From the NCBI RefSeq assembly GCF_004403185.1, contig NZ_SOHJ01000011.1, positions 372,001 through 436,000 of the forward strand: 64,000 nucleotides of DNA, read 5' to 3'. Source of the stretch: Cryobacterium suzukii (GTDB lineage: Bacteria > Actinomycetota > Actinomycetes > Actinomycetales > Microbacteriaceae). This document shows positions 1 through 64,000 of the stretch, piece by piece. Numbering within the stretch: position 1 is the stretch's first letter; each line of letters begins with the position of its first letter. A program made the position numbers and the translations under genes. The notes under the pieces are model-generated. The model was not told where the DNA came from, made no database searches, and was given only the letters and a program-made list of their open reading frames with translations.

Positions 1-296
1 AGTTGATCAACCAGCGACCGAAGTTGCGCGCCGGCGAGGGCGCCGAGCTGCGTACTGGCTGCCGTTCCAAGACGAATGAGTCCAGGGCCCAGCGCGTATC
101 GCCGGTTGGCGAGCTGACGGATGTATCCCTTGGCCATCAGTGTGCGCAGCAGTCGATGAATGGTCGGCAATGGCAGGTCGGTGGAGGCCGCGAGCTCGCT
201 CAGCATCACCTCTCCGCCGGCAGCCGTGATCAGCTCCAGAAGTTCAAAAGCCCGTTCCACGGACTGCACACCGCTACCAGCCGCGCGTTCTGCCAT
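1..296 (-). CDS. IclR family transcriptional regulator (partial, cut by window edge)
   Basis: The first 98 codons of an IclR-type regulator are visible. The N-terminus reads MAERAAGSGVQSVERAFELL and carries the winged helix-turn-helix of the family (LSELAASTDLPLPTIHRLLR, then a wing with GYIRQLANRRYALGPGLIRLG). The ligand-binding domain lies outside the window. It is divergent from the glyoxylate operon that starts with hyi at 489. IclR regulators such as AllR commonly control gcl/hyi/glxR operons, so this is the likely local regulator (inference from context). The ATG at 296 is preceded by a purine-rich CTGGAG ribosome binding site. Confidence 0.88.
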   Translation of the reverse strand, partial: MAERAAGSGVQSVERAFELLELITAAGGEVMLSELAASTDLPLPTIHRLLRTLMAKGYIRQLANRRYALGPGLIRLGTAASTQLGALAGAQLRSLVDQ

Positions 297-330
297 CTCC
301 AGGCCTCCAGACCGTGTGTGACAACAAATA

Positions 331-343
331 TCCGCAGTGCGGA
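331..343. promoter_or_regulatory. Palindrome TCCGCAGTGCGGA, probable IclR-type operator
   Basis: A perfect 6-1-6 inverted repeat lies between the divergent IclR gene and the hyi operon, 35 bases upstream of the regulator start codon and 34 bases upstream of the -35 of the hyi promoter. IclR-family operators are commonly short palindromes of this kind. Assignment to this regulator is inferred from position. A second, looser inverted repeat (TTCCAC at 427-432 and GTGGAA at 446-451) lies in the hyi leader. Confidence 0.5.
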
Positions 344-376
344 AAATGTCGCCGGGTTCCCCAGAGTACACAGCGG

Positions 377-405
377 TTGACGCGGGGCCCCACCGACCAT
401 AGTAT
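377..405 (+). promoter_or_regulatory. Promoter of the hyi-gcl operon
   Basis: TTGACG (377-382) and TAGTAT (400-405) are separated by 17 bases, a good match to a housekeeping sigma promoter. Transcription would begin near 412, giving a leader of roughly 77 bases before the hyi ATG at 489. Confidence 0.6.
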
Positions 406-488
406 TTTCGTAGAACAGAAACTAACTTCCACAATGCGAAATAACGTGGAATGAAGCCGCTCATTCATCGACTCGAGCAAGGACGCCC

Positions 489-1277
489 ATGCCGTACACC
501 GTAAATTGCTCCATCCTGCTGACCGAGCTGCCATTGCTCCAGCGCCCGGCCGCGGCCAAGGCCGCCGGATTCGACGCGGTCGAGTTCTGGTGGCCCTTTG
601 CCGCCGCAGTTCCCACCGAAACGCAGATTGCCGACTTTGAGAACTCGATCACGGACGCCGATGTTCGACTGACCGGATTGAACTTTGCCGCCGGAGACAT
701 GCCGGCCGGGGACCGGGGCCTGGTCTCCTGGCCCGCACGTTCCAACGAGTTCCGCGACAACCTGGCGGTCGCGGCCTCCATCGGCGAGCGCCTCGGCTGC
801 ACGTCCTTCAACGCCCTCTACGGAAACCGCATCGACGGCGTCACCGCCGAGGAACAAGACGATCTCGCTATCGAAAACCTTTCCCTCGCCGCGCGATCCG
901 TCGCCCCGATCGGTGGCACCGTGCTGCTGGAGCCAGTGAGCGGGGCACCGAGGTACCCCCTGCGAACGGCGGCCGATGTGCTGGCCGTTATCGACCGGGT
1001 GCGCGCCGAGACCGGCGACACGAACATCAAACTACTCGCCGACTTCTACCACCTCGCCGTCAACGGCGACGACGTCGAGGCCGTGATCGCCGAGCACGCA
1101 CACGAATTCGGCCACATCCAGATTGCCGACGCACCCGGTCGCGGCGAACCGGGAACGGGCACGCTGCCGATTCACGAGTGGCTCGCGCACAGTCACGGGC
1201 TCGGCTACGACGGCGCCATCGGGCTCGAGTACAAGACGGCGGCAGCAAATCCGTTCGCCTGGCTCGAAGCTGTCTAA
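489..1277 (+). CDS. hyi: Hydroxypyruvate isomerase family protein
   Basis: A 262-residue TIM-barrel protein of the xylose isomerase-like/hydroxypyruvate isomerase family, which interconverts hydroxypyruvate and tartronate semialdehyde. The family metal ligands appear as Glu148 (LLEPVSG), Asp185 (LLADFYH), Gln211 (GHIQIAD) and Glu247 (GLEYKTA). The length is typical for Hyi. It is the first gene of an operon with a tartronate semialdehyde reductase and glyoxylate carboligase, which is the classic setting of hyi. Cytoplasmic. An ATG start at 489 follows an AAGGACG ribosome binding site. Confidence 0.9.
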   Translation: MPYTVNCSILLTELPLLQRPAAAKAAGFDAVEFWWPFAAAVPTETQIADFENSITDADVRLTGLNFAAGDMPAGDRGLVSWPARSNEFRDNLAVAASIGERLGCTSFNALYGNRIDGVTAEEQDDLAIENLSLAARSVAPIGGTVLLEPVSGAPRYPLRTAADVLAVIDRVRAETGDTNIKLLADFYHLAVNGDDVEAVIAEHAHEFGHIQIADAPGRGEPGTGTLPIHEWLAHSHGLGYDGAIGLEYKTAAANPFAWLEAV

Positions 1278-1320
1278 CCGACCACGCACATCCGTCACCA
1301 TTGAGAAAAGGACACCGAAA

Positions 1321-2220
1321 ATGAGTAATGTTGCCGTCATCGGCCTGGGAATCATGGGCCTTCCCATGGCGATCAATCTCGTCAAGGCCGGCCACAACGT
1401 CATCGGTTTCAACCGCAGTCCGGCACGGATCGATCAGCTGGTTGCCGCGGGAGGCCGCGGCGCGGCCAACATTGCCGAAGCCGTGCGGGACGCCCACGTC
1501 GTGATCACGATGCTGCCAGACTCGCCCGATGTCGAGGACGTTGTCGGTGGCCCGGACGGCGTCTTCGCCAACACCCCGGCCGGCGCCTCCTGGGTTGACG
1601 CGAGCACCATCCGTCCCGACGTCACCGTTCGCCTCGCCACGGCCGCACGGGAGGCTGGGCTCAAGGCCGTCGACGCCCCCGTCTCCGGCGGCGAGGCCGG
1701 CGCGATCGAGGGCACCTTGTCGATCATGGTCGGCGGGGAGGCCGCCGACGTCGAGGCCGTTCGCGGCGTGCTCGACGCGGTGGGCAGCACCGTCGTACAC
1801 GTCGGTCCGGCCGGGTCCGGCCAGACGGTCAAGGCCGCCAACCAGCTCATCGTCGCCGGCACCATCCAGCTCGTCGCCGAGGCGCTCGTGTTTCTGGAGG
1901 CGCACTCGGTGGATACCGAGGCCGCCATCAAGGTTCTGGCCGGCGGACTGGCCGGCAATCGCATCCTGGACCGCAAAGCCGCCTCCATGGTGGCGCGCCG
2001 CTTCGAACCGGGGTTCCGGGTCGACCTGCATCACAAGGATCTGGGCATTGTCACCGCCGCGGCCCGCGCCGCCGGCGTCTCCATTCCGCTGGGTGCGGTG
2101 GTGGCCCAGCTGATGGGCGCCCTGCGTGCCGAAGGCCACGGTTCGCTCGATCACTCGGCTTTGCTGTTGCTGGTCGAGCAGATGTCCGGCCGTTCGCACG
2201 CCGAAACACCAACTATTTAG
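1321..2220 (+). CDS. glxR: 2-hydroxy-3-oxopropionate (tartronate semialdehyde) reductase
   Basis: A 299-residue beta-hydroxyacid dehydrogenase. It has an N-terminal Rossmann nucleotide site ([14 protein letters not shown], residues 4-17), the substrate motif DAPVSGG (118-124) and the catalytic lysine region [11 protein letters not shown] with Lys171. It reduces tartronate semialdehyde to glycerate with NAD(P)H. An ATG at 1321 follows GAGAAAAGGAC. An in-frame upstream extension that overlaps hyi is not needed, because the Rossmann strand starts at residue 4. It lies 43 bases after hyi and 16 bases before gcl, so the three genes are cotranscribed. garR is the paralogous name in enterobacteria. 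Confidence 0.93.
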
Positions 2221-2236
2221 CTCCAGGGAGAACCAC

Positions 2237-4015
2237 ATGTCTAAAATGCGTGCAGTCGACGTTGCCGTCGCGATCCTCGAGAAGGAGGGAGCTACCCAGA
2301 CCTTCGGCGTGCCGGGCGCCGCCATCAATCCGTTCTACTCGGCCATGCGCGCTCACGGCGGCATCGACCACATCCTGGCCCGCCACGTAGAGGGCGCTTC
2401 ACACATGGCCGAGGGATTCACCCGCACGAAAGCCGGCAACATCGGCGTGTGCATCGGCACCTCCGGACCGGCCGGCACCGACATGATGACCGGGCTCTAC
2501 TCAGCGTGGGCCGACTCCACGGCCATCCTCTGCATCACCGGCCAGGCGCCGGTGAGCAAGCTGCACAAGGAAGACTTCCAGGGCGTCGACATCGCCTCGA
2601 TCGCGGCCCCCGTCACCAAGATGGCCGTCACCGTGCTCGAGGCCGGGCAGGTTCCCGGCGTCTTCCAGAAGGCGTTCTATCTGATGCGCTCCGGCCGCCC
2701 TGGACCGGTGCTGATCGACTTGCCGATCGATGTGCAGCTCACCGAGATCGAGTTCGACATCGACACCTATGAGCCACTGGCGGTGGCCAGGCCCGCGGCA
2801 TCGGTGGCCCAGCTGAAGAAAGCACTCTCCATGCTGCTACTGGCCAAGCGCCCGGTGATTATTGCCGGCGGCGGCGTGATCAACGCGGATGCCTCGGAGC
2901 AGCTGGTGCAGCTCGCCGAGGTGTTAAATATTCCGGTGATTCCCACGCTGATGGGCTGGGGCAGCATTCCCGACGACCACCGGCTCGCGGCCGGCATGGT
3001 GGGACTGATGACCTCGCACCGCTACGGCAACGCGACCATGCTCGAATCGGATTTCGTACTCGGCATCGGCAACCGCTGGGCCAACCGGCACACGGGCGGC
3101 CTCGACACGTACACGAAGGGCCGTACGTTCATTCATATTGACATCGAGCCCACCCAGATCGGGCGTATCTTCTCGCCCGACTTCGGCATCGTCTCCGATG
3201 CCGGTGCTGCGCTTGCCAGTCTGGTTGAGCTCGCCCGGGAATGCCAGGCCCACGGCGGACTGCCCGATTGGGAGAGCTGGGTCGAGAGCTGCGTGCACCG
3301 CAAGAACACGATGCAGCGCAAGACACACTTCGACAACGTGCCGATCAAGCCGCAGCGCGTGTATGAGGAGATGAATCGGGCCTTCGGCACCGAGACCCGA
3401 TATGTGACCACGATCGGGCTCTCCCAGATTGCCGGGGCCCAGTTTCTGAACGTGTTCCACCCGCGGCACTGGATCAATTGCGGCCAGGCCGGTCCCCTCG
3501 GCTGGACGCTTCCCGCCGCCCTCGGCGTAGCGGTGGCCGATCCGACGAAAACGGTCGTCGGGCTCAGCGGCGACTACGACTTTCAGTTCATGATCGAAGA
3601 GCTCGCGGTGGGGGCCCAATTCCACATTCCGTACCTCCATGTCGTCGTGAACAACTCCTATCTCGGCCTGATCCGGCAGGCGCAGCGCCGGTTCGACATG
3701 GATTATCAGGTGTCGCTCGCGTTCGAGAACATCAACTCGCCCGAGCTCGAGGGCTACGGCGTCGACCACGTCAAGGTGGCCGAGGGCCTCGGCTGTAAGG
3801 CCATCCGGGTGCGCGAAGCCGACGATCTGCAGGCAGCGTTCGCGCAGGCACGGGAGTGGATGGTCGAGTTCCGAGTTCCCGTGGTCGTCGAGGTCATCCT
3901 CGAGCGGGTCACGAATATCTCGATGGCCGCCGCCGAGATCGACGCCGTCACCGAGTTCGAAGCCCTGGCCGAGACAGCGGCCGATGTGCCCACCTCGCTC
4001 TCCTTCAGTGTCTAA
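2237..4015 (+). CDS. gcl: Glyoxylate carboligase (tartronate-semialdehyde synthase)
   Basis: A 592-residue thiamine-diphosphate enzyme that joins two glyoxylates into tartronate semialdehyde and CO2. It closely resembles E. coli Gcl in length and motifs ([39 protein letters not shown]). Val51 replaces the glutamate that activates ThDP in most ThDP enzymes, a known hallmark of Gcl. The ThDP/Mg motif [18 protein letters not shown] lies in the C-terminal third. The ATG at 2237 has a CTCCAGGGAG ribosome binding site. Central enzyme of the operon. Confidence 0.97.
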
Positions 4016-4064
4016 CCCGCCTCAATGACCTAGTGCACGTGCAATCCACGAACGAGGGAGTCTT

Positions 4065-6239
4065 GTGAGTACAACAACCGTTAGCGCCGAGGCCGGCAGT
4101 ACCGTGTTCGGTGCGCTCCGCGCGGCCGTGGCCGATCCAGCCCGGGTGAAGACCAGGGCCATCGACCTGTACGCCAACGCGCACGATGCCTCGCACTTTC
4201 TGCTTATCCCGCAGGCGGTCGTGGTGGCCACGGACGCTGCGGAGGTCGGCGCGCTCCTGTGCGCCGCTGCCGCGCAGGGCGTGCACCTCACGTTCCGGTC
4301 GGGAGGCACCAGCCTGAGCGGGCAGGCCATCACCGACGGGGTACTGGTCGATGTGCGTCGCAACTTCAAGAACATCGAGGTACTCGACGACGGCCTCCGG
4401 GTGCGGGTGCAGCCGGGCGCCACTGTGCGGGCCGTGAACACCCGGCTGGCCAAGTACGGCCGTAAGTTCGGGCCAGACCCGGCCAGCGAGTCCGCCGCCA
4501 CCATCGGCGGCGTCGTGGCAAACAATTCCTCCGGAATGGCCTGTGGCACCGTCGATAACACCTACCAGACCCTCGAATCGGTCGTCGTGGTGCTGCCAAG
4601 CGGCACCGTCGTTGACACCGGGGCAGCGGATGCCGACGATCAGCTCCTCAAGCGGGAGCCGGTTTTGTACAACGGCCTGCTTGAACTCGCGCAGCGCACC
4701 CGGAGCAATGCGGCATCCGTCGCCACCATTCGGCAGCAGTTCTCGATGAAGAACACCATGGGTTACGGCGTGAACTCCCTTCTGGACTTCGACCGGCCGA
4801 TCGACATGCTCGCGCATCTGATTGTGGGCAGCGAGGGCACGCTCGGCTTCGTGGCTGAGACGGTTTTTCGTACCGTGCCCAAACTGCCGCACGTGACGAC
4901 GGCGCTGCTCGTGTTTCCCGGGCTCGAGGCCGCCACAGCCGCGCTGCCCGCCCTCGTGGCGACCGGCGCGGCCACCCTCGAACTCATGGACGCGCTCTCG
5001 CTCACTGTGGGGCAGCAGATGCCCGGCGCCCCGGCCATCGTGCTCGACCTCGTTGTTCAGGAGCACGCCGCCCTCCTCGTGGAGTATCACGCCGAGTCGC
5101 CCGAGAAACTGGCGCAGCTGCTGGAGACCGGCATGCAGACCGTCAACACGCTGGGTCTGACCCTGCCGGCCGATTTCACGACCGATGCGGGCATCCGCGG
5201 CCAGCTGTGGTACCTGCGCAAGGGAATCATCCCGGCGGTGGGCGGCACCCGGCCGCAGGGCACGAACGCACTGCTCGAAGACATCGTGGTTCCGGTGCCG
5301 GCGCTCGCCCGCACCTGCATGGAACTCATTTCGCTGTTCGCCAAGTACGAGTATGAGAACTGCATGATTTTCGGTCATGCCAAAGACGGCAACGTGCACT
5401 TCATGCTCACCGACGATTTCGGCAGCCCGACCGGGCTGGAACGGTTCAGCCGGTTCACCGAAGACCTCGTCGACCTCGTGCTCGGCGAGGGCGGTTCGCT
5501 CAAGGCCGAGCACGGCACCGGACGCGTAATGGCACCCTATGTGCAACGGCAATTCGGCGACGAGCTCTATGACGTGATGCGGCGCATCAAGGTATTGTTC
5601 GACCCGGCCGGCCTGCTCAACCCGGGCGTGCTCATCAACGATGACCCGAACGCGCACCTCAAAGACCTCAAGGCCATCCCTGCCGTGGCGAAAGAAGTCG
5701 ACCGCTGCACCGAGTGCGGCTGGTGCGAACCGGTCTGCCCAAGCCGCAACGTGACGCTCACACCTCGGCAGCGCATCGTATCGCTACGTGCAATCGAACA
5801 GGCCCGGCTTGACGGCAATCTCGCCCTGATGGCCGAGCTGGAGAAGGACTACGAGTACGACGCCGTGCAGACCTGCGCCGCCGACGGCATGTGCCAGACA
5901 GCCTGCCCGGTGACGATCAACACCGGCGACCTCATGAAACGCCTGCGCCGGGACGACGCCAACCCGGTCGAGAAGGCAATCTGGAATGTTGCCGCGAAGA
6001 ACTGGGGCACCGTGACCCGGGTTGCTGGCGTGGCTCTGAATGTGGTTCGCACGGTACCCGTCGGCGTCATCCTGGCGCCCAACAAGCTGGCCCGCACCGT
6101 GCTCGGCACAGACGCCGTGCCTCTCTATTCCCCCGAACTGCCCGGTGGCGGCGCCAGCCGCAAACGTGCGGCGGTGACGACTGCGCCTAGGGGGCGCCCG
6201 TCCATCACAGTCGAAGAAAGTGAAACCAGCCATGCGTAA
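4065..6239 (+). CDS. FAD-binding and 4Fe-4S oxidoreductase (glycolate/D-lactate dehydrogenase type)
   Basis: A 724-residue protein. The N-terminal FAD-binding type 4 domain has RSGGTSLSGQAITDG and IGGVVANNSSGMACG. The FAD-linked oxidase C-terminal domain has FGHAKDGNVHF and AEHGTGRVMAPY. A ferredoxin-like segment has CTECGWCEPVC (Cys548-Cys558) and CAADGMCQTACP (Cys604, 610, 614). Relatives oxidise D-lactate or glycolate. The gcl context favours glycolate to glyoxylate (inference). In most actinobacterial homologues a cysteine-rich CCG domain follows in the same chain. Here it is a separate frame starting within the last codons (overlap at 6232-6239). The GTG start at 4065 follows GAGGGAG. 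Confidence 0.87.
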   Translation: MSTTTVSAEAGSTVFGALRAAVADPARVKTRAIDLYANAHDASHFLLIPQAVVVATDAAEVGALLCAAAAQGVHLTFRSGGTSLSGQAITDGVLVDVRRNFKNIEVLDDGLRVRVQPGATVRAVNTRLAKYGRKFGPDPASESAATIGGVVANNSSGMACGTVDNTYQTLESVVVVLPSGTVVDTGAADADDQLLKREPVLYNGLLELAQRTRSNAASVATIRQQFSMKNTMGYGVNSLLDFDRPIDMLAHLIVGSEGTLGFVAETVFRTVPKLPHVTTALLVFPGLEAATAALPALVATGAATLELMDALSLTVGQQMPGAPAIVLDLVVQEHAALLVEYHAESPEKLAQLLETGMQTVNTLGLTLPADFTTDAGIRGQLWYLRKGIIPAVGGTRPQGTNALLEDIVVPVPALARTCMELISLFAKYEYENCMIFGHAKDGNVHFMLTDDFGSPTGLERFSRFTEDLVDLVLGEGGSLKAEHGTGRVMAPYVQRQFGDELYDVMRRIKVLFDPAGLLNPGVLINDDPNAHLKDLKAIPAVAKEVDRCTECGWCEPVCPSRNVTLTPRQRIVSLRAIEQARLDGNLALMAELEKDYEYDAVQTCAADGMCQTACPVTINTGDLMKRLRRDDANPVEKAIWNVAAKNWGTVTRVAGVALNVVRTVPVGVILAPNKLARTVLGTDAVPLYSPELPGGGASRKRAAVTTAPRGRPSITVEESETSHA

Positions 6240-6999
6240 GTCACCGTCTGAAACCACCCGTCAGCGGGCCCTGCCAGCGGATGCGCCGCAGGCCGTCTAT
6301 TTTCCCGCTTGCGTCCAAACAATGTTCGGTCCGGCCACTGATGGAACTTGCGGCGTGCAGGTCGGCTTCGAGCAGTTGTGCGAACGCGCCGGCATCACCC
6401 TCCTCGTTCCGACCGGAATCGACGCGCTGTGCTGCGGCACACCGTGGTCGTCCAAGGGCATGGCCGACGGGCTCGCCACCATGAGCCACAAGACCCTCGC
6501 CGCCCTGCGCGCCGCCACCGGCGAGGGCGAACTGCCCATCATCTGTGATGCCTCCTCCTGCACCGAGGGCCTGCGCCACATCATCGATGGCGACACCAGC
6601 GCGCGGCCCTTGACCGTCATCGACGCGGTCGAGTTCGCAGCCACCCACATCCTGCCGATCCTGTCGGGGTATCAGAAAATCGAGTCTCTCGCGCTGCACC
6701 CCACCTGCTCCTCCACCCGGATGGGCATCAACCCGGCCCTTGACACCATCGCCGACGCCATCGCCGAACATGTGGAGATCCCCGAGAACTGGGGTTGCTG
6801 CGCGTTCGCCGGCGACCGAGGGATGCTCCATCCCGAACTCACCGCATCCGCCACCCGCGCTCAGGCCGCGGACGTCGTCGCCATGGGCGCCACCGCCCAT
6901 GCCTCGTGCAACCGCACCTGCGAACTCGGAATGACGCGCGCCACCGGCAAACCGTATCGCCACGTCCTCGAGATTCTTGAGGAGGTGACGCGACCGTAA
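6232..6999 (+). CDS. Cysteine-rich CCG-domain (heterodisulfide reductase-like) subunit
   Basis: About 255 residues that correspond to the C-terminal third of fused FAD/Fe-S dehydrogenases and to GlcF-type subunits. Two CCG-type modules are visible: VYFPACVQTMFGP with DALCCGTPWSSKG, then LHPTCSSTRMG with NWGCCAFAGDRGM. These motifs ligate an Fe-S cofactor and pass electrons to the quinone pool in relatives. The ATG at 6232 overlaps the stop of the upstream gene (6237-6239) in another frame. A GTG at 6220 is an alternative start four codons earlier. Translational coupling or a recent frameshift split is likely. Last gene of the operon. Confidence 0.82.
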   Translation: MRKSPSETTRQRALPADAPQAVYFPACVQTMFGPATDGTCGVQVGFEQLCERAGITLLVPTGIDALCCGTPWSSKGMADGLATMSHKTLAALRAATGEGELPIICDASSCTEGLRHIIDGDTSARPLTVIDAVEFAATHILPILSGYQKIESLALHPTCSSTRMGINPALDTIADAIAEHVEIPENWGCCAFAGDRGMLHPELTASATRAQAADVVAMGATAHASCNRTCELGMTRATGKPYRHVLEILEEVTRP

Positions 7000-7003
7000 T
7001 GAT

Positions 7004-8713
7004 CTAAGGCTTTAATCCACCCCCGGGCTCAACTGGATGATGCCCTGACAACGGGTCGTGTGGCGGAAGGGTGACCGTGGCCACGTTCTTCACGAGCGGA
7101 TGCAGCTGCTCGCCGCCGTGCACGACGCCCGTCTCCCACCAGAGCTTCAGCCCGTCGGGAGTATCTTCAAGGCTCGCCAGGCAGTTATCAAACCAGGGAC
7201 CCTTGACCCCCTTCCAGCGAAACGGCGGAGAGGCCACCTTGGCCGAGCGGGCCAGCAGAGCGGTCAGCCGCGTGGCCATTCCGTAGGAGAGGACGGCGGA
7301 AAAGGACCGCAGCGCACGGGGTAGTGGGTTGCGGATCGGTGAACAGACGGCCTGCACGATGCGGCTGCCGCTCGATCGCTCGACCTCGGAGACGGTCGAA
7401 TAGTGAACGTCGCCCGACAAGAACGTCACCGTCTGCGGCGCCGTCCCCCGCTGGCCGTCGGCTACCGCCGTGGCCATCCGTGCCAGTTGCAGAAAGCTGC
7501 GCTGGAACGCAGCCCAATGCTCGAGGTCGACCAGCTGCCGTAACCGTTCACCGACTCGCGCCGCAGCTTCTCCCCAGGCGCCTTCCGACACGGCCTCGTC
7601 CCAGGATTCCAGGTGGTGGAGTCCGGGCGGCAGCAGAAACGGGAGCGACGTGCCGATCAAGAGGTGCCGAAACCCGCCCTGCATCCGCTCGTCCAGCCAG
7701 GACGTCTCCTCGTCGTCCAGCAAGGCCCGCCGAGCGGGGTCGAGTTCGCGGGCCGCGCGGGAGTCAACCACGATCAGCCGCACGTCCGTGAAGTCGCGGC
7801 AGAAGCTCCACCGATAGCTGGTTGGCTCCTGATCACACCGCGTTGCAAACGCGTCAAGCACGGAGCTGATGTCGAGTTCAGAATCGCCGTCGTGGGAAGC
7901 GATCCTGCGCCAGATCTCATCGTCGGCTCGTTCGGCGGGTGACATGTTGCCGAGGTGTTGGTACACCCAGTAGGACGCCAACCCTGCCACGATCCTGCCC
8001 TGCCACCACGACGTTGCCTGCATCTTCCGCTTCCAACTCAGCGACGTGTTCCAGTCATCGCGAATGTCGTGGTCATCGAAAATCATCGCGGTCGGCACGG
8101 TCGACAGCAGCCAGCGGTTCGCTTCGTCGGACCAGGCCAGGCTGTACAGGTGCGCGTACTCCTCGAAGTCGGCCAGCTCCTGGCCGGGAGGCTTCGTGAT
8201 GTCACGCCGCGCCTTGATGAACTTCTGCATCTCCTCCGTGGTCAGGTCGGCGTAGACCTGGTCACCGAGAAAGAGAATCAGGTCGGGGCGCGGCACGTCG
8301 TTATCCGGCGAGGCCAGGCGCAGCGCGTAGGCGCGCAGTGCGTCGACGCCATGCGTGCCGTTGCCGTCTTTGTCGTGGCTGACGCTGGTTCGGCAGGAGC
8401 CAAAGGACAGGCGAAGTGGATGCCCCCCTCCCAAAGTCGCGATGACGGCCGCCGGAAAGTCGGAGTCCTCTGCGGGCCAGACCCGCGTTCCATCGATGTC
8501 GACGGTGTACGGCAGGATCACGTTGGGTTGTAGGCCATCAACCTGTACAAGGGCGTAATGGTGTCCATGCACGGCAAAGGTGCGCGCCGCCCACGACCGA
8601 CCAGCGATGCTCACCACAACTTGCGCGGCATCCCGCGTCTCGCACCAGATGCTCGCCGAGACATCGTCGACGTACCGCATCATCGGGCCGAGAATCAAGG
8701 GCGAACTCGTCAT
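7004..8713 (-). CDS. PhoD-like alkaline phosphatase / metallophosphoesterase
   Basis: A 569-residue PhoD-family protein. It has an N-terminal Ig-like segment (residues 1-90) and then the metallophosphatase core with SFGSCRTSVSHD, LFLGDQVYAD, MIFDDHDIRDDWN and FLSGDVHYSTV. These supply the expected Asp, Asn and His metal ligands. No signal peptide or Tat motif is visible, unlike classical secreted PhoD, so a cytoplasmic phosphodiesterase or phosphatase role is likely. It converges on the CCG gene with only 4 bases between stops. Upstream, TACAAC and six bases precede the ATG, a weak leaderless arrangement. Confidence 0.88.
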   Translation of the reverse strand: MTSSPLILGPMMRYVDDVSASIWCETRDAAQVVVSIAGRSWAARTFAVHGHHYALVQVDGLQPNVILPYTVDIDGTRVWPAEDSDFPAAVIATLGGGHPLRLSFGSCRTSVSHDKDGNGTHGVDALRAYALRLASPDNDVPRPDLILFLGDQVYADLTTEEMQKFIKARRDITKPPGQELADFEEYAHLYSLAWSDEANRWLLSTVPTAMIFDDHDIRDDWNTSLSWKRKMQATSWWQGRIVAGLASYWVYQHLGNMSPAERADDEIWRRIASHDGDSELDISSVLDAFATRCDQEPTSYRWSFCRDFTDVRLIVVDSRAARELDPARRALLDDEETSWLDERMQGGFRHLLIGTSLPFLLPPGLHHLESWDEAVSEGAWGEAAARVGERLRQLVDLEHWAAFQRSFLQLARMATAVADGQRGTAPQTVTFLSGDVHYSTVSEVERSSGSRIVQAVCSPIRNPLPRALRSFSAVLSYGMATRLTALLARSAKVASPPFRWKGVKGPWFDNCLASLEDTPDGLKLWWETGVVHGGEQLHPLVKNVATVTLPPHDPLSGHHPVEPGGGLKP

Positions 8714-8773
8714 GAGTCAGTTGTACCGCTCCAAGCGCCGGTCGGCTATACCCTGGCGAAGTCCCGGCCCGTT

Positions 8774-8779
8774 TAGACT
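8774..8779 (+). promoter_or_regulatory. TAGACT -10 element, leaderless start of the 2H phosphoesterase gene
   Basis: TAGACT is followed by exactly six bases and then the ATG at 8786, which places the transcription start on the start codon. No ribosome binding site is present between them. Confidence 0.5.
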
Positions 8780-8785
8780 CGGCGC

Positions 8786-9283
8786 ATGCCCCGCCTCGTT
8801 CTCGTTCTGCCGCTCACACCGCTCGAAACGGGGGACCGCTTCGCCGTCGAGGAGTGGCCGCTGCACATCACCGTGCTCGCCCCCTTTGACACGGATGCTG
8901 CGCCAGACGAGATCGCGCGCGTCACCGCCGCAGCGCTGGACGGGCACGCGGCTCTCACCGTAATTGCCGGGCCGGACGAGCTGTTCGGACGTCGCCACGA
9001 CATTGCCGTGACGGTGATCGACGACAACGTTGCGTTGACGAGCCTGCACGACCGGCTGGTCGAGGCGCTGCGGCCGCTCGCCACCGATCCGCACGAGTGG
9101 GCGTTCGCCGGGCCGGAATTCCGGGCGCACGTCACGGTCAAGCGGCAGGCACGAGTGCAGGCGGGGGACGAGATCAACTTGACCCAGATCGCCCTCGTGG
9201 ATATGGCGCCGAGAACGTCACGGAGCGGCCGCACGGTGCTCGCGACCCTCAACCTGCTCCGGCTGCCCGGCCGACTGCGGTGA
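8786..9283 (+). CDS. 2'-5' RNA ligase / 2H phosphoesterase family protein
   Basis: A 165-residue LigT-like protein with the two characteristic HxT motifs, His27-Ile-Thr29 (PLHITVLAPFD) and His115-Val-Thr117 (RAHVTVKRQ). The length and the approximately 88-residue spacing of the motifs fit the 2H superfamily, which hydrolyses 2',3'-cyclic or 2'-5' phosphodiester bonds in RNA or nucleotides. The true substrate cannot be told from sequence. Stand-alone gene with a probable leaderless transcript. Confidence 0.85.
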   Translation: MPRLVLVLPLTPLETGDRFAVEEWPLHITVLAPFDTDAAPDEIARVTAAALDGHAALTVIAGPDELFGRRHDIAVTVIDDNVALTSLHDRLVEALRPLATDPHEWAFAGPEFRAHVTVKRQARVQAGDEINLTQIALVDMAPRTSRSGRTVLATLNLLRLPGRLR

Positions 9284-9352
9284 CTGCGCCAAATGCGCTG
9301 ACGGTGGACTTTCGGCCTGGCTCGGGGCCGCTCCGGCGGCGAGTACGCTTAA

Positions 9353-10018
9353 ATGGTGTTGTCTCGCGATCTGGTTCGTCTGTACCCCGAGCTCTACCAT
9401 GTGGCCGCCGATGGAAGCTGGCCCGGTATCCAACGCCACGGGCTGCTCAGTCCGGCCGGGCTCGTGACCCGGTGGGGCGTCAAGCAGGGCGCGCCTCAGG
9501 CTGCCATTTTGGGCAAGCGGCGAGGCGAGTCGCGCGTGCTGGAACATGCCCAATTCGGCACCGCGGTCATCCGTCATCAGAAGGCCATTCATGAGCCGTC
9601 GCTCGAAGACGCCCTCGACGACATGACGCTGGCCGAATGGTACGCGGCGCTGAACGACCGCGTGTTCTTTCACCTGCAGCCACGGCTGCTGCGTGACCTG
9701 CTGAACGCCCGGTCATATCGCGACGATGCCCACACGGTGATCACCCTGAACACCAAGAGCCTGGTGGCCGCCCACGAAGACGAGATCGAGCTGAGCGCGA
9801 TCAACTCGGGCTTCGCGCAGCGTCACAGCAAGGAGCCGCGCGGGCGTAGCACCTTCGAATCGATCGAGGACTTCAAGCACCCCACCCGTTCTCACGCGGT
9901 GACCAAGGGACAGGACATCGCCGAACTCGCCATCCAGCGCGGGGTGCGCGACCTGCGCGACCATGTCGTACGCGTCGAGCGGATGCGCGAGGGCACGGTT
10001 CTCGAGCGCCTCGCCTGA
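9353..10018 (+). CDS. DUF7002-like protein of unknown function
   Basis: A 221-residue protein that I recognise as DUF7002-like. The N-terminal pattern LYPELYHVAADGSWPGIQRHGLLS, followed by a later RVFFHLQ strand, resembles the layout of ADP-ribosyltransferase/RNA 2'-phosphotransferase folds (a His near the start, then a short strand and a loop). This structural link is inference. No membrane segments or signal peptide. The ATG is at 9353. A GTG at 9356 lies exactly six bases after TACGCT (9344-9349) and may be the real, leaderless start. Converges on the NERD gene at 10028. Confidence 0.7.
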   Translation: MVLSRDLVRLYPELYHVAADGSWPGIQRHGLLSPAGLVTRWGVKQGAPQAAILGKRRGESRVLEHAQFGTAVIRHQKAIHEPSLEDALDDMTLAEWYAALNDRVFFHLQPRLLRDLLNARSYRDDAHTVITLNTKSLVAAHEDEIELSAINSGFAQRHSKEPRGRSTFESIEDFKHPTRSHAVTKGQDIAELAIQRGVRDLRDHVVRVERMREGTVLERLA

Positions 10019-10027
10019 CCCGCTGGC

Positions 10028-10906
10028 TCAGCGCACGGCGAGGTACTCGACGGCAGCGACGATGAGGGGCGATGTCAGGGCGGCCAGTAAGGTCGCGGCT
10101 GCCGCGGCAGCGAGCACCGTGAACGTCGTACGCCGGATCCGGGCGGCCGCGACCTGCTGCTCGAGCGCGGTGAACCGGGCGTGCAGGTGCACCGGCGCGA
10201 GCGGCGTGATAGCTGCGCGCCAGGTCGCCGGGGCGTCGATGAGCGCGGTGACCGCGGCCTGCTGCTCAGGGCTGAACGTTCGCGGGCGCGCCACGATCCA
10301 CCGGCGCAATCGAGGTGAATCGATGACCGTGACGGCATTCGGTTTGCGGTTAAGCAGGATCTTGTGCGGATTGACCAGCACAATCAGGGGTTCAACCACG
10401 GCTGCTTCCGGCATTACCTTCGCCAGCAACGCGGTGATCTGGGCCGATTCAAACCGGGCATCCCTCAGATACGGCATGGCGTGGTTGCCGATCGGAATCG
10501 AGCGCGGCGACCCGTTCAGGTCGCGGTCCCAGTGAGTTTTCGCGTTGATCGAGAAGACTCCTCCCGGACCCACGACGAGGTGGTCGACCCAGAACGCCGT
10601 ACTGCGAATGGGCAGAGAATGATAGACGGTGTAGTCATCGGGCAGGCGTGTGAGAATGTCGCCGACAATCATCTCGGCCTGCGCAGCGCGTAGCCAGCTC
10701 AGCTCATTCGCGTCGAGCGGCGCGGCGCCCAGGGCGCGTGCGAGCCGGGACTGTGGCGGCCGGTTTTCGTGCTGGCGCAGCAGTTCTTCGACGACGGATT
10801 GACCGGCGAACCGACCGGGGGCGATGGATAGCGGGGGCAGGCTGGGGACCACAGAAGCTACGGGCTCGCGATCACGAGCCTGCATTCCAGCACCAAAAAT
10901 TGTCAT
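10028..10906 (-). CDS. NERD-domain protein A (nuclease-related, C-terminal membrane anchor)
   Basis: A 292-residue protein. The NERD (nuclease-related) core spans about residues 80-200, with AEMIVGDILTRLP, FWVDHLVVGPGGVFSINAK and YLRDARFESAQITALL. The core keeps a Glu, the Asp of VDHLVVG and the Lys of the terminal motif, but that motif is N-A-K rather than E-x-K. A hydrophobic segment near the C-terminus (TFTVLAAAAAATLLAAL and LIVAAVEYLAV) suggests a membrane anchor. I prefer the ATG at 10906 (MTIFGAG) because paralogue C begins MTIDAP. An in-frame GTG at 10930 is possible. One of three paralogues within 4.5 kb. Confidence 0.78.
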   Translation of the reverse strand: MTIFGAGMQARDREPVASVVPSLPPLSIAPGRFAGQSVVEELLRQHENRPPQSRLARALGAAPLDANELSWLRAAQAEMIVGDILTRLPDDYTVYHSLPIRSTAFWVDHLVVGPGGVFSINAKTHWDRDLNGSPRSIPIGNHAMPYLRDARFESAQITALLAKVMPEAAVVEPLIVLVNPHKILLNRKPNAVTVIDSPRLRRWIVARPRTFSPEQQAAVTALIDAPATWRAAITPLAPVHLHARFTALEQQVAAARIRRTTFTVLAAAAAATLLAALTSPLIVAAVEYLAVR

Positions 10907-11109
10907 AGCCACGTTCACTTGCCTTACCACGGGTTCGCGCCCCCGTATTATCCTGCCATCGACCCCTGTCGATTCCGTGTTAACAATCGGCCGTGTCGCA
11001 GCTTTAGTTTAGCCAATCGTAAGTAATGCTCATTCACGCTCCGAGGTGACGCACGCGGCTGGCGCGGTGCATCCGCTGCCAATCTAGGGCGGCGACCCTG
11101 CCGGGGCCT

Positions 11110-11125
11110 CCCCCACTAAGTAGGG
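11110..11125. promoter_or_regulatory. Imperfect palindrome CCCCCACTAAGTAGGG upstream of the small membrane protein
   Basis: Nested inverted arms CCC.ACT and AGT.GGG flank a central A. It lies about 10 bases upstream of a TAGCCT hexamer (11136-11141) and about 45 bases before the GTG at 11170. It resembles the CCCC-N5-GGGG palindromes found elsewhere in this NERD cluster, but the match is looser. Confidence 0.35.
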
Positions 11126-11169
11126 CAACGTCGGCTAGCCTAAAGCCACACCACCGATTGGATTCACTC

Positions 11170-11379
11170 GTGAAACACCTGACTTTCAACGTTTGCGCGA
11201 TCGCGGGACTCGCCTTCAGCGGCCTGGCCGTGCTTCTGCTGCTGGCCAATCTGCTCTCGGGCAACCAGTTCGTCGACGTGATCCTGCCGGCGGCCGTCGT
11301 CTCGCTCGTCGTCGGTGGCGCTTTCTCGGTGCGCGCCCGACTGCTTTCGGCCAAGGGTCACGGCCCGGCGAAGCGTTAA
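11170..11379 (+). CDS. Small membrane protein, hypothetical
   Basis: 69 residues with two hydrophobic helices (FNVCAIAGLAFSGLAVLLLLA and VILPAAVVSLVVGGAFSV) and a basic tail (RARLLSAKGHGPAKR). I do not recognise a family. The GTG at 11170 is the likely start. A TTG at 11158 would add four residues. Sits between NERD genes A and B and is followed convergently by a UPF0303 gene 4 bases away. Function unknown. Confidence 0.6.
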   Translation: MKHLTFNVCAIAGLAFSGLAVLLLLANLLSGNQFVDVILPAAVVSLVVGGAFSVRARLLSAKGHGPAKR

Positions 11380-11383
11380 CAGG

Positions 11384-11857
11384 TCACGCCGCCGCCAACT
11401 GCGCCCGCAGTGCCTCAACGACGAGGGCATGATCGTCGAGCTGCGGCAGCCCGGAGACGCCGACGACGCCCACCATCGATCCGCGTACGAACAACGGAAA
11501 CGCTCCCCCGTGCGCCGCGAAACGCGTGGGGTCGAGTCGGGCATCAACGTCGAAGTCGACGCCGCGGCTACGACACTCCACGCCGACGGCGAGCGAGGAA
11601 TGCCCGTAGCGGCGCACGACGGCGAACTTGCGCTCCAGCCACCCGTCATTATCAGCGGATGATCCCGCCAGACCGGCATGGAACACCCGCTGGTCACCCA
11701 GCACGATCGAGATCGCTACCGGCAACGACCGGGCGGCGGCGAGTGAACGCAGCCGCGTGCCGAGCGCCCAGGCATCATCGTGGATGAACGCGTCGAATTG
11801 CAGGGTACGTTCCTGTTCAAGCAGAGTCTGCAGCTGGGCGAGGTCGTCGGTGTGCAT
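11384..11857 (-). CDS. UPF0303 / heme-degrading-domain (GlcG/HbpS-like) protein
   Basis: A 157-residue protein of the UPF0303 group, related to the GlcG/HbpS fold. The C-terminal signature RFAAHGGAFPLFVRGSMVGV followed by VGVSGLPQLDDHALVVEAL is characteristic. A conserved Trp-Lys/Arg region (GWLERKFAVVRRYGHSS) precedes it. Some members bind heme or small molecules, and no activity is established for most. Cytoplasmic, with no signal peptide. Probably monocistronic. Why it sits inside the NERD cluster is unclear. Confidence 0.82.
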   Translation of the reverse strand: MHTDDLAQLQTLLEQERTLQFDAFIHDDAWALGTRLRSLAAARSLPVAISIVLGDQRVFHAGLAGSSADNDGWLERKFAVVRRYGHSSLAVGVECRSRGVDFDVDARLDPTRFAAHGGAFPLFVRGSMVGVVGVSGLPQLDDHALVVEALRAQLAAA

Positions 11858-11914
11858 CGAAGGTCCAATCCGGGGCGTCGTTGCCGTGCCACCGCAATCG
11901 CCGGTGGCTAGCCC

Positions 11915-12598
11915 CTACGCTACCGGGCCGGGCAGGATTGTCGGGCGACTACCCCAGGTAAGCGGGTTGTCGATCACGGCGGCGAGTTCCATGCGTTCGA
12001 TCGGGCGCAACACCTGCGGGCGCGCTACCAGCCAGTCGCCGAGCGCGGCCGCGCCGACTATCGGCACGAGCGTTGTTTTGCCAGACACCCTGCCCGAGCG
12101 GCCGGTGACCCACAGCAATCGAGCACCCAGAAGCACGAGCGCCGGCTGCACCGCGGTGCGCAGCGGCAACCGCCCGCGAATCAGCACGGTGAGCTGATTC
12201 GCGCCGGCCGCGGCGACCGCGAGATCCGGCGAGCGCTGCCCGGCGACGTGCACGCTCTGGCGATGCACCCAGGCGACCTGGCCGTCGCACAGCTGCGCGT
12301 GCAGGGCGAGAATCCCGCCAGGGCCGACCAGCAGGCGCATCGCGCTCGGCCCAGCACCGCCGAGTGGGGGCAACGTGAATGCGGCCCAGTGTTGCGGCAA
12401 CGTCGCGAGCAGCGTGTCGACGGCGCATTCACTGCGCGCGCGGGCCAGCGCCAGGTCGGTCGGCGTAGCCGCAGTGCGGTGCGCACGGCCGAGTAGCCAG
12501 GCTGGTCCGGTTGATGGTCGAGGCGCTCCGCTGCGATTCGATTCGGGTAGTTCCGGGGGCGTCGTCAGACGCCGCCGCGTGGAGAGTAAATGAGTCAT
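11915..12598 (-). CDS. NERD-like protein B, degenerate, no membrane anchor
   Basis: A 227-residue paralogue of the flanking NERD proteins, recognisable by ALARARSECAVDTLLATLPQHW, RLLVGPGGILALHAQL and a tail (DWLVARPQVLRPIERMELAA, NPLTW) matching A and C. It lacks the Asp of the DHLV motif (RLLVG here) and the C-terminal Lys (LHAQL), so nuclease chemistry is unlikely. It also lacks the terminal hydrophobic anchor. The start at 12598 has a CGAGGAAC ribosome binding site. A TTGCGA-N18-GATATA promoter lies just downstream (in the direction of transcription) of the palindrome at 12650-12664. Confidence 0.68.
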   Translation of the reverse strand: MTHLLSTRRRLTTPPELPESNRSGAPRPSTGPAWLLGRAHRTAATPTDLALARARSECAVDTLLATLPQHWAAFTLPPLGGAGPSAMRLLVGPGGILALHAQLCDGQVAWVHRQSVHVAGQRSPDLAVAAAGANQLTVLIRGRLPLRTAVQPALVLLGARLLWVTGRSGRVSGKTTLVPIVGAAALGDWLVARPQVLRPIERMELAAVIDNPLTWGSRPTILPGPVA

Positions 12599-12649
12599 CG
12601 GGTTCCTCGCCGGGTTTTATATCTTGCCAGCGCCGACCCGGTCGCAAGA

Positions 12650-12664
12650 CCCCCAGAATGGGGG
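12650..12664. promoter_or_regulatory. Palindrome CCCCC-AGAAT-GGGGG between NERD B and the HNH gene
   Basis: Perfect 5-base arms around a 5-base spacer, with flanks AAG and CTT extending the symmetry (12646-12668). On the minus strand the palindrome ends two bases before a TTGCGA -35 element for NERD B. It also lies about 93 bases upstream of the HNH gene on the plus strand. A near copy is at 14687-14699. Confidence 0.5.
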
Positions 12665-12757
12665 ACTTTTAAAGAAATACCTGCTGCCACGCTGCCAGGC
12701 GACCGGGCCGCACCACGTATATTCGAAGGGTCGTGCCGCACGGCCAGAAGGAGCACC

Positions 12758-13708
12758 ATGACCGTTCGACGCTCGACCCGATCATTTCTGGTGATTGGGT
12801 TGATCGTGGGTGTGCTCGCGGCGATCGTGGTGGGAACGTCGGTGGCGCGGTCATCCGTTTCGTCGGATCTGGCCGAACCTTCGAGCAGCGCACCGCCGAC
12901 AACGACCGTCGAACCCACGCCAGCGCCAGCGCCGACGGTAACAACCACGCCGACGATCGATACGGCGGCCCTCGCCGTGCTGGCGACCCTGCCGGTGAAG
13001 GGGCGCGCGCCCCAGACCGGCTACGACCGAGAGGGAAGCTTCGGATCGGCCTGGCAAGACGTTGACCAGAACGGATGCGACACCCGCAACGACATCCTCG
13101 CCCGCGACCTGACCGTGCTCGTGGTGGACCCTGCCTGTGAGGTGCAGAGTGGCACCCTGCTCGGTCCGTATACCGGCCTGATGATCGACTTCGTGCGCGG
13201 CCAGACGACGTCGTCGCTCGTGCAGATCGACCACGTCGTCGCTCTGTCGAACGCCTGGCAGACCGGAGCGCAACAGCTGCCGGAGGAGCAACGGGTGGCG
13301 CTGGCCAACGATCCACTGAACCTGCTCGCCGTCGACGGCGTCACCAATTCGCGCAAGGGGGATGGCGATTCGGCAACCTGGTTACCGCCGCTGAAAAGCT
13401 ATCGGTGTGCCTATGTGGCCAGGCAGATTTCGGTGAAGGCGACGTACGCGCTGTGGGTGACGACGGCCGAGCACGATGCAATGACGCGCATCCTGTCGGA
13501 CTGCCCCGACGAGCTCGCGACGGCCACCGACCCCGTCGTCGCGCCCGTCGTAGCGCCCGAGTCGGCGCCGGTCGCCGATACCCCGAGCGACGTTTATTTT
13601 GAGAACTGCACTGCCGCACGCGAGTCAGGTGCAGCCCCGGTTCACGCCGGCGAACCCGGCTACGGCGGCCACCTCGACCGCGACGGCGACGGAACCGGCT
13701 GCGAATAG
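12758..13708 (+). CDS. Secreted or membrane-anchored HNH nuclease with excalibur domain
   Basis: 316 residues. It has an N-terminal signal/anchor (SFLVIGLIVGVLAAIVVGTS, residues 9-28), a Pro/Thr-rich linker (40-68), a DUF1524/GmrSD C-terminal-type HNH domain (95-250) and an excalibur calcium-binding domain (279-316) ending LDRDGDGTGCE. The HNH core shows QIDHVVALSNAW (Asp158-His159), DPLNLLAV (Asn188) and VTNSRKGDGD (Asn197, Lys200). This architecture is typical of extracellular actinobacterial nucleases. The ATG at 12758 follows AGAAGGAG. It is divergent from NERD B and shares its palindrome-bearing control region. Confidence 0.88.
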   Translation: MTVRRSTRSFLVIGLIVGVLAAIVVGTSVARSSVSSDLAEPSSSAPPTTTVEPTPAPAPTVTTTPTIDTAALAVLATLPVKGRAPQTGYDREGSFGSAWQDVDQNGCDTRNDILARDLTVLVVDPACEVQSGTLLGPYTGLMIDFVRGQTTSSLVQIDHVVALSNAWQTGAQQLPEEQRVALANDPLNLLAVDGVTNSRKGDGDSATWLPPLKSYRCAYVARQISVKATYALWVTTAEHDAMTRILSDCPDELATATDPVVAPVVAPESAPVADTPSDVYFENCTAARESGAAPVHAGEPGYGGHLDRDGDGTGCE

Positions 13709-13768
13709 GTCTTCGCACAAGCCGCTCGGCGCCGTGCACCCGCACAGTGCCGCGCGACTTCTGCTGGG

Positions 13769-14569
13769 CTACAGCGCGCTGACGATCTGCGGAATAAGAA
13801 GCAGTACGTGTAGGGCACCGAGTGTGCTGAGAACCATCCCGAGCGTCATCCAGCGCAGGCGAGTCCGCCTCGCACGGGTCACTTCTGCCTCCAGCTGGCC
13901 GAAGCGCTGCAGGATCTTGGCCGGTTCCAGTGCCGCGAGCGCCTGCCAGAGCGCGGGGTTCTCGACGAATCGGGTAATTTCCAACCGGTCGAAGGGGGCC
14001 AGCACGGGAGGGAGCCCCTGCAACCAGGCACACAGGTCGGCGGCCTCGACGACTTTTACCCGCGACGGCTGCGACTTCACGGTCACACTCTTGGTATCGA
14101 CGAGTACGACGACACCCCGTACCGACGCCGCGCGCGGCATCCGCTTGGAAAGCAGAGTGGTCAGGGTGACCGCCTCGTATTCGGCCTCCCTTATATACGG
14201 AATCTTTCGGGCGCCGACGAGCACACTGCGTCCCGCGACCAGGACAGATTTGCGCGCCTGACGGTCGGAATGGAGAGCAAATACGCCGCCAGGTCCGATC
14301 ACGAGGTGGTCGACGTCGGCGCCACTGTCGCCCACTGGCAGGGAGTGAAAGACGATCCATTCCCGAGGCAGCTCAGCCAGCGCGAGCCCCACAGCGATTT
14401 CCGCGCGGGCGGCGTCGAAACAGCGCACGCTATCGGCGCCGAGCGGCGACCGACCGACGAGGCGCTCGAGCAGCCCACGGGGGGTCACCAGGCGTTGCTC
14501 CAACAGGAGCACTTCTATGATCGACTGCGCCGGGCACCGCAGTCGCATTATGGGCGCATCGATTGTCAC
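13769..14569 (-). CDS. NERD-domain protein C with C-terminal membrane anchor, partly degenerate
   Basis: 266 residues. The NERD core (about 55-170) shows ARAEIAVGLALAELPREW, DVDHLVIGPGGVFALHSD and IPYIREAEYEAVTLTTLL. It keeps the Glu and Asp positions but has D-R-Q where the catalytic Lys would be. The C-terminus has a basic stretch followed by a hydrophobic anchor (WMTLGMVLSTLGALHVLLLI). The GTG start at 14569 follows CAGGAGAACC. The order, spacing and tail are colinear with NERD A. Divergent from the membrane protein at 14834. Confidence 0.78.
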   Translation of the reverse strand: MTIDAPIMRLRCPAQSIIEVLLLEQRLVTPRGLLERLVGRSPLGADSVRCFDAARAEIAVGLALAELPREWIVFHSLPVGDSGADVDHLVIGPGGVFALHSDRQARKSVLVAGRSVLVGARKIPYIREAEYEAVTLTTLLSKRMPRAASVRGVVVLVDTKSVTVKSQPSRVKVVEAADLCAWLQGLPPVLAPFDRLEITRFVENPALWQALAALEPAKILQRFGQLEAEVTRARRTRLRWMTLGMVLSTLGALHVLLLIPQIVSAL

Positions 14570-14621
14570 GGTTCTCCTGTTCGGGTGCTTGAATCTAGCC
14601 CCCTGCAGCCAGCCGGAGCAG

Positions 14622-14633
14622 CCCCCAATGGGG
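14622..14633. promoter_or_regulatory. Inverted repeat CCCCCAATGGGG upstream of NERD C
   Basis: A shorter-spaced relative of the CCCC-N5-GGGG palindromes, located between the predicted promoter of NERD C and its start codon, 53 bases upstream of the GTG. Confidence 0.35.
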
Positions 14634-14686
14634 AGGTGGCGCGCAGGTCGGGTGCCTTATTTATCGTATTCAGAGGACGTTGTACA

Positions 14687-14699
14687 CCCCAGTACGGGG
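14687..14699. promoter_or_regulatory. Palindrome CCCC-AGTAC-GGGG between NERD C and a membrane protein
   Basis: Same arms, same 5-base spacer and a similar spacer sequence (AGTAC versus AGAAT) as the site at 12650-12664. On the minus strand it directly abuts a TGTACA/TAAATA promoter-like pair (17-base spacing) for NERD C. The same geometry occurs in front of NERD B. Confidence 0.5.
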
Positions 14700-14833
14700 A
14701 AAGCATCGGCCCGGATGGCGTATCGCCCCACGGATTGTGCCACGATGAAATGGCCCGGTTGTTGGACAGCAACCCCACGGCACGACCAGCAAGGCATGTT
14801 GCCGCTAGTCGTAAAAATGTCCGGGGGAAGTCC

Positions 14834-15712
14834 ATGATCGACAATGATCTGTCGCGCGCTGTCACCAACACGCAGGCTGCAGCGACGGCCGCCGTGGTCG
14901 CATTCAATGCGAGCACGTCGCCGGAATTACCGGAGGGCCAGCAAACCCCGTTCACGACGAACGCCCGGGCGACCGCTGCCGCTTCGGCGACGTCTTACGC
15001 CACCCGGCAAGGAGTCAGCGAGCAGCGTCACATCAACTATCGGTTCTGGGTGCAGTCGCTCGATGGTCAGAAGTACTGCGATTGGGCCCCGCGAGCCTCC
15101 CTGCTGAGCCAAGCCATCGCCGCTCGCAATGAAGCCATCGTGGCCGCCTGGCGGTTCGATGCCAGTCAGGTCATCTCGTCGGCACATCGCGACGCCTTCT
15201 CCGCTAGTGAGCTGGGCACGACTGCGTTTCGATCACAGCGCTCGCGATCCATTCGTCGAGGCGGTATCGCTCTCATGCTGCTGTCTCCGGTGGTCTGGGT
15301 CTTCGCCTACTTCTTTGTACTGGTCACCGGCGGTGAAGTTAGCATGCAGGCGATCCTTCCCATCGCATGGCTGCTACTCGGCACCGGAGTGGTCTTCGCC
15401 GGAGTGCGCATGGCTCGCCCGCTGCCCATGAACGACTCAGACGCAACAGCGGCATCCGTCACGCGGGTAGCCCTGCTCGGGTTCGATCCGCTCACCGAGC
15501 CGGCCCGACTTCCGCGGACGTGGACAGAGGATCCCAAGGTGGGCGAGCGCCTCGACCAATTCATGCGCGACGCGTACACAAATTTTCCGACGCCGAGCGA
15601 GCTGCCCGCGCTGCGCATCCCGGACGTGCGTTCTGGCCGCACCGAGGCGTCGATCCAGGTGCGGGCCGTACTCGAACAGTTTGCCGCAACGGATGCGTTG
15701 AATCGCGTCTGA
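14834..15712 (+). CDS. Hypothetical membrane protein
   Basis: 292 residues with an Ala/Thr-rich N-terminal half (about 1-150) and two adjacent transmembrane helices (GGIALMLLSPVVWVFAYFFV and AILPIAWLLLGTGVVFAGV). A soluble tail of about 100 residues follows (FDPLTEPARLPRTWTEDP onward). I do not recognise a family. The ATG at 14834 follows GGGGGAAG. It is divergent from NERD C and shares its palindrome-containing region, so it may belong to the same regulated set (inference). Confidence 0.7.
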   Translation: MIDNDLSRAVTNTQAAATAAVVAFNASTSPELPEGQQTPFTTNARATAAASATSYATRQGVSEQRHINYRFWVQSLDGQKYCDWAPRASLLSQAIAARNEAIVAAWRFDASQVISSAHRDAFSASELGTTAFRSQRSRSIRRGGIALMLLSPVVWVFAYFFVLVTGGEVSMQAILPIAWLLLGTGVVFAGVRMARPLPMNDSDATAASVTRVALLGFDPLTEPARLPRTWTEDPKVGERLDQFMRDAYTNFPTPSELPALRIPDVRSGRTEASIQVRAVLEQFAATDALNRV

Positions 15713-15773
15713 AGCGGGTCGCCAGTGTTTTGTGGATCTACCCGGGAATTGCCTGAACCGTGCACCGACTCAT

Positions 15774-15926
15774 TAGATCGGCAGCGGTCGGGTGACCGAC
15801 TTCGACCGGGACGACGACTGGGACCACCTCTACGAGGTTGAGGTCACGCTCGATGACGGCAGTGACCGCGACGTCGACCTCGACGCCAACTTCGTCGTCG
15901 TCAGCATCGACGACGTGCAGCAGTAA
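15774..15926 (+). pseudogene. Remnant of a PepSY-domain protein
   Basis: An open stretch of about 50 codons bounded by a TAG at 15774 encodes GSGRVTDFDRDDDWDHLYEV followed by EVTLDDG, an acidic run and DLDANFVVVSIDD before TAA at 15924. This matches the C-terminal half of PepSY repeats (YEVEV..DDG..VDV.LD..F.VV). No upstream PepSY portion or signal peptide is found in frame. The GTG at 15792 could start a 44-residue peptide, but a decayed gene is more likely. Confidence 0.5.
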
Positions 15927-15937
15927 GGCCCATTTTT

Positions 15938-15975
15938 GTGTGAGGCGCTGCGCGAATTCGCTCAGCGCCTCACAC
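15938..15975. terminator. Strong hairpin between PepSY remnant and rraA
   Basis: GTGTGAGGCGCTG (15938-15950) pairs perfectly with CAGCGCCTCACAC (15963-15975), a 13-base stem. The loop contains the further palindrome GCGAATTCGC. Short T runs flank it (TTTTT before, GTTTA after). It sits between convergent units and probably acts as a bidirectional terminator. Confidence 0.7.
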
Positions 15976-15986
15976 GTTTAGCGTCG

Positions 15987-16454
15987 TTAGCGCTCGACCA
16001 GGATGCCGTCTTCGTCGCAGTAGACGGTGCGACCGGGAGTGAAAACGACGCCGGCGATCTCGACGACGGCATCCGCTGTGCCGGCCCCGGTCTTGGAACT
16101 CTTGCGCGGGTTGCTGCCGAGGGCTTTCACCCCGAGGTCGAGGGCTCCGATCGCGATGCGGTCACGAACGGCACCGTTGATGATCGCGCCGGACCAGCCG
16201 TTCGCTACGGCGAGGTCGGCGATCATGTCGCCCATGAGCGCCGAGTTCAGTGAGCCGCCGCCGTCGATGACAAGCACCGCGCCATCACCGGGCGTGGACA
16301 GGATCGACTTGAGCAGCGCATTGTCTTCGAAGCAGGTGACGGTGCGAATGGGGCCGCTGAACTGGGCTCGTCCGCCGATCGTCTGAAACTGCAGGGGTAC
16401 GGATTGCAGCTCGTCGCCACGCTCGTCGTACAGATCGGCGGTCAACACGGTCAT
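15987..16454 (-). CDS. rraA: RraA family protein (ribonuclease E activity regulator-like)
   Basis: 155 residues, full length for RraA. Conserved segments include [59 protein letters not shown] and AVRDRIAI. Family members bind RNase E in E. coli, while many others act as HMG/CHA-type aldolases or have unknown roles. A regulator role in an actinobacterium is not established. The ATG at 16454 has GGAGGAACA just upstream. It follows the amino acid ABC operon by 47 bases on the same strand and may be cotranscribed. Confidence 0.88.
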
Positions 16455-16501
16455 TGTTCCTCCAGAGTTTCGTTGTTTCCAGAGTAGGCCCCGGCCAGAC
16501 C

Positions 16502-17305
16502 TCACATGACGCTGTCGAGAAAGGCCTTGGTGCGCGGGTTCTGCGGATTGTCGAGCACCGTCGCGGGCGGCCCGCTTTCCACGACGACCCCCGCGTCCAT
16601 GAAGACGACCTCGTCGGCGGCGCCGCGCGCGAAACCGATCTCGTGGGTGACCACGACCATCGTCATGCCGTCGGCGGCCAGCGCCCGCATCACGTCGAGC
16701 ACGTCTCCGACCAGTTCCGGGTCGAGCGCGCTGGTCGGTTCGTCGAACAAGAGCAGCTTGGGATCCATCGCGAGGGCACGAGCGATAGCGACGCGCTGCT
16801 GCTGCCCTCCGGACAATTGCGCCGGGTAGGACTGCGCCAGGTCGGCGAGACCTACTCGGTCGAGCAGCTCACGGCCGCGGGCCAGGGCCGCCGGCTTCGG
16901 CAGTCCGCGCACGCCAACCGGCGCCGCCGTGATGTTCTCCAGGGCGGTCATGTGCGGAAACAGGTTGAAGCGCTGGAACACCATCCCGATCCCCCGCCGC
17001 TGTTTAGCGACCTCGCGACGATTCATCTCAAAAATGCGGCCGTGCCGTGCGGCGTAGCCGATGAGTTCACCGTCGACCGAGATACGGCCACCGTCGATGC
17101 GTTCGAGGTGGTTGATGCAGCGCAGAAACGTGCTCTTGCCGGAGCCAGACGGCCCGAGCAGGCACATCACCTGTCCGGCTGAAACGTCGAGCGAGATGCC
17201 CTTGAGCACCTCGACGCCGCCAAAGCTTTTACGCACCTTGCGGGCGCTCAGCAGCGGTGCAGCGACGGATGCCGCCGCGATCGGTACGCGCGTGGTGTCG
17301 GTCAC
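16502..17305 (-). CDS. Polar amino acid ABC transporter, ATP-binding protein
   Basis: 267 residues. Walker A is GPSGSGKST (50-58), the signature is [15 protein letters not shown] and Walker B is [13 protein letters not shown], with an H-loop in [11 protein letters not shown]. It is of the GlnQ/HisP class. The GTG start at 17305 overlaps the permease stop by four bases (GTGA), indicating translational coupling. Third gene of a three-gene importer. About two-thirds of the residues look shared with the ATPase at 46172. Confidence 0.94.
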
Positions 17306-18273
17306 TGGGCATCCGCTCTCTCAATAGTGGAACGCGGCGCTGGACGCAGGACCGCCCAGGCCCGGGCCAGTGGGGTCGGTGGCAGGGCGCGGGCTTTGCC
17401 TCTCCCGTAGTGGCGTTCCAGGTAGTACTGCGGAATCGACAAGATCGAGGTGAGAAACAGGTACCAGCAACTGACGACGACGAGCAGTTCCACCTGGCGC
17501 AGGTTCTGCGACGAGATCTGGGTGGCGACCGTGTACAGCTCGAGCACCGCGATCACCGAGAGCAGCGAGGTGTTTTTGAGCATCGAGATGGTCTCGTTGC
17601 CCATCGGCGGAATGATCACCCGCATGGCTTGCGGAAGCACGACCTTGAACAGGGTGAAGGTGGGACTCATGCCGACGGAGTAGGCGGCCTCATATTGACC
17701 TTCGTCGACCGACAGCATTCCGGCTCGCACGATTTCGGCCGAATACGCGGCTTGGTTGAGGGTGAGGGCTAGGAGTCCGGCGGTAAATGCTGGAATGAGG
17801 GTGTTGGTGTCGATGGAGAACAGTGTGAAATCGGTGAATGGCACGCCGAGCGATATCTGGGAGTAGAGAAGCCCGAGATACCCCCACAACACGATCTGAA
17901 TGAGCAGCGGCGTTCCGCGAAACACCCAGACGTAGACCCAGGCCAGCACGGTCATCACCGGGTTGCTGGAGAGTCGCATGATGGCCAGCAAAACCCCAAG
18001 CAGTGTCGATACCAGCATGGCAACGACCGTGAGCACGAGTGTGAGCAGCACGCCGCTGAGGATGCGCGGGTTGAAGATGAACTCACTGATGGTGGGGTGA
18101 TGAACGTTGTCGTTGCCCCACAACGACACGCCGAGGCTGACCCCACCGGCCAGCAGGATGGCCGCAACGACCCAGCGCCACGGGTGACGCAAGGGTACTG
18201 CAACGATATCGTCGGAGTCGAGAACGGCCGGCTCCAACCGGCGCTCGCCTTGGCTCAGCGTTGCCTGCGCCAT
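17302..18273 (-). CDS. Polar amino acid ABC transporter, permease
   Basis: 323 residues of the HisM/GlnP family. A cytoplasmic N-terminus is followed by about five transmembrane helices. The EAA loop, which contacts the ATPase, is visible in EGQYEAAYSVGMSPTFTLFK. A charged C-terminal tail extends past the last helix. Only one permease is encoded, so it may homodimerise. The start overlaps the substrate-binding protein stop (TGATG) at 18273. Confidence 0.93.
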   Translation of the reverse strand: MAQATLSQGERRLEPAVLDSDDIVAVPLRHPWRWVVAAILLAGGVSLGVSLWGNDNVHHPTISEFIFNPRILSGVLLTLVLTVVAMLVSTLLGVLLAIMRLSSNPVMTVLAWVYVWVFRGTPLLIQIVLWGYLGLLYSQISLGVPFTDFTLFSIDTNTLIPAFTAGLLALTLNQAAYSAEIVRAGMLSVDEGQYEAAYSVGMSPTFTLFKVVLPQAMRVIIPPMGNETISMLKNTSLLSVIAVLELYTVATQISSQNLRQVELLVVVSCWYLFLTSILSIPQYYLERHYGRGKARALPPTPLARAWAVLRPAPRSTIERADAQ

Positions 18274-19202
18274 CAGGAACCGAGGTTGATGCCGGCCTGG
18301 TCGGCCGCGTAGTCGCCCATGTCGTACTTGTCGAGAATCTCCTGGTAGCTGCCGTCGTCCATGACGGACTGCAACGCGAGGAGCAGAGCGTTGGTCAGTT
18401 CCGAGTCCTTCTTGAGCACGCCGATGCCGGTATAGACCGGGTTGTAGCCGGCCGGGTTTGCGCTGTCGCGAATGACCTCGAACATCGTGCCATCCCCTGC
18501 GGTCTGCGCGGCATAGGCTGCCACGGCGGAATCAACCACATCGGCGACGGCTTTGCCCGATCGAACCGCAGTTTGTACATCCGTCTCCAGGGGCAGTTCG
18601 GCGATCTTCATCGGGGTTGAGCCGCTCTGTGTGCATTCCTCGTCGTAGCCGTGCAGAATCTCGGCCTGCACCGTGGCCTTTTGCACCGCCACGTTCTGGC
18701 CGCAGAGGTCGAGCACCGTCGTGATCTTTTCGGGATTTCCGGCCAGGACCAGAATGGAGAATCCGGCGTGAAAGTAGTCGACGAAGTCCAGCGTGGCCTG
18801 GCGTTCCACCGTGTCATTCATGCCCGACATGATCACGTCGTGCTTTCCGGACTGCAGCGACGGAATAATGCTGTCGAAGGCCTGCGTGCGCAGCTCCATC
18901 GTGACACCGAGTTTGGCTCCGATCGCTTGGGCGAGGTCGTAGTCGAAACCGGTGAGGTTCTGGTTTTCGTCGAACATCTCCATCGGCGGGAACGGAATGT
19001 CAGAGGCCACCTTGATCACCCCGGCGTCTTTGTATTTCGTCGGCAAGGCCGCAGCGGCCGCAGCGTCAATGTCAGCGGCGTTGGGCGTGTTGGCCGGTGC
19101 CGGGTCGCTGCTGGCTCCGCACCCCGAGAGGGAGAGCGTTGCGACAACGCCAATCGAGGCGAGAATCAGCCAGGGGGCCCTGCGGCGCTGCGTGTGATTC
19201 AT
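18273..19202 (-). CDS. Polar amino acid ABC transporter, substrate-binding lipoprotein
   Basis: 309 residues with a lipoprotein signal (WLILASIGVVATLSLSGCG, Cys at about residue 28) and a SBP family 3 fold: VIKVASDIPFPPMEMFDENQ, GFDYDLAQAIGAKLGV, DVIMSGMNDTVERQATLDFVD. It would capture a polar amino acid. The ligand is not evident. The gene follows the racemase-like gene at 19232 by 29 bases, so transport and metabolism are probably linked. The ATG at 19202 has an adjacent GGAGAGAACC ribosome binding site. Confidence 0.93.
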   Translation of the reverse strand: MNHTQRRRAPWLILASIGVVATLSLSGCGASSDPAPANTPNAADIDAAAAAALPTKYKDAGVIKVASDIPFPPMEMFDENQNLTGFDYDLAQAIGAKLGVTMELRTQAFDSIIPSLQSGKHDVIMSGMNDTVERQATLDFVDYFHAGFSILVLAGNPEKITTVLDLCGQNVAVQKATVQAEILHGYDEECTQSGSTPMKIAELPLETDVQTAVRSGKAVADVVDSAVAAYAAQTAGDGTMFEVIRDSANPAGYNPVYTGIGVLKKDSELTNALLLALQSVMDDGSYQEILDKYDMGDYAADQAGINLGS

Positions 19203-19231
19203 GGTTCTCTCCAGACTGTTCGGCGTGCTGA

Positions 19232-20341
19232 TTAGAAGCGGATGTTGGTGGTCGACGCGGTGACGTCTGCGAGCACGTCGGGAAGCACTTCGACACCGAT
19301 GCCCGGGCCGGTGGGGACTCGAAGGTGCCCGTTCTCGAGCACAAACGGTGCGGTCAGGTCGCGTGAGTAGTACCGGTTGGAGGCCGAGGTATCCCCCGGC
19401 AGCACGAAGTTCGGCAGCCCGGCGAGGGCCACGTTGGCCGCACGTCCGATGCCTGTTTCGAGCATGCCCCCGCACCAGACTGGCACGCCGTGGGCGGCAG
19501 CGACGTCGTGGATGCGTCGGGCTTCGAGGTAACCGCCGACCCGGGCCGGCTTCACGTTGATGATGCTGCAGGCTCCGAGGGTGATCGCCGTCGCGGCGTC
19601 GCGGGCAGACTCGATCGACTCGTCGAGGCAGATCGGCGTTGTGATGAGCTTGGCCAGGTTGGCGTGCCCGAGCAGGTCGTCTTCCTTCATCGGCTGCTCC
19701 ATCAACAGCAGGTCGAAGGGGTCGAGCCGGGCGAGATGGCGGGCATCGGCGAGGGTGTAGGCGGTGTTCGCGTCGACCTGAAGCAGAATGTCTGGGCCGA
19801 ATCGTTCGCGGACTGCCCGTACCGGGGCGAGGTCCCAGCCGGGTTCGATTTTTAGTTTGATGCGCAGGTAGCCCTCGGCAAGGTAGCCGGCGACGGCGTC
19901 GAGCAGCTCGGGGATGGAATCCATGATGCCCACCGACACCCCGGCCGGAACCGTGTCGTTGACTGCGCCCAGGTAGCCGCCGAAGGACACCCCGGTTTCC
20001 TTGAGTTGGGCGTCGAGAATTGCCGTTTCAAGCACGGCCTTGCTCATCATGTGGCCCTTGACCGGTTCGAGCGCTGTGGCCACTCGTTCGGCGCTGAGCT
20101 GGTCGCCGAGGGCCTGCAACCGGGGAGCCAGATGGTCCCGAATGACGAGGTCGGCGGCATCGAGAAACTCAGAGCTGTACAGCGGGTCTGGTTCCGAGGC
20201 GCATTCGGCCCAGCCTTCGGCATTGGCCGTGGTCACGCGCACCAGCGTTGTCTCGCGTTCGGTCGAGGTACCGAAAGACGTACGAAATGGGGTCACCAGC
20301 GGCAGGTGCACTCGGCGGAGCTCGATGTTTTCAATCTTCAT
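19232..20341 (-). CDS. o-Succinylbenzoate synthase / N-succinylamino acid racemase family (enolase superfamily)
   Basis: 369 residues. The muconate lactonizing subgroup residues are present: KLK (Lys162, Lys164), Asp190 (LQVDANTAY), Glu215 (LMEQPM), Asp240 (CLDES) and Lys264 (NVKPARVGG). This is the NSAAR/OSBS type. The neighbouring GNAT gene and amino acid transporter favour the N-succinylamino acid racemase role, as in the known Geobacillus D-to-L amino acid pathway. No other menaquinone genes are near, which argues against MenC alone. The ATG at 20341 overlaps the GNAT stop by four bases. Confidence 0.87.
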   Translation of the reverse strand: MKIENIELRRVHLPLVTPFRTSFGTSTERETTLVRVTTANAEGWAECASEPDPLYSSEFLDAADLVIRDHLAPRLQALGDQLSAERVATALEPVKGHMMSKAVLETAILDAQLKETGVSFGGYLGAVNDTVPAGVSVGIMDSIPELLDAVAGYLAEGYLRIKLKIEPGWDLAPVRAVRERFGPDILLQVDANTAYTLADARHLARLDPFDLLLMEQPMKEDDLLGHANLAKLITTPICLDESIESARDAATAITLGACSIINVKPARVGGYLEARRIHDVAAAHGVPVWCGGMLETGIGRAANVALAGLPNFVLPGDTSASNRYYSRDLTAPFVLENGHLRVPTGPGIGVEVLPDVLADVTASTTNIRF

Positions 20342-21240
20342 TCGTGGTGTCCCTTGTGTTCTGAGTGCTGTAGTCGATACCAGCCGGTGCGGGTCATCGC
20401 TGTCGCCGTATGCCCCGCGGAGAATGCGTTTTGGAAGATGGCGCGGGTGCCGGTGCGCCAGGCCGCTGCCAGCGCCGGATCCTGAGCGCGCAGGGCGACG
20501 ATGTCGGTCGGGACGCGGCACCAGAGGTCCTGGCCGATCTCAACCAGGGCGGGCTGGCCGTCCGGGCCGGTGCCGCGCACGGCATCCGCTGTGAGTTCTG
20601 GAAGCTCGACTATCTGCGGGGTTCCCTCGCTGCACGCGACCGTCTCGGGCGATTCGAGCGGCCAGAGCGCGACGAGACGGTCGCTCTCATCGAGGGCGTT
20701 GATCTCGTCATCCATGACGCCATAAAAGTTCTCGACGTATTCGCTCGCGTGGGCGCCGAGTTTGGTGAGATTGAAACGGGCATTGCGACTGACCAGGGGG
20801 TCGAACGTCCAGGTCATCGTGGTGAGCCCTCGAGCGAGCGCCCAGGCTCGCTGGTGCTGTTTCAGTGCGAACCCGACGCCGGAGTCGCCGAGTCCCGGCA
20901 GGACCCCCGCGATGAGCGAGTACATGGAGGGCGCATCCGGAGAGACAATGGCCGCAGCCGCGCCGCAGAGCAGGCCATCCCGGTTGTAGGCGGCGGTGAC
21001 GTTGCATCCGGCATGGCTGATGCTGCGGAGCAGGTCGGCCGGAATCGGTGCGCCCTGCTTCGAGGTGCCCCAGACTTGAATGAGTAAGTCGGCGATGTCG
21101 CCGTGGCGCTGCATCGAGGTCTCATCCACGATCCGCACTCCAGCCAGGTTTGCTGCCCGCGATGCGGCGGACCGGGCTTGGCCGGCCAGGGGGCTGGGGG
21201 CGCGGCTTCCGGCGCTAAAAGTGGGGGCGTTGACCAACAT
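20338..21240 (-). CDS. GNAT-like N-acyltransferase partner of the racemase
   Basis: A 300-residue protein with a GNAT-type fold: DIADLLIQVWG, VTAAYNRDGLLCGAAAAIV, SLIAGVLPGLGDSGVGFALK (acyl-CoA loop) and TWTFDPLVSRNARFNLTKLG. Proteins of this group sit beside NSAAR genes and are thought to succinylate D-amino acids from succinyl-CoA before racemisation. Translationally coupled to the racemase (ATGA). The N-terminal 35 residues look poorly conserved, so the start at 21240 may be too far upstream. A desuccinylase gene is not present in the window. Confidence 0.78.
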   Translation of the reverse strand: MLVNAPTFSAGSRAPSPLAGQARSAASRAANLAGVRIVDETSMQRHGDIADLLIQVWGTSKQGAPIPADLLRSISHAGCNVTAAYNRDGLLCGAAAAIVSPDAPSMYSLIAGVLPGLGDSGVGFALKQHQRAWALARGLTTMTWTFDPLVSRNARFNLTKLGAHASEYVENFYGVMDDEINALDESDRLVALWPLESPETVACSEGTPQIVELPELTADAVRGTGPDGQPALVEIGQDLWCRVPTDIVALRAQDPALAAAWRTGTRAIFQNAFSAGHTATAMTRTGWYRLQHSEHKGHHE

Positions 21241-21330
21241 GGGTCAAGTGTTGCCAGTTGGCGGGTCCACGGCATTAGCGTGCAGCATGAATGATTTAGT
21301 GAATGTTTGTTGTGTGGCACAAGCAGCCGC

Positions 21331-21336
21331 TAGGTT
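21331..21336 (+). promoter_or_regulatory. TAGGTT -10 element, leaderless start of the PucR gene
   Basis: TAGGTT, six bases, then ATG at 21343. The spacing puts the transcription start at the ATG and supports that start codon over the GTG at 21337. Confidence 0.45.
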
Positions 21337-21342
21337 GTGCCT

Positions 21343-22932
21343 ATGCACGATGGTCTAAAACGGGAGCCCGATGGAATCGCCATCACCGAGTTACTCGGCA
21401 TTCTGAACGGCTCCGGGCTGCGAAGCGCTTCGGCGATGACCTCCCTGCGGCTGCCGTTGACGAGCCCGACCCTGTTCGATCGATGGATGCCGCCGACCGG
21501 GCCACGCAGCGGCATCCTGCTGGCCATCGGGGTGCATCCGGGCGAGCCCGAGTGCGTGGAGATTCTGCGTGAAGCGGCCGGGCTCGGGTTTGGCTCACTG
21601 GTCGTGAAGGCACTCGGGCACGACGTGCAGTCGCTCGCGGCCATGGCCGACGACCTCGGCGTTGCTCTGCTGGTCGCAGACGACGAGATTGAGTGGCGGC
21701 AGCTGGAAGCGCTCATCAACGCTGCCCTGAGCACGGCGTCCGAGGCTGGCGGCTCACCGTCGACTCTCGTGGTGGGCGATCTTTTCGCTCTCGCGAATGC
21801 GATTGCCGCGTCGATCGGTGGCGCGACCTCGATCGAGAATCTGCAACAGAATATTTTGGCGTATTCAACCCTGCCAGATCAGCCCATCGATGAGGACCGG
21901 CGCGAGGGCATCCTCGGTCGCCAGGTGCCCGACCTGCCCGAGAATGCCGAACAATATGCCGCCCTGTTTCGGGCTCCCGGTGCACTGCGCATTGCCGGTG
22001 TTCCACCGGCGCTCGATCGCCTCGCGGTCGCGGTACGCGCCGGCACGCAGGCCCTTGGATCGATCTGGGTAGTCGAGGCGTCCGGTGCGCTCGATGCGGA
22101 TGCTGCCCGCGCCCTCGAGCGGGCCGCCGACATTGCCGCTCTGCACCTGTTGCGCGCACGAAGCGCGGCCGACCTCGCCAGGCAACAGCGCTCGGAACTG
22201 GTGCGCCGACTGCTGGAGGGCGGAGAGGATTCCCGTCTGGTGGTGCGCCAACTGGGCCTTGATCGCGCCGGGCCGTTCACCGTGCTCGCGATTTCGCCCC
22301 GAACAGAGGGGGACGAGCTGCGTCTGGACCGACTGGTGGACCTCGTGGCCATGGCCTGCCAGGCGCACCAACCGGGGGCCGAGTGCGTACTCATCGGCAA
22401 CACGGTCTACGCCGTATTCAGCGGCGTGGGCAGCGAGACGATACGGGTCGAGGCGGCGGCCCTACGGTTGGCCAACCGGGCGGAGGCCAGTTTGCGGGTG
22501 CCGGTGCTCGCATCCGTCGGCACGCAGGTCGCCAGCGTCGGCGAGATCAATCGGTCACGCCGCGATGCCGACCTGGTATTGCTGATCATGGCGAACGATG
22601 CGGCGCAGGGGCCGGTAACCAGCGCGCGCGATGTGCGTAGCCGGCTCAGCCTGCTTGAACTCGGACAGATTCTTCGGGATACCCCGCGACTGTTTTCGCA
22701 CCCGGCGCAGGCGGTGCTTGACCTTGATGCCCGTTCAGGCACCGCCTATGCCGCGACCCTGCGTACCTATCTCGATTGCGGGCGAGACTCGGCCAGAACG
22801 GCCGCCCTGCTGTCGGTGCACCAGAACACACTGCGCTACCGACTGCGGCGGGTGCACGAGCTGTTCGGCATCGACCTCGACAACGCTGACGACACCCTGA
22901 CGCTGTGGCTGAGCCTGCGCGTGGTCGACTGA
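21343..22932 (+). CDS. PucR family transcriptional regulator
   Basis: 529 residues. The N-terminal PucR domain (about 10-130) contains SLVVKALGHDVQSLAAMADD. A GGDEF-like middle region follows, and the C-terminal PucR helix-turn-helix (about 470-525) has YLDCGRDSARTAALLSVHQN followed by TLRYRLRRVHELFGIDL. Such regulators sense nitrogenous metabolites. It is divergent from the GNAT/racemase/ABC operon with about 100 bases between and most likely controls it (inference from position). Confidence 0.9.
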   Translation: MHDGLKREPDGIAITELLGILNGSGLRSASAMTSLRLPLTSPTLFDRWMPPTGPRSGILLAIGVHPGEPECVEILREAAGLGFGSLVVKALGHDVQSLAAMADDLGVALLVADDEIEWRQLEALINAALSTASEAGGSPSTLVVGDLFALANAIAASIGGATSIENLQQNILAYSTLPDQPIDEDRREGILGRQVPDLPENAEQYAALFRAPGALRIAGVPPALDRLAVAVRAGTQALGSIWVVEASGALDADAARALERAADIAALHLLRARSAADLARQQRSELVRRLLEGGEDSRLVVRQLGLDRAGPFTVLAISPRTEGDELRLDRLVDLVAMACQAHQPGAECVLIGNTVYAVFSGVGSETIRVEAAALRLANRAEASLRVPVLASVGTQVASVGEINRSRRDADLVLLIMANDAAQGPVTSARDVRSRLSLLELGQILRDTPRLFSHPAQAVLDLDARSGTAYAATLRTYLDCGRDSARTAALLSVHQNTLRYRLRRVHELFGIDLDNADDTLTLWLSLRVVD

Positions 22933-23051
22933 CTGTACGGAGGTGGGTTGCCCCAATTCCGGTCGTTTGATCGTCTCCAGTCATCGAATATAAATACGCG
23001 CAAAATTCTAAGAGAACGTGAGAAACCCTCGATTTGAGCCTGGGGTTTTGG

Positions 23052-23057
23052 TACACT
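23052..23057 (+). promoter_or_regulatory. TACACT -10 element, leaderless start of the HNH gene
   Basis: TACACT, six bases (TATTCT), then ATG at 23064. There is no purine-rich ribosome binding site between. No convincing -35 at the usual distance is visible. Confidence 0.45.
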
Positions 23058-23063
23058 TATTCT

Positions 23064-24797
23064 ATGAGCCAGAGCGGTGACACTCCCCAGCAGCAGGGTG
23101 TGAGTGATCGTTTTCTGGCGATGCTGCCCGATAGCGAGTTCGAGCGCTGGGCGTTCTCCGATGAAGACCGAGCCTGGATTAATGCCTTTCGGGAGGAATG
23201 CCGCGCGGCCGGGGAGGCTGAGGAAGCAGCTGCGCGGACTTCCCCGTTTACTGACGGCCCGACCATCCCCGCCGACCTCGACCTCACCGAAGTGTTCGGC
23301 GCGGTGCCGCCCGAGCATCTGTTCGACGAGGACCTCCGCGAAGAGTTTCTCTATGCCGACTACCTCGCGGCCAATTTCCTCCCGGCTGACGCGGCTGCGG
23401 CTGACGCGGCTGCGGCTGACGCGGCTGCTGGCTTGAGTCCGTTCCAGCGTCGGCAGGCGCTGTTCGTTGACCGCGTGATCTTCCTCGAGAAGATCATTGC
23501 CTGGGCCCAGGCGAGTAAAGCCGAGATCCTCACCGAGGCGTGGGATTACACCACCAACACGGCCGAAACCGGCCGGCCGCAGGCCGGGCCGCAGCACGAG
23601 CACGACTGGGACGCCACCTTCGCTGCCCAGCAGGGGCTGATCGCAGAAATCGGCTGTGCGCTGCGCATCCCCGCCGGCACCGCCTCCGGCCTCCTCCACG
23701 AGAGCCGCGTGCTCGTCGAATCCCGTCCGCGCACCCTCGATGCGCTCCGCACCGGGGCCATTTCCTTGCGCCATGTCCGGCGGGTGCTTGACCAGCTCGA
23801 CTCCGTACCCCAGCCCGCCCGTGCGGAGCTGGAGGCGGTGCTGCTGCCGCACGCTCGCAAGCTCACCGCGGCGCAGTTCGACGGCAAGGCCCGCAAACTG
23901 CGCGAACGCTTCCACCCCGACAGCATCACCGTCCGCCGCACCAAGTGCCTCGCTGACCGCAGGGTGATGTTCTTCCCCGATCAGGACGGCATGGCCACGC
24001 TCTGGCTGCGCGCCGCGTCGGACGACCTGTTGGCCGTCTATAACCGCGTCACCGAGACCGCCCTCAGCCTGCAGGGCCCCGATGAACCCCGCACTCTCAG
24101 TCAATTACGAGCGGATGTCGCCATCGACCTCCTCGCCAGTGGCGTCACCAGCACCGGCCTCGGCGCCGGAATCAGCGCGACCGTGAACGTCACCGTGCCG
24201 GTGCTGACCCTGATGGGAAAAAGCGATGAACCCGGCGAACTGGAAGGGTACGGGCCGATCGACCCGGAGACCGCCCGCCGCCTGGCCGGCACCGCGACCA
24301 GTTTCCTGCGCATCCTCACCCACCCACACACCGGCATCGTCCTCGACGTCAGCGCCACCCCGTTCCGGGTGCCGGCGGCGCTGAAGAAATACCTGCAACT
24401 CCGTGATGGAACCTGCCGGTTCCCGGGCTGCAACCGCTCCGCCCGACATTCCGACCTCGACCACACCCGCGACAAACAATTCGGCGGGCCCACCGCCGCG
24501 ACCAACCTGCACTTTCTCTGCCCCGCGAACCACAATCTGAAGCACTACAGCGACTGGAACGTTATCGCCGATCCCGACGGCACCCTCAACTGGACCAGCC
24601 CCGCCGGCAAGCACTACGCCACCGACCCCGCCACCCGCATCAGCCCCCACCTACAACAAACCGAAACGCCGCCAGAACCACCACCCGGGCAGGCATTTCC
24701 CGCATCGACGCCGTCCGCTGAACCAATCAGCGACCCGTGGACCACCCCCTGGACCATCATCGGGAACGGCGACGACCCCGCCCCGCAACCGTTCTAA
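23064..24797 (+). CDS. HNH endonuclease, DUF222 / 13E12 repeat family
   Basis: 577 residues. The long DUF222 N-terminal region (about 130-400) has SLRHVRRVLDQLDSVPQPAR and LTAAQFDGKARKLRERFHPD. A C-terminal HNH domain (about 440-515) has LRDGTCRFPGCNRSARHSDL, DHTRDKQFGGPT and NLHFLCPANHNLKHYSDW. The tail is Pro-rich. The family is multicopy in actinobacterial genomes and its role is poorly known. Residues 108-122 are three ADAAA repeats from a 15-base tandem repeat. Probably leaderless. Confidence 0.88.
   Translation: MSQSGDTPQQQGVSDRFLAMLPDSEFERWAFSDEDRAWINAFREECRAAGEAEEAAARTSPFTDGPTIPADLDLTEVFGAVPPEHLFDEDLREEFLYADYLAANFLPADAAAADAAAADAAAGLSPFQRRQALFVDRVIFLEKIIAWAQASKAEILTEAWDYTTNTAETGRPQAGPQHEHDWDATFAAQQGLIAEIGCALRIPAGTASGLLHESRVLVESRPRTLDALRTGAISLRHVRRVLDQLDSVPQPARAELEAVLLPHARKLTAAQFDGKARKLRERFHPDSITVRRTKCLADRRVMFFPDQDGMATLWLRAASDDLLAVYNRVTETALSLQGPDEPRTLSQLRADVAIDLLASGVTSTGLGAGISATVNVTVPVLTLMGKSDEPGELEGYGPIDPETARRLAGTATSFLRILTHPHTGIVLDVSATPFRVPAALKKYLQLRDGTCRFPGCNRSARHSDLDHTRDKQFGGPTAATNLHFLCPANHNLKHYSDWNVIADPDGTLNWTSPAGKHYATDPATRISPHLQQTETPPEPPPGQAFPASTPSAEPISDPWTTPWTIIGNGDDPAPQPF
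23384..23428 (+). repeat. Three perfect tandem copies of a 15-base unit inside the HNH gene
   Basis: The unit GGCTGACGCGGCTGC is repeated at 23384-23398, 23399-23413 and 23414-23428. It encodes an in-frame Ala-Asp-Ala-Ala-Ala run between the N-terminal acidic segment and the DUF222 core. A copy-number change would keep frame. Confidence 0.9.
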
Positions 24798-24848
24798 CTC
24801 GCTACTCTTTGAGGACTCGCGCTGCGGCACCCGGCGCACAATGGTGGA

Positions 24849-25118
24849 GTGATTCGTAAGCGAGTAATCGCCCGAGGCGAGGTGCAGGGCGTCGGATTTC
24901 GGTACCACGCCCGAGCCCAGGCCCAGCAGCTTGGGCTCGGCGGTTATGCTCGCAACCGGCCGGACGGGTCGGTGGAACTCGAAATCGAGGGGCGGGAGGC
25001 ATCCGTCTTGGGTATGCTGCACTGGCTGCGAACCGGGCCGCGCTACGCCGTCGTGACCGCGCTCGAGGTGAGCGACATTGCCGCGACCGGCGAAAGTGAC
25101 TTTCAGATCACCGACTGA
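24849..25118 (+). CDS. acyP: Acylphosphatase
   Basis: 89 residues, full length. The catalytic Arg18 lies in GEVQGVGFRYHARAQA and Asn36 in GYARNRPDGSVELEIEG, both diagnostic. It hydrolyses acyl phosphates such as 1,3-bisphosphoglycerate. Cytoplasmic. The GTG at 24849 overlaps the stop of a three-codon ATG-GTG-GAG frame beginning at 24841. CACAAT and six bases precede the GTG, so a leaderless transcript is possible, although GGTGGA could also serve as a ribosome binding site. Confidence 0.94.
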   Translation: MIRKRVIARGEVQGVGFRYHARAQAQQLGLGGYARNRPDGSVELEIEGREASVLGMLHWLRTGPRYAVVTALEVSDIAATGESDFQITD

Positions 25119-25143
25119 GGTCAGGGGCCGCCCGGCGCTGGCG

Positions 25144-25149
25144 TAGCGT
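25144..25149 (+). promoter_or_regulatory. TAGCGT -10 element placing transcription start on a leader ORF
   Basis: TAGCGT, six bases, then ATG at 25156, the first codon of a 12-codon leader ORF ahead of the membrane protein at 25191. Confidence 0.4.
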
Positions 25150-25155
25150 TGCATC

Positions 25156-25194
25156 ATGACCGCGCGCGACAGCCCCTCCTGGGGACGGGAATGA
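25156..25194 (+). CDS. Short leader ORF (12 codons) coupled to the membrane protein gene
   Basis: ATG at 25156 opens a frame reading MTARDSPSWGRE and stopping at TGA 25192-25194, which overlaps the ATG at 25191 of the next gene as ATGA. No expression evidence exists. The support is the precise overlap and a TANNNT hexamer six bases upstream of its ATG. No run of one amino acid suggests attenuation. Confidence 0.35.
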   Translation: MTARDSPSWGRE

Positions 25195-25850
25195 AGACGC
25201 GCACAGCGTTCGCTGTGGCGCGTCTCGGCCTGGCGGCGGTCGGATTATTCGCCCTGATCGGGTATTTCTATTACACCCTCGGGGTGGCGTCGTTTGCGAT
25301 GGCGAATTTCTTCAGCTACTTCACCGTACAGAGCGCCATCGCCTCCGTCGCGGTGATCCTGACGGCAGCCATCGTGGCGCTGCGGCGGCCGATCGACCCG
25401 GCCTGGCTCGACATGTTGCGTGCCATGGTGACGACCTACATTCTGGTGTCCGGCGTGGTCTACGGCATCATCGTCTGGCAATCCTCGAGCGCCAACTACT
25501 CGATCGAGGTGCCATGGTCGAGCCAGCTGCTGCACTTCGTAATTCCGGCCTGCGCCCTGATTGACTGGATGATAGACCCGTTCAAGGCACGCCTGCCGTG
25601 GAAATACCTGGGCTGGGCCATCGTTTTTCCGGTGCTCTGGCTGGTCTTCACGCTCATCCGCGGACCGATCGTCGGCTGGTACCCGTACTTTTTTCTCGAC
25701 GCCCGGCAGGTCAGCGGCCCCGGAGAGACGGTGTCCTATTGCCTGATCATCGTTGCAATAATTACCGGCATCGCGGCGCTGCTCACCTGGATCACCCGGC
25801 TGAAGCGGATGCCCAGGCACCTGCTGCCGCCCTGGGGCTCCGCGCTCTGA
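25191..25850 (+). CDS. Pr6Pr family membrane protein
   Basis: 219 residues with about six transmembrane helices. The pattern fits the Pr6Pr/FAR-17a/AIG1-like family: GYFYYTLGVASFAMANFFSY, TVQSAIASVAVILTAAIVAL, LLHFVIPACALIDWMIDP and WAIVFPVLWLVFTLIRGPIV. Conserved His and Trp in the HF and W...LVFTL..G...WYPYFFLD segments fit the family. Function unknown. The ATG at 25191 follows GGGGACGGGA. A TTG at 25149 in the same frame is less likely. Converges on the amine oxidase gene. Confidence 0.83.
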   Translation: MKTRTAFAVARLGLAAVGLFALIGYFYYTLGVASFAMANFFSYFTVQSAIASVAVILTAAIVALRRPIDPAWLDMLRAMVTTYILVSGVVYGIIVWQSSSANYSIEVPWSSQLLHFVIPACALIDWMIDPFKARLPWKYLGWAIVFPVLWLVFTLIRGPIVGWYPYFFLDARQVSGPGETVSYCLIIVAIITGIAALLTWITRLKRMPRHLLPPWGSAL

Positions 25851-25853
25851 ACC

Positions 25854-27266
25854 CTAGCCGGCGTCGGGAACCGCGAGGAACGGCTCGAGCGAGGCCAGTG
25901 CCGCGGATAGGAATTCGTCGTCATCGAGCTCGGACAGCCGGGTCGCGTTTTCGGCAGCGATCATGCCCATGAGAATGGGTTCTCCGGTGAGCGGCATCAT
26001 ATTGACCCAGACCGGAAAATCGGCGTCTTCGCCGACGATGGTCCAGAGCCTTGCCGCGGTGTCCCAGAACGGCTCGTCGAACCGCAACCAGACCTTATCG
26101 ACCACCCCCATGCCGAGGGCGGCAATGGCCCCGCGATGCGAGAACGGCAGCGCCGGCGAAAATTCCATCGCCGCATTCTTGAGCACACCGAGTGGCACCG
26201 TGACGATGACGCGATCCGCCGAGAGCGACTCTCCGGTGCCGAGGCGCAGACTCACACCCCGGTCGTCGTGGGCCACACGGTTGACGACGCTCGAGAGCAA
26301 CAGTTCGAGACCTTCCGCGTCCGCGGTGAGCAGGGTCGAAAAGCCGCCAACCACGATCTGATCATCGTCGGCGCTCGCGATGTCGGTGGCGTACCAGGCT
26401 GACTGCTGGCTCGGAGTCGCCCCGGTTTCGACCTTGAGCTTGGTGGCGATTTCATACTCGAGCCAATCGGCATCCGAGAGGCCTTCGGCGTTCGGGGTCT
26501 TCGACAGGCTTGCTTCGCCCGAATCAACCAGGGCGCGTTCGATCGAAACGTCTTGCTGCTGATCGGCCGCCCAATCGAGCGCTCCGGCGATAGCCTGGGC
26601 TCCCAGCGGCGATACCTCGACGACCGCACCGGCCCGGGTGCGTACCTCCGGGATACGCACGAACGGCAGTAGGGCGACCCCGAGCGCGGTCAGCTCGTCG
26701 TCCAAAAAGTTGTCGGAGGTGCGATGCACGAATGAGGGACCTCGTTCGATCGGAAATGGCCAGTCGCCACTGACGGTGTCGATACGACCGCCGATGCGGT
26801 CGCGCGCCTCGATCACGACGACACTGAACCCCGCATCGACGAGCTGGCGAGCGGCCGAGATACCGGCGATGCCAGCGCCGACAACGGTGATGCGTTCGCC
26901 GGAAGCCGCGACATCCTGCACCTGGCTGGCCGCGAGTAGGCCCGACGTGCGGGCACCCTGCACGGTTCCCGGTTCGTCGGCTGCGGTCGCTTCACCGGCA
27001 AAAAACACCCGGGCGTCGACGGCCTGACCGAGGGCAGCGCGATGCTCCGGAGTGGCACCGACGGCGGCATAGCTGAAGGATCCGCGGGACAAGGGGTCGG
27101 CCAGCCAGTTAGTGCGGGACACCGCCAGTGGCTGAGGAACCAGTGAAGGAGTGAGGGTGGATGGTAGAACGGATGGCGTCGGCACCGGCGGCGGCGTCAC
27201 GCACGCTGCGAGCGCCAAGACGGAAAAACCCGACGCCGTGCCGAGCAGAAAAGTGCGCCGCTTCAC
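25854..27266 (-). CDS. FAD-dependent amine oxidase-like Tat lipoprotein with apparently permuted domain order
   Basis: 470 residues. The N-terminus MKRRTFLLGTASGFSVLALAAC has a twin-arginine motif and a lipobox (Cys22). The FAD Rossmann motif (VVGAGIAGISAARQLVDAGF, about 128-147, then EARDRIGGRI) comes only after residues 52-116. That preceding segment reads TNWLADPLSRGSFSY, ARVFFAGEAT and GTVQGARTSGLLAA, which in monoamine/polyamine oxidases is the C-terminal FAD-contact segment. The protein ends at the point where that segment would normally follow (LEPFLAVPDAG). The fold is therefore complete but circularly permuted. GTG start. Substrate unknown. Confidence 0.85.
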   Translation of the reverse strand: MKRRTFLLGTASGFSVLALAACVTPPPVPTPSVLPSTLTPSLVPQPLAVSRTNWLADPLSRGSFSYAAVGATPEHRAALGQAVDARVFFAGEATAADEPGTVQGARTSGLLAASQVQDVAASGERITVVGAGIAGISAARQLVDAGFSVVVIEARDRIGGRIDTVSGDWPFPIERGPSFVHRTSDNFLDDELTALGVALLPFVRIPEVRTRAGAVVEVSPLGAQAIAGALDWAADQQQDVSIERALVDSGEASLSKTPNAEGLSDADWLEYEIATKLKVETGATPSQQSAWYATDIASADDDQIVVGGFSTLLTADAEGLELLLSSVVNRVAHDDRGVSLRLGTGESLSADRVIVTVPLGVLKNAAMEFSPALPFSHRGAIAALGMGVVDKVWLRFDEPFWDTAARLWTIVGEDADFPVWVNMMPLTGEPILMGMIAAENATRLSELDDDEFLSAALASLEPFLAVPDAG

Positions 27267-27439
27267 GATTGGCCCCGCCCAGAACGGTCATTCAGTCGGG
27301 CGCCAGTCATGAGACCAAACTACCGCAGACCGTGTTGTGGGTTGACATTTTCTTCCCAAGGTAGCTGGTTAGTTCATCGATAGAGGTGGAAGACGGCATT
27401 CTCTACAACAGGCGCCGTGCCACCCCGAAGAACTAGGAG

Positions 27440-28243
27440 TCAGGCCGGGCGACGTTCCTCAGCCACGGAATTTCCGCCGTCGACGACGATCACCTGCCCG
27501 GTCACGTAGGCGGCTCCGGGCGAGGCGAGAAAGGCGATGACGGATGCGACCTCTCCTGGCGTACCGCTGCGACCAGCCGGTACGAGCGCACCTTCCAGGG
27601 CCTCGCTCGTGAGCTGGGAGCCCGTCGCGATCCAGCCGGGGGCGACGGCGTTAGAGGTGATGCCGGCTCCAGCCTCGTCGACGGCCAGTGCCCGGGTCAG
27701 CCCGACCAGGCCGGCCTTGGCCGCAGCGTATGCGACATCACCTCGGCTCGCCATGATCGTTCCGCTCACGCTCGACACTGTCACGATGCGGCCCCAGCCG
27801 GCCGCGCGCATGAAGCCGATCACGGCGCGCGTGGCGTGAAAGGCCGTGGACAGGTTGATGGCAAGACCCCGATCCCATTCGGCGGGGCTGGTGAGAATGT
27901 CGCCGTGACCCATCTCGGCGTCGCCAACGGCGACCATGCCCGCGTTGTTCACGAGGATCGTCGGCTCGTACCCGCCCGCGGCGAGGGCCGACTCCAGCCC
28001 CGCGGCGCCCGCGGCCGAGTCGAGGGTGCAGACGATTCCGACGGCGTCGAGGCCGTCGGCGGCGAGTTCCCTCGCGCGGTCGAATACCCGCGCCGTCGTT
28101 CCGGTGAGAATCACCCGGGCGCCGAGTTCACCGAGCATCCGTGCTGCTGCCAAGCCGATGCCGGTGGCGCTGCCCGCCCCGGTGACGAGCGCGGTGCGCC
28201 CGCCGAGGTGGAAGGCGGCCGGCAGCGGGCGTGCAGAAGTCAT
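27440..28243 (-). CDS. Short-chain dehydrogenase/reductase
   Basis: 267 residues of the classical SDR family. The nucleotide motif is TALVTGAGSATGIGLAAA (GxxxGxG-type). NNAG is at about residue 107, the catalytic Ser is in TVSSVSGTIMAS and the YxxxK motif is in VAYAAAKAGLVG. The C-terminus YVTGQVIVVDGG is typical of FabG-like members. Substrate unknown. TAACCT lies six bases upstream of the ATG at 28243 (28250-28255), a probable leaderless start. Confidence 0.9.
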   Translation of the reverse strand: MTSARPLPAAFHLGGRTALVTGAGSATGIGLAAARMLGELGARVILTGTTARVFDRARELAADGLDAVGIVCTLDSAAGAAGLESALAAGGYEPTILVNNAGMVAVGDAEMGHGDILTSPAEWDRGLAINLSTAFHATRAVIGFMRAAGWGRIVTVSSVSGTIMASRGDVAYAAAKAGLVGLTRALAVDEAGAGITSNAVAPGWIATGSQLTSEALEGALVPAGRSGTPGEVASVIAFLASPGAAYVTGQVIVVDGGNSVAEERRPA

Positions 28244-28249
28244 GCCGTC

Positions 28250-28255
28250 AGGTTA
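28250..28255 (-). promoter_or_regulatory. TAACCT -10 element, leaderless start of the SDR gene
   Basis: On the minus strand TAACCT is followed by GACGGC and then ATG at 28243, so the transcription start would coincide with the start codon. Confidence 0.45.
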
Positions 28256-28271
28256 GCGCCCACGCCAGTGA

Positions 28272-29828
28272 CTAGACCGGATCGGGCAACGACAGGAAGC
28301 CGTCGACGAACAGCTCGCGCACCTTCGGCAGGAGTTCGGCGGCGAGCGCCTCCTCGTCGGCCTCGAGCAGTTGGGCGAGAGCGCCGATGATGGCGCCGAC
28401 GGCGAGGTCGCCGTCGCAGGCGCCGACCAGCCCGGCCAGGGCCGTATCGAGCGGCACCGAACGGCCGAATCCGCTGCCCTGATGCAGGGTCATGAGCGTC
28501 GGATCCTGCTGACCGGGCCAGTAGTGGCGTTCCTCGGTGACGTCGGAGGCCAGGGTGAGCTGTGTGCGCAACAGGCGCGCGTCATCCGCTTGAGCCTGCC
28601 AGTCGTGGGCGGCGAGGCACTCAGCGAGGTGCGCGCCGAGGCCGGCCGGGTTGTGGCCGAGGGCATCCGGCATGCGTTCGAGGCGACGCAAGACGGGGGC
28701 AGCGAGACCCGCGTGCGGCAGCCGCAGCAGCAGGTAACCGAAGCCGACCCGGCGCACGCCGCGTGCGTCAAAGTCATTCAGCCAGGCGTCGTAGAGCCGG
28801 TCGAAGTCGGGGCCGGGCCGGGTGCCGCCGTCGCGAATCCAGGTTTCGGCGTATTCGCCCGGTGATTGCACCTCGCGTTCGATGATCCACGCGTCGAGCA
28901 GAGACTCTCCAGGCCCCGGCGTGAGCCAGCGCTCGAGGCGCTCGAAGGCATCCGTTTCGCCGTGGTACTCCCAGTTGCCGAGCAGCTGCGCAACGCCGCC
29001 GGGCGTGAGATGGTCGGCTGCCCCGCGCACGACGGCCTCGACCAGGGCGTCGCCGACCATTCCGCCGTCGCGATACTCGTAGCTCGGCACGCCCTCGGCC
29101 CGAGGCGTGATCACGAACGGCGGGTTCGAGATGATGTGATCGAACCGCTCCCCCGCCACCGGCTCGAACAGGCTGCCGAGCCGAAACTCGATATTGTCGA
29201 TCTCGTTGAGTTTCGCGTTCAGCGCCGCGAGTTCGAGCGCCCGCACCGAGATATCGGTAGCGACGACGTACTCGGCGTGTCGCGAGGCGTGCATGGCCTG
29301 AATTCCGCAGCCGGTGCCGATATCGAGCACGCGCTCCACCTCGCGCGGCATCATGAGTCCGCTCAAGGTTAGAGAAGCTCCGCCGATGCCGAGAACATGG
29401 GTTTCGCCGAGCGCATGCCCTAGCGCCAGCTCCCCGAGATCGCTCACAATCCACCAGCTATCGGCGCCGTGGGCGTCGATGAAGCTATACGGGCGCAGGT
29501 CGACGAGCGGACGCACTCCCGAGTTATCGTCGGCGCCCACAAGACCGAGTTCGAGTGCGCCGCCCGCCCCGAGCGACGGCAGCGCGGCGTCAAGGTCAGC
29601 GCGCGAAACCGGATCTCCGAGCAGGAACAGCCGGGCCAGGGTCGCGGAGGGCTCGTTTCGGCCGAGTTTGACAGCGAGGTCGGCGAGTGCCCGCCGGGCC
29701 GGAACCCGCTGATTGCGGTGCAGCGCGGCATCCGCTTCGATCCCCCACAGTCCGGTCAGGCCGGGAACCGAGAAGTGGGCGGCAGCGAGGTCGGTGCGCA
29801 GACGAGGGATGAGGGTTGCAGAAGTCAC
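28272..29828 (-). CDS. DUF7059-type class I SAM-dependent methyltransferase
   Basis: About 518 residues. The N-terminal 140 residues match the DUF7059 module of actinobacterial PrmC/RsmC-like proteins. SAM motif I is RVLDIGTGCGIQAMHASRHA (about 168-190), and the NPPF catalytic motif (HIISNPPFVITPRA) suggests methylation of an amide or exocyclic amine. The substrate is unknown, and rRNA or release factor are the usual guesses. A C-terminal 200-residue extension is present, as in the family. The start may be GTG 29828 or TTG 29840. Neither has a convincing ribosome binding site. Confidence 0.82.
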   Translation of the reverse strand: MTSATLIPRLRTDLAAAHFSVPGLTGLWGIEADAALHRNQRVPARRALADLAVKLGRNEPSATLARLFLLGDPVSRADLDAALPSLGAGGALELGLVGADDNSGVRPLVDLRPYSFIDAHGADSWWIVSDLGELALGHALGETHVLGIGGASLTLSGLMMPREVERVLDIGTGCGIQAMHASRHAEYVVATDISVRALELAALNAKLNEIDNIEFRLGSLFEPVAGERFDHIISNPPFVITPRAEGVPSYEYRDGGMVGDALVEAVVRGAADHLTPGGVAQLLGNWEYHGETDAFERLERWLTPGPGESLLDAWIIEREVQSPGEYAETWIRDGGTRPGPDFDRLYDAWLNDFDARGVRRVGFGYLLLRLPHAGLAAPVLRRLERMPDALGHNPAGLGAHLAECLAAHDWQAQADDARLLRTQLTLASDVTEERHYWPGQQDPTLMTLHQGSGFGRSVPLDTALAGLVGACDGDLAVGAIIGALAQLLEADEEALAAELLPKVRELFVDGFLSLPDPV

Positions 29829-29868
29829 CCGTCTATTCAACTCGATGCGCGGCCGGTACCCGCACCAG

Positions 29869-31011
29869 TCACAGCCATCGCATGGTGAACGCCCTGGCGA
29901 CGATCGCGTTGGCCGGCGGTAGCGTGAGTGAGCGCACGACGGCGTTGCGGGCGCCGAGCCGCACCCCGTGGGCGGGGCGGCCCATACTCATATTGAATCC
30001 GGCCTGCAGAGCAGCGCGACGCCCTGCACTGCGACGGGTGCGGTCGTACTGTGCCAGAACGGATGCCGCCGCCCCCGGCTCGAGCAACGCCCGCTGCAGC
30101 GCCGGCCCGAGTGCAACGGCGTCGAGCCAGCCGAGATTCATGCCCTGCCCGCCGATCGGACTGATCTCGTGCGCCGCGTCGCCAACCAGCACGATGCGGC
30201 CCGCAGCGTGCAGGGGCTTCGAATGCATGCGCCGCGCCAGCCTCTGCTGCACGGCGAACGCGCTGGCGGCCCCGAGTGGTTCGAGTACGCTCACCCCCGT
30301 TCGATGACGGATGAGCGCGGCCAGGTCGGCGCTGTCGGCATCCGTTGCGAGAAAATCGGTCATCGCCACCCAACGGCGACGACCACCGGGCAGCGGAAAC
30401 GACTCGACCACGCCGCCACGCTCGAAATAGAGCACCGCGCCGGTATCGCCCAGACCAGGGTCGACGAAGTCGCCCATGAGGTAGGTTTCGCTGCGTCCAA
30501 GCTGCCGCCAGGCGATGCCCGCCGCCTCGCGCACCCGGCTCCGCGCTCCGTCTGCCCCGATCACGTAGCGGGCCTCGATCGGGCCGGAGTCGGTCGACAC
30601 CACGACGGCGTCACCGCGGTCGCGCACCCCGGTCATCGTCACGCCGCTGCGATACCGTCCGGGCCGGAGCGCCTCGAATCGCGCGCGCAATAGGGCCTCC
30701 GTCTCGTACTGCGGCAGGGCGACCACGAACGGATATTTCGGTGCTGCCCGCTCAAACGACAGTTGCCCGAGCCTACGGCCGTCAGAGCGCACCTCCCCCT
30801 CGCGAATGCGCACGGCTCGCTCGAGGAGGGCGTCGGCGACGCCGATTGCGGCGAGGGCCCGCAGCGACGGCGGGTGAATGCCAATCGCCCGCGAGCGGAG
30901 CGACGGCTCTCCACGCTGCTCGAGCACCTCAACGTCAAGCCCGCGGACGGCGAGCACGCAGGCGAGCATCGTACCAACCGGCCCCCCGCCGACGATGACA
31001 ACGTCACGCAT
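29869..31011 (-). CDS. FAD-dependent monooxygenase (aromatic hydroxylase type)
   Basis: 380 residues of the PHBH/UbiH-like class A flavoprotein family. It has GGGPVGTMLACVLAVRG at the N-terminus, the DG motif YVIGADGARSRVREAAG, and GRIVLVGDAAHEISPIGGQG followed by MNLG for the FAD ribityl site. It is the third gene after a type III polyketide synthase and a methyltransferase and overlaps the methyltransferase by 8 bases. By analogy with the Streptomyces griseus srsABC operon it probably hydroxylates the phenolic lipid ring toward a quinone (inference). Confidence 0.87.
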   Translation of the reverse strand: MRDVVIVGGGPVGTMLACVLAVRGLDVEVLEQRGEPSLRSRAIGIHPPSLRALAAIGVADALLERAVRIREGEVRSDGRRLGQLSFERAAPKYPFVVALPQYETEALLRARFEALRPGRYRSGVTMTGVRDRGDAVVVSTDSGPIEARYVIGADGARSRVREAAGIAWRQLGRSETYLMGDFVDPGLGDTGAVLYFERGGVVESFPLPGGRRRWVAMTDFLATDADSADLAALIRHRTGVSVLEPLGAASAFAVQQRLARRMHSKPLHAAGRIVLVGDAAHEISPIGGQGMNLGWLDAVALGPALQRALLEPGAAASVLAQYDRTRRSAGRRAALQAGFNMSMGRPAHGVRLGARNAVVRSLTLPPANAIVARAFTMRWL

Positions 31012-31732
31012 CCGGCGTAGGAGCTGCCGGCTGCCTCGGAGCTTCCCAGCGCAGCTCCAATCGAGAGGGGAGGCCGCGCGACACGGTCCACTTGGCCGGC
31101 ACAACCGCCCGCAATTCTTCGGCGGTATAGCTGCGTCGAATCGAGGTCAGCCCATCGGGGCGTATATAGGAGTGCCGAAAGAACGGCGAGGTCGCCGCCG
31201 CGAACCCGAGATAGGCGAAGTTCGATCGCTCGAGGTCGGCGTGCAGCACCCGGCGGCGGGCGAGCGCCTCCGAATCCACGAGCAACCCTTTTAGCTCGTC
31301 GACGCTCAAATGGTGCAGCACGTGATTCGAGACCACGAAGTCGAAGCGCTCGCCGTCCGCTACGAGGTCAGAGCTGAGCGCCCGCTGAAATGACAGCCCG
31401 GCGATTTTTGGCTGGCTGGTCGCGAACACGTGCGCGCGGGCATCCGGATCGATGCCGGTCACCGTGAGCCGCAGACCGTCTCGCACGGCCCAGCGAGCCA
31501 GCGACCGCGAGACGTCGCCACCCCCGGAACCGACGTCGAGCAGCGTCATCTCGGTCGTCGTCGATAGAGCGGGGCGGATGTTGCGGCGATAGATCCCCCA
31601 CCATCCAGACACGACCGCGTTGACCACGCGAAAATCCTGATACGTGCGAGTGAGCATGGCCGGGTCGCACAGTGGAGAATCCATGAGTTCCACGGCCCTG
31701 TGCGCCCGCACGCGGAGCGACGGAAGCGCCAT
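31004..31732 (-). CDS. Class I SAM-dependent methyltransferase, phenolic-lipid operon
   Basis: 242 residues. Motif I is LLDVGSGGGDVSRSLARWAV, and the post-motif FDFVVSNHVLHHLSVDELKG is typical of small-molecule O- or C-methyltransferases. The ATG at 31732 follows the stop of the polyketide synthase with no gap (TGA then ATG), so translation is coupled. Likely methylates the polyketide product (inference from context). Confidence 0.86.
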   Translation of the reverse strand: MALPSLRVRAHRAVELMDSPLCDPAMLTRTYQDFRVVNAVVSGWWGIYRRNIRPALSTTTEMTLLDVGSGGGDVSRSLARWAVRDGLRLTVTGIDPDARAHVFATSQPKIAGLSFQRALSSDLVADGERFDFVVSNHVLHHLSVDELKGLLVDSEALARRRVLHADLERSNFAYLGFAAATSPFFRHSYIRPDGLTSIRRSYTAEELRAVVPAKWTVSRGLPSRLELRWEAPRQPAAPTPDA

Positions 31733-32953
31733 TCAGCCCTCGATCACAGTCATCAGGGCGGATTCCACGGTGAGGCCGGGGCCGAACGCCATGGCGCAGA
31801 CCCGTTCGCCATCGGCCGTGGCCGCGCCGTCGAGAATGGACTTCATCACGAACAGAATGGTCGCGCTGCTCATATTGCCGTTGGTGCGCAGAGTTTCCCG
31901 CGATGGATTCAGCTGGTCAGCGCGCAGTTCGAGCTTCGCTTCGGTTTTGTCGAGAATGCTCCGGCCGCCCGGGTGGATCGCCCAGTGCTCGATCACCGAG
32001 CTGAGCGAGGCCGGGGGCGCGAGGGTGAGAACCCGGGCGGCCACAGTGCCATCGTCAGCTGATTCGCTCGTCTCCTCGGAGAGCCCAGCGGCGAGCTGCG
32101 CAGTGATCGACGCATCGCGGGCGAACAGCGGGGCGAGGGCGCCCTCGATGTGCTCGTCGATGATGTGCGGCACATAGGTGCTTAAAACCATCTCGAAGCC
32201 CTCGTCGCCGATCTTCCACGCCATGTCGCCCTCGCCGACCGGGGTGATCACCGTTTCGAACAGGTCGAGGCCGAGGGCCTTTTCGCCGGGCAGCGGGGCT
32301 CTGGCGCTGACGATGCCGGCGGCGGCACCGTCAGAAAACAAGGAGGAGGCAACGATGGTGTCCGGGTCGCTCGAGGAGCGCAGGTGCAGCGAGCAGAGTT
32401 CCGCGCTGACCACGAGCACGACGGCGTTCGGGTCGGCCTCGACGAACTGCTTCGCGGTGCGGAGGGCCGGCATCGCCGCGTAGCAGCCCATGAATCCCAG
32501 GTGGTAGCGCTGGGTACTGGCTTTTAGCCCGAGCTCCCGCACCAGCATGTAGTCGGGGCCGGGCGCGTAAAACCCGGTGCAGGAGACGGTAACGACGTGG
32601 GTCACATCTTCGGGCCGGATATCGGGGCAGGCCGCGAGCGCCCGGCGGCCAGCCTCAACGAAGAGTTTGGTGGCCTCGGTGATATACAGTTCGTTGCGCA
32701 CTTTGGTGCCCGGCACCAGCAGAAGCTGCTGCCGCGCATCGAAGAACTGCGGTTCGGTCGCGTCGTTGTCGATGGTGAGTTCGGCGATAACGGTATGTCG
32801 GGTCTCGATACCCGACACGTTGAAACTCGTGCTGACCAGTCGTTGAGCGAGTCGGCTCAGCCCAGGCTGGGCGGCGAAGATGTCGCGCACCTGTTCCTGG
32901 ATCAGAATCGTCGGGGGAACTACGGTCTGGAGCGCTCTCAGCGTGACGGCCAT
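31733..32953 (-). CDS. Type III polyketide synthase (chalcone/stilbene synthase family)
   Basis: 406 residues. The Cys-His-Asn triad is visible as Cys157 (HLGFMGCYAAMPAL), His327 (HWAIHPGGRSILD) and Asn360 (TNGNMSSATI). It condenses malonyl-CoA onto an acyl starter. Bacterial operons with this arrangement make alkylresorcinols or alkylpyrones from long-chain acyl groups. Starter specificity cannot be read here. First gene of the PKS, methyltransferase and monooxygenase unit. The promoter probably lies in the short gap 32954-33004. Confidence 0.94.
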   Translation of the reverse strand: MAVTLRALQTVVPPTILIQEQVRDIFAAQPGLSRLAQRLVSTSFNVSGIETRHTVIAELTIDNDATEPQFFDARQQLLLVPGTKVRNELYITEATKLFVEAGRRALAACPDIRPEDVTHVVTVSCTGFYAPGPDYMLVRELGLKASTQRYHLGFMGCYAAMPALRTAKQFVEADPNAVVLVVSAELCSLHLRSSSDPDTIVASSLFSDGAAAGIVSARAPLPGEKALGLDLFETVITPVGEGDMAWKIGDEGFEMVLSTYVPHIIDEHIEGALAPLFARDASITAQLAAGLSEETSESADDGTVAARVLTLAPPASLSSVIEHWAIHPGGRSILDKTEAKLELRADQLNPSRETLRTNGNMSSATILFVMKSILDGAATADGERVCAMAFGPGLTVESALMTVIEG

Positions 32954-33004
32954 GAGTCAGTGTCGCACGTGGCTTCGATTGAGTACACCCCTGCTGCGCC
33001 GAAT

Positions 33005-33931
33005 CTAGGGCAGGCGGGCGAACAGTCGGGTTCCGCTGAGCGCGAGCAGCAGACCGGCGGTCACGATGGCCGCAACTCCGCCCAGGTACGCGATGATCGT
33101 TCCGAGCGTGCCGACGCGCTCGAACAGGCTGCTATCCAGCACGAGAGTTGCGATGAGGGCCATGGCAGAGAGCGCCCCACAGCCGATCGACATCCACCGA
33201 ACAACGCGAATCGTCGACTGGCGCAGCCCGGTGAAGGCCCGGCGCTGGGCTGTCGCTGCCGGGGTCGCAGTATCCGCTCGCGTCACGATGCCCGGGCGCG
33301 GCCAGGCCAGCACCGCCCCGGCTAGACACCCCCACACGGCGACCCAGAGCAGGGCTGCGATGACGTCGCTCGGCCGATGCCACTGGTTGGCGAGCGTCGC
33401 CACACCGGCCAGCACGGCGAAAGCTGTGCCCCAGCCGGCGACCATCGGGCGCAGTCGCGGGCTCGCGACCAGAAATACCACGAGAGCGGATGCCGCCGCC
33501 ACCGTCGTATGCCCCGACGGGAATGAGTTTCCGGCATACCCTTCAACCGCGAGATCGGGTCGTGCCAGAATGCCGTATTTCAGCAGTTGGGCCGAGGCCG
33601 TGGCCGCCGCGGCCGCGACAAGCGCAACGATGAGGGTGCGCCAGTTGCGGCGCACGCGCGCGATGACCGCGGTCAGGACTACCCCGAATACCACGGCGAT
33701 ATCCGGCACGGAGTCGAGCACTCGGCCGGTGAACGGCGTGATGCTGTGGCGGCCAAAGTCGGCGCCGTCATAGGCGAGCTGGTCGGCTTCCTGGCCGGCG
33801 TGGCTGCGCACAAAGAAAAGATAGAGACCGAGGAAGGCGAGCGTGGCCAACGACGCCCCGACGAGGTACACCAGCGGTCCCTGCCTGAGGGAGCTTCGAG
33901 GAGACCGATTGCGCACGGTCAAGCATGCCAC
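33005..33931 (-). CDS. PAP2 family phosphatase, integral membrane
   Basis: 308 residues with about six helices. The three phosphatase motifs are present: KYGILARPDL (KxxxxxxRP type), SFPSGHTTVAAASALVVF (PSGH) and ANQWHRPSDVIAALLW (the HxxxD-type motif with Arg and His). Likely a lipid phosphate phosphatase of phosphatidate or undecaprenyl pyrophosphate class. Same strand as and 51 bases upstream of the polyketide synthase gene, so cotranscription is possible, but a functional link is not shown. Confidence 0.9.
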   Translation of the reverse strand: MACLTVRNRSPRSSLRQGPLVYLVGASLATLAFLGLYLFFVRSHAGQEADQLAYDGADFGRHSITPFTGRVLDSVPDIAVVFGVVLTAVIARVRRNWRTLIVALVAAAAATASAQLLKYGILARPDLAVEGYAGNSFPSGHTTVAAASALVVFLVASPRLRPMVAGWGTAFAVLAGVATLANQWHRPSDVIAALLWVAVWGCLAGAVLAWPRPGIVTRADTATPAATAQRRAFTGLRQSTIRVVRWMSIGCGALSAMALIATLVLDSSLFERVGTLGTIIAYLGGVAAIVTAGLLLALSGTRLFARLP

Positions 33932-33967
33932 GTGTTTCTGGGAGGCGGTGTCTGCGGGTGCCGCTTA

Positions 33968-34882
33968 TCAGGTGGCGAGCACGACCTTACCGCGCAGGTG
34001 TCCTGCCATGAGGTAGCGGTAGGCGTCCTGCACCTGCTCGAGCGGGAAGACCCGGTCGATGGGCAGCACGATCTCCCCGGCCGCAATCAGCCCGGCCAGC
34101 GCGTCGAGATCGTCGATGTTCGCAGCTTGACCGCCCACCTCGGTGATTCCGGTACCCGCACGATGGCCGCGCGCGGCGATCGTGTTGATGCGCGTGCCGG
34201 GAACGCCGAGTTCGAGGGCCGCGTCGATCGTGGCGGCGCCGTTGTAGTCGAGGGCAGCCGTCACCGTGGGGCCGGCGGCCAGCACCCGGTCGACCAGGCC
34301 GTCGCCGTAGGCCACGGGAATGACGCCGAGCCCGCGCAGAAATTCGTGATTGACCGGGCTCGCGGTGCCCACAACTCTCGCCCCGGTGCGTACGGCAAGC
34401 TGGCAGGCGAGGATGCCGACACCACCGGCGGCAGCACCGATCAGCACGGTGTCATCGATGGTCAGGCCAAGGGACGCAACGCTAGCCCAGGCGGCCCGTC
34501 CCGCAATGTCAAGACCCCCCGCCTGTTCAAAGGTGAGGGCGTCCGGCTTCTTGAGGATGCGCGTCGCGTCAACGACGACGAAGTCTGCCTGGGCATGCAT
34601 CCGCTTGCCGCCGAACACGGCGTCACCGATGTGAAAACCCGAGACACCATCGCCCAACTCGTCGATGACGCCGGAGAAATCGTTGCCGTTGCCGCAGGGC
34701 GGAACCGCCTCGTACCGCAGTGCGGCCGGGCCGCCGTGAAAGATCTTGTAGTCGACTGGATTCAGGCCGGCAAAGTGCACGCGCACCCGCACCTCTCCAC
34801 GCCCGGCCTGCGGCTGAGCATCGTGCACGATGCTCAGCACCTCGGGTCCACCAAATTCATCAATTTGTACGTAGCGCGCCAT
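33968..34882 (-). CDS. NADP-dependent MDR oxidoreductase (quinone reductase-like)
   Basis: 304 residues of the medium-chain dehydrogenase/reductase superfamily without zinc ligands. It has an N-terminal GroES-like domain (VHFAGLNPVDYKIFHGG) and a Rossmann domain (VLIGAAAGGVGILACQLAVR). Substrate unknown. TAGGCT sits six bases upstream of the ATG (34889-34894), a leaderless arrangement. Divergent from the CpdA-like gene. Confidence 0.88.
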   Translation of the reverse strand: MARYVQIDEFGGPEVLSIVHDAQPQAGRGEVRVRVHFAGLNPVDYKIFHGGPAALRYEAVPPCGNGNDFSGVIDELGDGVSGFHIGDAVFGGKRMHAQADFVVVDATRILKKPDALTFEQAGGLDIAGRAAWASVASLGLTIDDTVLIGAAAGGVGILACQLAVRTGARVVGTASPVNHEFLRGLGVIPVAYGDGLVDRVLAAGPTVTAALDYNGAATIDAALELGVPGTRINTIAARGHRAGTGITEVGGQAANIDDLDALAGLIAAGEIVLPIDRVFPLEQVQDAYRYLMAGHLRGKVVLAT

Positions 34883-34888
34883 GCCGCC

Positions 34889-34894
34889 AGCCTA
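34889..34894 (-). promoter_or_regulatory. TAGGCT -10 element, leaderless start of the MDR oxidoreductase gene
   Basis: On the minus strand TAGGCT, GGCGGC, then ATG at 34882. Confidence 0.5.
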
Positions 34895-35056
34895 GGGCCA
34901 CCTCTGATCGCACACACTTTTTTCCCATTTACCCCCATCGACGCCTGATTAATGCGTGGCGTACACCCGTTGTTCAAGAACTTCTGATCGAATAGTGTGA
35001 AGAATCGTGACGGTGTGCCAGAGAGAGCACGCCCGCGACAAACGAATGGACGCTCT

Positions 35057-35995
35057 GTGAGCTTTCGAACGGCTGAATACCCCCGGCCGGACCACTTTCT
35101 GTTGCACCTGAGCGACACCCACCTGCTGGCGGGAGGCTCGAAGCTCTATGGCAGCGTCAACGCTGAAAACCATCTGGCCGATCTTTTCGCCGAGGTCGAG
35201 GCCTCCGGCGTCCGGCCCCAGGCCATCGTCTTTACCGGCGATCTCGCCGACAAAGGCGAACCGGGCGCCTACGAACTGCTGCGTGAGATCGTCGAGCCGG
35301 CCGCTGCCCGCCTCGGCGCCCGCGTTATCTGGGTGATGGGCAACCACGACAACCGCTCGGCGTTTCGCGCTGAACTGCTCGACCAGGTGCCCAGCGAGGC
35401 GCCGATTGACCGATCGTATGACCTCAACGGTTTGCGTCTGATCACGCTCGACACCTCGGTGCCCGGCCACCATTATGGAGCGGTATCCGACGAGCAGCTG
35501 CTCTGGCTCGCTGAGGAACTGCGCGTACCAGCCCCCGACGGCACGATTCTCGCCATGCATCACCCACCGATCCCGAGCGTGCTCGACCTCGCGACCGTTG
35601 TCGAGCTGCGCGACCAGGATCGCCTGGCCAACGTGCTGCGCGGCTCCGACGTGCGCAGCATCATCGCCGGACACCTGCATTACTCATCGATGGCGATGTT
35701 TGCCGGCATCCCCGTGTCGGTGTCGTCAGCGACCTGTTACACCCAGGACCTCAACGTTCCCGTCGGCGGTACCCTCGGTCGCGACGGCGCCCGCGCGTTC
35801 AACCTCGTGCACGTCTACCCGGGTACCGTGCTGCACTCCGTGGTACCACTCGGCCAGTTTCCAACGCTTGAACACGTCGATGCCGCCGAAAGCGCGCGTC
35901 GTCTGCGCGCTTCCGGCGTCGAGGTTACGCCGTCGGAGACTCTGCCTGCATTGCGCGAGCCGCCAATGACCCGGCCAATCCCGGTTCTGCACTAG
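35057..35995 (+). CDS. Metallophosphoesterase, CpdA-like (3',5'-cyclic-nucleotide phosphodiesterase class)
   Basis: 312 residues. The metal-binding motifs are [42 protein letters not shown] and [10 protein letters not shown]. The order and spacing match class III cyclic nucleotide phosphodiesterases such as mycobacterial Rv0805 and CpdA. The GTG at 35057 is chosen because the conserved part starts at residue 10. A GTG at 34997 adds 20 residues. Its last 71 bases overlap the end of the Stealth gene on the other strand. Confidence 0.88.
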
Positions 35996-37721
35996 ATACG
36001 ACGCTGGCCCGTTCCCACGGTGCCACGATCGGAAAGTACAGCTCGAGAAATTCGGTGACCGCGGCGCGACGCACCTCGGTAGAGATCTCCGGGTGACTGC
36101 CGTCGTTTAGGCAGAACATGTCCTGATCGCGACGCTTGCGCAGATGGTTCATCTGTCGCAGGGCGATGCGCAGCGTCGTCTCGATGTAGAGCGAGCGCAC
36201 CTGCGTCTGCGCGACCGCGCGACCGGTCATCAACGCGTAGTAGTGATAGAGCGAGTTGGTGACCGAGATGTCGGTCGCCGAACGGAACCGGCTGGCGGCT
36301 GTGCGGCTGAAGTCCTCGGGAAACTCCTGTTCCAGCTCAAGCAGCACGCTCTTGCGCATGGGTGCAGGCGTGTGCTCAAGGTGCCGAGTGGTGACCTTGC
36401 CGAAGCGCCCGCGCAACAGCGCCCGATTCACCCGAGCGGCGTTCTCGAACCCGCTGCGGGTCGGATCGTTCTCGCCCAGCCCGATACGAGTGGCCGCCTC
36501 CACGAACTTGGTCACCCCGCCCGGCGAGAAGAACAGCTCTGGGCCGACCGGGCGACCGAAGAACATGTCGTCATTCGAGTACAGAAAGTGCTCGGCCAGG
36601 CCCGGAATGTGATGCAGCTGGCTTTCCACGGCGTGCGAGTTATGAATGGGCAGCACGCTCGTGTCAACGAAGAAATCTTCACTGCGCATGATCGTGACGC
36701 GTGGGTGCTCGGCCAGCCACTCGGGCGCGGGCGAATCGGTCGCGATGAAGATCCGGCGAATCCACGGGGCGAACATATAGACACTCCGCAGCGCATACTT
36801 GAGCTCGTCGATCTGGCGAAAACGGGCGTCGGAATCGTCACCCTCACCGACTACGTAAGACTTCATACGCTTGGCACGTTCCCGCTGAAATTCGTCGCTC
36901 GACCCGTCGACCCAGCTGAACACAAGGTCGATGTCGAAGGAAACGTCGCTAGCCAGGTCGTCGAACATGTTCTGCAGGGTCAGCCACGTGCGCCCATACC
37001 GGTCGATGGTCGTTTCACGAGCTTCAGCGCGCGGCAGCCGGGTGCGCATGAGGGCGTTTTCAACGGGGGCGATGATTTCGTCTTCGCCGAAGCGCCACAT
37101 CTCCAGCTGGAAAGCCGTCTGGGCGCCGTAGCGCAGGCGGCCGATCGGTTCGATGCGCGGCCGGTAGACGCGAAACACGGAGGACTTGCGCAGGGTCGTG
37201 AGAGCGCCGTCGGCGAGCAGAAATTGCTGGCTGACGTTGCCATCGAGCGGCTTGGCGTAGAAGGGCTCGTTGGCGAACGCCCGGCTCAATACCTTGGTGA
37301 TTTCGTTGCGTCGCTTACGGTCAACGGCGATGACCGGCCGATTGTGGTCGCCGCGCACGAGCAGAAAGTCGATGCCGGCAGCGGTGAGGGCGTCGTACAC
37401 GGCCACGAGGTCCTTCACCATGGACTCGTGCGGCGTGTAGTGGCCGTTGATGAGGGCGATCTCGCCCTTGCGCACGACGAGGTCGTCGCGGTCGAAGCGG
37501 CGAGTGCGGGCATCCGGTGTGATCAGTACCAGTTCGGGCTCACTGCTAAGCGACAGGGTCGCGATCAGGCCGGTGTTGGTCGGCGGTTCAGGGTCGCTCG
37601 AGTCGAAGCCGACGGAGTCGGGGCGAAGGGCGTCGGTGTCAAAGATGTCACCGCCGAAAGTATCGGGGTAACCCTGGTTGGGAGTCTCCGGTTGTGCCTC
37701 CGGAATATCGCGTGTCGCCAT
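35925..37721 (-). CDS. Stealth family protein (sugar-phosphate/glycan phosphotransferase)
   Basis: 598 residues. All four Stealth conserved regions appear. CR1 is [18 protein letters not shown]2 has [20 protein letters not shown] and [22 protein letters not shown]3 is around [22 protein letters not shown]4 is near the C-terminus ([10 protein letters not shown]). A less conserved N-terminal 200 residues precedes them. The family transfers hexose-phosphate to capsule or wall glycans. No signal or membrane segment. No other wall-glycan genes are adjacent. AAGGAGGACC precedes the ATG at 37721. Confidence 0.9.
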
Positions 37722-37831
37722 GGTCCTCCTTGAGAAAGTGGTGCGCTCGATCGTGGACCAGCCAGGGCTGACACCGCGGAGTGCGTCGAAATTGCCGGCG
37801 TGAATGATTCAGAGTGTTTCGCAGCGACGAT

Positions 37832-37843
37832 CTTCTCGAGAAG
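37832..37843. other. 12-base perfect palindrome CTTCTCGAGAAG in a gene gap
   Basis: Lies in the 247-base gap between the Stealth and DUF1761 genes (37722-37968), followed by a partial repeat GGTTCTCGATGAGCGAC. No ORF or convincing promoter is seen in this gap. Role unknown. Confidence 0.3.
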
Positions 37844-37968
37844 CGACGAGGTTCTCGATGAGCGACTGGCGTTTGGTGAAACGCGGTGGCATATGTATTT
37901 AGTGTACGTCTCGAAGTCGTTAAAATGCTGCGGCGACCGATCGGACGGGCCGTGCCGGTCCAGCCGGG

Positions 37969-38397
37969 TCAGAGTGCTGAGATACCGAATAGGCCGATAA
38001 TCAGGGCCATGAGGAGGATCGTGACGAGTTCGTGGGCGAGGTTCAGCACGGTGAGGCCGGCCGGGCGGCGGTCGAACGCGTCGTGCGTAACCATGCGGGC
38101 CGCGGTGAATCCGGCCCAGAGGATGAGCCCGGTGAGCAGTGTATTGAACAGAAAGTTTCCGCCGTAGAAGTTCTGGGCGATCGCCGCGGCTCCGGCGAGC
38201 ACGGACGCCGTGACGAAGCTGACCAAGACCGTGATGATGATCGCACCGGTGCCGCTGCCCTTCATGCTTTCTTCGGTATGGCCGACCGCTTTCATCCAGT
38301 ACCGGCCGAAGACTGCGCGGGTGTACCAGATGGAGCCGACGACCATGCTGGACGCGGTGGCCAGGAGCACTGCCCAAATGTTTATCTCGGGAACCAC
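37969..38397 (-). CDS. DUF1761 family membrane protein
   Basis: 142 residues with four predicted helices. Family hallmarks are NIWAVLLATASSMVVGSIWY at the N-terminus and LILWAGFTAARMVTHDAFDR in the middle. Function of the family is unknown. The ATG at 38397 is preceded by AAAGGATCC. Standing alone, it ends close to the intergenic palindrome region. Confidence 0.87.
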   Translation of the reverse strand: MVPEINIWAVLLATASSMVVGSIWYTRAVFGRYWMKAVGHTEESMKGSGTGAIIITVLVSFVTASVLAGAAAIAQNFYGGNFLFNTLLTGLILWAGFTAARMVTHDAFDRRPAGLTVLNLAHELVTILLMALIIGLFGISAL

Positions 38398-38450
38398 GAG
38401 GGATCCTTTCGGCGGGCCCCGGGGTGTGGGGCGAAGGTGATATCCCGATG

Positions 38451-40442
38451 TTAGTGCTTGTGCGGTCGAACGGTTTGTTGCTCTTCAGCAGCAATTTTGG
38501 GGAGAAGCACGGCTGTCGCGTCGAACGGGGGCAGCTTCGCCGGGTCGGTGACCGGCAGCTGGCAGACGAAGTCGCGACAGAGATACGCGGTGGGCTGACC
38601 GCTCGGCGCTGTGCGGTCCGCGAATAGGTCGAATCCGGCGGCGGTGAATGCCCGCGCCTGGGATTCTGAAACGGATGCGACCACTCCCGCCACGTGGCGG
38701 CGAGCGAGGTCGTGCAGGGTGACGGGGTACGGGGTTGTCGGCGGCTGGTCGTTCCTGCCCGGCTGGTCGGGCGAGACGATGACGAGCTGCTCGATCGGGG
38801 CATTGAATTCATCGAACAGCCGCAGGGCGGCGCCATAGGCGAGAGGTCGAGCGGGAGCGAGGCCCGCGACGAGGCTGAGGCCGGCCTGCGCGGCTCGTCG
38901 GTAGCGGTCGTCGCCGGTGAGGCGGTGCATAAGCAGTGCGGCGTCGGCGCTGGCGGACAGGCCGGAGGGGTAGGCACCCTCGGACGGATCGATGGTACTG
39001 ACTAGTCCCTGCCTGCTGAGTACCGGATCCGCGCCGTGCGGCGGGCGGAAGCCGGAAGTGTCGGTGGCTGCCGGTAGCGTGCTGTCGAGCAGGTGACGAG
39101 CCTGAGTGGCGTAGGTCACGTCACCGGTGACCAGTGCGAGTTCGAGGAGTCCGCGCGAGTACATGCCGTAGTCCTCCAGGGTGGCTTTGGCGGCCGAGGT
39201 GCGCCCATCAACCGAGGCTCGTACGAGGGTGCCGTCGGCGCGCTCGTGGTGTGCGTGCAGGTAATCGGCTGCCCGGCGGGCCGCGGCGACGAACTCAGGT
39301 CGGTCGAAGGCAAAACCGGCTCGAGCCAGAGCTTGGATGGCCAGACCGTTCCAGCCCGTCAGCACCTTCTCATCGAGGGCCGGCGGGGTCTGATTCAAGC
39401 GGTCGCTCTGCTCGAGGGCGTAGTAGCCGCCCTCGACTCGTCGGCCATCGACGGTGCTCTCTGAGTCCTGCGCACTGGCGAACCCGCCCCCCGGAAGCTG
39501 CATCACGTCGCAGAGAAAACCGGCGATTTTCTCGGCGACCTGACGGGCCCAGGGCTGGCCAGTGAGTGTCCAGGCGCGGGTGTACAGGCTGAGCAGCTGG
39601 GCATTGTCGTAGAGCATTCGTTCGTAGTGCGGGTCACTCCAATCTCGGTTGACCGCGTAGCGAAAGAAGCCGCCCTCGATCGAATCCCGCAGCGGCGACG
39701 CGCCCATAATTTTGAGGGTGCGCAGGGCGAGCGCGGGGCCGTCGCCATTCGCAGCATCGCTCGCACCACCGTGCCCGAGCAGAAAGGAGAGTGCCGGGGC
39801 TACCGGAAATTTGGGAGCACCGCCGAAGCCTCCGAGCTGGGGGTCTTCGTAGCCGACCAGTTCGGCGACGGCCCGATCGAGCGCTTCGCTGCCCAGCTGC
39901 GCGCTGGCCCCGGAGCGAGCCGAGCCGGAGGCGAGCTCCAGTGCCGAGTCGGCGAGCAGCTCGGCCACCCTGCCTGCGCCGGCCGTCACCTCGGCGCGGC
40001 GGGTCTGCCAGGCATCCGTCACCGCGGTCAGAACCTCACGAAACGACGGATGCCCGGTGAGGGGCGTCGGCGGAAAGTACGTTCCCGCGTGAAATGCCTG
40101 CCCGTCGGGAGTGACAAACACGTTCAGCGGCCAGCCGAGCCCATCGACGAACGCGCTCGCCGCGGCCAGGTAGCTCGCGTCGACGTCGGGGTGCTCCTCC
40201 CGGTCAACCTTGATGCTCACGAAGTGGGCGTTGAGGTACTGGGCGATCGCCGGATCGCTGAAGCTCTCCCTCGCCATGACGTGGCACCAGTGGCAGGTGG
40301 AATAGCCGATCGACACCAGCACCGGCACGTCCCGCTCGCGGGCAGCGGCGAACGCTTCTTCCCCCCAGCCAAACCAGTCGACCGGGTTGTCGGCGTGGCT
40401 GCGCAGGTAGGGGCTGATGGCATCGGCGAGGCGGTTGGGCAT
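38451..40442 (-). CDS. Thioredoxin-like DUF255 protein (YyaL/SPATA20 family)
   Basis: 663 residues. The N-terminal thioredoxin fold (about 1-170) has the redox motif Cys50-His-Trp-Cys53 in [17 protein letters not shown] large (alpha/alpha)6-barrel domain related to N-acylglucosamine 2-epimerases follows, with [30 protein letters not shown] and YNALQ-like [12 protein letters not shown]. Biological role not established. The ATG at 40442 gives the standard [13 protein letters not shown] start. It follows pnuC by 23 bases and may be cotranscribed. Confidence 0.93.
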
Positions 40443-40465
40443 GCTCCATTCTGCTCCCGGTTGCG

Positions 40466-41128
40466 TTATCGGGCCAGCAGGGCGTTCCGCCGCCGCTGCA
40501 CCCGCACCCACACCACGAAGCCCACGAGGGTGAACGCCCCGTAGAACAGGTAGAGAACGGCGGATGCGTAGTAGCCGGCGCTGATCAGCAACGGCACGCC
40601 GACTACGTCGACCGCCACCCAGATGAGCCAGAATTCGGTCCAGCCCTTGGCCATGCCGTAGGTCGCGAGCAATGAGCCGGTGAAGATCCAGGCATCCGCC
40701 CAGACCGGCTCGAACGAGCCAAGGGCACGAAAGATGGGTGTGAGCACGAGCGTGCCGGCGACAAGTCCGAGGCCCAGCAGGATGCGGGTGCGGTTGCCGG
40801 CCCAGTGCGGCGCTACGGCAACGTGCACGGCCGAGTGGCGGCTGCGCTGCCACTGCACCCAGCCAAAGATCGATACGACGATGAACATGATCTGACGACC
40901 GGCCTGACCGAGCAGGTTGACCGGGTTGGGCGTGCCGAACACGGCCCCGAGGAACACCGTGAACAGCAACGCGTTGCCGATGATTCCCACCGGCCACGCC
41001 CAGATCCTGCGCCGCATGCCGCCGACCGCACTGGCTATGCCGAAGACATTACCGACGACCTCACGCCAGAGGATGGTCTGGCTACCGATCTGCAACTGGG
41101 CGTCGAACAGCCATTCAATCGGATTCAT
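40466..41128 (-). CDS. pnuC: Nicotinamide riboside/mononucleotide transporter PnuC
   Basis: 220 residues with about seven transmembrane helices. PnuC signatures are [20 protein letters not shown] near the N-terminus, [16 protein letters not shown] in the middle and [20 protein letters not shown] at the end. It imports vitamin B3 ribosides for NAD salvage by facilitated diffusion. The ATG at 41128 is preceded by AGAAAGATCTCC. No NadR or kinase gene is nearby. Confidence 0.92.
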
Positions 41129-41209
41129 GGAGATCTTTCTGCAGGACAGCACGTGCTCGGTGACGCACAACTCATCCCAATCTACCCACTCCTGTGCGCA
41201 TGCAGCGGG

Positions 41210-42055
<846 letters not shown>

Positions 42056-42144
42056 TTGGCTGCTGTTCTGCATCCACCCCCCTGAACACCCAATGTTCAC
42101 TGACCGCGAAAGCACTGATACGACCGACGTAATATTAAGACTTC

Positions 42145-45100
42145 ATGGAAACGCTGAATATCACCTTCCCGCCCGAACTGCCGGTCAGCCAACGCCGGGA
42201 CGACATCGCCCGCGCGATTGCCGACAACCAGGTCGTGATCGTCGCCGGGTCGACCGGGTCGGGCAAAACCACCCAGCTGCCCAAGATCTGCCTCGAACTC
42301 GGCCGCAAGAACATCGGCCACACCCAGCCGCGCCGACTCGCTGCACGCACCATCGCCGAACGCATCGCCGAGGAGCTCGGGCAGGAAGTCGGCCAGCTGG
42401 TCGGCTACCAGGTGCGATTCACCGACAAGGTCGGCGCTGACACCCGCATCAAGCTGATGACCGACGGCATCCTGTTGAATGAGATCCACCGCGATCGCAT
42501 GTTGCGTAAGTACGACACGATCATCATCGACGAGGCGCACGAGCGCAGCCTCAACATTGACTTTCTGCTCGGCTACCTGCGGCAATTGCTGCCCAAGCGC
42601 CCCGATCTCAAGCTCATCATCACGTCGGCCACCATCGACCCGGCCAGCTTTGCGAAGCATTTCGCGGCTGCGGACGGTACCCCGGCGCCCGTCGTCGAAG
42701 TCTCTGGCCGCACCTTTCCGGTGGAGATTCGCTACCGGCCGCTCGTGGCGGAGCCCGGCATTGATGACGACGACGACGGGGCGGATGCCGCTCCCTCGGT
42801 CGACCGCGACTACATCGAGGGCATCACCTCGGCTCTCGATGAGCTCGAGCGGGAATCCAACGGCGACGTGCTGGTCTTTCTCTCCGGCGAGACCGAGATT
42901 CGCGACGCCGCCGACGCGCTGCAGGGCAAGTACGCCTCCTTGGCCAGCCGTAACCCGACCGAGGTGCTGCCGCTCTACGGCCGGCTGTCGTCGGCAGACC
43001 AGCACCGGGTGTTCCAACCGTCGACGGTGGCCGGGGTGAAACGTCGCATCGTGCTGGCGACCAACGTGGCCGAGACCAGCCTGACGGTGCCGGGCATCCG
43101 CTATGTCATCGACGCCGGAACCGCGCGCATCAGCCGGTACAGCGTGCGCTCCAAGGTGCAGCGGCTGCCGATCGAAGCGATCTCGCAGGCCTCCGGCAAT
43201 CAGCGCAGCGGCCGCAGCGGGCGCACGAGCGATGGCATCGCGATTCGGCTGTACTCCGAAGAAGACTATATGCGCCGCCCGGAATATACCGAGCCGGAGA
43301 TTCTGCGCACCAACCTCGCCGCGGTCATTCTGCAAATGATCTCGCTCGGCCTCGGCGACATCGCCTCGTTCCCCTTTTTAACCCCGCCGGACAGCCGCAA
43401 TATCAAGGACGGCCTCGACCTGCTCGCCGAACTCGGCGCCATCGAAGCTGTGGACAAAACCACCCCGCGCCTCACCCGCATCGGCCAGCAACTCGCGCAG
43501 CTGCCGATCGACCCGCGCTTTGGCCGCATGGTGATCGAGTCGAAAACCCAGGGCACCAGCCGGGAAGTCATGGCGATCGTCGCCGGGCTGACCATTCAAG
43601 ACCCACGGGAGCGCCCGCTCGAACGTCGCGCCCAGGCCGACCAGTTCCATGCCAGGTTCGCCGACCCCACGAGCGACTTTCTCAGCCTGCTCAACCTCTG
43701 GAACTACCTCGAGAAGCAACAGTCCGAACTCGGATCGAGCGCCTTTCGACGCCTGTGTAAGAACGAATACCTCAACTACCTGCGGGTGCGCGAGTGGCAA
43801 GACGTACTGCGGCAGTTGCGCCAGCTCGCCAAACCGCTCGGCCTGCATCTCGGTGAGCCGAGCACGAACCCCGACGGTGTGCACCGGTCGCTGCTGGCCG
43901 GGCTCCTCTCCCACATTGGGCTGAAAGATGTTGCCAAGAAGGACTATGTCGGGGCCAGGCAGCAACGCTTCGTGCTCTTTCCCGGCTCGACCCTGGCCAA
44001 GAAACAGCCGAACGCTGTCATGAGCGCCGAACTGGTCGAAACCAGCAGGCTGTTCGCCCGTATGAACGCGGTCGTCGACCCGGCCTGGGCCGAACCGCTC
44101 GCCGGCAACCTATGCAAGCGCAGCTACTCCGAACCACACTGGGAGATGAAGCAGGGCGCCGCCGTCGTCTACGAACGCGTCACGCTGTACGGCGTGCCGA
44201 TCGTGGCCCGGCGCCGGGTGCAGTTCTCGCGGATCGACCCGGCGTATGCCCGCGAGCTGTTCATTCGCCACGCGCTGGTCGAGGGCGAGTGGGACCGCGC
44301 GTCGGGGCCGCAATCGTCGGCGGCAGAGAAGGAAGCGGATCGCGGCGGACGCGGACCGTCGCGCAACGAACGCGTCGGCATCTCGGTCGATGGCGGCACG
44401 GCTTCGGGCGGGCGTGGTTCCGGCCGCGGCGCACCAGCCGTTGGCTCGAGCGCGAGCCGTGGCGGCCGGCCCGGCCAGACCGGCGACCCCGGCATGTGGG
44501 CGTTCGAACGGGCCAACGCCAGGCTGCGGGAAGAACTGGCCGAGCTGGAGGAGCGCACCCGGCGCCGGGACATCCTCTTTGACGACGAGGCCGTTTTCGA
44601 CTTCTACCAGCGCCGTATTCCGGCCGAGGTGTCCTCGACCAAGAGCTTCGAGGGCTGGTGGCGTACTGCCCGGTTCGACACCCCCGACCTGCTCACCATG
44701 ACCGCCGACGCGCTCGTCGCCGCGGACTCCCCCGAGATCGATGAGGGGCTCTTTCCGCCGAGCTGGCAACAGGGCGACCAGCGCCTGACGCTCGGATACC
44801 GGTTCGAACCCGGCGAAGAGGACGACGGCGTGACCGTGCGCATTCCGCTCGCGCTGCTAGCCCGCCTGTCGCCGAACGGTTTCGACTGGCAGGTGCCCGG
44901 CCTCCGCGCCGAACTCGTGACCGCCATGATCAAGTCGCTGCCGAAAAGTATCCGCCGCAATGTCGTTCCCGCCGCCGATTGGGCCGCGCGGTTGCTGGGC
45001 GAGCTGCCGGGTGAGCCCGGCATCGTCGAAACCCTGCCGACGCCGGTGCCGGAGGCCTCGTTCGCCGACACTCTCGCTGCACTGATTCAGAAGCTCACCT

Positions 45101-46161
45101 ATGTGCCGGTTTCCGCGCCCGACTTCGAGCTCGGCCGGATTCCATCGCACCTGCGCATGACGTTCGTCGTTACCGACGAGCGCGGACGCACGGTCGCCGC
45201 CGACAAGAACCTCAACGATCTGCAACGACGGCTCGGCACCCGGGTGCGCGAGAGCGTCGCGAAGGCGACGAGCGCCGCGGCGCCGAGCAACGCGATCGAA
45301 CGCGCCGGGATCACCACCTGGGACCTCGGCGAGCTCCCCCGCTTCCTCGACACCAAGCAGGGCGACAACACGATTCGCGGGTATCCGACGCTCATCGATG
45401 ATGGGGCATCCGTTTCTATCCGCATGATGAGCACCGAGCTGGAGCAAGCCCGTGCGCTGCCCCGCGGCGTGCGCCGGCTGCTGCTGCTCGCGACGCCGTC
45501 GCCGGCCGCGTATGTGCAGCAGCACCTCACCGCCGCCGAAAAGCTCAGCCTCGCCACCAGCCCCTACAAAACAACGCAGGCCCTGTTCGAGGATTGCCTC
45601 GCCGCCGCGGTCGACGACGTGCTCTTTCGGGTGCGTCCGGGCGGCCAGGTGTTCATGAAGGCGGAGTTCGACACCATCCGTGATCGGGTGTCGGGGGTGG
45701 TAATGGACTCCATGTTCGAGACTGTGGGTCTGGTCGCCCGCATTCTGACCGCTCAACGCCTGGCTGATAAGGCGCTCAAGGCCGCCACCAGCATGGCGCT
45801 GCTGCCCGGAATCAGCGATGCGCGCCAGCAGCTCACCGCCCTGGTCTATCCCGGATTCGTCAGCGAAACCGGCTTAGCCCAGCTGCGGCACCTGCCGCGC
45901 TACCTCGGCGGCATCAGCGCGCGCGTGCCAAAACTCGTCGACAATCCCAGCCGCGACCGCGTCTGGATGAACGAAACCCAGGCTGCGACCACCCGGTTCG
46001 AGAACGCCGGCGGTACCATGCCGCTCAAAGCGGATGCTGACGTCTCCGTTCTGCGCGCCCGCTGGATGATCGAGGAGCTGCGCATCAGCCTGTTCGCGCA
46101 GGAACTCAAAGCGGCGGAGGCTGTCTCGCTGCAGCGCATTCAGAAGGTGCTCGCCGGGTAG
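42145..46161 (+). CDS. hrpA: ATP-dependent RNA helicase HrpA (DEAH box)
   Basis: 1338 residues. The N-terminal helicase core has Walker A GSTGSGKTT (35-43), DEAH (129-132), TSATID, the Q/R motif SGNQRSGRSGRTSDG, then the winged-helix and HA2 domains and the long DUF3418 C-terminus typical of HrpA. The length fits. About residues 716-782 form a Gly/Arg/Ser-rich insert (DRGGRGPSRNE, GGRGSGRGAP, SRGGRPGQ) between the OB-like region and DUF3418. The likely role is ribosome-associated RNA remodelling, as known for E. coli HrpA. Monocistronic. Confidence 0.96.
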   Translation: METLNITFPPELPVSQRRDDIARAIADNQVVIVAGSTGSGKTTQLPKICLELGRKNIGHTQPRRLAARTIAERIAEELGQEVGQLVGYQVRFTDKVGADTRIKLMTDGILLNEIHRDRMLRKYDTIIIDEAHERSLNIDFLLGYLRQLLPKRPDLKLIITSATIDPASFAKHFAAADGTPAPVVEVSGRTFPVEIRYRPLVAEPGIDDDDDGADAAPSVDRDYIEGITSALDELERESNGDVLVFLSGETEIRDAADALQGKYASLASRNPTEVLPLYGRLSSADQHRVFQPSTVAGVKRRIVLATNVAETSLTVPGIRYVIDAGTARISRYSVRSKVQRLPIEAISQASGNQRSGRSGRTSDGIAIRLYSEEDYMRRPEYTEPEILRTNLAAVILQMISLGLGDIASFPFLTPPDSRNIKDGLDLLAELGAIEAVDKTTPRLTRIGQQLAQLPIDPRFGRMVIESKTQGTSREVMAIVAGLTIQDPRERPLERRAQADQFHARFADPTSDFLSLLNLWNYLEKQQSELGSSAFRRLCKNEYLNYLRVREWQDVLRQLRQLAKPLGLHLGEPSTNPDGVHRSLLAGLLSHIGLKDVAKKDYVGARQQRFVLFPGSTLAKKQPNAVMSAELVETSRLFARMNAVVDPAWAEPLAGNLCKRSYSEPHWEMKQGAAVVYERVTLYGVPIVARRRVQFSRIDPAYARELFIRHALVEGEWDRASGPQSSAAEKEADRGGRGPSRNERVGISVDGGTASGGRGSGRGAPAVGSSASRGGRPGQTGDPGMWAFERANARLREELAELEERTRRRDILFDDEAVFDFYQRRIPAEVSSTKSFEGWWRTARFDTPDLLTMTADALVAADSPEIDEGLFPPSWQQGDQRLTLGYRFEPGEEDDGVTVRIPLALLARLSPNGFDWQVPGLRAELVTAMIKSLPKSIRRNVVPAADWAARLLGELPGEPGIVETLPTPVPEASFADTLAALIQKLTYVPVSAPDFELGRIPSHLRMTFVVTDERGRTVAADKNLNDLQRRLGTRVRESVAKATSAAAPSNAIERAGITTWDLGELPRFLDTKQGDNTIRGYPTLIDDGASVSIRMMSTELEQARALPRGVRRLLLLATPSPAAYVQQHLTAAEKLSLATSPYKTTQALFEDCLAAAVDDVLFRVRPGGQVFMKAEFDTIRDRVSGVVMDSMFETVGLVARILTAQRLADKALKAATSMALLPGISDARQQLTALVYPGFVSETGLAQLRHLPRYLGGISARVPKLVDNPSRDRVWMNETQAATTRFENAGGTMPLKADADVSVLRARWMIEELRISLFAQELKAAEAVSLQRIQKVLAG

Positions 46162-46171
46162 CTCGCAGGGG

Positions 46172-46939
46172 CTAGAGCACCTTGGACAGGAAGGCCTGGG
46201 TGCGGTGGTGCTGGGGGTTGGCGAGGACCTCGGTGGGTACGCCGCTCTCGACGACGACTCCGCCGTCCATGAAGACCAGCGAATCGGCGACCTCGCGGGC
46301 GAAACCCATTTCGTGAGTGACCACGATCATGGTCATGCCATCGCGGGCCAAGCCCTGCATGACGTCGAGAACCTCGCCGACGAGTTCGGGGTCGAGCGCG
46401 CTGGTGGGCTCGTCGAACAGCATGAGCTTGGGCTCCATGGCCAGGGCGCGGGCGATCGCGACCCGCTGCTGCTGGCCGCCGGAGAGGTGCGCCGGGTAGT
46501 AATCCGCGCGCTCGGCAAGACCGACTCGAGCCAGTAGAGCGCGGGCGTTGGCCTCGACGCCGACCTTGGACAGCCCCTTGACCCGGATGGGTGCTTCCAT
46601 CACGTTCTGGAGCGCGGTCATGTGTGGAAACAGGTTGAAGCGTTGAAACACCATGCCAATGTCGCGGCGCTGACGAGCTGCCTCCTTGGGTCGCATCTCG
46701 TAGAGCTTGTGGTTGGCTTCGCGATAGCCGATGAGTTCACCATCCACGCTCAGGCGTCCGGACGAGACGACCTCGAGATGGTTGATGCAACGCAGAAAGG
46801 TGGACTTGCCGGAGCCGCTGGGGCCGACCAGGCACATGACCTCGCCACGTTTCACTTCGAGCGAGATGCTCTTGAGCACCTCGTTGGAGCCAAAGCTCTT
46901 GGAGACGCGGTCGGCGACCACCATGGGGGTGTCGAGCAT
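46172..46939 (-). CDS. Polar amino acid ABC transporter, ATP-binding protein (second system)
   Basis: 255 residues. Walker A is GPSGSGKST (39-47), the signature is [15 protein letters not shown] and Walker B is [13 protein letters not shown]. Very similar along its length to the ATPase at 16502. The start at 46939 shares one base with the permease stop (TGATG). Converges on hrpA with 10 bases between stops. Confidence 0.94.
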
Positions 46940-47934
46940 CAGCGGTCTCCCTTGTGCGGGTCGGTGGGGGGCAGCACAACGGTGGGTTGGCCACTGCCGA
47001 TGACCGGGGTGACCCCGGTCATGGTGCCCGTGAGCGAGGCGGTGGCGTCATCCGCTTTCTTGTCTGGACGGCGGTCGCCGATGCCGCGGGCGAATCGCTT
47101 CTCGAGAAAGTACTGACCGACCATGAGGATAGAGGTGAAGAACAGGTACCAGATCGACGCGACGATGAGCATCGGCACGGTTTCGAAGGTCACGGCGGCG
47201 ATGTCGCGGGAACGTGTGTAGAGCTCGAGGGTGAACGGAATGGCCGTCACGAGCGAGGTCGTCTTGAGCATCGAGATGACCTCGTTGCCGGCCGGCGGAA
47301 TGATCACCCGCATCGACTGGGGAACGATCACGCGCACCATGGTTTGGAACCAGCTCATGCCGAGCGCGGTCGCCGCTTCTTCCTGCCCGCTGTCAACCGA
47401 GAGCAGGCCGGCGCGCACGATTTCGGCCATGTAGGCGGCCTCGTTGAGGGCCAGTCCCACGATCGCGAGAATGAACGCGCTCAACGCGACCCGGGTTGGA
47501 AAAGACACCCACGGGTCGGTGAAGGGCAACCCGATGTCGATGGTCTGGTAAATCGTGCCGATCAGGCCCCAGAATGCGAGTTGCACGTACACCGGGGTGC
47601 CACGGAAGATCCAGAGGTAGACCCAGGCGATACTGCTGACGACCGTGTTGGGTGAGAGCCGCATGATGGCCAGGGTCACCCCGAGAATGATCGCGATGAC
47701 CATGGAGTAGACCGTGAGTTGCAGGGTGACGAACGCGGCCTGCGAGATGCGCTGGTCGAACAGGTACTTGCCGACCGCCGGCCAGTCGTAGGCCGGGCGC
47801 ATCGCCGCATCGGCGATGAACAAGGCAACGAGGAGCAGTAACACGACCGCGAAGGTGTTGCGCCACGGGTGGCGCAGGCGAATGGCCTTGATACCCGGTT
47901 CCGTCTTAACGCCGGTCGCGGTCGTGTCAGTCAT
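46939..47934 (-). CDS. Polar amino acid ABC transporter, permease (second system)
   Basis: 331 residues, HisM/GlnP family, with about five helices. The EAA loop is [21 protein letters not shown] long cytoplasmic C-terminal tail ([20 protein letters not shown] onward) is an addition. Paralogue of the permease at 17302. Confidence 0.93.
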
Positions 47935-47955
47935 GATGTGGGTCGCTTACTCTGT

Positions 47956-48849
47956 CTAGCCGTTGGCGGCGACGTTGATGGTGATGGTGTCGATGCCACC
48001 ATCGGTGACACCCCAGGCATCGAGGATCTTGCCGTATGACCCGTCGTCAACCATGGACTGGAGGGCAGCCTGCACGGCCGCCGTCAGCTCGGAACCCTTG
48101 TCGACCGTGATGCCGTATGGCGCAGTGTCGAAGCTTTCACCGGCGGGCGCCAGCTTGCCGTCAGTCTTGGAGATGGCGTATAGGGTGACCGGGGAGTCGG
48201 CGCTGAGCGCGTCGGCCTTGCCGAGAATGACCGCGTTGGTCGCTTCGTCCTGCGAAGGGTAGGGCAGAGATTCGATCTTCTCGAGACCGGCCGCGACGCA
48301 GGCCGCGCTCTTGGCGGGCAGCTCGTCGGTGTCTTGAACGGTGTTGTCCTGCACGGCGACGGTCAGGCCACAGGCGTTGTCGGGATCGACGGTGCTGCCA
48401 ACGGGCGCGGCCCAGAGAATGCCGGCGTTGTAATAGTTGACGAAGTCAACCTGTTTCTCGCGCTCGAGGTTGTCGGTGAAGGAGGATTCGCCGATGTCGA
48501 CTGTGCCACCGGTGATGCTCGGAATGATGGTGTCGAAGGATGCGATCTGGTATTTGGTGGTGAGGCCGAGCTTGGCGGCGATACCGTTAGCGAGCTCAAT
48601 ACCCCAGCCGATCGGTGCACCCGACTCGTCCTTGAACTCGTTCGGCGGGTAGGCCGCGTCGGTTCCGACGACGAGCACCCCTGCGCTCGCAATGTCCTCG
48701 GGGAGCAGCGCGACCGCGGCGGGATCCGCTTCGATGGTGCTCGCGGCATCGGGCGGCGTCGTTGCGGTCGGAGTGGAGTTGTCGACACAGCCGGTCAGCA
48801 GCAATACGGCGGCGGCAGCGAATGCCGGAACAATGTAGCGTGCGCGCAT
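47956..48849 (-). CDS. Polar amino acid ABC transporter, substrate-binding lipoprotein (second system)
   Basis: 297 residues with signal and lipobox (AAAVLLLTGC, Cys at about 21) and a SBP family 3 fold: VLVVGTDAAYPPNEFKDESG, GWGIELANGIAAKLGL, VDIGESSFTDNLEREKQVDF. Ligand unknown. A 21-base gap precedes the permease gene. The ATG at 48849 has AGAGAAGGAAG upstream. Confidence 0.93.
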   Translation of the reverse strand: MRARYIVPAFAAAAVLLLTGCVDNSTPTATTPPDAASTIEADPAAVALLPEDIASAGVLVVGTDAAYPPNEFKDESGAPIGWGIELANGIAAKLGLTTKYQIASFDTIIPSITGGTVDIGESSFTDNLEREKQVDFVNYYNAGILWAAPVGSTVDPDNACGLTVAVQDNTVQDTDELPAKSAACVAAGLEKIESLPYPSQDEATNAVILGKADALSADSPVTLYAISKTDGKLAPAGESFDTAPYGITVDKGSELTAAVQAALQSMVDDGSYGKILDAWGVTDGGIDTITINVAANG

Positions 48850-48999
48850 GGCACTTCCTTCTCTAGGTGGTCGAAAATGCGCGGGTTCGCCGATGAACCC
48901 ACACGCGGGTAAGACCTAACGAGCCTAGTGCAAGCGCGGCGCGGCAAAATCGAGTGTTGACCCATTCAGGGAAATTTTGACGAGCGGATGTCACGGATC

Positions 49000-49005
49000 T
49001 ATCGT
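49000..49005 (+). promoter_or_regulatory. TATCGT -10 element, leaderless start of the GNAT gene
   Basis: TATCGT, six bases (CGATAG), then GTG at 49012. Confidence 0.45.
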
Positions 49006-49011
49006 CGATAG

Positions 49012-49533
49012 GTGTCTACCGAAACCCCGAACATTTTGTACACGTCACCGACCGACCCGCTCGCCGCCACACTGGTGGCCGAACTCTCGCGGGAGTACGA
49101 CGAGCGTTACGGCCTGAACGATGGAATTCCGTCGTCGAGCGAGCTCAGCCGGTATCCGGCCCGCCGCTTTCAACCGATCGACGGCGGCACGTTTCTCCTG
49201 CTCGTGGAGAACGGCAGCGCTGTCGCCGGCGGCGCGTTCATGCGGGCTGACGATGCTGGCGCCGTCGAGATCAAGCGAGTCTGGACCCACTCGGCGCACC
49301 GGAGGCGCGGCCTCGCCCGCCAAGTGATGGCCGAGCTGGAGGCCGAAGCTGCCCGCCGGGGCATCCATTCCATTGTGCTGACCACGGGGGCGCGCCAGCC
49401 GGAAGCGGTGGCGCTGTATCTCACGCTCGGTTATGAGCCGCAGTTCGACCTCGACGCCGACCGAGAGTCGATCGGGTACCTGGAGTTTCGCAAGCGGCTC
49501 GACATGGTCAACGAGGAAAACGGCCCTACGTGA
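49012..49533 (+). CDS. GNAT family N-acetyltransferase
   Basis: 173 residues. The acetyl-CoA binding motif A is VWTHSAHRRRGLARQVMAEL (Q/RxxGxG/A type), followed by GIHSIVLTTGARQPEAVALY and LTLGYEP. Substrate unknown. GTG start supported by the six-base spacing from TATCGT. Its last 8 bases overlap the end of the siderophore-binding protein gene on the other strand. Confidence 0.9.
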   Translation: MSTETPNILYTSPTDPLAATLVAELSREYDERYGLNDGIPSSSELSRYPARRFQPIDGGTFLLLVENGSAVAGGAFMRADDAGAVEIKRVWTHSAHRRRGLARQVMAELEAEAARRGIHSIVLTTGARQPEAVALYLTLGYEPQFDLDADRESIGYLEFRKRLDMVNEENGPT

Positions 49534-50539
49534 CCGCGGCCGCGAGCAGGGCGACGTAGTCCTCAAGGCCCCAGGACAACGACAGTCCCGTGGGCGGGGA
49601 GACCGAGCTGATGAAGGCCGCGCCGACCGGGGACGCGACCGTGCCGGCCTGCACCTGCGGCATGGCCTGCGCGTAGCTCGCGGTAAGGAACGCGTTGGAT
49701 TCTTCCTGGGTGGAACCGAAGTTCACCAGCAGGTCGCTGCCGAGCTGGTCGAGCTGCTCGTAGCTGAGCGTGTAATAAAAGCTTGCCTCGTCGGTTGCGA
49801 GCTCATCGACGGCGGGTGCGCTGACGAAACCCAGGTCAAGGGTGAAATCGACGCGCGGGTCATCCTTCTTATAGACGTAGAAGCTGCCGGCGCTGTCGCT
49901 TGTGAGGGCGATAGTCTTGCCGGCGAACTCGGGGTGCGCGGCGGCCTGGTCGGCGATCTCGGTGTCGATCGAAGCGAGTAGGGCGCTCGCTTCGTCGGTC
50001 TTGCCGAGCGCGGTGCCGGTGATCTCGATCAGTTCGCGCCACGGGGTGGACCAGGCGTCGCCCGGGTAGGCCACGACGGGGGCGATCTTGCTCAGCAGGT
50101 CGTACTCCTGCTCGGTGATGCCGGAGTAGGCGGCGAGAATCACATCGGGAGCGGCCGCGGCGATGTCCTCGTAGGGCGGTTCCTGGGTATCAGGCAGGAT
50201 GAGCGGCATCTCGGTGCCTTCGAGAGCCTCAGCTATCCACGGCAGTACGCCGTTCTCATCGCCGGCATAGCTCTGGAACGGCATGGCAACCGGGGTCACA
50301 CCGAGGGCGATCGCGTCGTCGGCGCTGCCCCAACCCCAGGTCGCAACGCGGGTTGGCTGCTCGTCGATCGTGGTTTCGCCGAAGGCATGCTCGATGGTGA
50401 CGGGAAAGCTGCCGGATGCCGCGGCATCGGCGGCGGGGTCAGCCGCGTCATCGGCGGCGGCCGTGCAACCGGCAAGGCCGAGGGCGAGGATGCTCGCGGC
50501 GGCAGCGAGGGTGAGGCGTCGGGACACGAATTTCTTCAT
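49526..50539 (-). CDS. Iron-siderophore ABC transporter, substrate-binding lipoprotein
   Basis: 337 residues with signal and lipobox (ILALGLAGC, Cys25) and a TroA/FepB-type fold: FPVTIEHAFGETTIDEQPTR, RVATWGWGSADDAIALGVTP and a VYKKDDPRVDF region. Binds ferri-siderophore at the outer face. It lies downstream of the ATPase gene with only 18 bases between, almost wholly occupied by an IdeR-type box (50539-50557). That box overlaps the start codon, so the gene can be regulated on its own. Confidence 0.93.
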   Translation of the reverse strand: MKKFVSRRLTLAAAASILALGLAGCTAAADDAADPAADAAASGSFPVTIEHAFGETTIDEQPTRVATWGWGSADDAIALGVTPVAMPFQSYAGDENGVLPWIAEALEGTEMPLILPDTQEPPYEDIAAAAPDVILAAYSGITEQEYDLLSKIAPVVAYPGDAWSTPWRELIEITGTALGKTDEASALLASIDTEIADQAAAHPEFAGKTIALTSDSAGSFYVYKKDDPRVDFTLDLGFVSAPAVDELATDEASFYYTLSYEQLDQLGSDLLVNFGSTQEESNAFLTASYAQAMPQVQAGTVASPVGAAFISSVSPPTGLSLSWGLEDYVALLAAAVT

Positions 50540-50557
50540 TAGGTAAGCCTAACCTAA
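50539..50557. promoter_or_regulatory. IdeR/DtxR iron box over the start of the siderophore-binding protein gene
   Basis: TTAGGTAAGCCTAACCTAA matches the 19-base DtxR/IdeR consensus TTAGGTTAGGCTAACCTAA except at two central positions. It shares its first base with the start codon of the gene at 50539. TAGGCT (minus strand, 50546-50551) sits six bases before the ATG, so the box also covers the -10. Confidence 0.9.
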
Positions 50558-51355
50558 TTAAACCTGTCCATGGAATCGGCCGATCGGGACGACCATGGGG
50601 GCGCCACAGACCGGATCGGGAACGATTCGCGCCTCGAGGTCGAAGGCGTGCCGCACGATGTCGGCGGTGAGCGTCTCGGCGGGCAATCCGTTGGCCACGA
50701 TGCTTCCCGCACGCATGACGACGAGATGGTCGGCATAGCGGGCGGCGAGGTTGAGGTCGTGCAGCACCATCACGACGGTCGTGCCGCGTTCGCGATTGCG
50801 TTCGAGCAGCAGGTCGAGCACCTCAATCTGGTGGGTCACGTCGAGGAAAGTGGTCGGTTCGTCGAGCAACAGAATCTCGGGATCCTGCGCGAGCGCCATG
50901 GCGATCCAGACCCGTTGCCGCTGCCCGCCGGAGAGGTCTTCGAGGCGGCGCCCGGCGAGTTCGCCAGTGTTCGTGGCGGCCATGGCCGCGGCGACGATCT
51001 CGTCGTCGGTGCTCGACCACTGCCGAAACCAGCCCTGGTGCGGGTACCGGCCGCGGCCGACGAGGTCGGTCACGGTGATGCCGTCGGGCGCGATGGGCTG
51101 CTGGGGCAGCAACCCCACGACGGTCGCGACCTTCTTGCCGGGCAGCGCGGCGATGTTGCGCCCACCCAGGGACACCTGGCCGGCATCCGGTTTCAGTAAG
51201 CGCGCGAGGCCTTTGAGCAGGGTGGACTTGCCGGAGGCATTAGCGCCGACGATGACGGTGATCGCGCCGGGAATGACCTCGAGGTCGAGGCTGTCGATTA
51301 TGGGCGTGTGGTCGTAGCCGAGGCTGACGCCCTCGGCGCGCAATAGCTGGGTCAT
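50558..51355 (-). CDS. Iron-siderophore ABC transporter, ATP-binding protein
   Basis: 265 residues of the FepC/FhuC class. Walker A is GANASGKST (38-46), the signature is LSGGQRQRVWIAMALAQ and Walker B is ILLLDEPTTFLDVTHQ. Immediately follows the second permease gene, with which it shares a base (ATG/TGA junction at 51355). Confidence 0.95.
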   Translation of the reverse strand: MTQLLRAEGVSLGYDHTPIIDSLDLEVIPGAITVIVGANASGKSTLLKGLARLLKPDAGQVSLGGRNIAALPGKKVATVVGLLPQQPIAPDGITVTDLVGRGRYPHQGWFRQWSSTDDEIVAAAMAATNTGELAGRRLEDLSGGQRQRVWIAMALAQDPEILLLDEPTTFLDVTHQIEVLDLLLERNRERGTTVVMVLHDLNLAARYADHLVVMRAGSIVANGLPAETLTADIVRHAFDLEARIVPDPVCGAPMVVPIGRFHGQV

Positions 51356-52374
51356 CAGGCGCCCTTTCCGGTTTTGTTGCTGGTGGCGATCAGCCAGAGC
51401 AGGTAGGGGGCGCCGATAGCGCCCGTGATGATTCCGGCGGGCAGTTCGAGCTGCCCGGGGAGCAGGTGCTGCGCGGTGAAGTCGGCCACGGTCGTGATGA
51501 GGGCGCCGACGAGCGCTGCGGGAATGAGAGCGAGTCCGCCGGTACCGAGTACGCGCCGGGCGATCGGCGCCGCCACGAACGCGACGAAGGCGAGTGGGCC
51601 GACGGCGGCGGTCGCCGTTGCGGCGAGCGCGACGGCGATCACGAGCAGCACGAGCCTGGTGCGTTCGGCGCCGACGCCGAGGCTCGTGGCAAGGTCATCG
51701 CCGAGTTGTAGGGCGCCCAGGCGCCCGCTCAGCACACGAATGACGGGCAGCAGCACGAGCAGCACGACGGCCACGAGGGCGATGTCTTGCCATCCGGCGC
51801 CGCTCACGCTGCCGACCAGCCAGAGCAGGGCGCCCTGAGCGTCGTTGAGATCGGCGCGGGAGAGCAGGTAGCCGAGCAGTCCCTGCACCATGAAAGCGAC
51901 CCCAACGCCGATCAGCACGAACCGGTAGCCGACCACCCCGCCGCGGCGCGCCAGCAGGTAGATGACGCAGGCGACGATGATGGCGCCGACGAAAGCGGCG
52001 AGGGAGGTCGCGATGCTTCCGAAACCGAGGATGAGCATGCCGAAGACGGCGGCGGCGCTCGCTCCCCCGGTCACCCCGATGATGTCCGGGCTCGCGAGTG
52101 GATTGCGCAGCACGGTCTGGAACAGCGCGCCGGACAGCGCGAAGGCCACCCCCACGAGCAGGGCGAGGGTCAGCCGGGGCAGGCGCAGGGACAGCACGAT
52201 GAAGTTCTCGCTCTGGGTGCCCTGGCCGGCGAGGGTGCGTAGCAGGTCGGGCACGCTGAGCGAATAGGCGCCGACGGCGAGGCTGAACGCGGCGACGATC
52301 ACGACGGCACCGACGAGCACGAGCACGACGCTCCGGTTGCGCCTTGTGCGCTGGACGCGTGCGTGGGTGGTCAT
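51355..52374 (-). CDS. Iron chelate uptake ABC transporter permease (FecCD family)
   Basis: 339 residues with about nine to ten helices. FecCD hallmarks are RLPRLTLALLVGVAFALSGA near the N-terminus and TAAVGPLAFVAFVAAPIARR in the middle. The ATG at 52374 shares its A with the stop of the upstream permease gene. It pairs with the permease at 52374-53426 to form a heterodimer. Confidence 0.94.
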   Translation of the reverse strand: MTTHARVQRTRRNRSVVLVLVGAVVIVAAFSLAVGAYSLSVPDLLRTLAGQGTQSENFIVLSLRLPRLTLALLVGVAFALSGALFQTVLRNPLASPDIIGVTGGASAAAVFGMLILGFGSIATSLAAFVGAIIVACVIYLLARRGGVVGYRFVLIGVGVAFMVQGLLGYLLSRADLNDAQGALLWLVGSVSGAGWQDIALVAVVLLVLLPVIRVLSGRLGALQLGDDLATSLGVGAERTRLVLLVIAVALAATATAAVGPLAFVAFVAAPIARRVLGTGGLALIPAALVGALITTVADFTAQHLLPGQLELPAGIITGAIGAPYLLWLIATSNKTGKGA

Positions 52375-53426
52375 CACAGCCCGGCCAGTTTCACTCGGCG
52401 CACGAGGGCGATGAGTACCGGCGCTCCGAGGAACGCGACGACCAGGCCGGCCTCGATCTCGCCGGGCTGGGCGATGACGCGGCCGAGTACATCTGCCGCG
52501 ACGAGCAGGGTCGGGCCGAAGAAAGCGGAGAAGGCGATGATGAGGCGGTAGTCGGGGCCGGTGATCCAGCGGGCCACGTGCGGCACAGCAAGGCCGACGA
52601 ACACGATCGGGCCCGCCATCGCGGTCGCCGAGCCACATAACAGCACGATCGCGACGGCGCAGACGATGCGGGCGACCACGAGGTTCTGGCCGAGCCCGCG
52701 GGCGAGGTCGTCGCCGAGGGCGAGGGCATTGAGCATGCGGGCCGCGACGATGGCGAGAACCGCGCCGACCAGGATGAAGGGAGCCAGTGGCAGGGCGGCG
52801 TCGAGGCCGCGAGCAACCAGGGAGCCGGCCGCCCAGAATCGGTAGCGGTCGAAGGCCTCGGAGTCGGCAAGCAGCACGATCGTGATGAGTGAGGTGAACG
52901 CTGCCGTCAGCGCGGTTCCGGCGAGGGCGAGCTTCACCGGGGTGGCGCCTTCCCTGCCCAGGGATCCGATGAGGTAGACGATCGTCGCGGCCACGGCGGC
53001 GCCAATAAAGGCGAACCAGACGTAGCCGAGCGAGGACGTCACGCCGAACCAGGCGATACCGGCCACGACGAACAACGACGCGCCGGCATTGACCCCGAGC
53101 AGGCCGGGGTCGGCGATCGGGTTGCGGGTGACGCCCTGCATCAGGGCGCCAGCCAGGCCGAGGGCGAGGCCGGCGAGCAGGCCGACGACGGTGCGCGGCA
53201 CCCGCAGGTCGAGAATGACGGTGTGGTCGGTCAGCGCACGGTCCGGGCTGAACAAAGCGCTCCAGACGGTGACCGGGGCGATCTCGCGGGTGCCGACGAG
53301 GAGCGACGCGGCGATGCTGAGCCCGAGCAGCACGAGGGCCGTGATGAAGCCGATGACGACGCGACGCGGGTGAACGCGGGCCGGCGCCGTTGCAGCGGAT
53401 GCAGGTCGGTCAAGAGCCAGGGTCAT
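52374..53426 (-). CDS. Iron chelate uptake ABC transporter permease (FecCD family)
   Basis: 350 residues. The same family signatures as its partner are present: DLRVPRTVVGLLAGLALGLA, GALMQGVTRNPIADPGLLGV and TAMAGPIVFVGLAVPHVARW. Overlaps the stop of the siderophore-interacting protein gene by four bases (ATGA at 53423-53426), so the uptake operon is translationally coupled. Confidence 0.94.
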   Translation of the reverse strand: MTLALDRPASAATAPARVHPRRVVIGFITALVLLGLSIAASLLVGTREIAPVTVWSALFSPDRALTDHTVILDLRVPRTVVGLLAGLALGLAGALMQGVTRNPIADPGLLGVNAGASLFVVAGIAWFGVTSSLGYVWFAFIGAAVAATIVYLIGSLGREGATPVKLALAGTALTAAFTSLITIVLLADSEAFDRYRFWAAGSLVARGLDAALPLAPFILVGAVLAIVAARMLNALALGDDLARGLGQNLVVARIVCAVAIVLLCGSATAMAGPIVFVGLAVPHVARWITGPDYRLIIAFSAFFGPTLLVAADVLGRVIAQPGEIEAGLVVAFLGAPVLIALVRRVKLAGL

Positions 53427-54400
53427 TGAGCTTCGGACCGGCCCAGCCGCCAGTAGCCCATGAAAGCCACTCTCGAGCGGTCAATGCCCGTCTCGCTCAC
53501 CAGAAAGCGTCGCAACAACTTGATCATGCAGCATTCGCCCGCAAGCCAGGCGTAGAAACCTGTGCCGCTCTCGTCGTTCGGCGCTTCCCAAAGCAGGTCG
53601 CTGTCCACGTCGATCTCGGCGAGCGGCTCCGGATGTGCGGCGCCAACCAGATTGATGAGCGCGCCATTGTCGGCGACCCAGTTGCGCACGGCTTCATCCA
53701 GGCGTTCTCCGTGCGGCGCTGTGCCGCGGGCCAGCCACGTGATCTCGCAACCGTTCGGCAACACGAGGGGCAAAGCATCCGCTTCGGTGGGCACTTCGAT
53801 GAAGGCGCGGGCACGGCGGCCAGCGGGCAGGCTCTCGAGAATGCTGCAGATAGCGGGGGCGGCGGCTTCGTCACCGGCCAGCAGCAGTTCGGTCGCGTGC
53901 GCTGGGTGCCAATCGAGGCCGATGGCGCGGCCGGGGCTGCGCTCGTCGGGGCCGACGATGACAACGTCACTGCCGATAGACGCGGCCTGCAGCCAGCGCG
54001 CGGCCGGACCGAGCGGGCCGCGACCGGCGTGGGTCACGAAATCCACATCGATCTCGCGCTGTTCGGGGCGCACGGCGCGAATCGTGTAGGTGCGAAAGGG
54101 GTTGCGGTCGGCGTCGGGCAACGCACGCCAACGCTCATACCAGGTGCCGTCGGCACCGGTGCCCTCATCATCAGCGCCGATATCGAAGAGGCCACAGCCG
54201 GGCAGCGGCAACACGATCTTGACCCGCTGATCGAGTCCGGCAGTGCCAAAGGTCTCGAACTGAGCACCAAAGAATGTCACCCGGGTGAAATGATCACTCA
54301 GCGGGCGGATGCCGACCACGCTGGCCCGGTAGGGCCGGTAGGCCGGGCGTTCCGTGACCGCCGTGACCCCGAGACCGGCCACTGTCGGTAAGGTAAGCAT
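53423..54400 (-). CDS. Siderophore-interacting protein (FAD-dependent ferric-siderophore reductase)
   Basis: 325 residues of the SIP/ViuB family. The FAD-binding N-terminal part has RPYRASVVGIRPLSDHFTRV and FRTYTIRAVRPEQREIDVDF. The NAD(P)-binding part has ELLLAGDEAAAPAICSIL, and the C-terminus FYAWLAGECCMIKLLRRFLV is diagnostic. Releases iron in the cytoplasm. The ATG at 54400 lies inside the IdeR box at the centre of the palindrome. CATACT sits six bases before it. Alternative starts lie further upstream or at GTG 54382. First gene of the uptake operon. Confidence 0.9.
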   Translation of the reverse strand: MLTLPTVAGLGVTAVTERPAYRPYRASVVGIRPLSDHFTRVTFFGAQFETFGTAGLDQRVKIVLPLPGCGLFDIGADDEGTGADGTWYERWRALPDADRNPFRTYTIRAVRPEQREIDVDFVTHAGRGPLGPAARWLQAASIGSDVVIVGPDERSPGRAIGLDWHPAHATELLLAGDEAAAPAICSILESLPAGRRARAFIEVPTEADALPLVLPNGCEITWLARGTAPHGERLDEAVRNWVADNGALINLVGAAHPEPLAEIDVDSDLLWEAPNDESGTGFYAWLAGECCMIKLLRRFLVSETGIDRSRVAFMGYWRLGRSEAQ

Positions 54401-54407
54401 TACCTTA
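54389..54407. promoter_or_regulatory. IdeR/DtxR iron box with the SIP start codon at its centre
   Basis: TAAGGTAAGCATTACCTTA is a perfect 8-3-8 palindrome and a good IdeR/DtxR box. It lies between the divergent siderophore-interacting protein and MFS genes, so iron would repress the uptake operon and possibly the MFS gene too. The start codon of the minus-strand gene at 54400 is within the central bases. Confidence 0.88.
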
Positions 54408-54519
54408 GTATGGCATGCCTTGTCCCCACAATGGGCGGTGCGGTCGAGATTGTCAGGCCCACCCGGGTCACGTCGTCTGCCCCAGTTTTCGACGCACACG
54501 ACCGTAGACTGAAATCATT

Positions 54520-55728
54520 GTGAAAAGTTACTGGACCCTCCTGCGTACACCCGGCGTGTCCCGCCTGATCGGCGCGCAGCTGACGGCCCGTTTTCCGTTC
54601 GGCATGCTCTCGCTCGCCTTTCTCATTCACATCGAGCAGATCTTTGATTCCTATGGAGCTGCCGGGCTGGTTCTCGGCGCAATGAGCATCGGCCAGGCCA
54701 TAGCGGGTCCCCTCACCAGCCGCCTGATGGGACGCCTCGGCATGCGCCCGGTGATCATCGCGACCATGTTCATCTGCGCGGTGTCGATCATCGTGATGGC
54801 GCTGGTTCCGCTGTCGGTACTGAGCCTCATGCTCATCGGATTTGTGGCCGGCCTGTCAACGCCGCCGATCCAGCCGGCCGTGCGCACCATCTATCCCAAG
54901 ATCGTCAACTCCCGCCAGCTCACCCCGTTGTTCTCGCTCGACGCTTCGGCGCAGGAGATCATCTGGGTACTCGGTCCCGTCATCGCGACCTTCGTGGCCC
55001 TGCAGGTTTCGACGACCGCGGGCATCCTGCTGGCCGCATTCTTTCTGGTCGCCGGCGGAATCTGGTTCGTCTCCCTGCCGGAGGTGGGTCGGGTGCGCAT
55101 TCCGCGCAGCCGCCGCAAGCTCGGTGTGGTGCTGAAGAAGCCCGAAGTGCTGCTCAGCACCATCGTCGGGTTCACCCTCGTAGCCGCCTGCGCCGCCGTC
55201 GAGGCCGGGGTGGTCGCGGTGTTCGGGCACGGCAGCGCCGACGCGGGCTGGGTGCTGGGCATCTTCGCTGTCGGCTCCCTCATCGGCGGGCTCGCGCTCG
55301 GCCACGCCCCGATCGGACCGTGGGCACTCGCCGCCCGCATGCTCATCGTCACCATCGGGCTGGCCCTGGCGAGCCTGTGGCTCACCTTCTGGTGGCTGTC
55401 TCTGGCTTTGCTCGTGGCGGGGGTCGGCATCGCTCCCGCCTTCGCGGTCTTGTTCGGCATCGTCTCGGCGAGCGTGAAGTTCAGCGACACCGCCGAGGCC
55501 TACGGCTGGGTGGGCACCGGCCAGCTGATCGGCGCCGCCCTGGGCTCCGCCATTGCCGGGTTCTCGATCGACCATTCCGGACCGGTCTCGGCGATCTATG
55601 TCGCCGCTGGCTTCGCCGCCCTCGGCTGCATCATCCCCGCGCTCGGTCGTCGCTGGCACCCCGACCTGCGTGGCCGGGACATCAGCCCCATCCCCGACAC
55701 CGAGCCCATCCAGGTGCAGGTCTCCTAG
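54520..55728 (+). CDS. MFS transporter, probable siderophore-related
   Basis: 402 residues with about 12 helices. The region GRLGMRPVIIATMFICAV corresponds to the intracellular loop between helices 2 and 3. Divergent from the siderophore operon. The IdeR box lies 113 bases upstream of the GTG, so a siderophore exporter role is plausible but unproven. TAGACT precedes the GTG by nine bases, without a clear ribosome binding site. Confidence 0.87.
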   Translation: MKSYWTLLRTPGVSRLIGAQLTARFPFGMLSLAFLIHIEQIFDSYGAAGLVLGAMSIGQAIAGPLTSRLMGRLGMRPVIIATMFICAVSIIVMALVPLSVLSLMLIGFVAGLSTPPIQPAVRTIYPKIVNSRQLTPLFSLDASAQEIIWVLGPVIATFVALQVSTTAGILLAAFFLVAGGIWFVSLPEVGRVRIPRSRRKLGVVLKKPEVLLSTIVGFTLVAACAAVEAGVVAVFGHGSADAGWVLGIFAVGSLIGGLALGHAPIGPWALAARMLIVTIGLALASLWLTFWWLSLALLVAGVGIAPAFAVLFGIVSASVKFSDTAEAYGWVGTGQLIGAALGSAIAGFSIDHSGPVSAIYVAAGFAALGCIIPALGRRWHPDLRGRDISPIPDTEPIQVQVS

Positions 55729-55820
55729 CCCAGTTCTCCTGGTATGGAGGGACGACCTCGACTGAACATCATCACCATCGGGCTCACCTTCGCAAGCCGC
55801 GACGTACCCGAATCCTGACG

Positions 55821-56999
55821 CTATGCGGGCAGGACCCTGATCGTGAACGTCCTGCGTGCAGTCGCACCGGTATTGTCCCTAACCTCCACGGTAAAGGTGA
55901 ACGTCCCGGCCCTCGTCGGCGTGCCCGTGACTCTGGCCTCCGGCCTGTTCTCCAGGGTGTTTCCAACGAAGCGAGTTCCGTCCGGAACATTGCCGGAAGC
56001 CTGTTTGAACTTGAACGTCGACGGCCCCGGTGGATCGCTGCAAACGACGTAACCCAAATACGACTGTCCCACCGTGGCATCGGGCATTTGTGCCGGAGTG
56101 AGAAAGGCGAGTTGCTCGGCGGCGGCCACCGAGGCTGAAGCGTTCTCGGACGCGGCAGACGTATTCCCGGCGGCGTCGAAAGCGGCCACAGTGTACGTAT
56201 AGGTGCCAACGGTGAGGCCGGAATCGATGAAGCTCGCCGAATCCGTCGTACCTAGGAAGGCGCCGTTACGATTGACGCGGTAACCGGTCACCCGGGTGTC
56301 GTCCGTGCTGACTCCCCAACTCAGGCTGACCGTGGATCCGACGACAGTAGTCGCCAGATTCGTCGGAATCGAGGGAGCGGTGGTATCCGTGACCGGCGGT
56401 TGCGGCACCGTTACCGAAGCGCTGTTGCTGGCCGCAGATACATTGCCCGCACCGTCAACGGCAGCGACCGAATACGTGTAGGTTCCGGGGCTGCGGCCGC
56501 TGTCGTTATAGAAGGTGTTCAGCACGGTGGTGATCACGACGCCGTTGCGGGTCACCCGGTACCCCGTGACGCCCACATTGTCGGTACTGGCGGTCCAGCC
56601 AAGATCCGCGGTGGTGCCGGAGAGTGTCGCCGTCACGTTGGCGGGCACACTGGGAGCGGCGGTGTCCGACGTCGGCGGCCGCGTTACGGCGCACCCGGAC
56701 AGCGTCCTGGTGGTCACTGCTGTTGAGCCGTCCCGCATGTCCACCGTGCAGTCGGCGGGCGCTGAATACGGGTCACGAACGATGCGGAACTTACCCGAGC
56801 TGTCACTGCGGCCCATCACGACGTTATCCACACTGATGTCGCGGGAGGCAATGGCGGTCCCCTCAATCCGCAGAGCTGAACCGCTGACCTCCGCCCTTAA
56901 AACGGAAACGACAGCTGCCGCCGGTGTTGCGGTGATCAAACCGGGCAGCATGGCAGCCAACAAAATGGCCGCGACAGCCAGATACTTTCTACTGAGCAT
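55821..56999 (-). CDS. Secreted fibronectin type III domain protein
   Basis: 392 residues. The signal peptide is AAILLAAMLPGLITATPAAA, with cleavage near residue 29. A small beta domain of about 75 residues contains a CTVDMRDGSTAVTTRTLSGC module. Two FN3 domains follow (about 108-200 and 205-290, with GWTASTDNVGVTGYRVTRNG and LSWGVSTDDTRVTGYRVNRN), then an Ig-like cadherin-type C-terminal domain with RVTGTPTRAGTFTFTVEVRD. No catalytic domain or sortase motif is seen. The ATG at 56999 has GAGGAC eight bases upstream. Probably a surface or binding protein. Confidence 0.85.
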   Translation of the reverse strand: MLSRKYLAVAAILLAAMLPGLITATPAAAVVSVLRAEVSGSALRIEGTAIASRDISVDNVVMGRSDSSGKFRIVRDPYSAPADCTVDMRDGSTAVTTRTLSGCAVTRPPTSDTAAPSVPANVTATLSGTTADLGWTASTDNVGVTGYRVTRNGVVITTVLNTFYNDSGRSPGTYTYSVAAVDGAGNVSAASNSASVTVPQPPVTDTTAPSIPTNLATTVVGSTVSLSWGVSTDDTRVTGYRVNRNGAFLGTTDSASFIDSGLTVGTYTYTVAAFDAAGNTSAASENASASVAAAEQLAFLTPAQMPDATVGQSYLGYVVCSDPPGPSTFKFKQASGNVPDGTRFVGNTLENRPEARVTGTPTRAGTFTFTVEVRDNTGATARRTFTIRVLPA

Positions 57000-57386
57000 G
57001 ATCATGTCCTCACTCTGAGGTTCCGATAGAGGATGCCGATCCCTGTAGCGTTTCCCAGCGACGGCATCCGCTGATGCACGAGACCATCCATACCGCAACC
57101 GGTATCAAACCTGTGGCGGGGTTCCCGGTCTGGACAACGGGCTCAAGTCAAACGAGGCACGCAATGAAACCAAACCCGTAGCGGGACTGTACCCCATTCA
57201 TCTTGAATTGCAAGGTCACGCATGGTGATACTTCCGCGGCTCTGCCGAATCACCGGGTAGCCCCGAGGCCCGCGAGCCGCGAGCCCGCAGGCGCGATCGG
57301 CGCGAAGTCGGCACGCCGACAGCCACCGCGACCCTGACGAATTGGATCGATCGGCTGATCCGGGCCTCGGCCGTGGCCCGTCAAAT
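57000..57386. other. Intergenic region, 387 bases, nothing firmly assigned
   Basis: No gene is recognised between the FN3 protein and the aldo/keto reductase. It contains a small inverted repeat around 57090-57108 (ATACCG and CGGTAT) and must hold the FN3 promoter on the minus strand, but I cannot identify it with confidence. Confidence 0.5.
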
Positions 57387-58373
57387 TTACCAGCGCGGGT
57401 GGATCTGCTCCCGCAGGAGCCGGTCGTAGATGTCCTGCACGCCCTCGTTGAAGGCGACGCCAAGCGGCTCGGCCACGCCGGCCGCGGCATTCCCCTGCGC
57501 TTGCGCGACCGAGCGGGCTCCCGGGATGACGGCGCTCACGCCGTCGATCTGGGCGACCCAAGCCAGCGCGGCCTGGGCCGGCGTGAGGCCGGCCGGAGTT
57601 AGGGCGGCGAATTCGGTCGCGGCCTGCAGGCCGACCTCGAAGTCGACGCCGGAGAAGGTCTCGCCGACGTCAAAGTGGCTGCCGTCACGGTTGAAGTTGC
57701 GGTGGTCGCTGTCGGCGAACACGGTCTCGTGAGAATATTTGCCGGTGAGCAGGCCGCTGGCCAGCGGAACCCGGGCGATGATGCCGACCCCGGCGGCGCG
57801 GGCGGCGGGCAGCACCTCATCGAGCGGCTTAAGCCGAAAGGCATTCAGGATGATCTGCACCGTGGCGACACCCGGGTGACTGATCGCGGCGACGGCCTGG
57901 TCGCAGGTCTCCACGCTCACGCCATAATTCTTGATGACACCCTCGTCGACGAGGGTGTCGAGTGCGTCGTAGACCTCGCCGGAGTCGAAGACCGCGCTCG
58001 GCGGGCAGTGCAGTTGCACGAGGTCGAGGGTGTCCATGCCGAGGTTGGTGCGCGACCGGTCGGTCCACTCGCGGAAGTTCGCGAGCACGAAATTCTCCGG
58101 CAGCTGCTGCACCCGGCGACCCATTTTAGTGGCGACGGTGATCTCCGCACCTGGAGCGTCGTGCGCAAGAAAATGCCCGATCAGACGCTCACTGCGGCCG
58201 TCACCGTAGACATCCGCTGTGTCAAAGAAAGTGACGCCGGCGTCAGCGGAAGCTGCCAGCACGCCGGTCGCGTCGGCGTCAGACACGGCGCCCCAGTCGC
58301 CCCCGAGCTGCCAGGTGCCCAGGCCGATCACGGAAACAATGCGGCCAGTTCGTCCGAGGATTCGTTTTTGCAT
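57387..58373 (-). CDS. Aldo/keto reductase
   Basis: 328 residues of the AKR family (YhdN/IolS-like). Motifs are VIGLGTWQLGGDWG, DTADVYGDGRSERLIG, VATKMGRRVQQL and LVQLHCPPS. His of the LHCPP motif and Tyr of VYGDG are the catalytic residues. The C-terminus AVIPGARSVAQAQGNAAAG binds NADPH. TAAGCT is six bases upstream of the ATG at 58373 (58380-58385), a leaderless start. Substrate unknown. Confidence 0.9.
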   Translation of the reverse strand: MQKRILGRTGRIVSVIGLGTWQLGGDWGAVSDADATGVLAASADAGVTFFDTADVYGDGRSERLIGHFLAHDAPGAEITVATKMGRRVQQLPENFVLANFREWTDRSRTNLGMDTLDLVQLHCPPSAVFDSGEVYDALDTLVDEGVIKNYGVSVETCDQAVAAISHPGVATVQIILNAFRLKPLDEVLPAARAAGVGIIARVPLASGLLTGKYSHETVFADSDHRNFNRDGSHFDVGETFSGVDFEVGLQAATEFAALTPAGLTPAQAALAWVAQIDGVSAVIPGARSVAQAQGNAAAGVAEPLGVAFNEGVQDIYDRLLREQIHPRW

Positions 58374-58379
58374 GTCCCC

Positions 58380-58385
58380 AGCTTA
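58380..58385 (-). promoter_or_regulatory. TAAGCT -10 element, leaderless start of the aldo/keto reductase gene
   Basis: On the minus strand TAAGCT, GGGGAC, then ATG at 58373. Confidence 0.45.
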
Positions 58386-58445
58386 GGCACCGGATGCACG
58401 TCGCGGCCGCACCGTCTTGCTGGCTGCCGGGCGCGCGCGACGCCG

Positions 58446-59750
58446 CTAACGACTCCCGATCCGCTCGGCGATCAGTGGACCGCCATCCAGCACGGGCTCC
58501 CCCGGATCGCCGATGCGCCAGGCACCAGCAACGGCCTCGAGCGCCCGGGCGAACCGCGCCGGCTCGTCGGCGCTGAGTGTAAAGAGCGGCTGGCCCTTGA
58601 CCACGGCGTCACCGGGCTTGGCGTGCAGGTCAATTCCGGCGGCATGTTGCACCGGATCCTGCTTGCGCGCCCGGCCAGCACCGAGCCGCCAGGCGCCGAT
58701 GCCGAACGGCAGCGCCTGCTGGTCGACCAGCACGCCGCTCCTCTCGGCGAGCACGACGTGGGTTTCGCGCGCGACCGGCAACGCGGCATCCGGGTCGCCG
58801 CCCTGCGCCCGAATCACAGCACGCCACTTGTCCATGGCGCGGCCGTCCCTAAGCGCTGCTCCCACGTCGACGCCGGTGATTCCGGCGAGCGAGAGCATCT
58901 GTTCGGCGAGGGCTACCGTGAGTTCCACCACGTCCGCCGGCCCGCCGCCGGCCAGTACCTCGACCGATTCGCGCACCTCGTTGGCGTTGCCGATGGCCAA
59001 ACCGAGCGGCACGTTCATGTTGGTCAGCAGAGCGGATGTCGCCACCCCGGCATCCTCACCGAGCTCGACCATCGTGCGTGCCAGTTCGCGTGATCGCTCG
59101 ATGTCTTTCAGGAAGGCGCCGGAGCCGAACTTCACATCGAGTACGAGCGCACTGGTGCCCTCGGCGATCTTCTTCGACATGATGGACGACGCGATCAGCG
59201 GAATCGATTCGACCGTGCCGGTGATGTCGCGCAGGGCGTAGAGCTTGCCGTCGGCCGGGGCCAGCCCGCTGCCGGCCGCGCAGACCACACCGCCGATCTC
59301 CTTCAGCTGCTTGAGCATTTCGGCGTTGGTGAGATTGGCCCGCCAGCCGGGAATCGACTCAAGCTTGTCGAGGGTACCGCCGGTGTGGCCTAGGCCACGG
59401 CCGGAGAGCTGCGGCACCGCCGCCCCGAACACCGCGACGAGCGGCATCAGCGGCAGGGTGATCTTGTCGCCGACACCGCCGGTGGAATGTTTGTCGGTGG
59501 TCGGTTTGCCGAGGCCGGCAAAACTCATGCGCTCACCGCTCGCGAGCATAGCCATGGTGAGGGCGCGAATCTCGCTGCGGCTCATGCCGTTCAGAAAGAT
59601 GGCCATGGTCATGGCGGCCATCTGCTCGTCGCCGACATAACCACGCGTGTAGGCGTCGATCAGCCAGTTGATCTGCGGCTCGCTGAGTTCGCCGCGGTCG
59701 CGCTTGGTGTGAATGAGGTCTACGGCGTCAAAAGCTTCGATGGTGGTCAT
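58446..59750 (-). CDS. deoA: Thymidine phosphorylase
   Basis: 434 residues. The thymidine/pyrimidine-nucleoside phosphorylase signature SGRGLGHTGGTLDKLE spans 116-131. The phosphate-binding region is KHSTGGVGDK (87-96). Cleaves thymidine or uridine-type nucleosides to base and (deoxy)ribose-1-phosphate. The ATG overlaps the cytidine deaminase stop by four bases (ATGA at 59747-59750), so the two proteins are coupled in pyrimidine nucleoside salvage. Confidence 0.96.
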   Translation of the reverse strand: MTTIEAFDAVDLIHTKRDRGELSEPQINWLIDAYTRGYVGDEQMAAMTMAIFLNGMSRSEIRALTMAMLASGERMSFAGLGKPTTDKHSTGGVGDKITLPLMPLVAVFGAAVPQLSGRGLGHTGGTLDKLESIPGWRANLTNAEMLKQLKEIGGVVCAAGSGLAPADGKLYALRDITGTVESIPLIASSIMSKKIAEGTSALVLDVKFGSGAFLKDIERSRELARTMVELGEDAGVATSALLTNMNVPLGLAIGNANEVRESVEVLAGGGPADVVELTVALAEQMLSLAGITGVDVGAALRDGRAMDKWRAVIRAQGGDPDAALPVARETHVVLAERSGVLVDQQALPFGIGAWRLGAGRARKQDPVQHAAGIDLHAKPGDAVVKGQPLFTLSADEPARFARALEAVAGAWRIGDPGEPVLDGGPLIAERIGSR

Positions 59751-60175
59751 GGCGTGGGTTCCTTCACAGCGTGGTACTCGGCGAGTTGCCGCGGCCCAAA
59801 AGCATCCGGCAGCACCTCGTCGATGGTTTTGACGCCGGAGACCGTTTCGAGCAGCATGCCTGGTGCGGAGTGCTCATAGAGCAACTGTCGGCAGCGGCCG
59901 CACGGCATGAGAATGCCGCCGTTGCCGTCGACACAGGTGAACGCGACGAGCTGGCCGCCGCCGCTTCGATGCAGCGCGGAGACCAGACCGCATTCCGCGC
60001 ACAGGGTGAGGCCGTAGGAGGCGTTTTCCACGTTGCATCCGCTGATCACCCGCCCGTCATCGACCAGCGCCGCGACACCAACCGGAAACTTCGAGTACGG
60101 CACGTAAGCGGTAGCCATGGCGGCGAGGGCCTGCGAGCGTAGCAAGGCCCAGTCCACCAAATCAGCCTGGATCAT
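59747..60175 (-). CDS. cdd: Cytidine deaminase
   Basis: 142 residues, small homotetrameric type. The zinc ligands and proton shuttle are Cys59-Ala-Glu61 (TLCAEC) and Cys92 with Cys95 (PCGRCRQLL). Deaminates cytidine or deoxycytidine to uridine derivatives. The ATG at 60175 overlaps the stop of the upstream ABC permease gene by four bases. Confidence 0.96.
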   Translation of the reverse strand: MIQADLVDWALLRSQALAAMATAYVPYSKFPVGVAALVDDGRVISGCNVENASYGLTLCAECGLVSALHRSGGGQLVAFTCVDGNGGILMPCGRCRQLLYEHSAPGMLLETVSGVKTIDEVLPDAFGPRQLAEYHAVKEPTP

Positions 60176-61470
60176 GATTTTATGTACGGCTTGCCCGATG
60201 CGGCCGGCCCACGCGAGCGGCCCACCAGCCCGGCGACGGCGAAGATGGTCACGAGGTAGGGCAGCATGAGCATGAACTCGCTCGGCACCGGCGAGCCGAT
60301 GATGCTCAGTACGCTCTGCAGGTTGCTCGCGAAGCCGAACAGCAGCGCCGCGAGTGTCGCCCGAATCGGATCCCAACGCCCGAAGATCACCGCAGCGAGA
60401 GCGATGAAGCCCGCGCCCGCAGTCATCTCCTTGCCGAAGGCTCCGACCGACCCCAGCGTGAAGTACGCGCCGCCCGCCCCGGCGATCGCGCCGGCGAGCG
60501 ACACGTTCCAGAATCGGGTGGCAGCCACCTTGATACCGACTGTGTCAGCGGCTTGCGGATGCTCCCCCACGGCTCGCAAACGCAGGCCCCACTTGGTATG
60601 GAAAATACCGAAGTACACCGCGATGACAGCGAAGTACATGATGTATACGATCAGGGTCTGACGGAACAGCACCGGGCCCAGAATCGGAATCTCACTGAGG
60701 AACGGAATGTTGATGCGGTCAAACTTGGGCGGTTGGTTGAGGGTCGCCGCGTTCGGGGCCAACAACTGCGTGAACAGGAAGCCGGTGACACCGGAGACCA
60801 GCACGTTGAGCACCACACCGACGATGACCTGGTCAACGAAGTACTTGATTGAGAACGCCGCGAGTACAAAAGCCACGAGTACTCCGGCCAACATGGCGGC
60901 GAGCAGCCCGAGCAGCGGCTGCCCGGTGATGCTCGCGACGAGCGCCGAGGTGAACGCGCCGGCGAGCAGCTGCCCCTCGATGGCCACGTTGACGACGCCG
61001 ACCCGTTCTGAGATCACACCGCCGAGGGCACCGAAGATGAGCGGTACGGCGAGGCTGAGGGACCCGAAGAGCAGGCCGGGAATCGGAATCGACGCGCCGG
61101 CTGACGCCCAGGCCAAAAAACCAAGCAGCAGCAGGAATGCGAACACACCGATAAGCCAGATCGGTGTCTTGCGCGAATTGCGCACGAGCCAGGCGCTGCC
61201 GGTCGCGATGGCCAGCAGCAGCACTGATATCACGATGCCGGTCGCCCGGGTCGGAAAGTCAACGGTCGGCAGCTGGATTAGGTCGGAGGTCGTGGACAGC
61301 ACCATGGTGCTGATGCCGTCTCTCCCAAACGCGACGAGCATGATCGCGCCGAGTACGGTGAATATGCCGAGCGCGATCGGCGTTTTCCAGCTGCGGATGA
61401 CCGCGGTCGCCGGGCCGTCGTCGGGCGGGGTCGGCTGGGTGGGCAGGCTGACGGGGGCAATGGTGCTCAT
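60172..61470 (-). CDS. Nucleoside-type ABC transporter permease (BmpD/YufQ-like)
   Basis: 432 residues with about ten helices, of the branched-chain/ribose permease family used by BMP-type nucleoside importers. Conserved PLIFGALGGVISERVGVVNV and GLRLRAVGEHPQAADTVGIK are typical. In an operon with cdd and deoA, so nucleoside uptake is the clear context. ATGA overlaps on both sides (60172 and 61467). Confidence 0.92.
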   Translation of the reverse strand: MSTIAPVSLPTQPTPPDDGPATAVIRSWKTPIALGIFTVLGAIMLVAFGRDGISTMVLSTTSDLIQLPTVDFPTRATGIVISVLLLAIATGSAWLVRNSRKTPIWLIGVFAFLLLLGFLAWASAGASIPIPGLLFGSLSLAVPLIFGALGGVISERVGVVNVAIEGQLLAGAFTSALVASITGQPLLGLLAAMLAGVLVAFVLAAFSIKYFVDQVIVGVVLNVLVSGVTGFLFTQLLAPNAATLNQPPKFDRINIPFLSEIPILGPVLFRQTLIVYIMYFAVIAVYFGIFHTKWGLRLRAVGEHPQAADTVGIKVAATRFWNVSLAGAIAGAGGAYFTLGSVGAFGKEMTAGAGFIALAAVIFGRWDPIRATLAALLFGFASNLQSVLSIIGSPVPSEFMLMLPYLVTIFAVAGLVGRSRGPAASGKPYIKS

Positions 61471-62774
61471 TTCGCTGCCACCTCCGTGACGATGATGGGG
61501 CGCGGACGGCGCGGGGTGTCCCCCGGCGTCGGCAGGCGGAAGATAGCGCGCACCAGCGGTGGGGCCGCGATGAACAGCACGATGAGGGACTGTACAACGA
61601 GGACGATATCAATGGGCACGCCTTCCGCGGCCTGCATCGAGAAGCTGCCGGCCTTGAACGCTCCGAAGAGGATGCCCGCCACGAAGACTCCCCAGGGCCT
61701 GGACCGTCCGAGGAGCGCGACGGTGATCGCGTCGAAGCCGATGCCGGAGTCGACCGTGGCGCCGAACCCGCTCGTGGTGGTGCCGAGCACCTGGTTGATG
61801 CCGGCCAGGCCGACGAGGCCACCGGAGAGCAGCATGGCGTACACATACATGCGCTGCACACTGATGCCGGCAACGCGGGCGGCGTTCGGGTTCTCCCCGA
61901 CAGCGCGAAACTGAAAGCCCAGGTTGGACCGAGACAGCAGCCACCAGGTGAAGATGGTGGCGGCAATCACGAGGATGAAACCGAGGTGCAGGTTGTAGTC
62001 CGCGCCGAGCAGTTCGGGAAAGACTGCCGTTTCTTTGCTGGCCGGACTCTTGGGAGTGTTCGATCCCGGAGTCCGCAGGAATCCCTCGCGCAGCAGGTAG
62101 CTCACGAGGTAGAAGGCGACGTAGTTGAGCATGATCGTCGTGATCACTTCGTGCGCGCCCGTCCGGGCCTTCAACAGACCGACGATCCCTCCCCACAGTG
62201 CTCCGCCGAGAATGCCTGCAACGAGCGCCGCTACCAGGTGGATGCCGTACGGCAGGTCGACCGCGAAGGCCACCCAGCCGCCGATCGCGGCGGCAATGAG
62301 CATCTGGCCGCGGCCGCCGATGTTGAACAGGCCGACACGGAAACCGAGGGCAACGCCGAGACCGGCCGCGATCAGCGGGGTTGCGAAGACGAGCGTCTCG
62401 GTGAAGGGGGTGATCCCCTCCGCGAAGCTGTCCCGACCGAAGTTGTAGATCGACCCCTGGAACAGAGCAGAGTAGGCCCCGGAGACGGCGCCCCAGACGT
62501 TACCGAGCAGGTCGCTTGGTCGGGAGAAGAAGTAGCCGGCCGATTGCTGCACGTCGTCATTGGTGGCGGCGATCATGACGGCGCCAACGAGCAGGGCGAG
62601 CACGACGGCGAGAACCGAGATTATGGCACTGCCGCTCGTGATCTCACGGAACACGCCGTGCCAGCGGGATTCCGCATCGGTTTGCGGCCGGTCCCGCCGC
62701 GACGCGGGCTTGATGGCCTGACCTGCGGGCGGAGTTGCCGACCCCGGCGGAGTTTGCGGCGGGGTGTCGCTCAT
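61467..62774 (-). CDS. Nucleoside-type ABC transporter permease (BmpC/YufP-like)
   Basis: 435 residues. The hydrophilic N-terminus (about 60) is followed by about ten helices. The segments FAVGLFNIGGRGQMLIAAAI-like (GFRVGLFNIGGRGQMLIA) and GFQFRAVGENPNAARVAGIS are characteristic. Forms the heterodimeric channel with the next permease. Overlaps the ATPase gene by four bases at 62771. Confidence 0.92.
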   Translation of the reverse strand: MSDTPPQTPPGSATPPAGQAIKPASRRDRPQTDAESRWHGVFREITSGSAIISVLAVVLALLVGAVMIAATNDDVQQSAGYFFSRPSDLLGNVWGAVSGAYSALFQGSIYNFGRDSFAEGITPFTETLVFATPLIAAGLGVALGFRVGLFNIGGRGQMLIAAAIGGWVAFAVDLPYGIHLVAALVAGILGGALWGGIVGLLKARTGAHEVITTIMLNYVAFYLVSYLLREGFLRTPGSNTPKSPASKETAVFPELLGADYNLHLGFILVIAATIFTWWLLSRSNLGFQFRAVGENPNAARVAGISVQRMYVYAMLLSGGLVGLAGINQVLGTTTSGFGATVDSGIGFDAITVALLGRSRPWGVFVAGILFGAFKAGSFSMQAAEGVPIDIVLVVQSLIVLFIAAPPLVRAIFRLPTPGDTPRRPRPIIVTEVAAK

Positions 62775-64000
62775 GCGGCGGCTCCTTCGGTCGGTGCGGG
62801 GGGCAGAGGTGCGGAAGAATTCGGTGCCGGCTCTCCGGCCATCATCAGGCCGAGAACGGCACGGGGCGTGTCCCCGGGCACGATGCCGATGATTCGGCCG
62901 CGGTACATGACCATGATGCGATCGGCGAGCGCGGCGACCTCGTCGAGTTCGGTCGAGATCACGATGACCGCGGCGCCGGCGTCGCGAGTCGCGACGATAC
63001 GCTCGTGCACGAACTCAATCGAGCCCACGTCGAGTCCACGGGTCGGCTGTGCAGCGATGAACAATCGAAGCTCGCGGCTGAGCTCCCGCGCCAACACGAC
63101 CTTTTGCTGGTTACCACCCGACAGGCGCCCGACAGGCGTGTCAATGCCCTGCGAGCGCACGTCGAATTCTTTGACCTTGGCGGTGGCGAATTCGGCGAGC
63201 AGCGCGAGTTGCAGGTTAAAGCGTTTGACGAACGGCAGCGCGTGGGAGCGGTCGAGCATGAGGTTCTCGGCGATTGTGAACCCGCCCACGAGGCCGTCTT
63301 CGGTGCGGTCTTCGGGCACGAAGCCCACGCCGGCGTCGAGCACCTGGCGCACCGAGTGTCCGCGCAGGGTTTTTCCATCGAGGGTGATCTCACCGACCAC
63401 GCGCGGCTGCAGGCCCATCAGGGCTTCGGTCAGTTCGGTCTGTCCGTTGCCCTGCACTCCCGCGATGGCGAGGATTTCGCCGGCGGCCACGGTGAAGCTC
63501 ACATTGTTCACGAGCACCTGGCCGCGCGGGTCGATCACGGTCAGCCCCGACACGACGAGGGCGGGCTCGCTCGGCGTTGCGGGCGCTTTGTTAACGGTGA
63601 GGTCGACGGCCCGGCCGACCATGAGCGAGGCGAGCTCTTCGTTGGTGGCGGTCGGACTGGCTTCGCCGACGACCTTTCCCAGACGGATGACCGTGATGCG
63701 GTCAGCAACTTCACGCACCTCGCGCAGTTTGTGCGTGATGAAGACGATGGAGGTTCCGGCGGCCTTGAGCTGGCGCATGATGGCCATGAGTTCGTCGGTC
63801 TCCTGCGGCGTGAGCACGGCGGTCGGCTCGTCGAAGACGAGCACCTTCGCGTCTTGGGAGAGCGCCTTGATGATCTCGACCCGCTGCTGCACACCAACGG
63901 GGAGGTCTTCGATCAGGGCATCCGGGTCGACGGCGAACCCGAATCGATCGGAAATTTGCTTGACCCGCACGCGCGCAGCCGCAAGGTCAAGCCGCCCACC
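62771..64000 (-). CDS. Nucleoside-type ABC transporter, ATP-binding protein with two NBDs (partial, cut by window edge)
   Basis: The last roughly 410 residues of a double ATPase. The end of the first NBD shows LPVGVQQRVEIIKALSQDAK and LVFDEPTAVLTPQE. The second NBD is complete, with the Walker A-like GVQGNGQTEL, the signature LSGGNQQKVVLARELS and the degenerate Walker B-like FIAAQPTRGLDVGSIEF. Most likely the BmpB/YufO class. The N-terminus and the first Walker A are beyond 64000. Top of the nucleoside salvage operon together with whatever lies upstream, probably a BMP-family binding protein. Confidence 0.93.
   Translation of the reverse strand, partial: GGRLDLAAARVRVKQISDRFGFAVDPDALIEDLPVGVQQRVEIIKALSQDAKVLVFDEPTAVLTPQETDELMAIMRQLKAAGTSIVFITHKLREVREVADRITVIRLGKVVGEASPTATNEELASLMVGRAVDLTVNKAPATPSEPALVVSGLTVIDPRGQVLVNNVSFTVAAGEILAIAGVQGNGQTELTEALMGLQPRVVGEITLDGKTLRGHSVRQVLDAGVGFVPEDRTEDGLVGGFTIAENLMLDRSHALPFVKRFNLQLALLAEFATAKVKEFDVRSQGIDTPVGRLSGGNQQKVVLARELSRELRLFIAAQPTRGLDVGSIEFVHERIVATRDAGAAVIVISTELDEVAALADRIMVMYRGRIIGIVPGDTPRAVLGLMMAGEPAPNSSAPLPPAPTEGAAA

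Follow-up and report, generated by a model that had tools for sequence, protein, structure and literature searches.

The locus

The window, that is, the whole 64,000-nucleotide stretch of Cryobacterium suzukii that was analysed (contig NZ_SOHJ01000011.1, positions 372,001 to 436,000), carries on its reverse strand a 470-aa open reading frame, free of internal stops, in which the parts of a flavin amine oxidase follow one another in an unusual order (Table 1). The gene converges on one for a Pr6Pr family membrane protein, and upstream of it lie SDR and DUF7059 methyltransferase genes, an arrangement partly kept in congeners. At 28272-32953 (-), adjoining the DUF7059 methyltransferase gene, chalcone synthase-like (type III polyketide synthase), methyltransferase, and FAD_binding_3 genes stand in a row and likely form a small polyketide cluster. 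A 587-aa ORF at 23034-24797 (+), presumably a DUF222/HNH-like protein, has the short repeat ADAAAADAAAADAAA near its N-terminus.

Table 1. Coordinates (window numbering) of the amine oxidase-type gene, its parts, and its convergent neighbor
Feature	Position	Strand	Details and basis
Circularly permuted flavin amine oxidase-type gene	25854..27266	(-)	470 aa, GTG start; ORF reading and PF01593 in two stretches
Residues 1-22: putative twin-arginine signal KRRTFLLG and lipobox LAAC, Cys22 the presumed lipidated residue	27201..27266	(-)	Sequence motif
Residues 23-42: probable Pro/Ser/Thr-rich tether	27141..27200	(-)	Sequence; pLDDT mostly <50
Residues 43-118: canonical C-terminal segment (W..DP.S.GS.S, FFAGEAT, GT..GA..SG)	26913..27140	(-)	PF01593 364-442; LSD2 chain 700-773
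Residues 119-124: short linker from canonical C-terminal helix to first Rossmann strand	26895..26912	(-)	DSSP of model
Residues 125-465: FAD-binding Rossmann motif VVGAGIAG and remaining FAD/substrate domains	25872..26894	(-)	PF01593 1-366; LSD2 chain 337-693
K391, aligned with an LSD2 lysine	26094..26096	(-)	phmmer alignment, column counts
Pr6Pr family membrane protein, convergent neighbor	25149..25850	(+)	NF038065, E 7.4e-39

Evidence for a circularly permuted order

At this locus, the PF01593 model matches the source genome in two stretches: model positions 364-442 at window 26919-27155 (E 4.9e-16) and model positions 1-366 at window 25872-26870 (E 4e-47). The two matches do not overlap, lie in the same open frame of 477 aa, and cover the model once in swapped order; elsewhere in the source genome, PF01593 matches at six more places, none of which has such a swapped pair. 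With hmmscan, the 470-aa protein scores 223.4 bits in total against PF01593 (curated cut-off 19.8), again in two stretches, of which the best is residues 133-465. A phmmer comparison with solved structures pairs residues 124-462 with 337-693 of LSD2 and residues 43-116 with 700-773. Accordingly, W54..D57, FFAGEAT (88-94), and GTVQGA (100-105) all precede VVGAGIAG, which contains the dinucleotide-binding GxGxxG as GAGIAG at 130; E153 is the acidic end of beta-2, and the chain stops at the point where the canonical C-terminal segment would start.

The protein therefore departs from the canonical segment order (364-442 stands ahead of 1-366) and is filed as a permuted variant of the PF01593 superfamily. 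Because each piece is present as a single copy, the order is rotated, and the old termini are joined, the rearrangement is a circular permutation, and the 470-aa ORF encodes a natural circular permutant within the flavin amine oxidase superfamily. A preliminary description of this DNA had proposed exactly this, with a permutation in place of a duplication. Its motif positions and coordinates were correct when the ORF was reread, the swapped coverage of both PF01593 and LSD2 confirms the permutation, and a duplication is contradicted by the finding of each PF01593/LSD2 part only once.

Distribution of the permuted form

The source genome and all 36 congeners searched carry the permuted ORF, in the congeners at 51-91% identity over most or all of its length; in one congener (G021), the match falls into two parts within a single open frame, and the two segments are about 88-92% identical to those of Cryobacterium aureum (L115). 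For wider searches, a query of 140 residues across the junction was used. Among 398 Microbacteriaceae genomes, 146 match this query at E <= 1e-12, and 133 (counted from the listing) have a single match that spans the junction, running from query position 8 or lower to 124 or higher without a stop, at E about 3e-24 or better; all 30 loci from this search whose ORFs were checked (L039-L068) are permuted. The remaining 13 of the 146 genomes consist of two with a permuted but broken gene (a frame change in G418, a contig end in G071) and 11 that match on one side only or partly, the six of these that were read (L100-L103, L113, and L114) being canonical. The order- and phylum-level sets, of 396 genomes each, overlap partly with the family set and with each other. 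The former gave 21 spanning matches inside Microbacteriaceae and four outside, these four permuted, and the latter gave six outside the class, all of them permuted and one of them short in its ORF.

Of 513 candidates among GTDB contigs, the best 80 yielded a permuted ORF at 32 loci and a canonical one at 48. Within these best 80, the permuted loci include Cryobacterium, Leifsonia, Microbacterium, Naasia, Microthrix, and Winogradskya; others come from metagenome-assembled genomes (MAGs) of an Ilumatobacteraceae, an Acidimicrobiaceae, and a gammaproteobacterium, or from Nitratireductor, Pseudomonas sp. 21, Devosiaceae, Hyphomicrobiales, Rhodobacteraceae (a short ORF), and Sphingomonadaceae. In all four proteobacterial genomes checked, the permuted order is independently confirmed by the Pfam model. 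The permuted form is sparse there: at E <= 1e-18, and with the query genomes included, matches occur in 5 of 297 genomes from the order that contains Nitratireductor and in 18 of 198 from the family of Pseudomonas. Overall, the permuted enzyme is widespread, occurring in many bacteria of two phyla (Actinomycetota and, among the Proteobacteria, Alpha- and Gammaproteobacteria), and the homologue search envisaged in the preliminary description thus found its permuted order in unrelated assemblies of relatives. The relatives extracted form a redundant set of 183 rows, 118 permuted and 65 canonical. Plasmid records gave 18 matches, counted whatever their segment order, all at <60% identity. One permuted gene (L123) lies in a MAG labelled Bifidobacterium breve, where the label is probably wrong or the contig a stray. 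Short or frame-broken permuted genes also occur (L139 with 212 aa, L090 and L107 with 290 aa, and L217 in two frames), perhaps through decay or sequencing errors.

Several candidates were rejected on reading. Junction matches crossing a stop in G892, G1166, and G459 had suggested tandem genes or a C-N-C intermediate; the proteins concerned (L091, L092, and L099) are canonical, with a Tat-type signal ahead of the FAD motif. Weak spanning matches in G885, G826, and G1154 also proved canonical, and in L216 (G661) the FAD part begins near the N-terminus, which leaves no room for a front segment. Since the five weaker phylum-level matches (G892, G1166, G885, G826, and G1154) are canonical, weak junction matches alone prove nothing, and those counted as evidence here are either far stronger than the weak canonical ones or ORF-checked. 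No evolutionary intermediate of the permutation was found among the loci read.

Pr6Pr adjoins the permuted gene at 83 of 121 permuted loci (a redundant set, with some loci too short), convergently at 82 and on the same strand at L126. Across Microbacteriaceae, the identity of these neighbors falls to about 37%, and within the same 121 loci, some of them too short, none stands beside the permuted gene outside this family. The pairing may be plain shared synteny; an open-literature keyword search on Pr6Pr found nothing.

Export signal

Residues 3-22 read as a Tat lipoprotein signal, with twin arginines (residues 3-4), a hydrophobic stretch, and a lipobox cysteine (LAAC, Cys22), and by motif the preliminary description was right to propose one. 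The arginine pair and lipobox recur in all 25 loci displayed (the source genome and 24 congeners), drawn from 30 (L009-L038) of which the other five missed the pattern of the extraction script. Among distinct rows, a crude regular expression for the Tat-lipobox pattern matches 89 of 103 with the permuted and 18 of 63 with the canonical order, figures that are not comparable as rates because the permuted set is rich in Microbacteriaceae. The pattern is absent from seven permuted rows, including those of Pseudomonas and Winogradskya, and seven more match its Tat-like part only. Permutation is therefore not tied to lipidation, and the putative Tat-lipoprotein signal appears to be common in permuted members without being required.

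Breakpoint and origin

From the start of the moved segment to the FAD motif, all 118 permuted rows (redundant) measure 77-86 residues. The stretch from the FAD part to the stop codon in these rows (median 347 aa, range 294-409) matches in length that from the FAD part to the segment start in the 65 canonical rows (median 346 aa, range 331-365), which points to a common break loop. The permuted proteins thus begin and end at about one shared loop, which links the last helix of the substrate domain to the W..DP strand; the corresponding alignment was displayed for 31 of them.

For the tree, segments were rearranged to the canonical order in 71 rows (31 permuted and 40 canonical), leaving out near-copies (>=58% identity for permuted rows, >=70% for canonical rows), most permuted rows of Microbacteriaceae, and L104, L158, and L180. 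It is possible, if somewhat unlikely, that the permutation arose repeatedly at one loop as the sole tolerated cut site. Such a history would agree with the best tree, which needs at least five label changes with corrected segment ends, and with the bootstrap, in which a branch that separates all permuted rows from the canonical ones occurs in 0 of 200 trees. However, the starred branches force just one change, the AU test does not reject a single permuted clade (p 0.343, corrected segment ends), and breakpoints and junction length agree among the permuted rows. An earlier tree, in which the FAD part started too late in rows from the L088/L089 queries, had four label changes and an AU p of 0.486, with the same conclusion. 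One origin is thus not rejected by the trees, and we lean to it because the breakpoint is shared. The permutation could have come about in one of two ways: (i) through a tandem duplication or a fusion whose outer parts were then lost, or (ii) through relocation of the segment to the front.

Flavin site and function

Eight residues are invariant in all 118 permuted rows (W54, D57, G62, G91, E92, E153, G160, and R161), five of them at the FAD site (G91, E92, E153, G160, and R161). The residue counts in the 118 and 65 rows use the earlier cut of the FAD part, which leaves the lysine column untouched and produces gaps at G130-G135. In the phmmer alignment, K391 coincides with a lysine of LSD2, and we take it to be equivalent to K661 of LSD1 and K300 of maize polyamine oxidase. 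This lysine occurs in 64 of the 65 canonical rows but in only 79 of the 118 permuted rows, the other 39 having T (19), S (6), R (4), or one of L, V, A, Q, and N (10 together). The rows without it include L064, L065, L069, and L077 along with 35 others, mostly with T or S. On a 90-row tree, its presence changes at least five times.

As the lysine is missing from 39 of the 118 permuted rows, oxidizing amines may not be the function that the permuted proteins have in common. We think it unlikely that the permuted proteins are flavoproteins other than amine oxidases, such as exported FAD dehydrogenases, electron carriers, or binding proteins, in which the lysine is dispensable and the fold is kept. 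The lower retention of the lysine in permuted than in canonical rows, next to invariant FAD-site residues, would suit such a role, but the window protein retains K391, none of the 38 permuted rows from its genome and congeners (L009-L046) is listed without the lysine, and L136 is the only permuted row outside Microbacteriaceae to have lost it. Because the lysine is kept in the window protein and lost in many relatives, amine oxidation can fairly be inferred for the former and more weakly for the Microbacterium-type relatives.

Predicted structure

An AlphaFold2 model of the 470-aa protein, computed with 23 permuted sequences, has a mean pLDDT of 88.1 and a pTM of 0.85. In blocks of ten, residues 41-120 reach a pLDDT of 90-98, and the 39 residues with a pLDDT <50 include residues 1-37. 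A permuted member from Pseudomonas with no evident signal peptide gave a pLDDT of 90.3 and a pTM of 0.91. We reckon that, with the segment unplaced, the pTM would hardly exceed ~0.75 for the 470-aa protein (of whose 470 residues ~43 are disordered and 76 belong to the moved segment) or ~0.81 for the Pseudomonas member. From these confidence scores, the moved segment is predicted, with confident placement, to pack in one fold with the rest of the chain. Neither outcome that the preliminary description had named as contrary to its reading, a segment predicted not to pack or a conventional order in a corrected assembly, was encountered. DSSP places the linker of the model between a helix at 102-119 and a strand at 125-129.

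Foldseek returned LSD2 as the top match for both models (E 1.7e-25 for the window protein and 4.3e-23 for the Pseudomonas member), with query-normalized TM scores of 0.66 (373 columns) and 0.67, respectively. These sequential alignments score as expected, since such a program must omit the moved segment. Among the best 60 of 120 PDB matches, no permuted chain with its best stretch across the junction was found. A domain-swapped oligomer, in which each copy would lend its front segment to the fold of a neighbor, seems very improbable: permutations and swaps share their geometry, and the models cover single chains only, but the linker has only ~6 residues, and confidence in the single-chain models is high.

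Selection on both segments

In eight congener pairs, NG86 dN/dS lies at 0.04-0.27 in both segments, with several dS values near or above 1; against L010, dN and dS are 0.028 and 0.663 in the moved segment and 0.051 and 0.485 in the remainder. Purifying selection acts on both segments. That the order is an assembly or gene-calling artefact, as the few broken or short ORFs (L139, L090/L107, and L217) might suggest, has a negligible probability and is refuted by its recurrence across many separate assemblies, including the single-contig G007, G020, G022, G023, and G030, and by the low dN/dS in both segments.

A model for the permuted enzyme

Taken as a whole, the window protein is probably a circularly permuted flavin amine oxidase, forming one FAD and substrate-domain unit, that is exported by Tat, tethered by a lipid, and amine-oxidizing. 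Judged by sequence, the cut lies in the loop that follows the last substrate-domain helix and precedes the W..DP strand, and a segment of ~76 residues stands ahead of the Rossmann fold, with a linker of ~6 residues joining the old C-terminus to the old N-terminus. The chain, predicted to fold as a single FAD and substrate-domain unit, would bind FAD in the cytoplasm and then be exported by Tat as a folded protein. Cys22 would be lipidated, and the Pro/Ser/Thr linker of ~20 residues would tether the protein to the outer face of the membrane, where amines would be oxidized outside the membrane with K391 placed at the flavin.

A broader history is more doubtful: the permuted proteins may be an overlooked old branch of the LSD/polyamine oxidase group that arose by one permutation and spread through Actinomycetota and Proteobacteria. 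In Microbacteriaceae, they would have become a membrane-tethered exported flavoprotein that shed the lysine repeatedly and took on a non-amine redox job, perhaps together with the convergent Pr6Pr.

Significance and comparison with known systems

Keyword searches of the open literature returned no account of a flavin amine oxidase in permuted order; as far as they go, circular permutation is undescribed in this superfamily. A natural circular permutation in an extracytosolic flavoprotein is reported for FMN-bind1 proteins (PMC11334425); their domain, as presented there, is unrelated to flavin amine oxidase, and the term "amine oxidase" does not occur in the main text of that article.

The fold concerned is that of the drug targets MAO and LSD1. 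Its natural, conserved permutation reveals a loop at which it tolerates cutting, and the permuted relatives are ready-made permutants for enzyme engineering. One phylum offers both canonical and permuted relatives with Tat signals, in which chain order can be set against folding before export, anchoring, and substrate access. Families of this kind are hidden by order-based reading, and the many members without the flavin-site lysine put the label "amine oxidase" in doubt.

By sequence comparison, the nearest solved relatives are LSD2/LSD1, followed by polyamine and monoamine oxidases. The amine oxidase domains of LSD2/KDM1B and LSD1/KDM1A are the best sequence and fold matches and share the lysine aligned with K391. 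LSD1 and LSD2 are nuclear and have extra domains; unlike the window protein, they have the canonical order, and a histone substrate is not implied for the window protein. The superfamily and the predicted fold are likewise shared by maize polyamine oxidase (1b37, 3kpf) and by monoamine oxidases A and B, all of canonical order. Monoamine oxidases are anchored by a C-terminal helix, in contrast to the presumed N-terminal lipid of the window protein. Comparable in presumed export are the canonical Tat-lipoprotein-like amine oxidases of Actinomycetota (such as L153 from Mycolicibacterium, L109, and L091), which carry the segment at its usual C-terminal place; two of them, L153 and L091, combine the Tat-lipobox pattern with a PF01593-type fold, as is predicted for the window protein.
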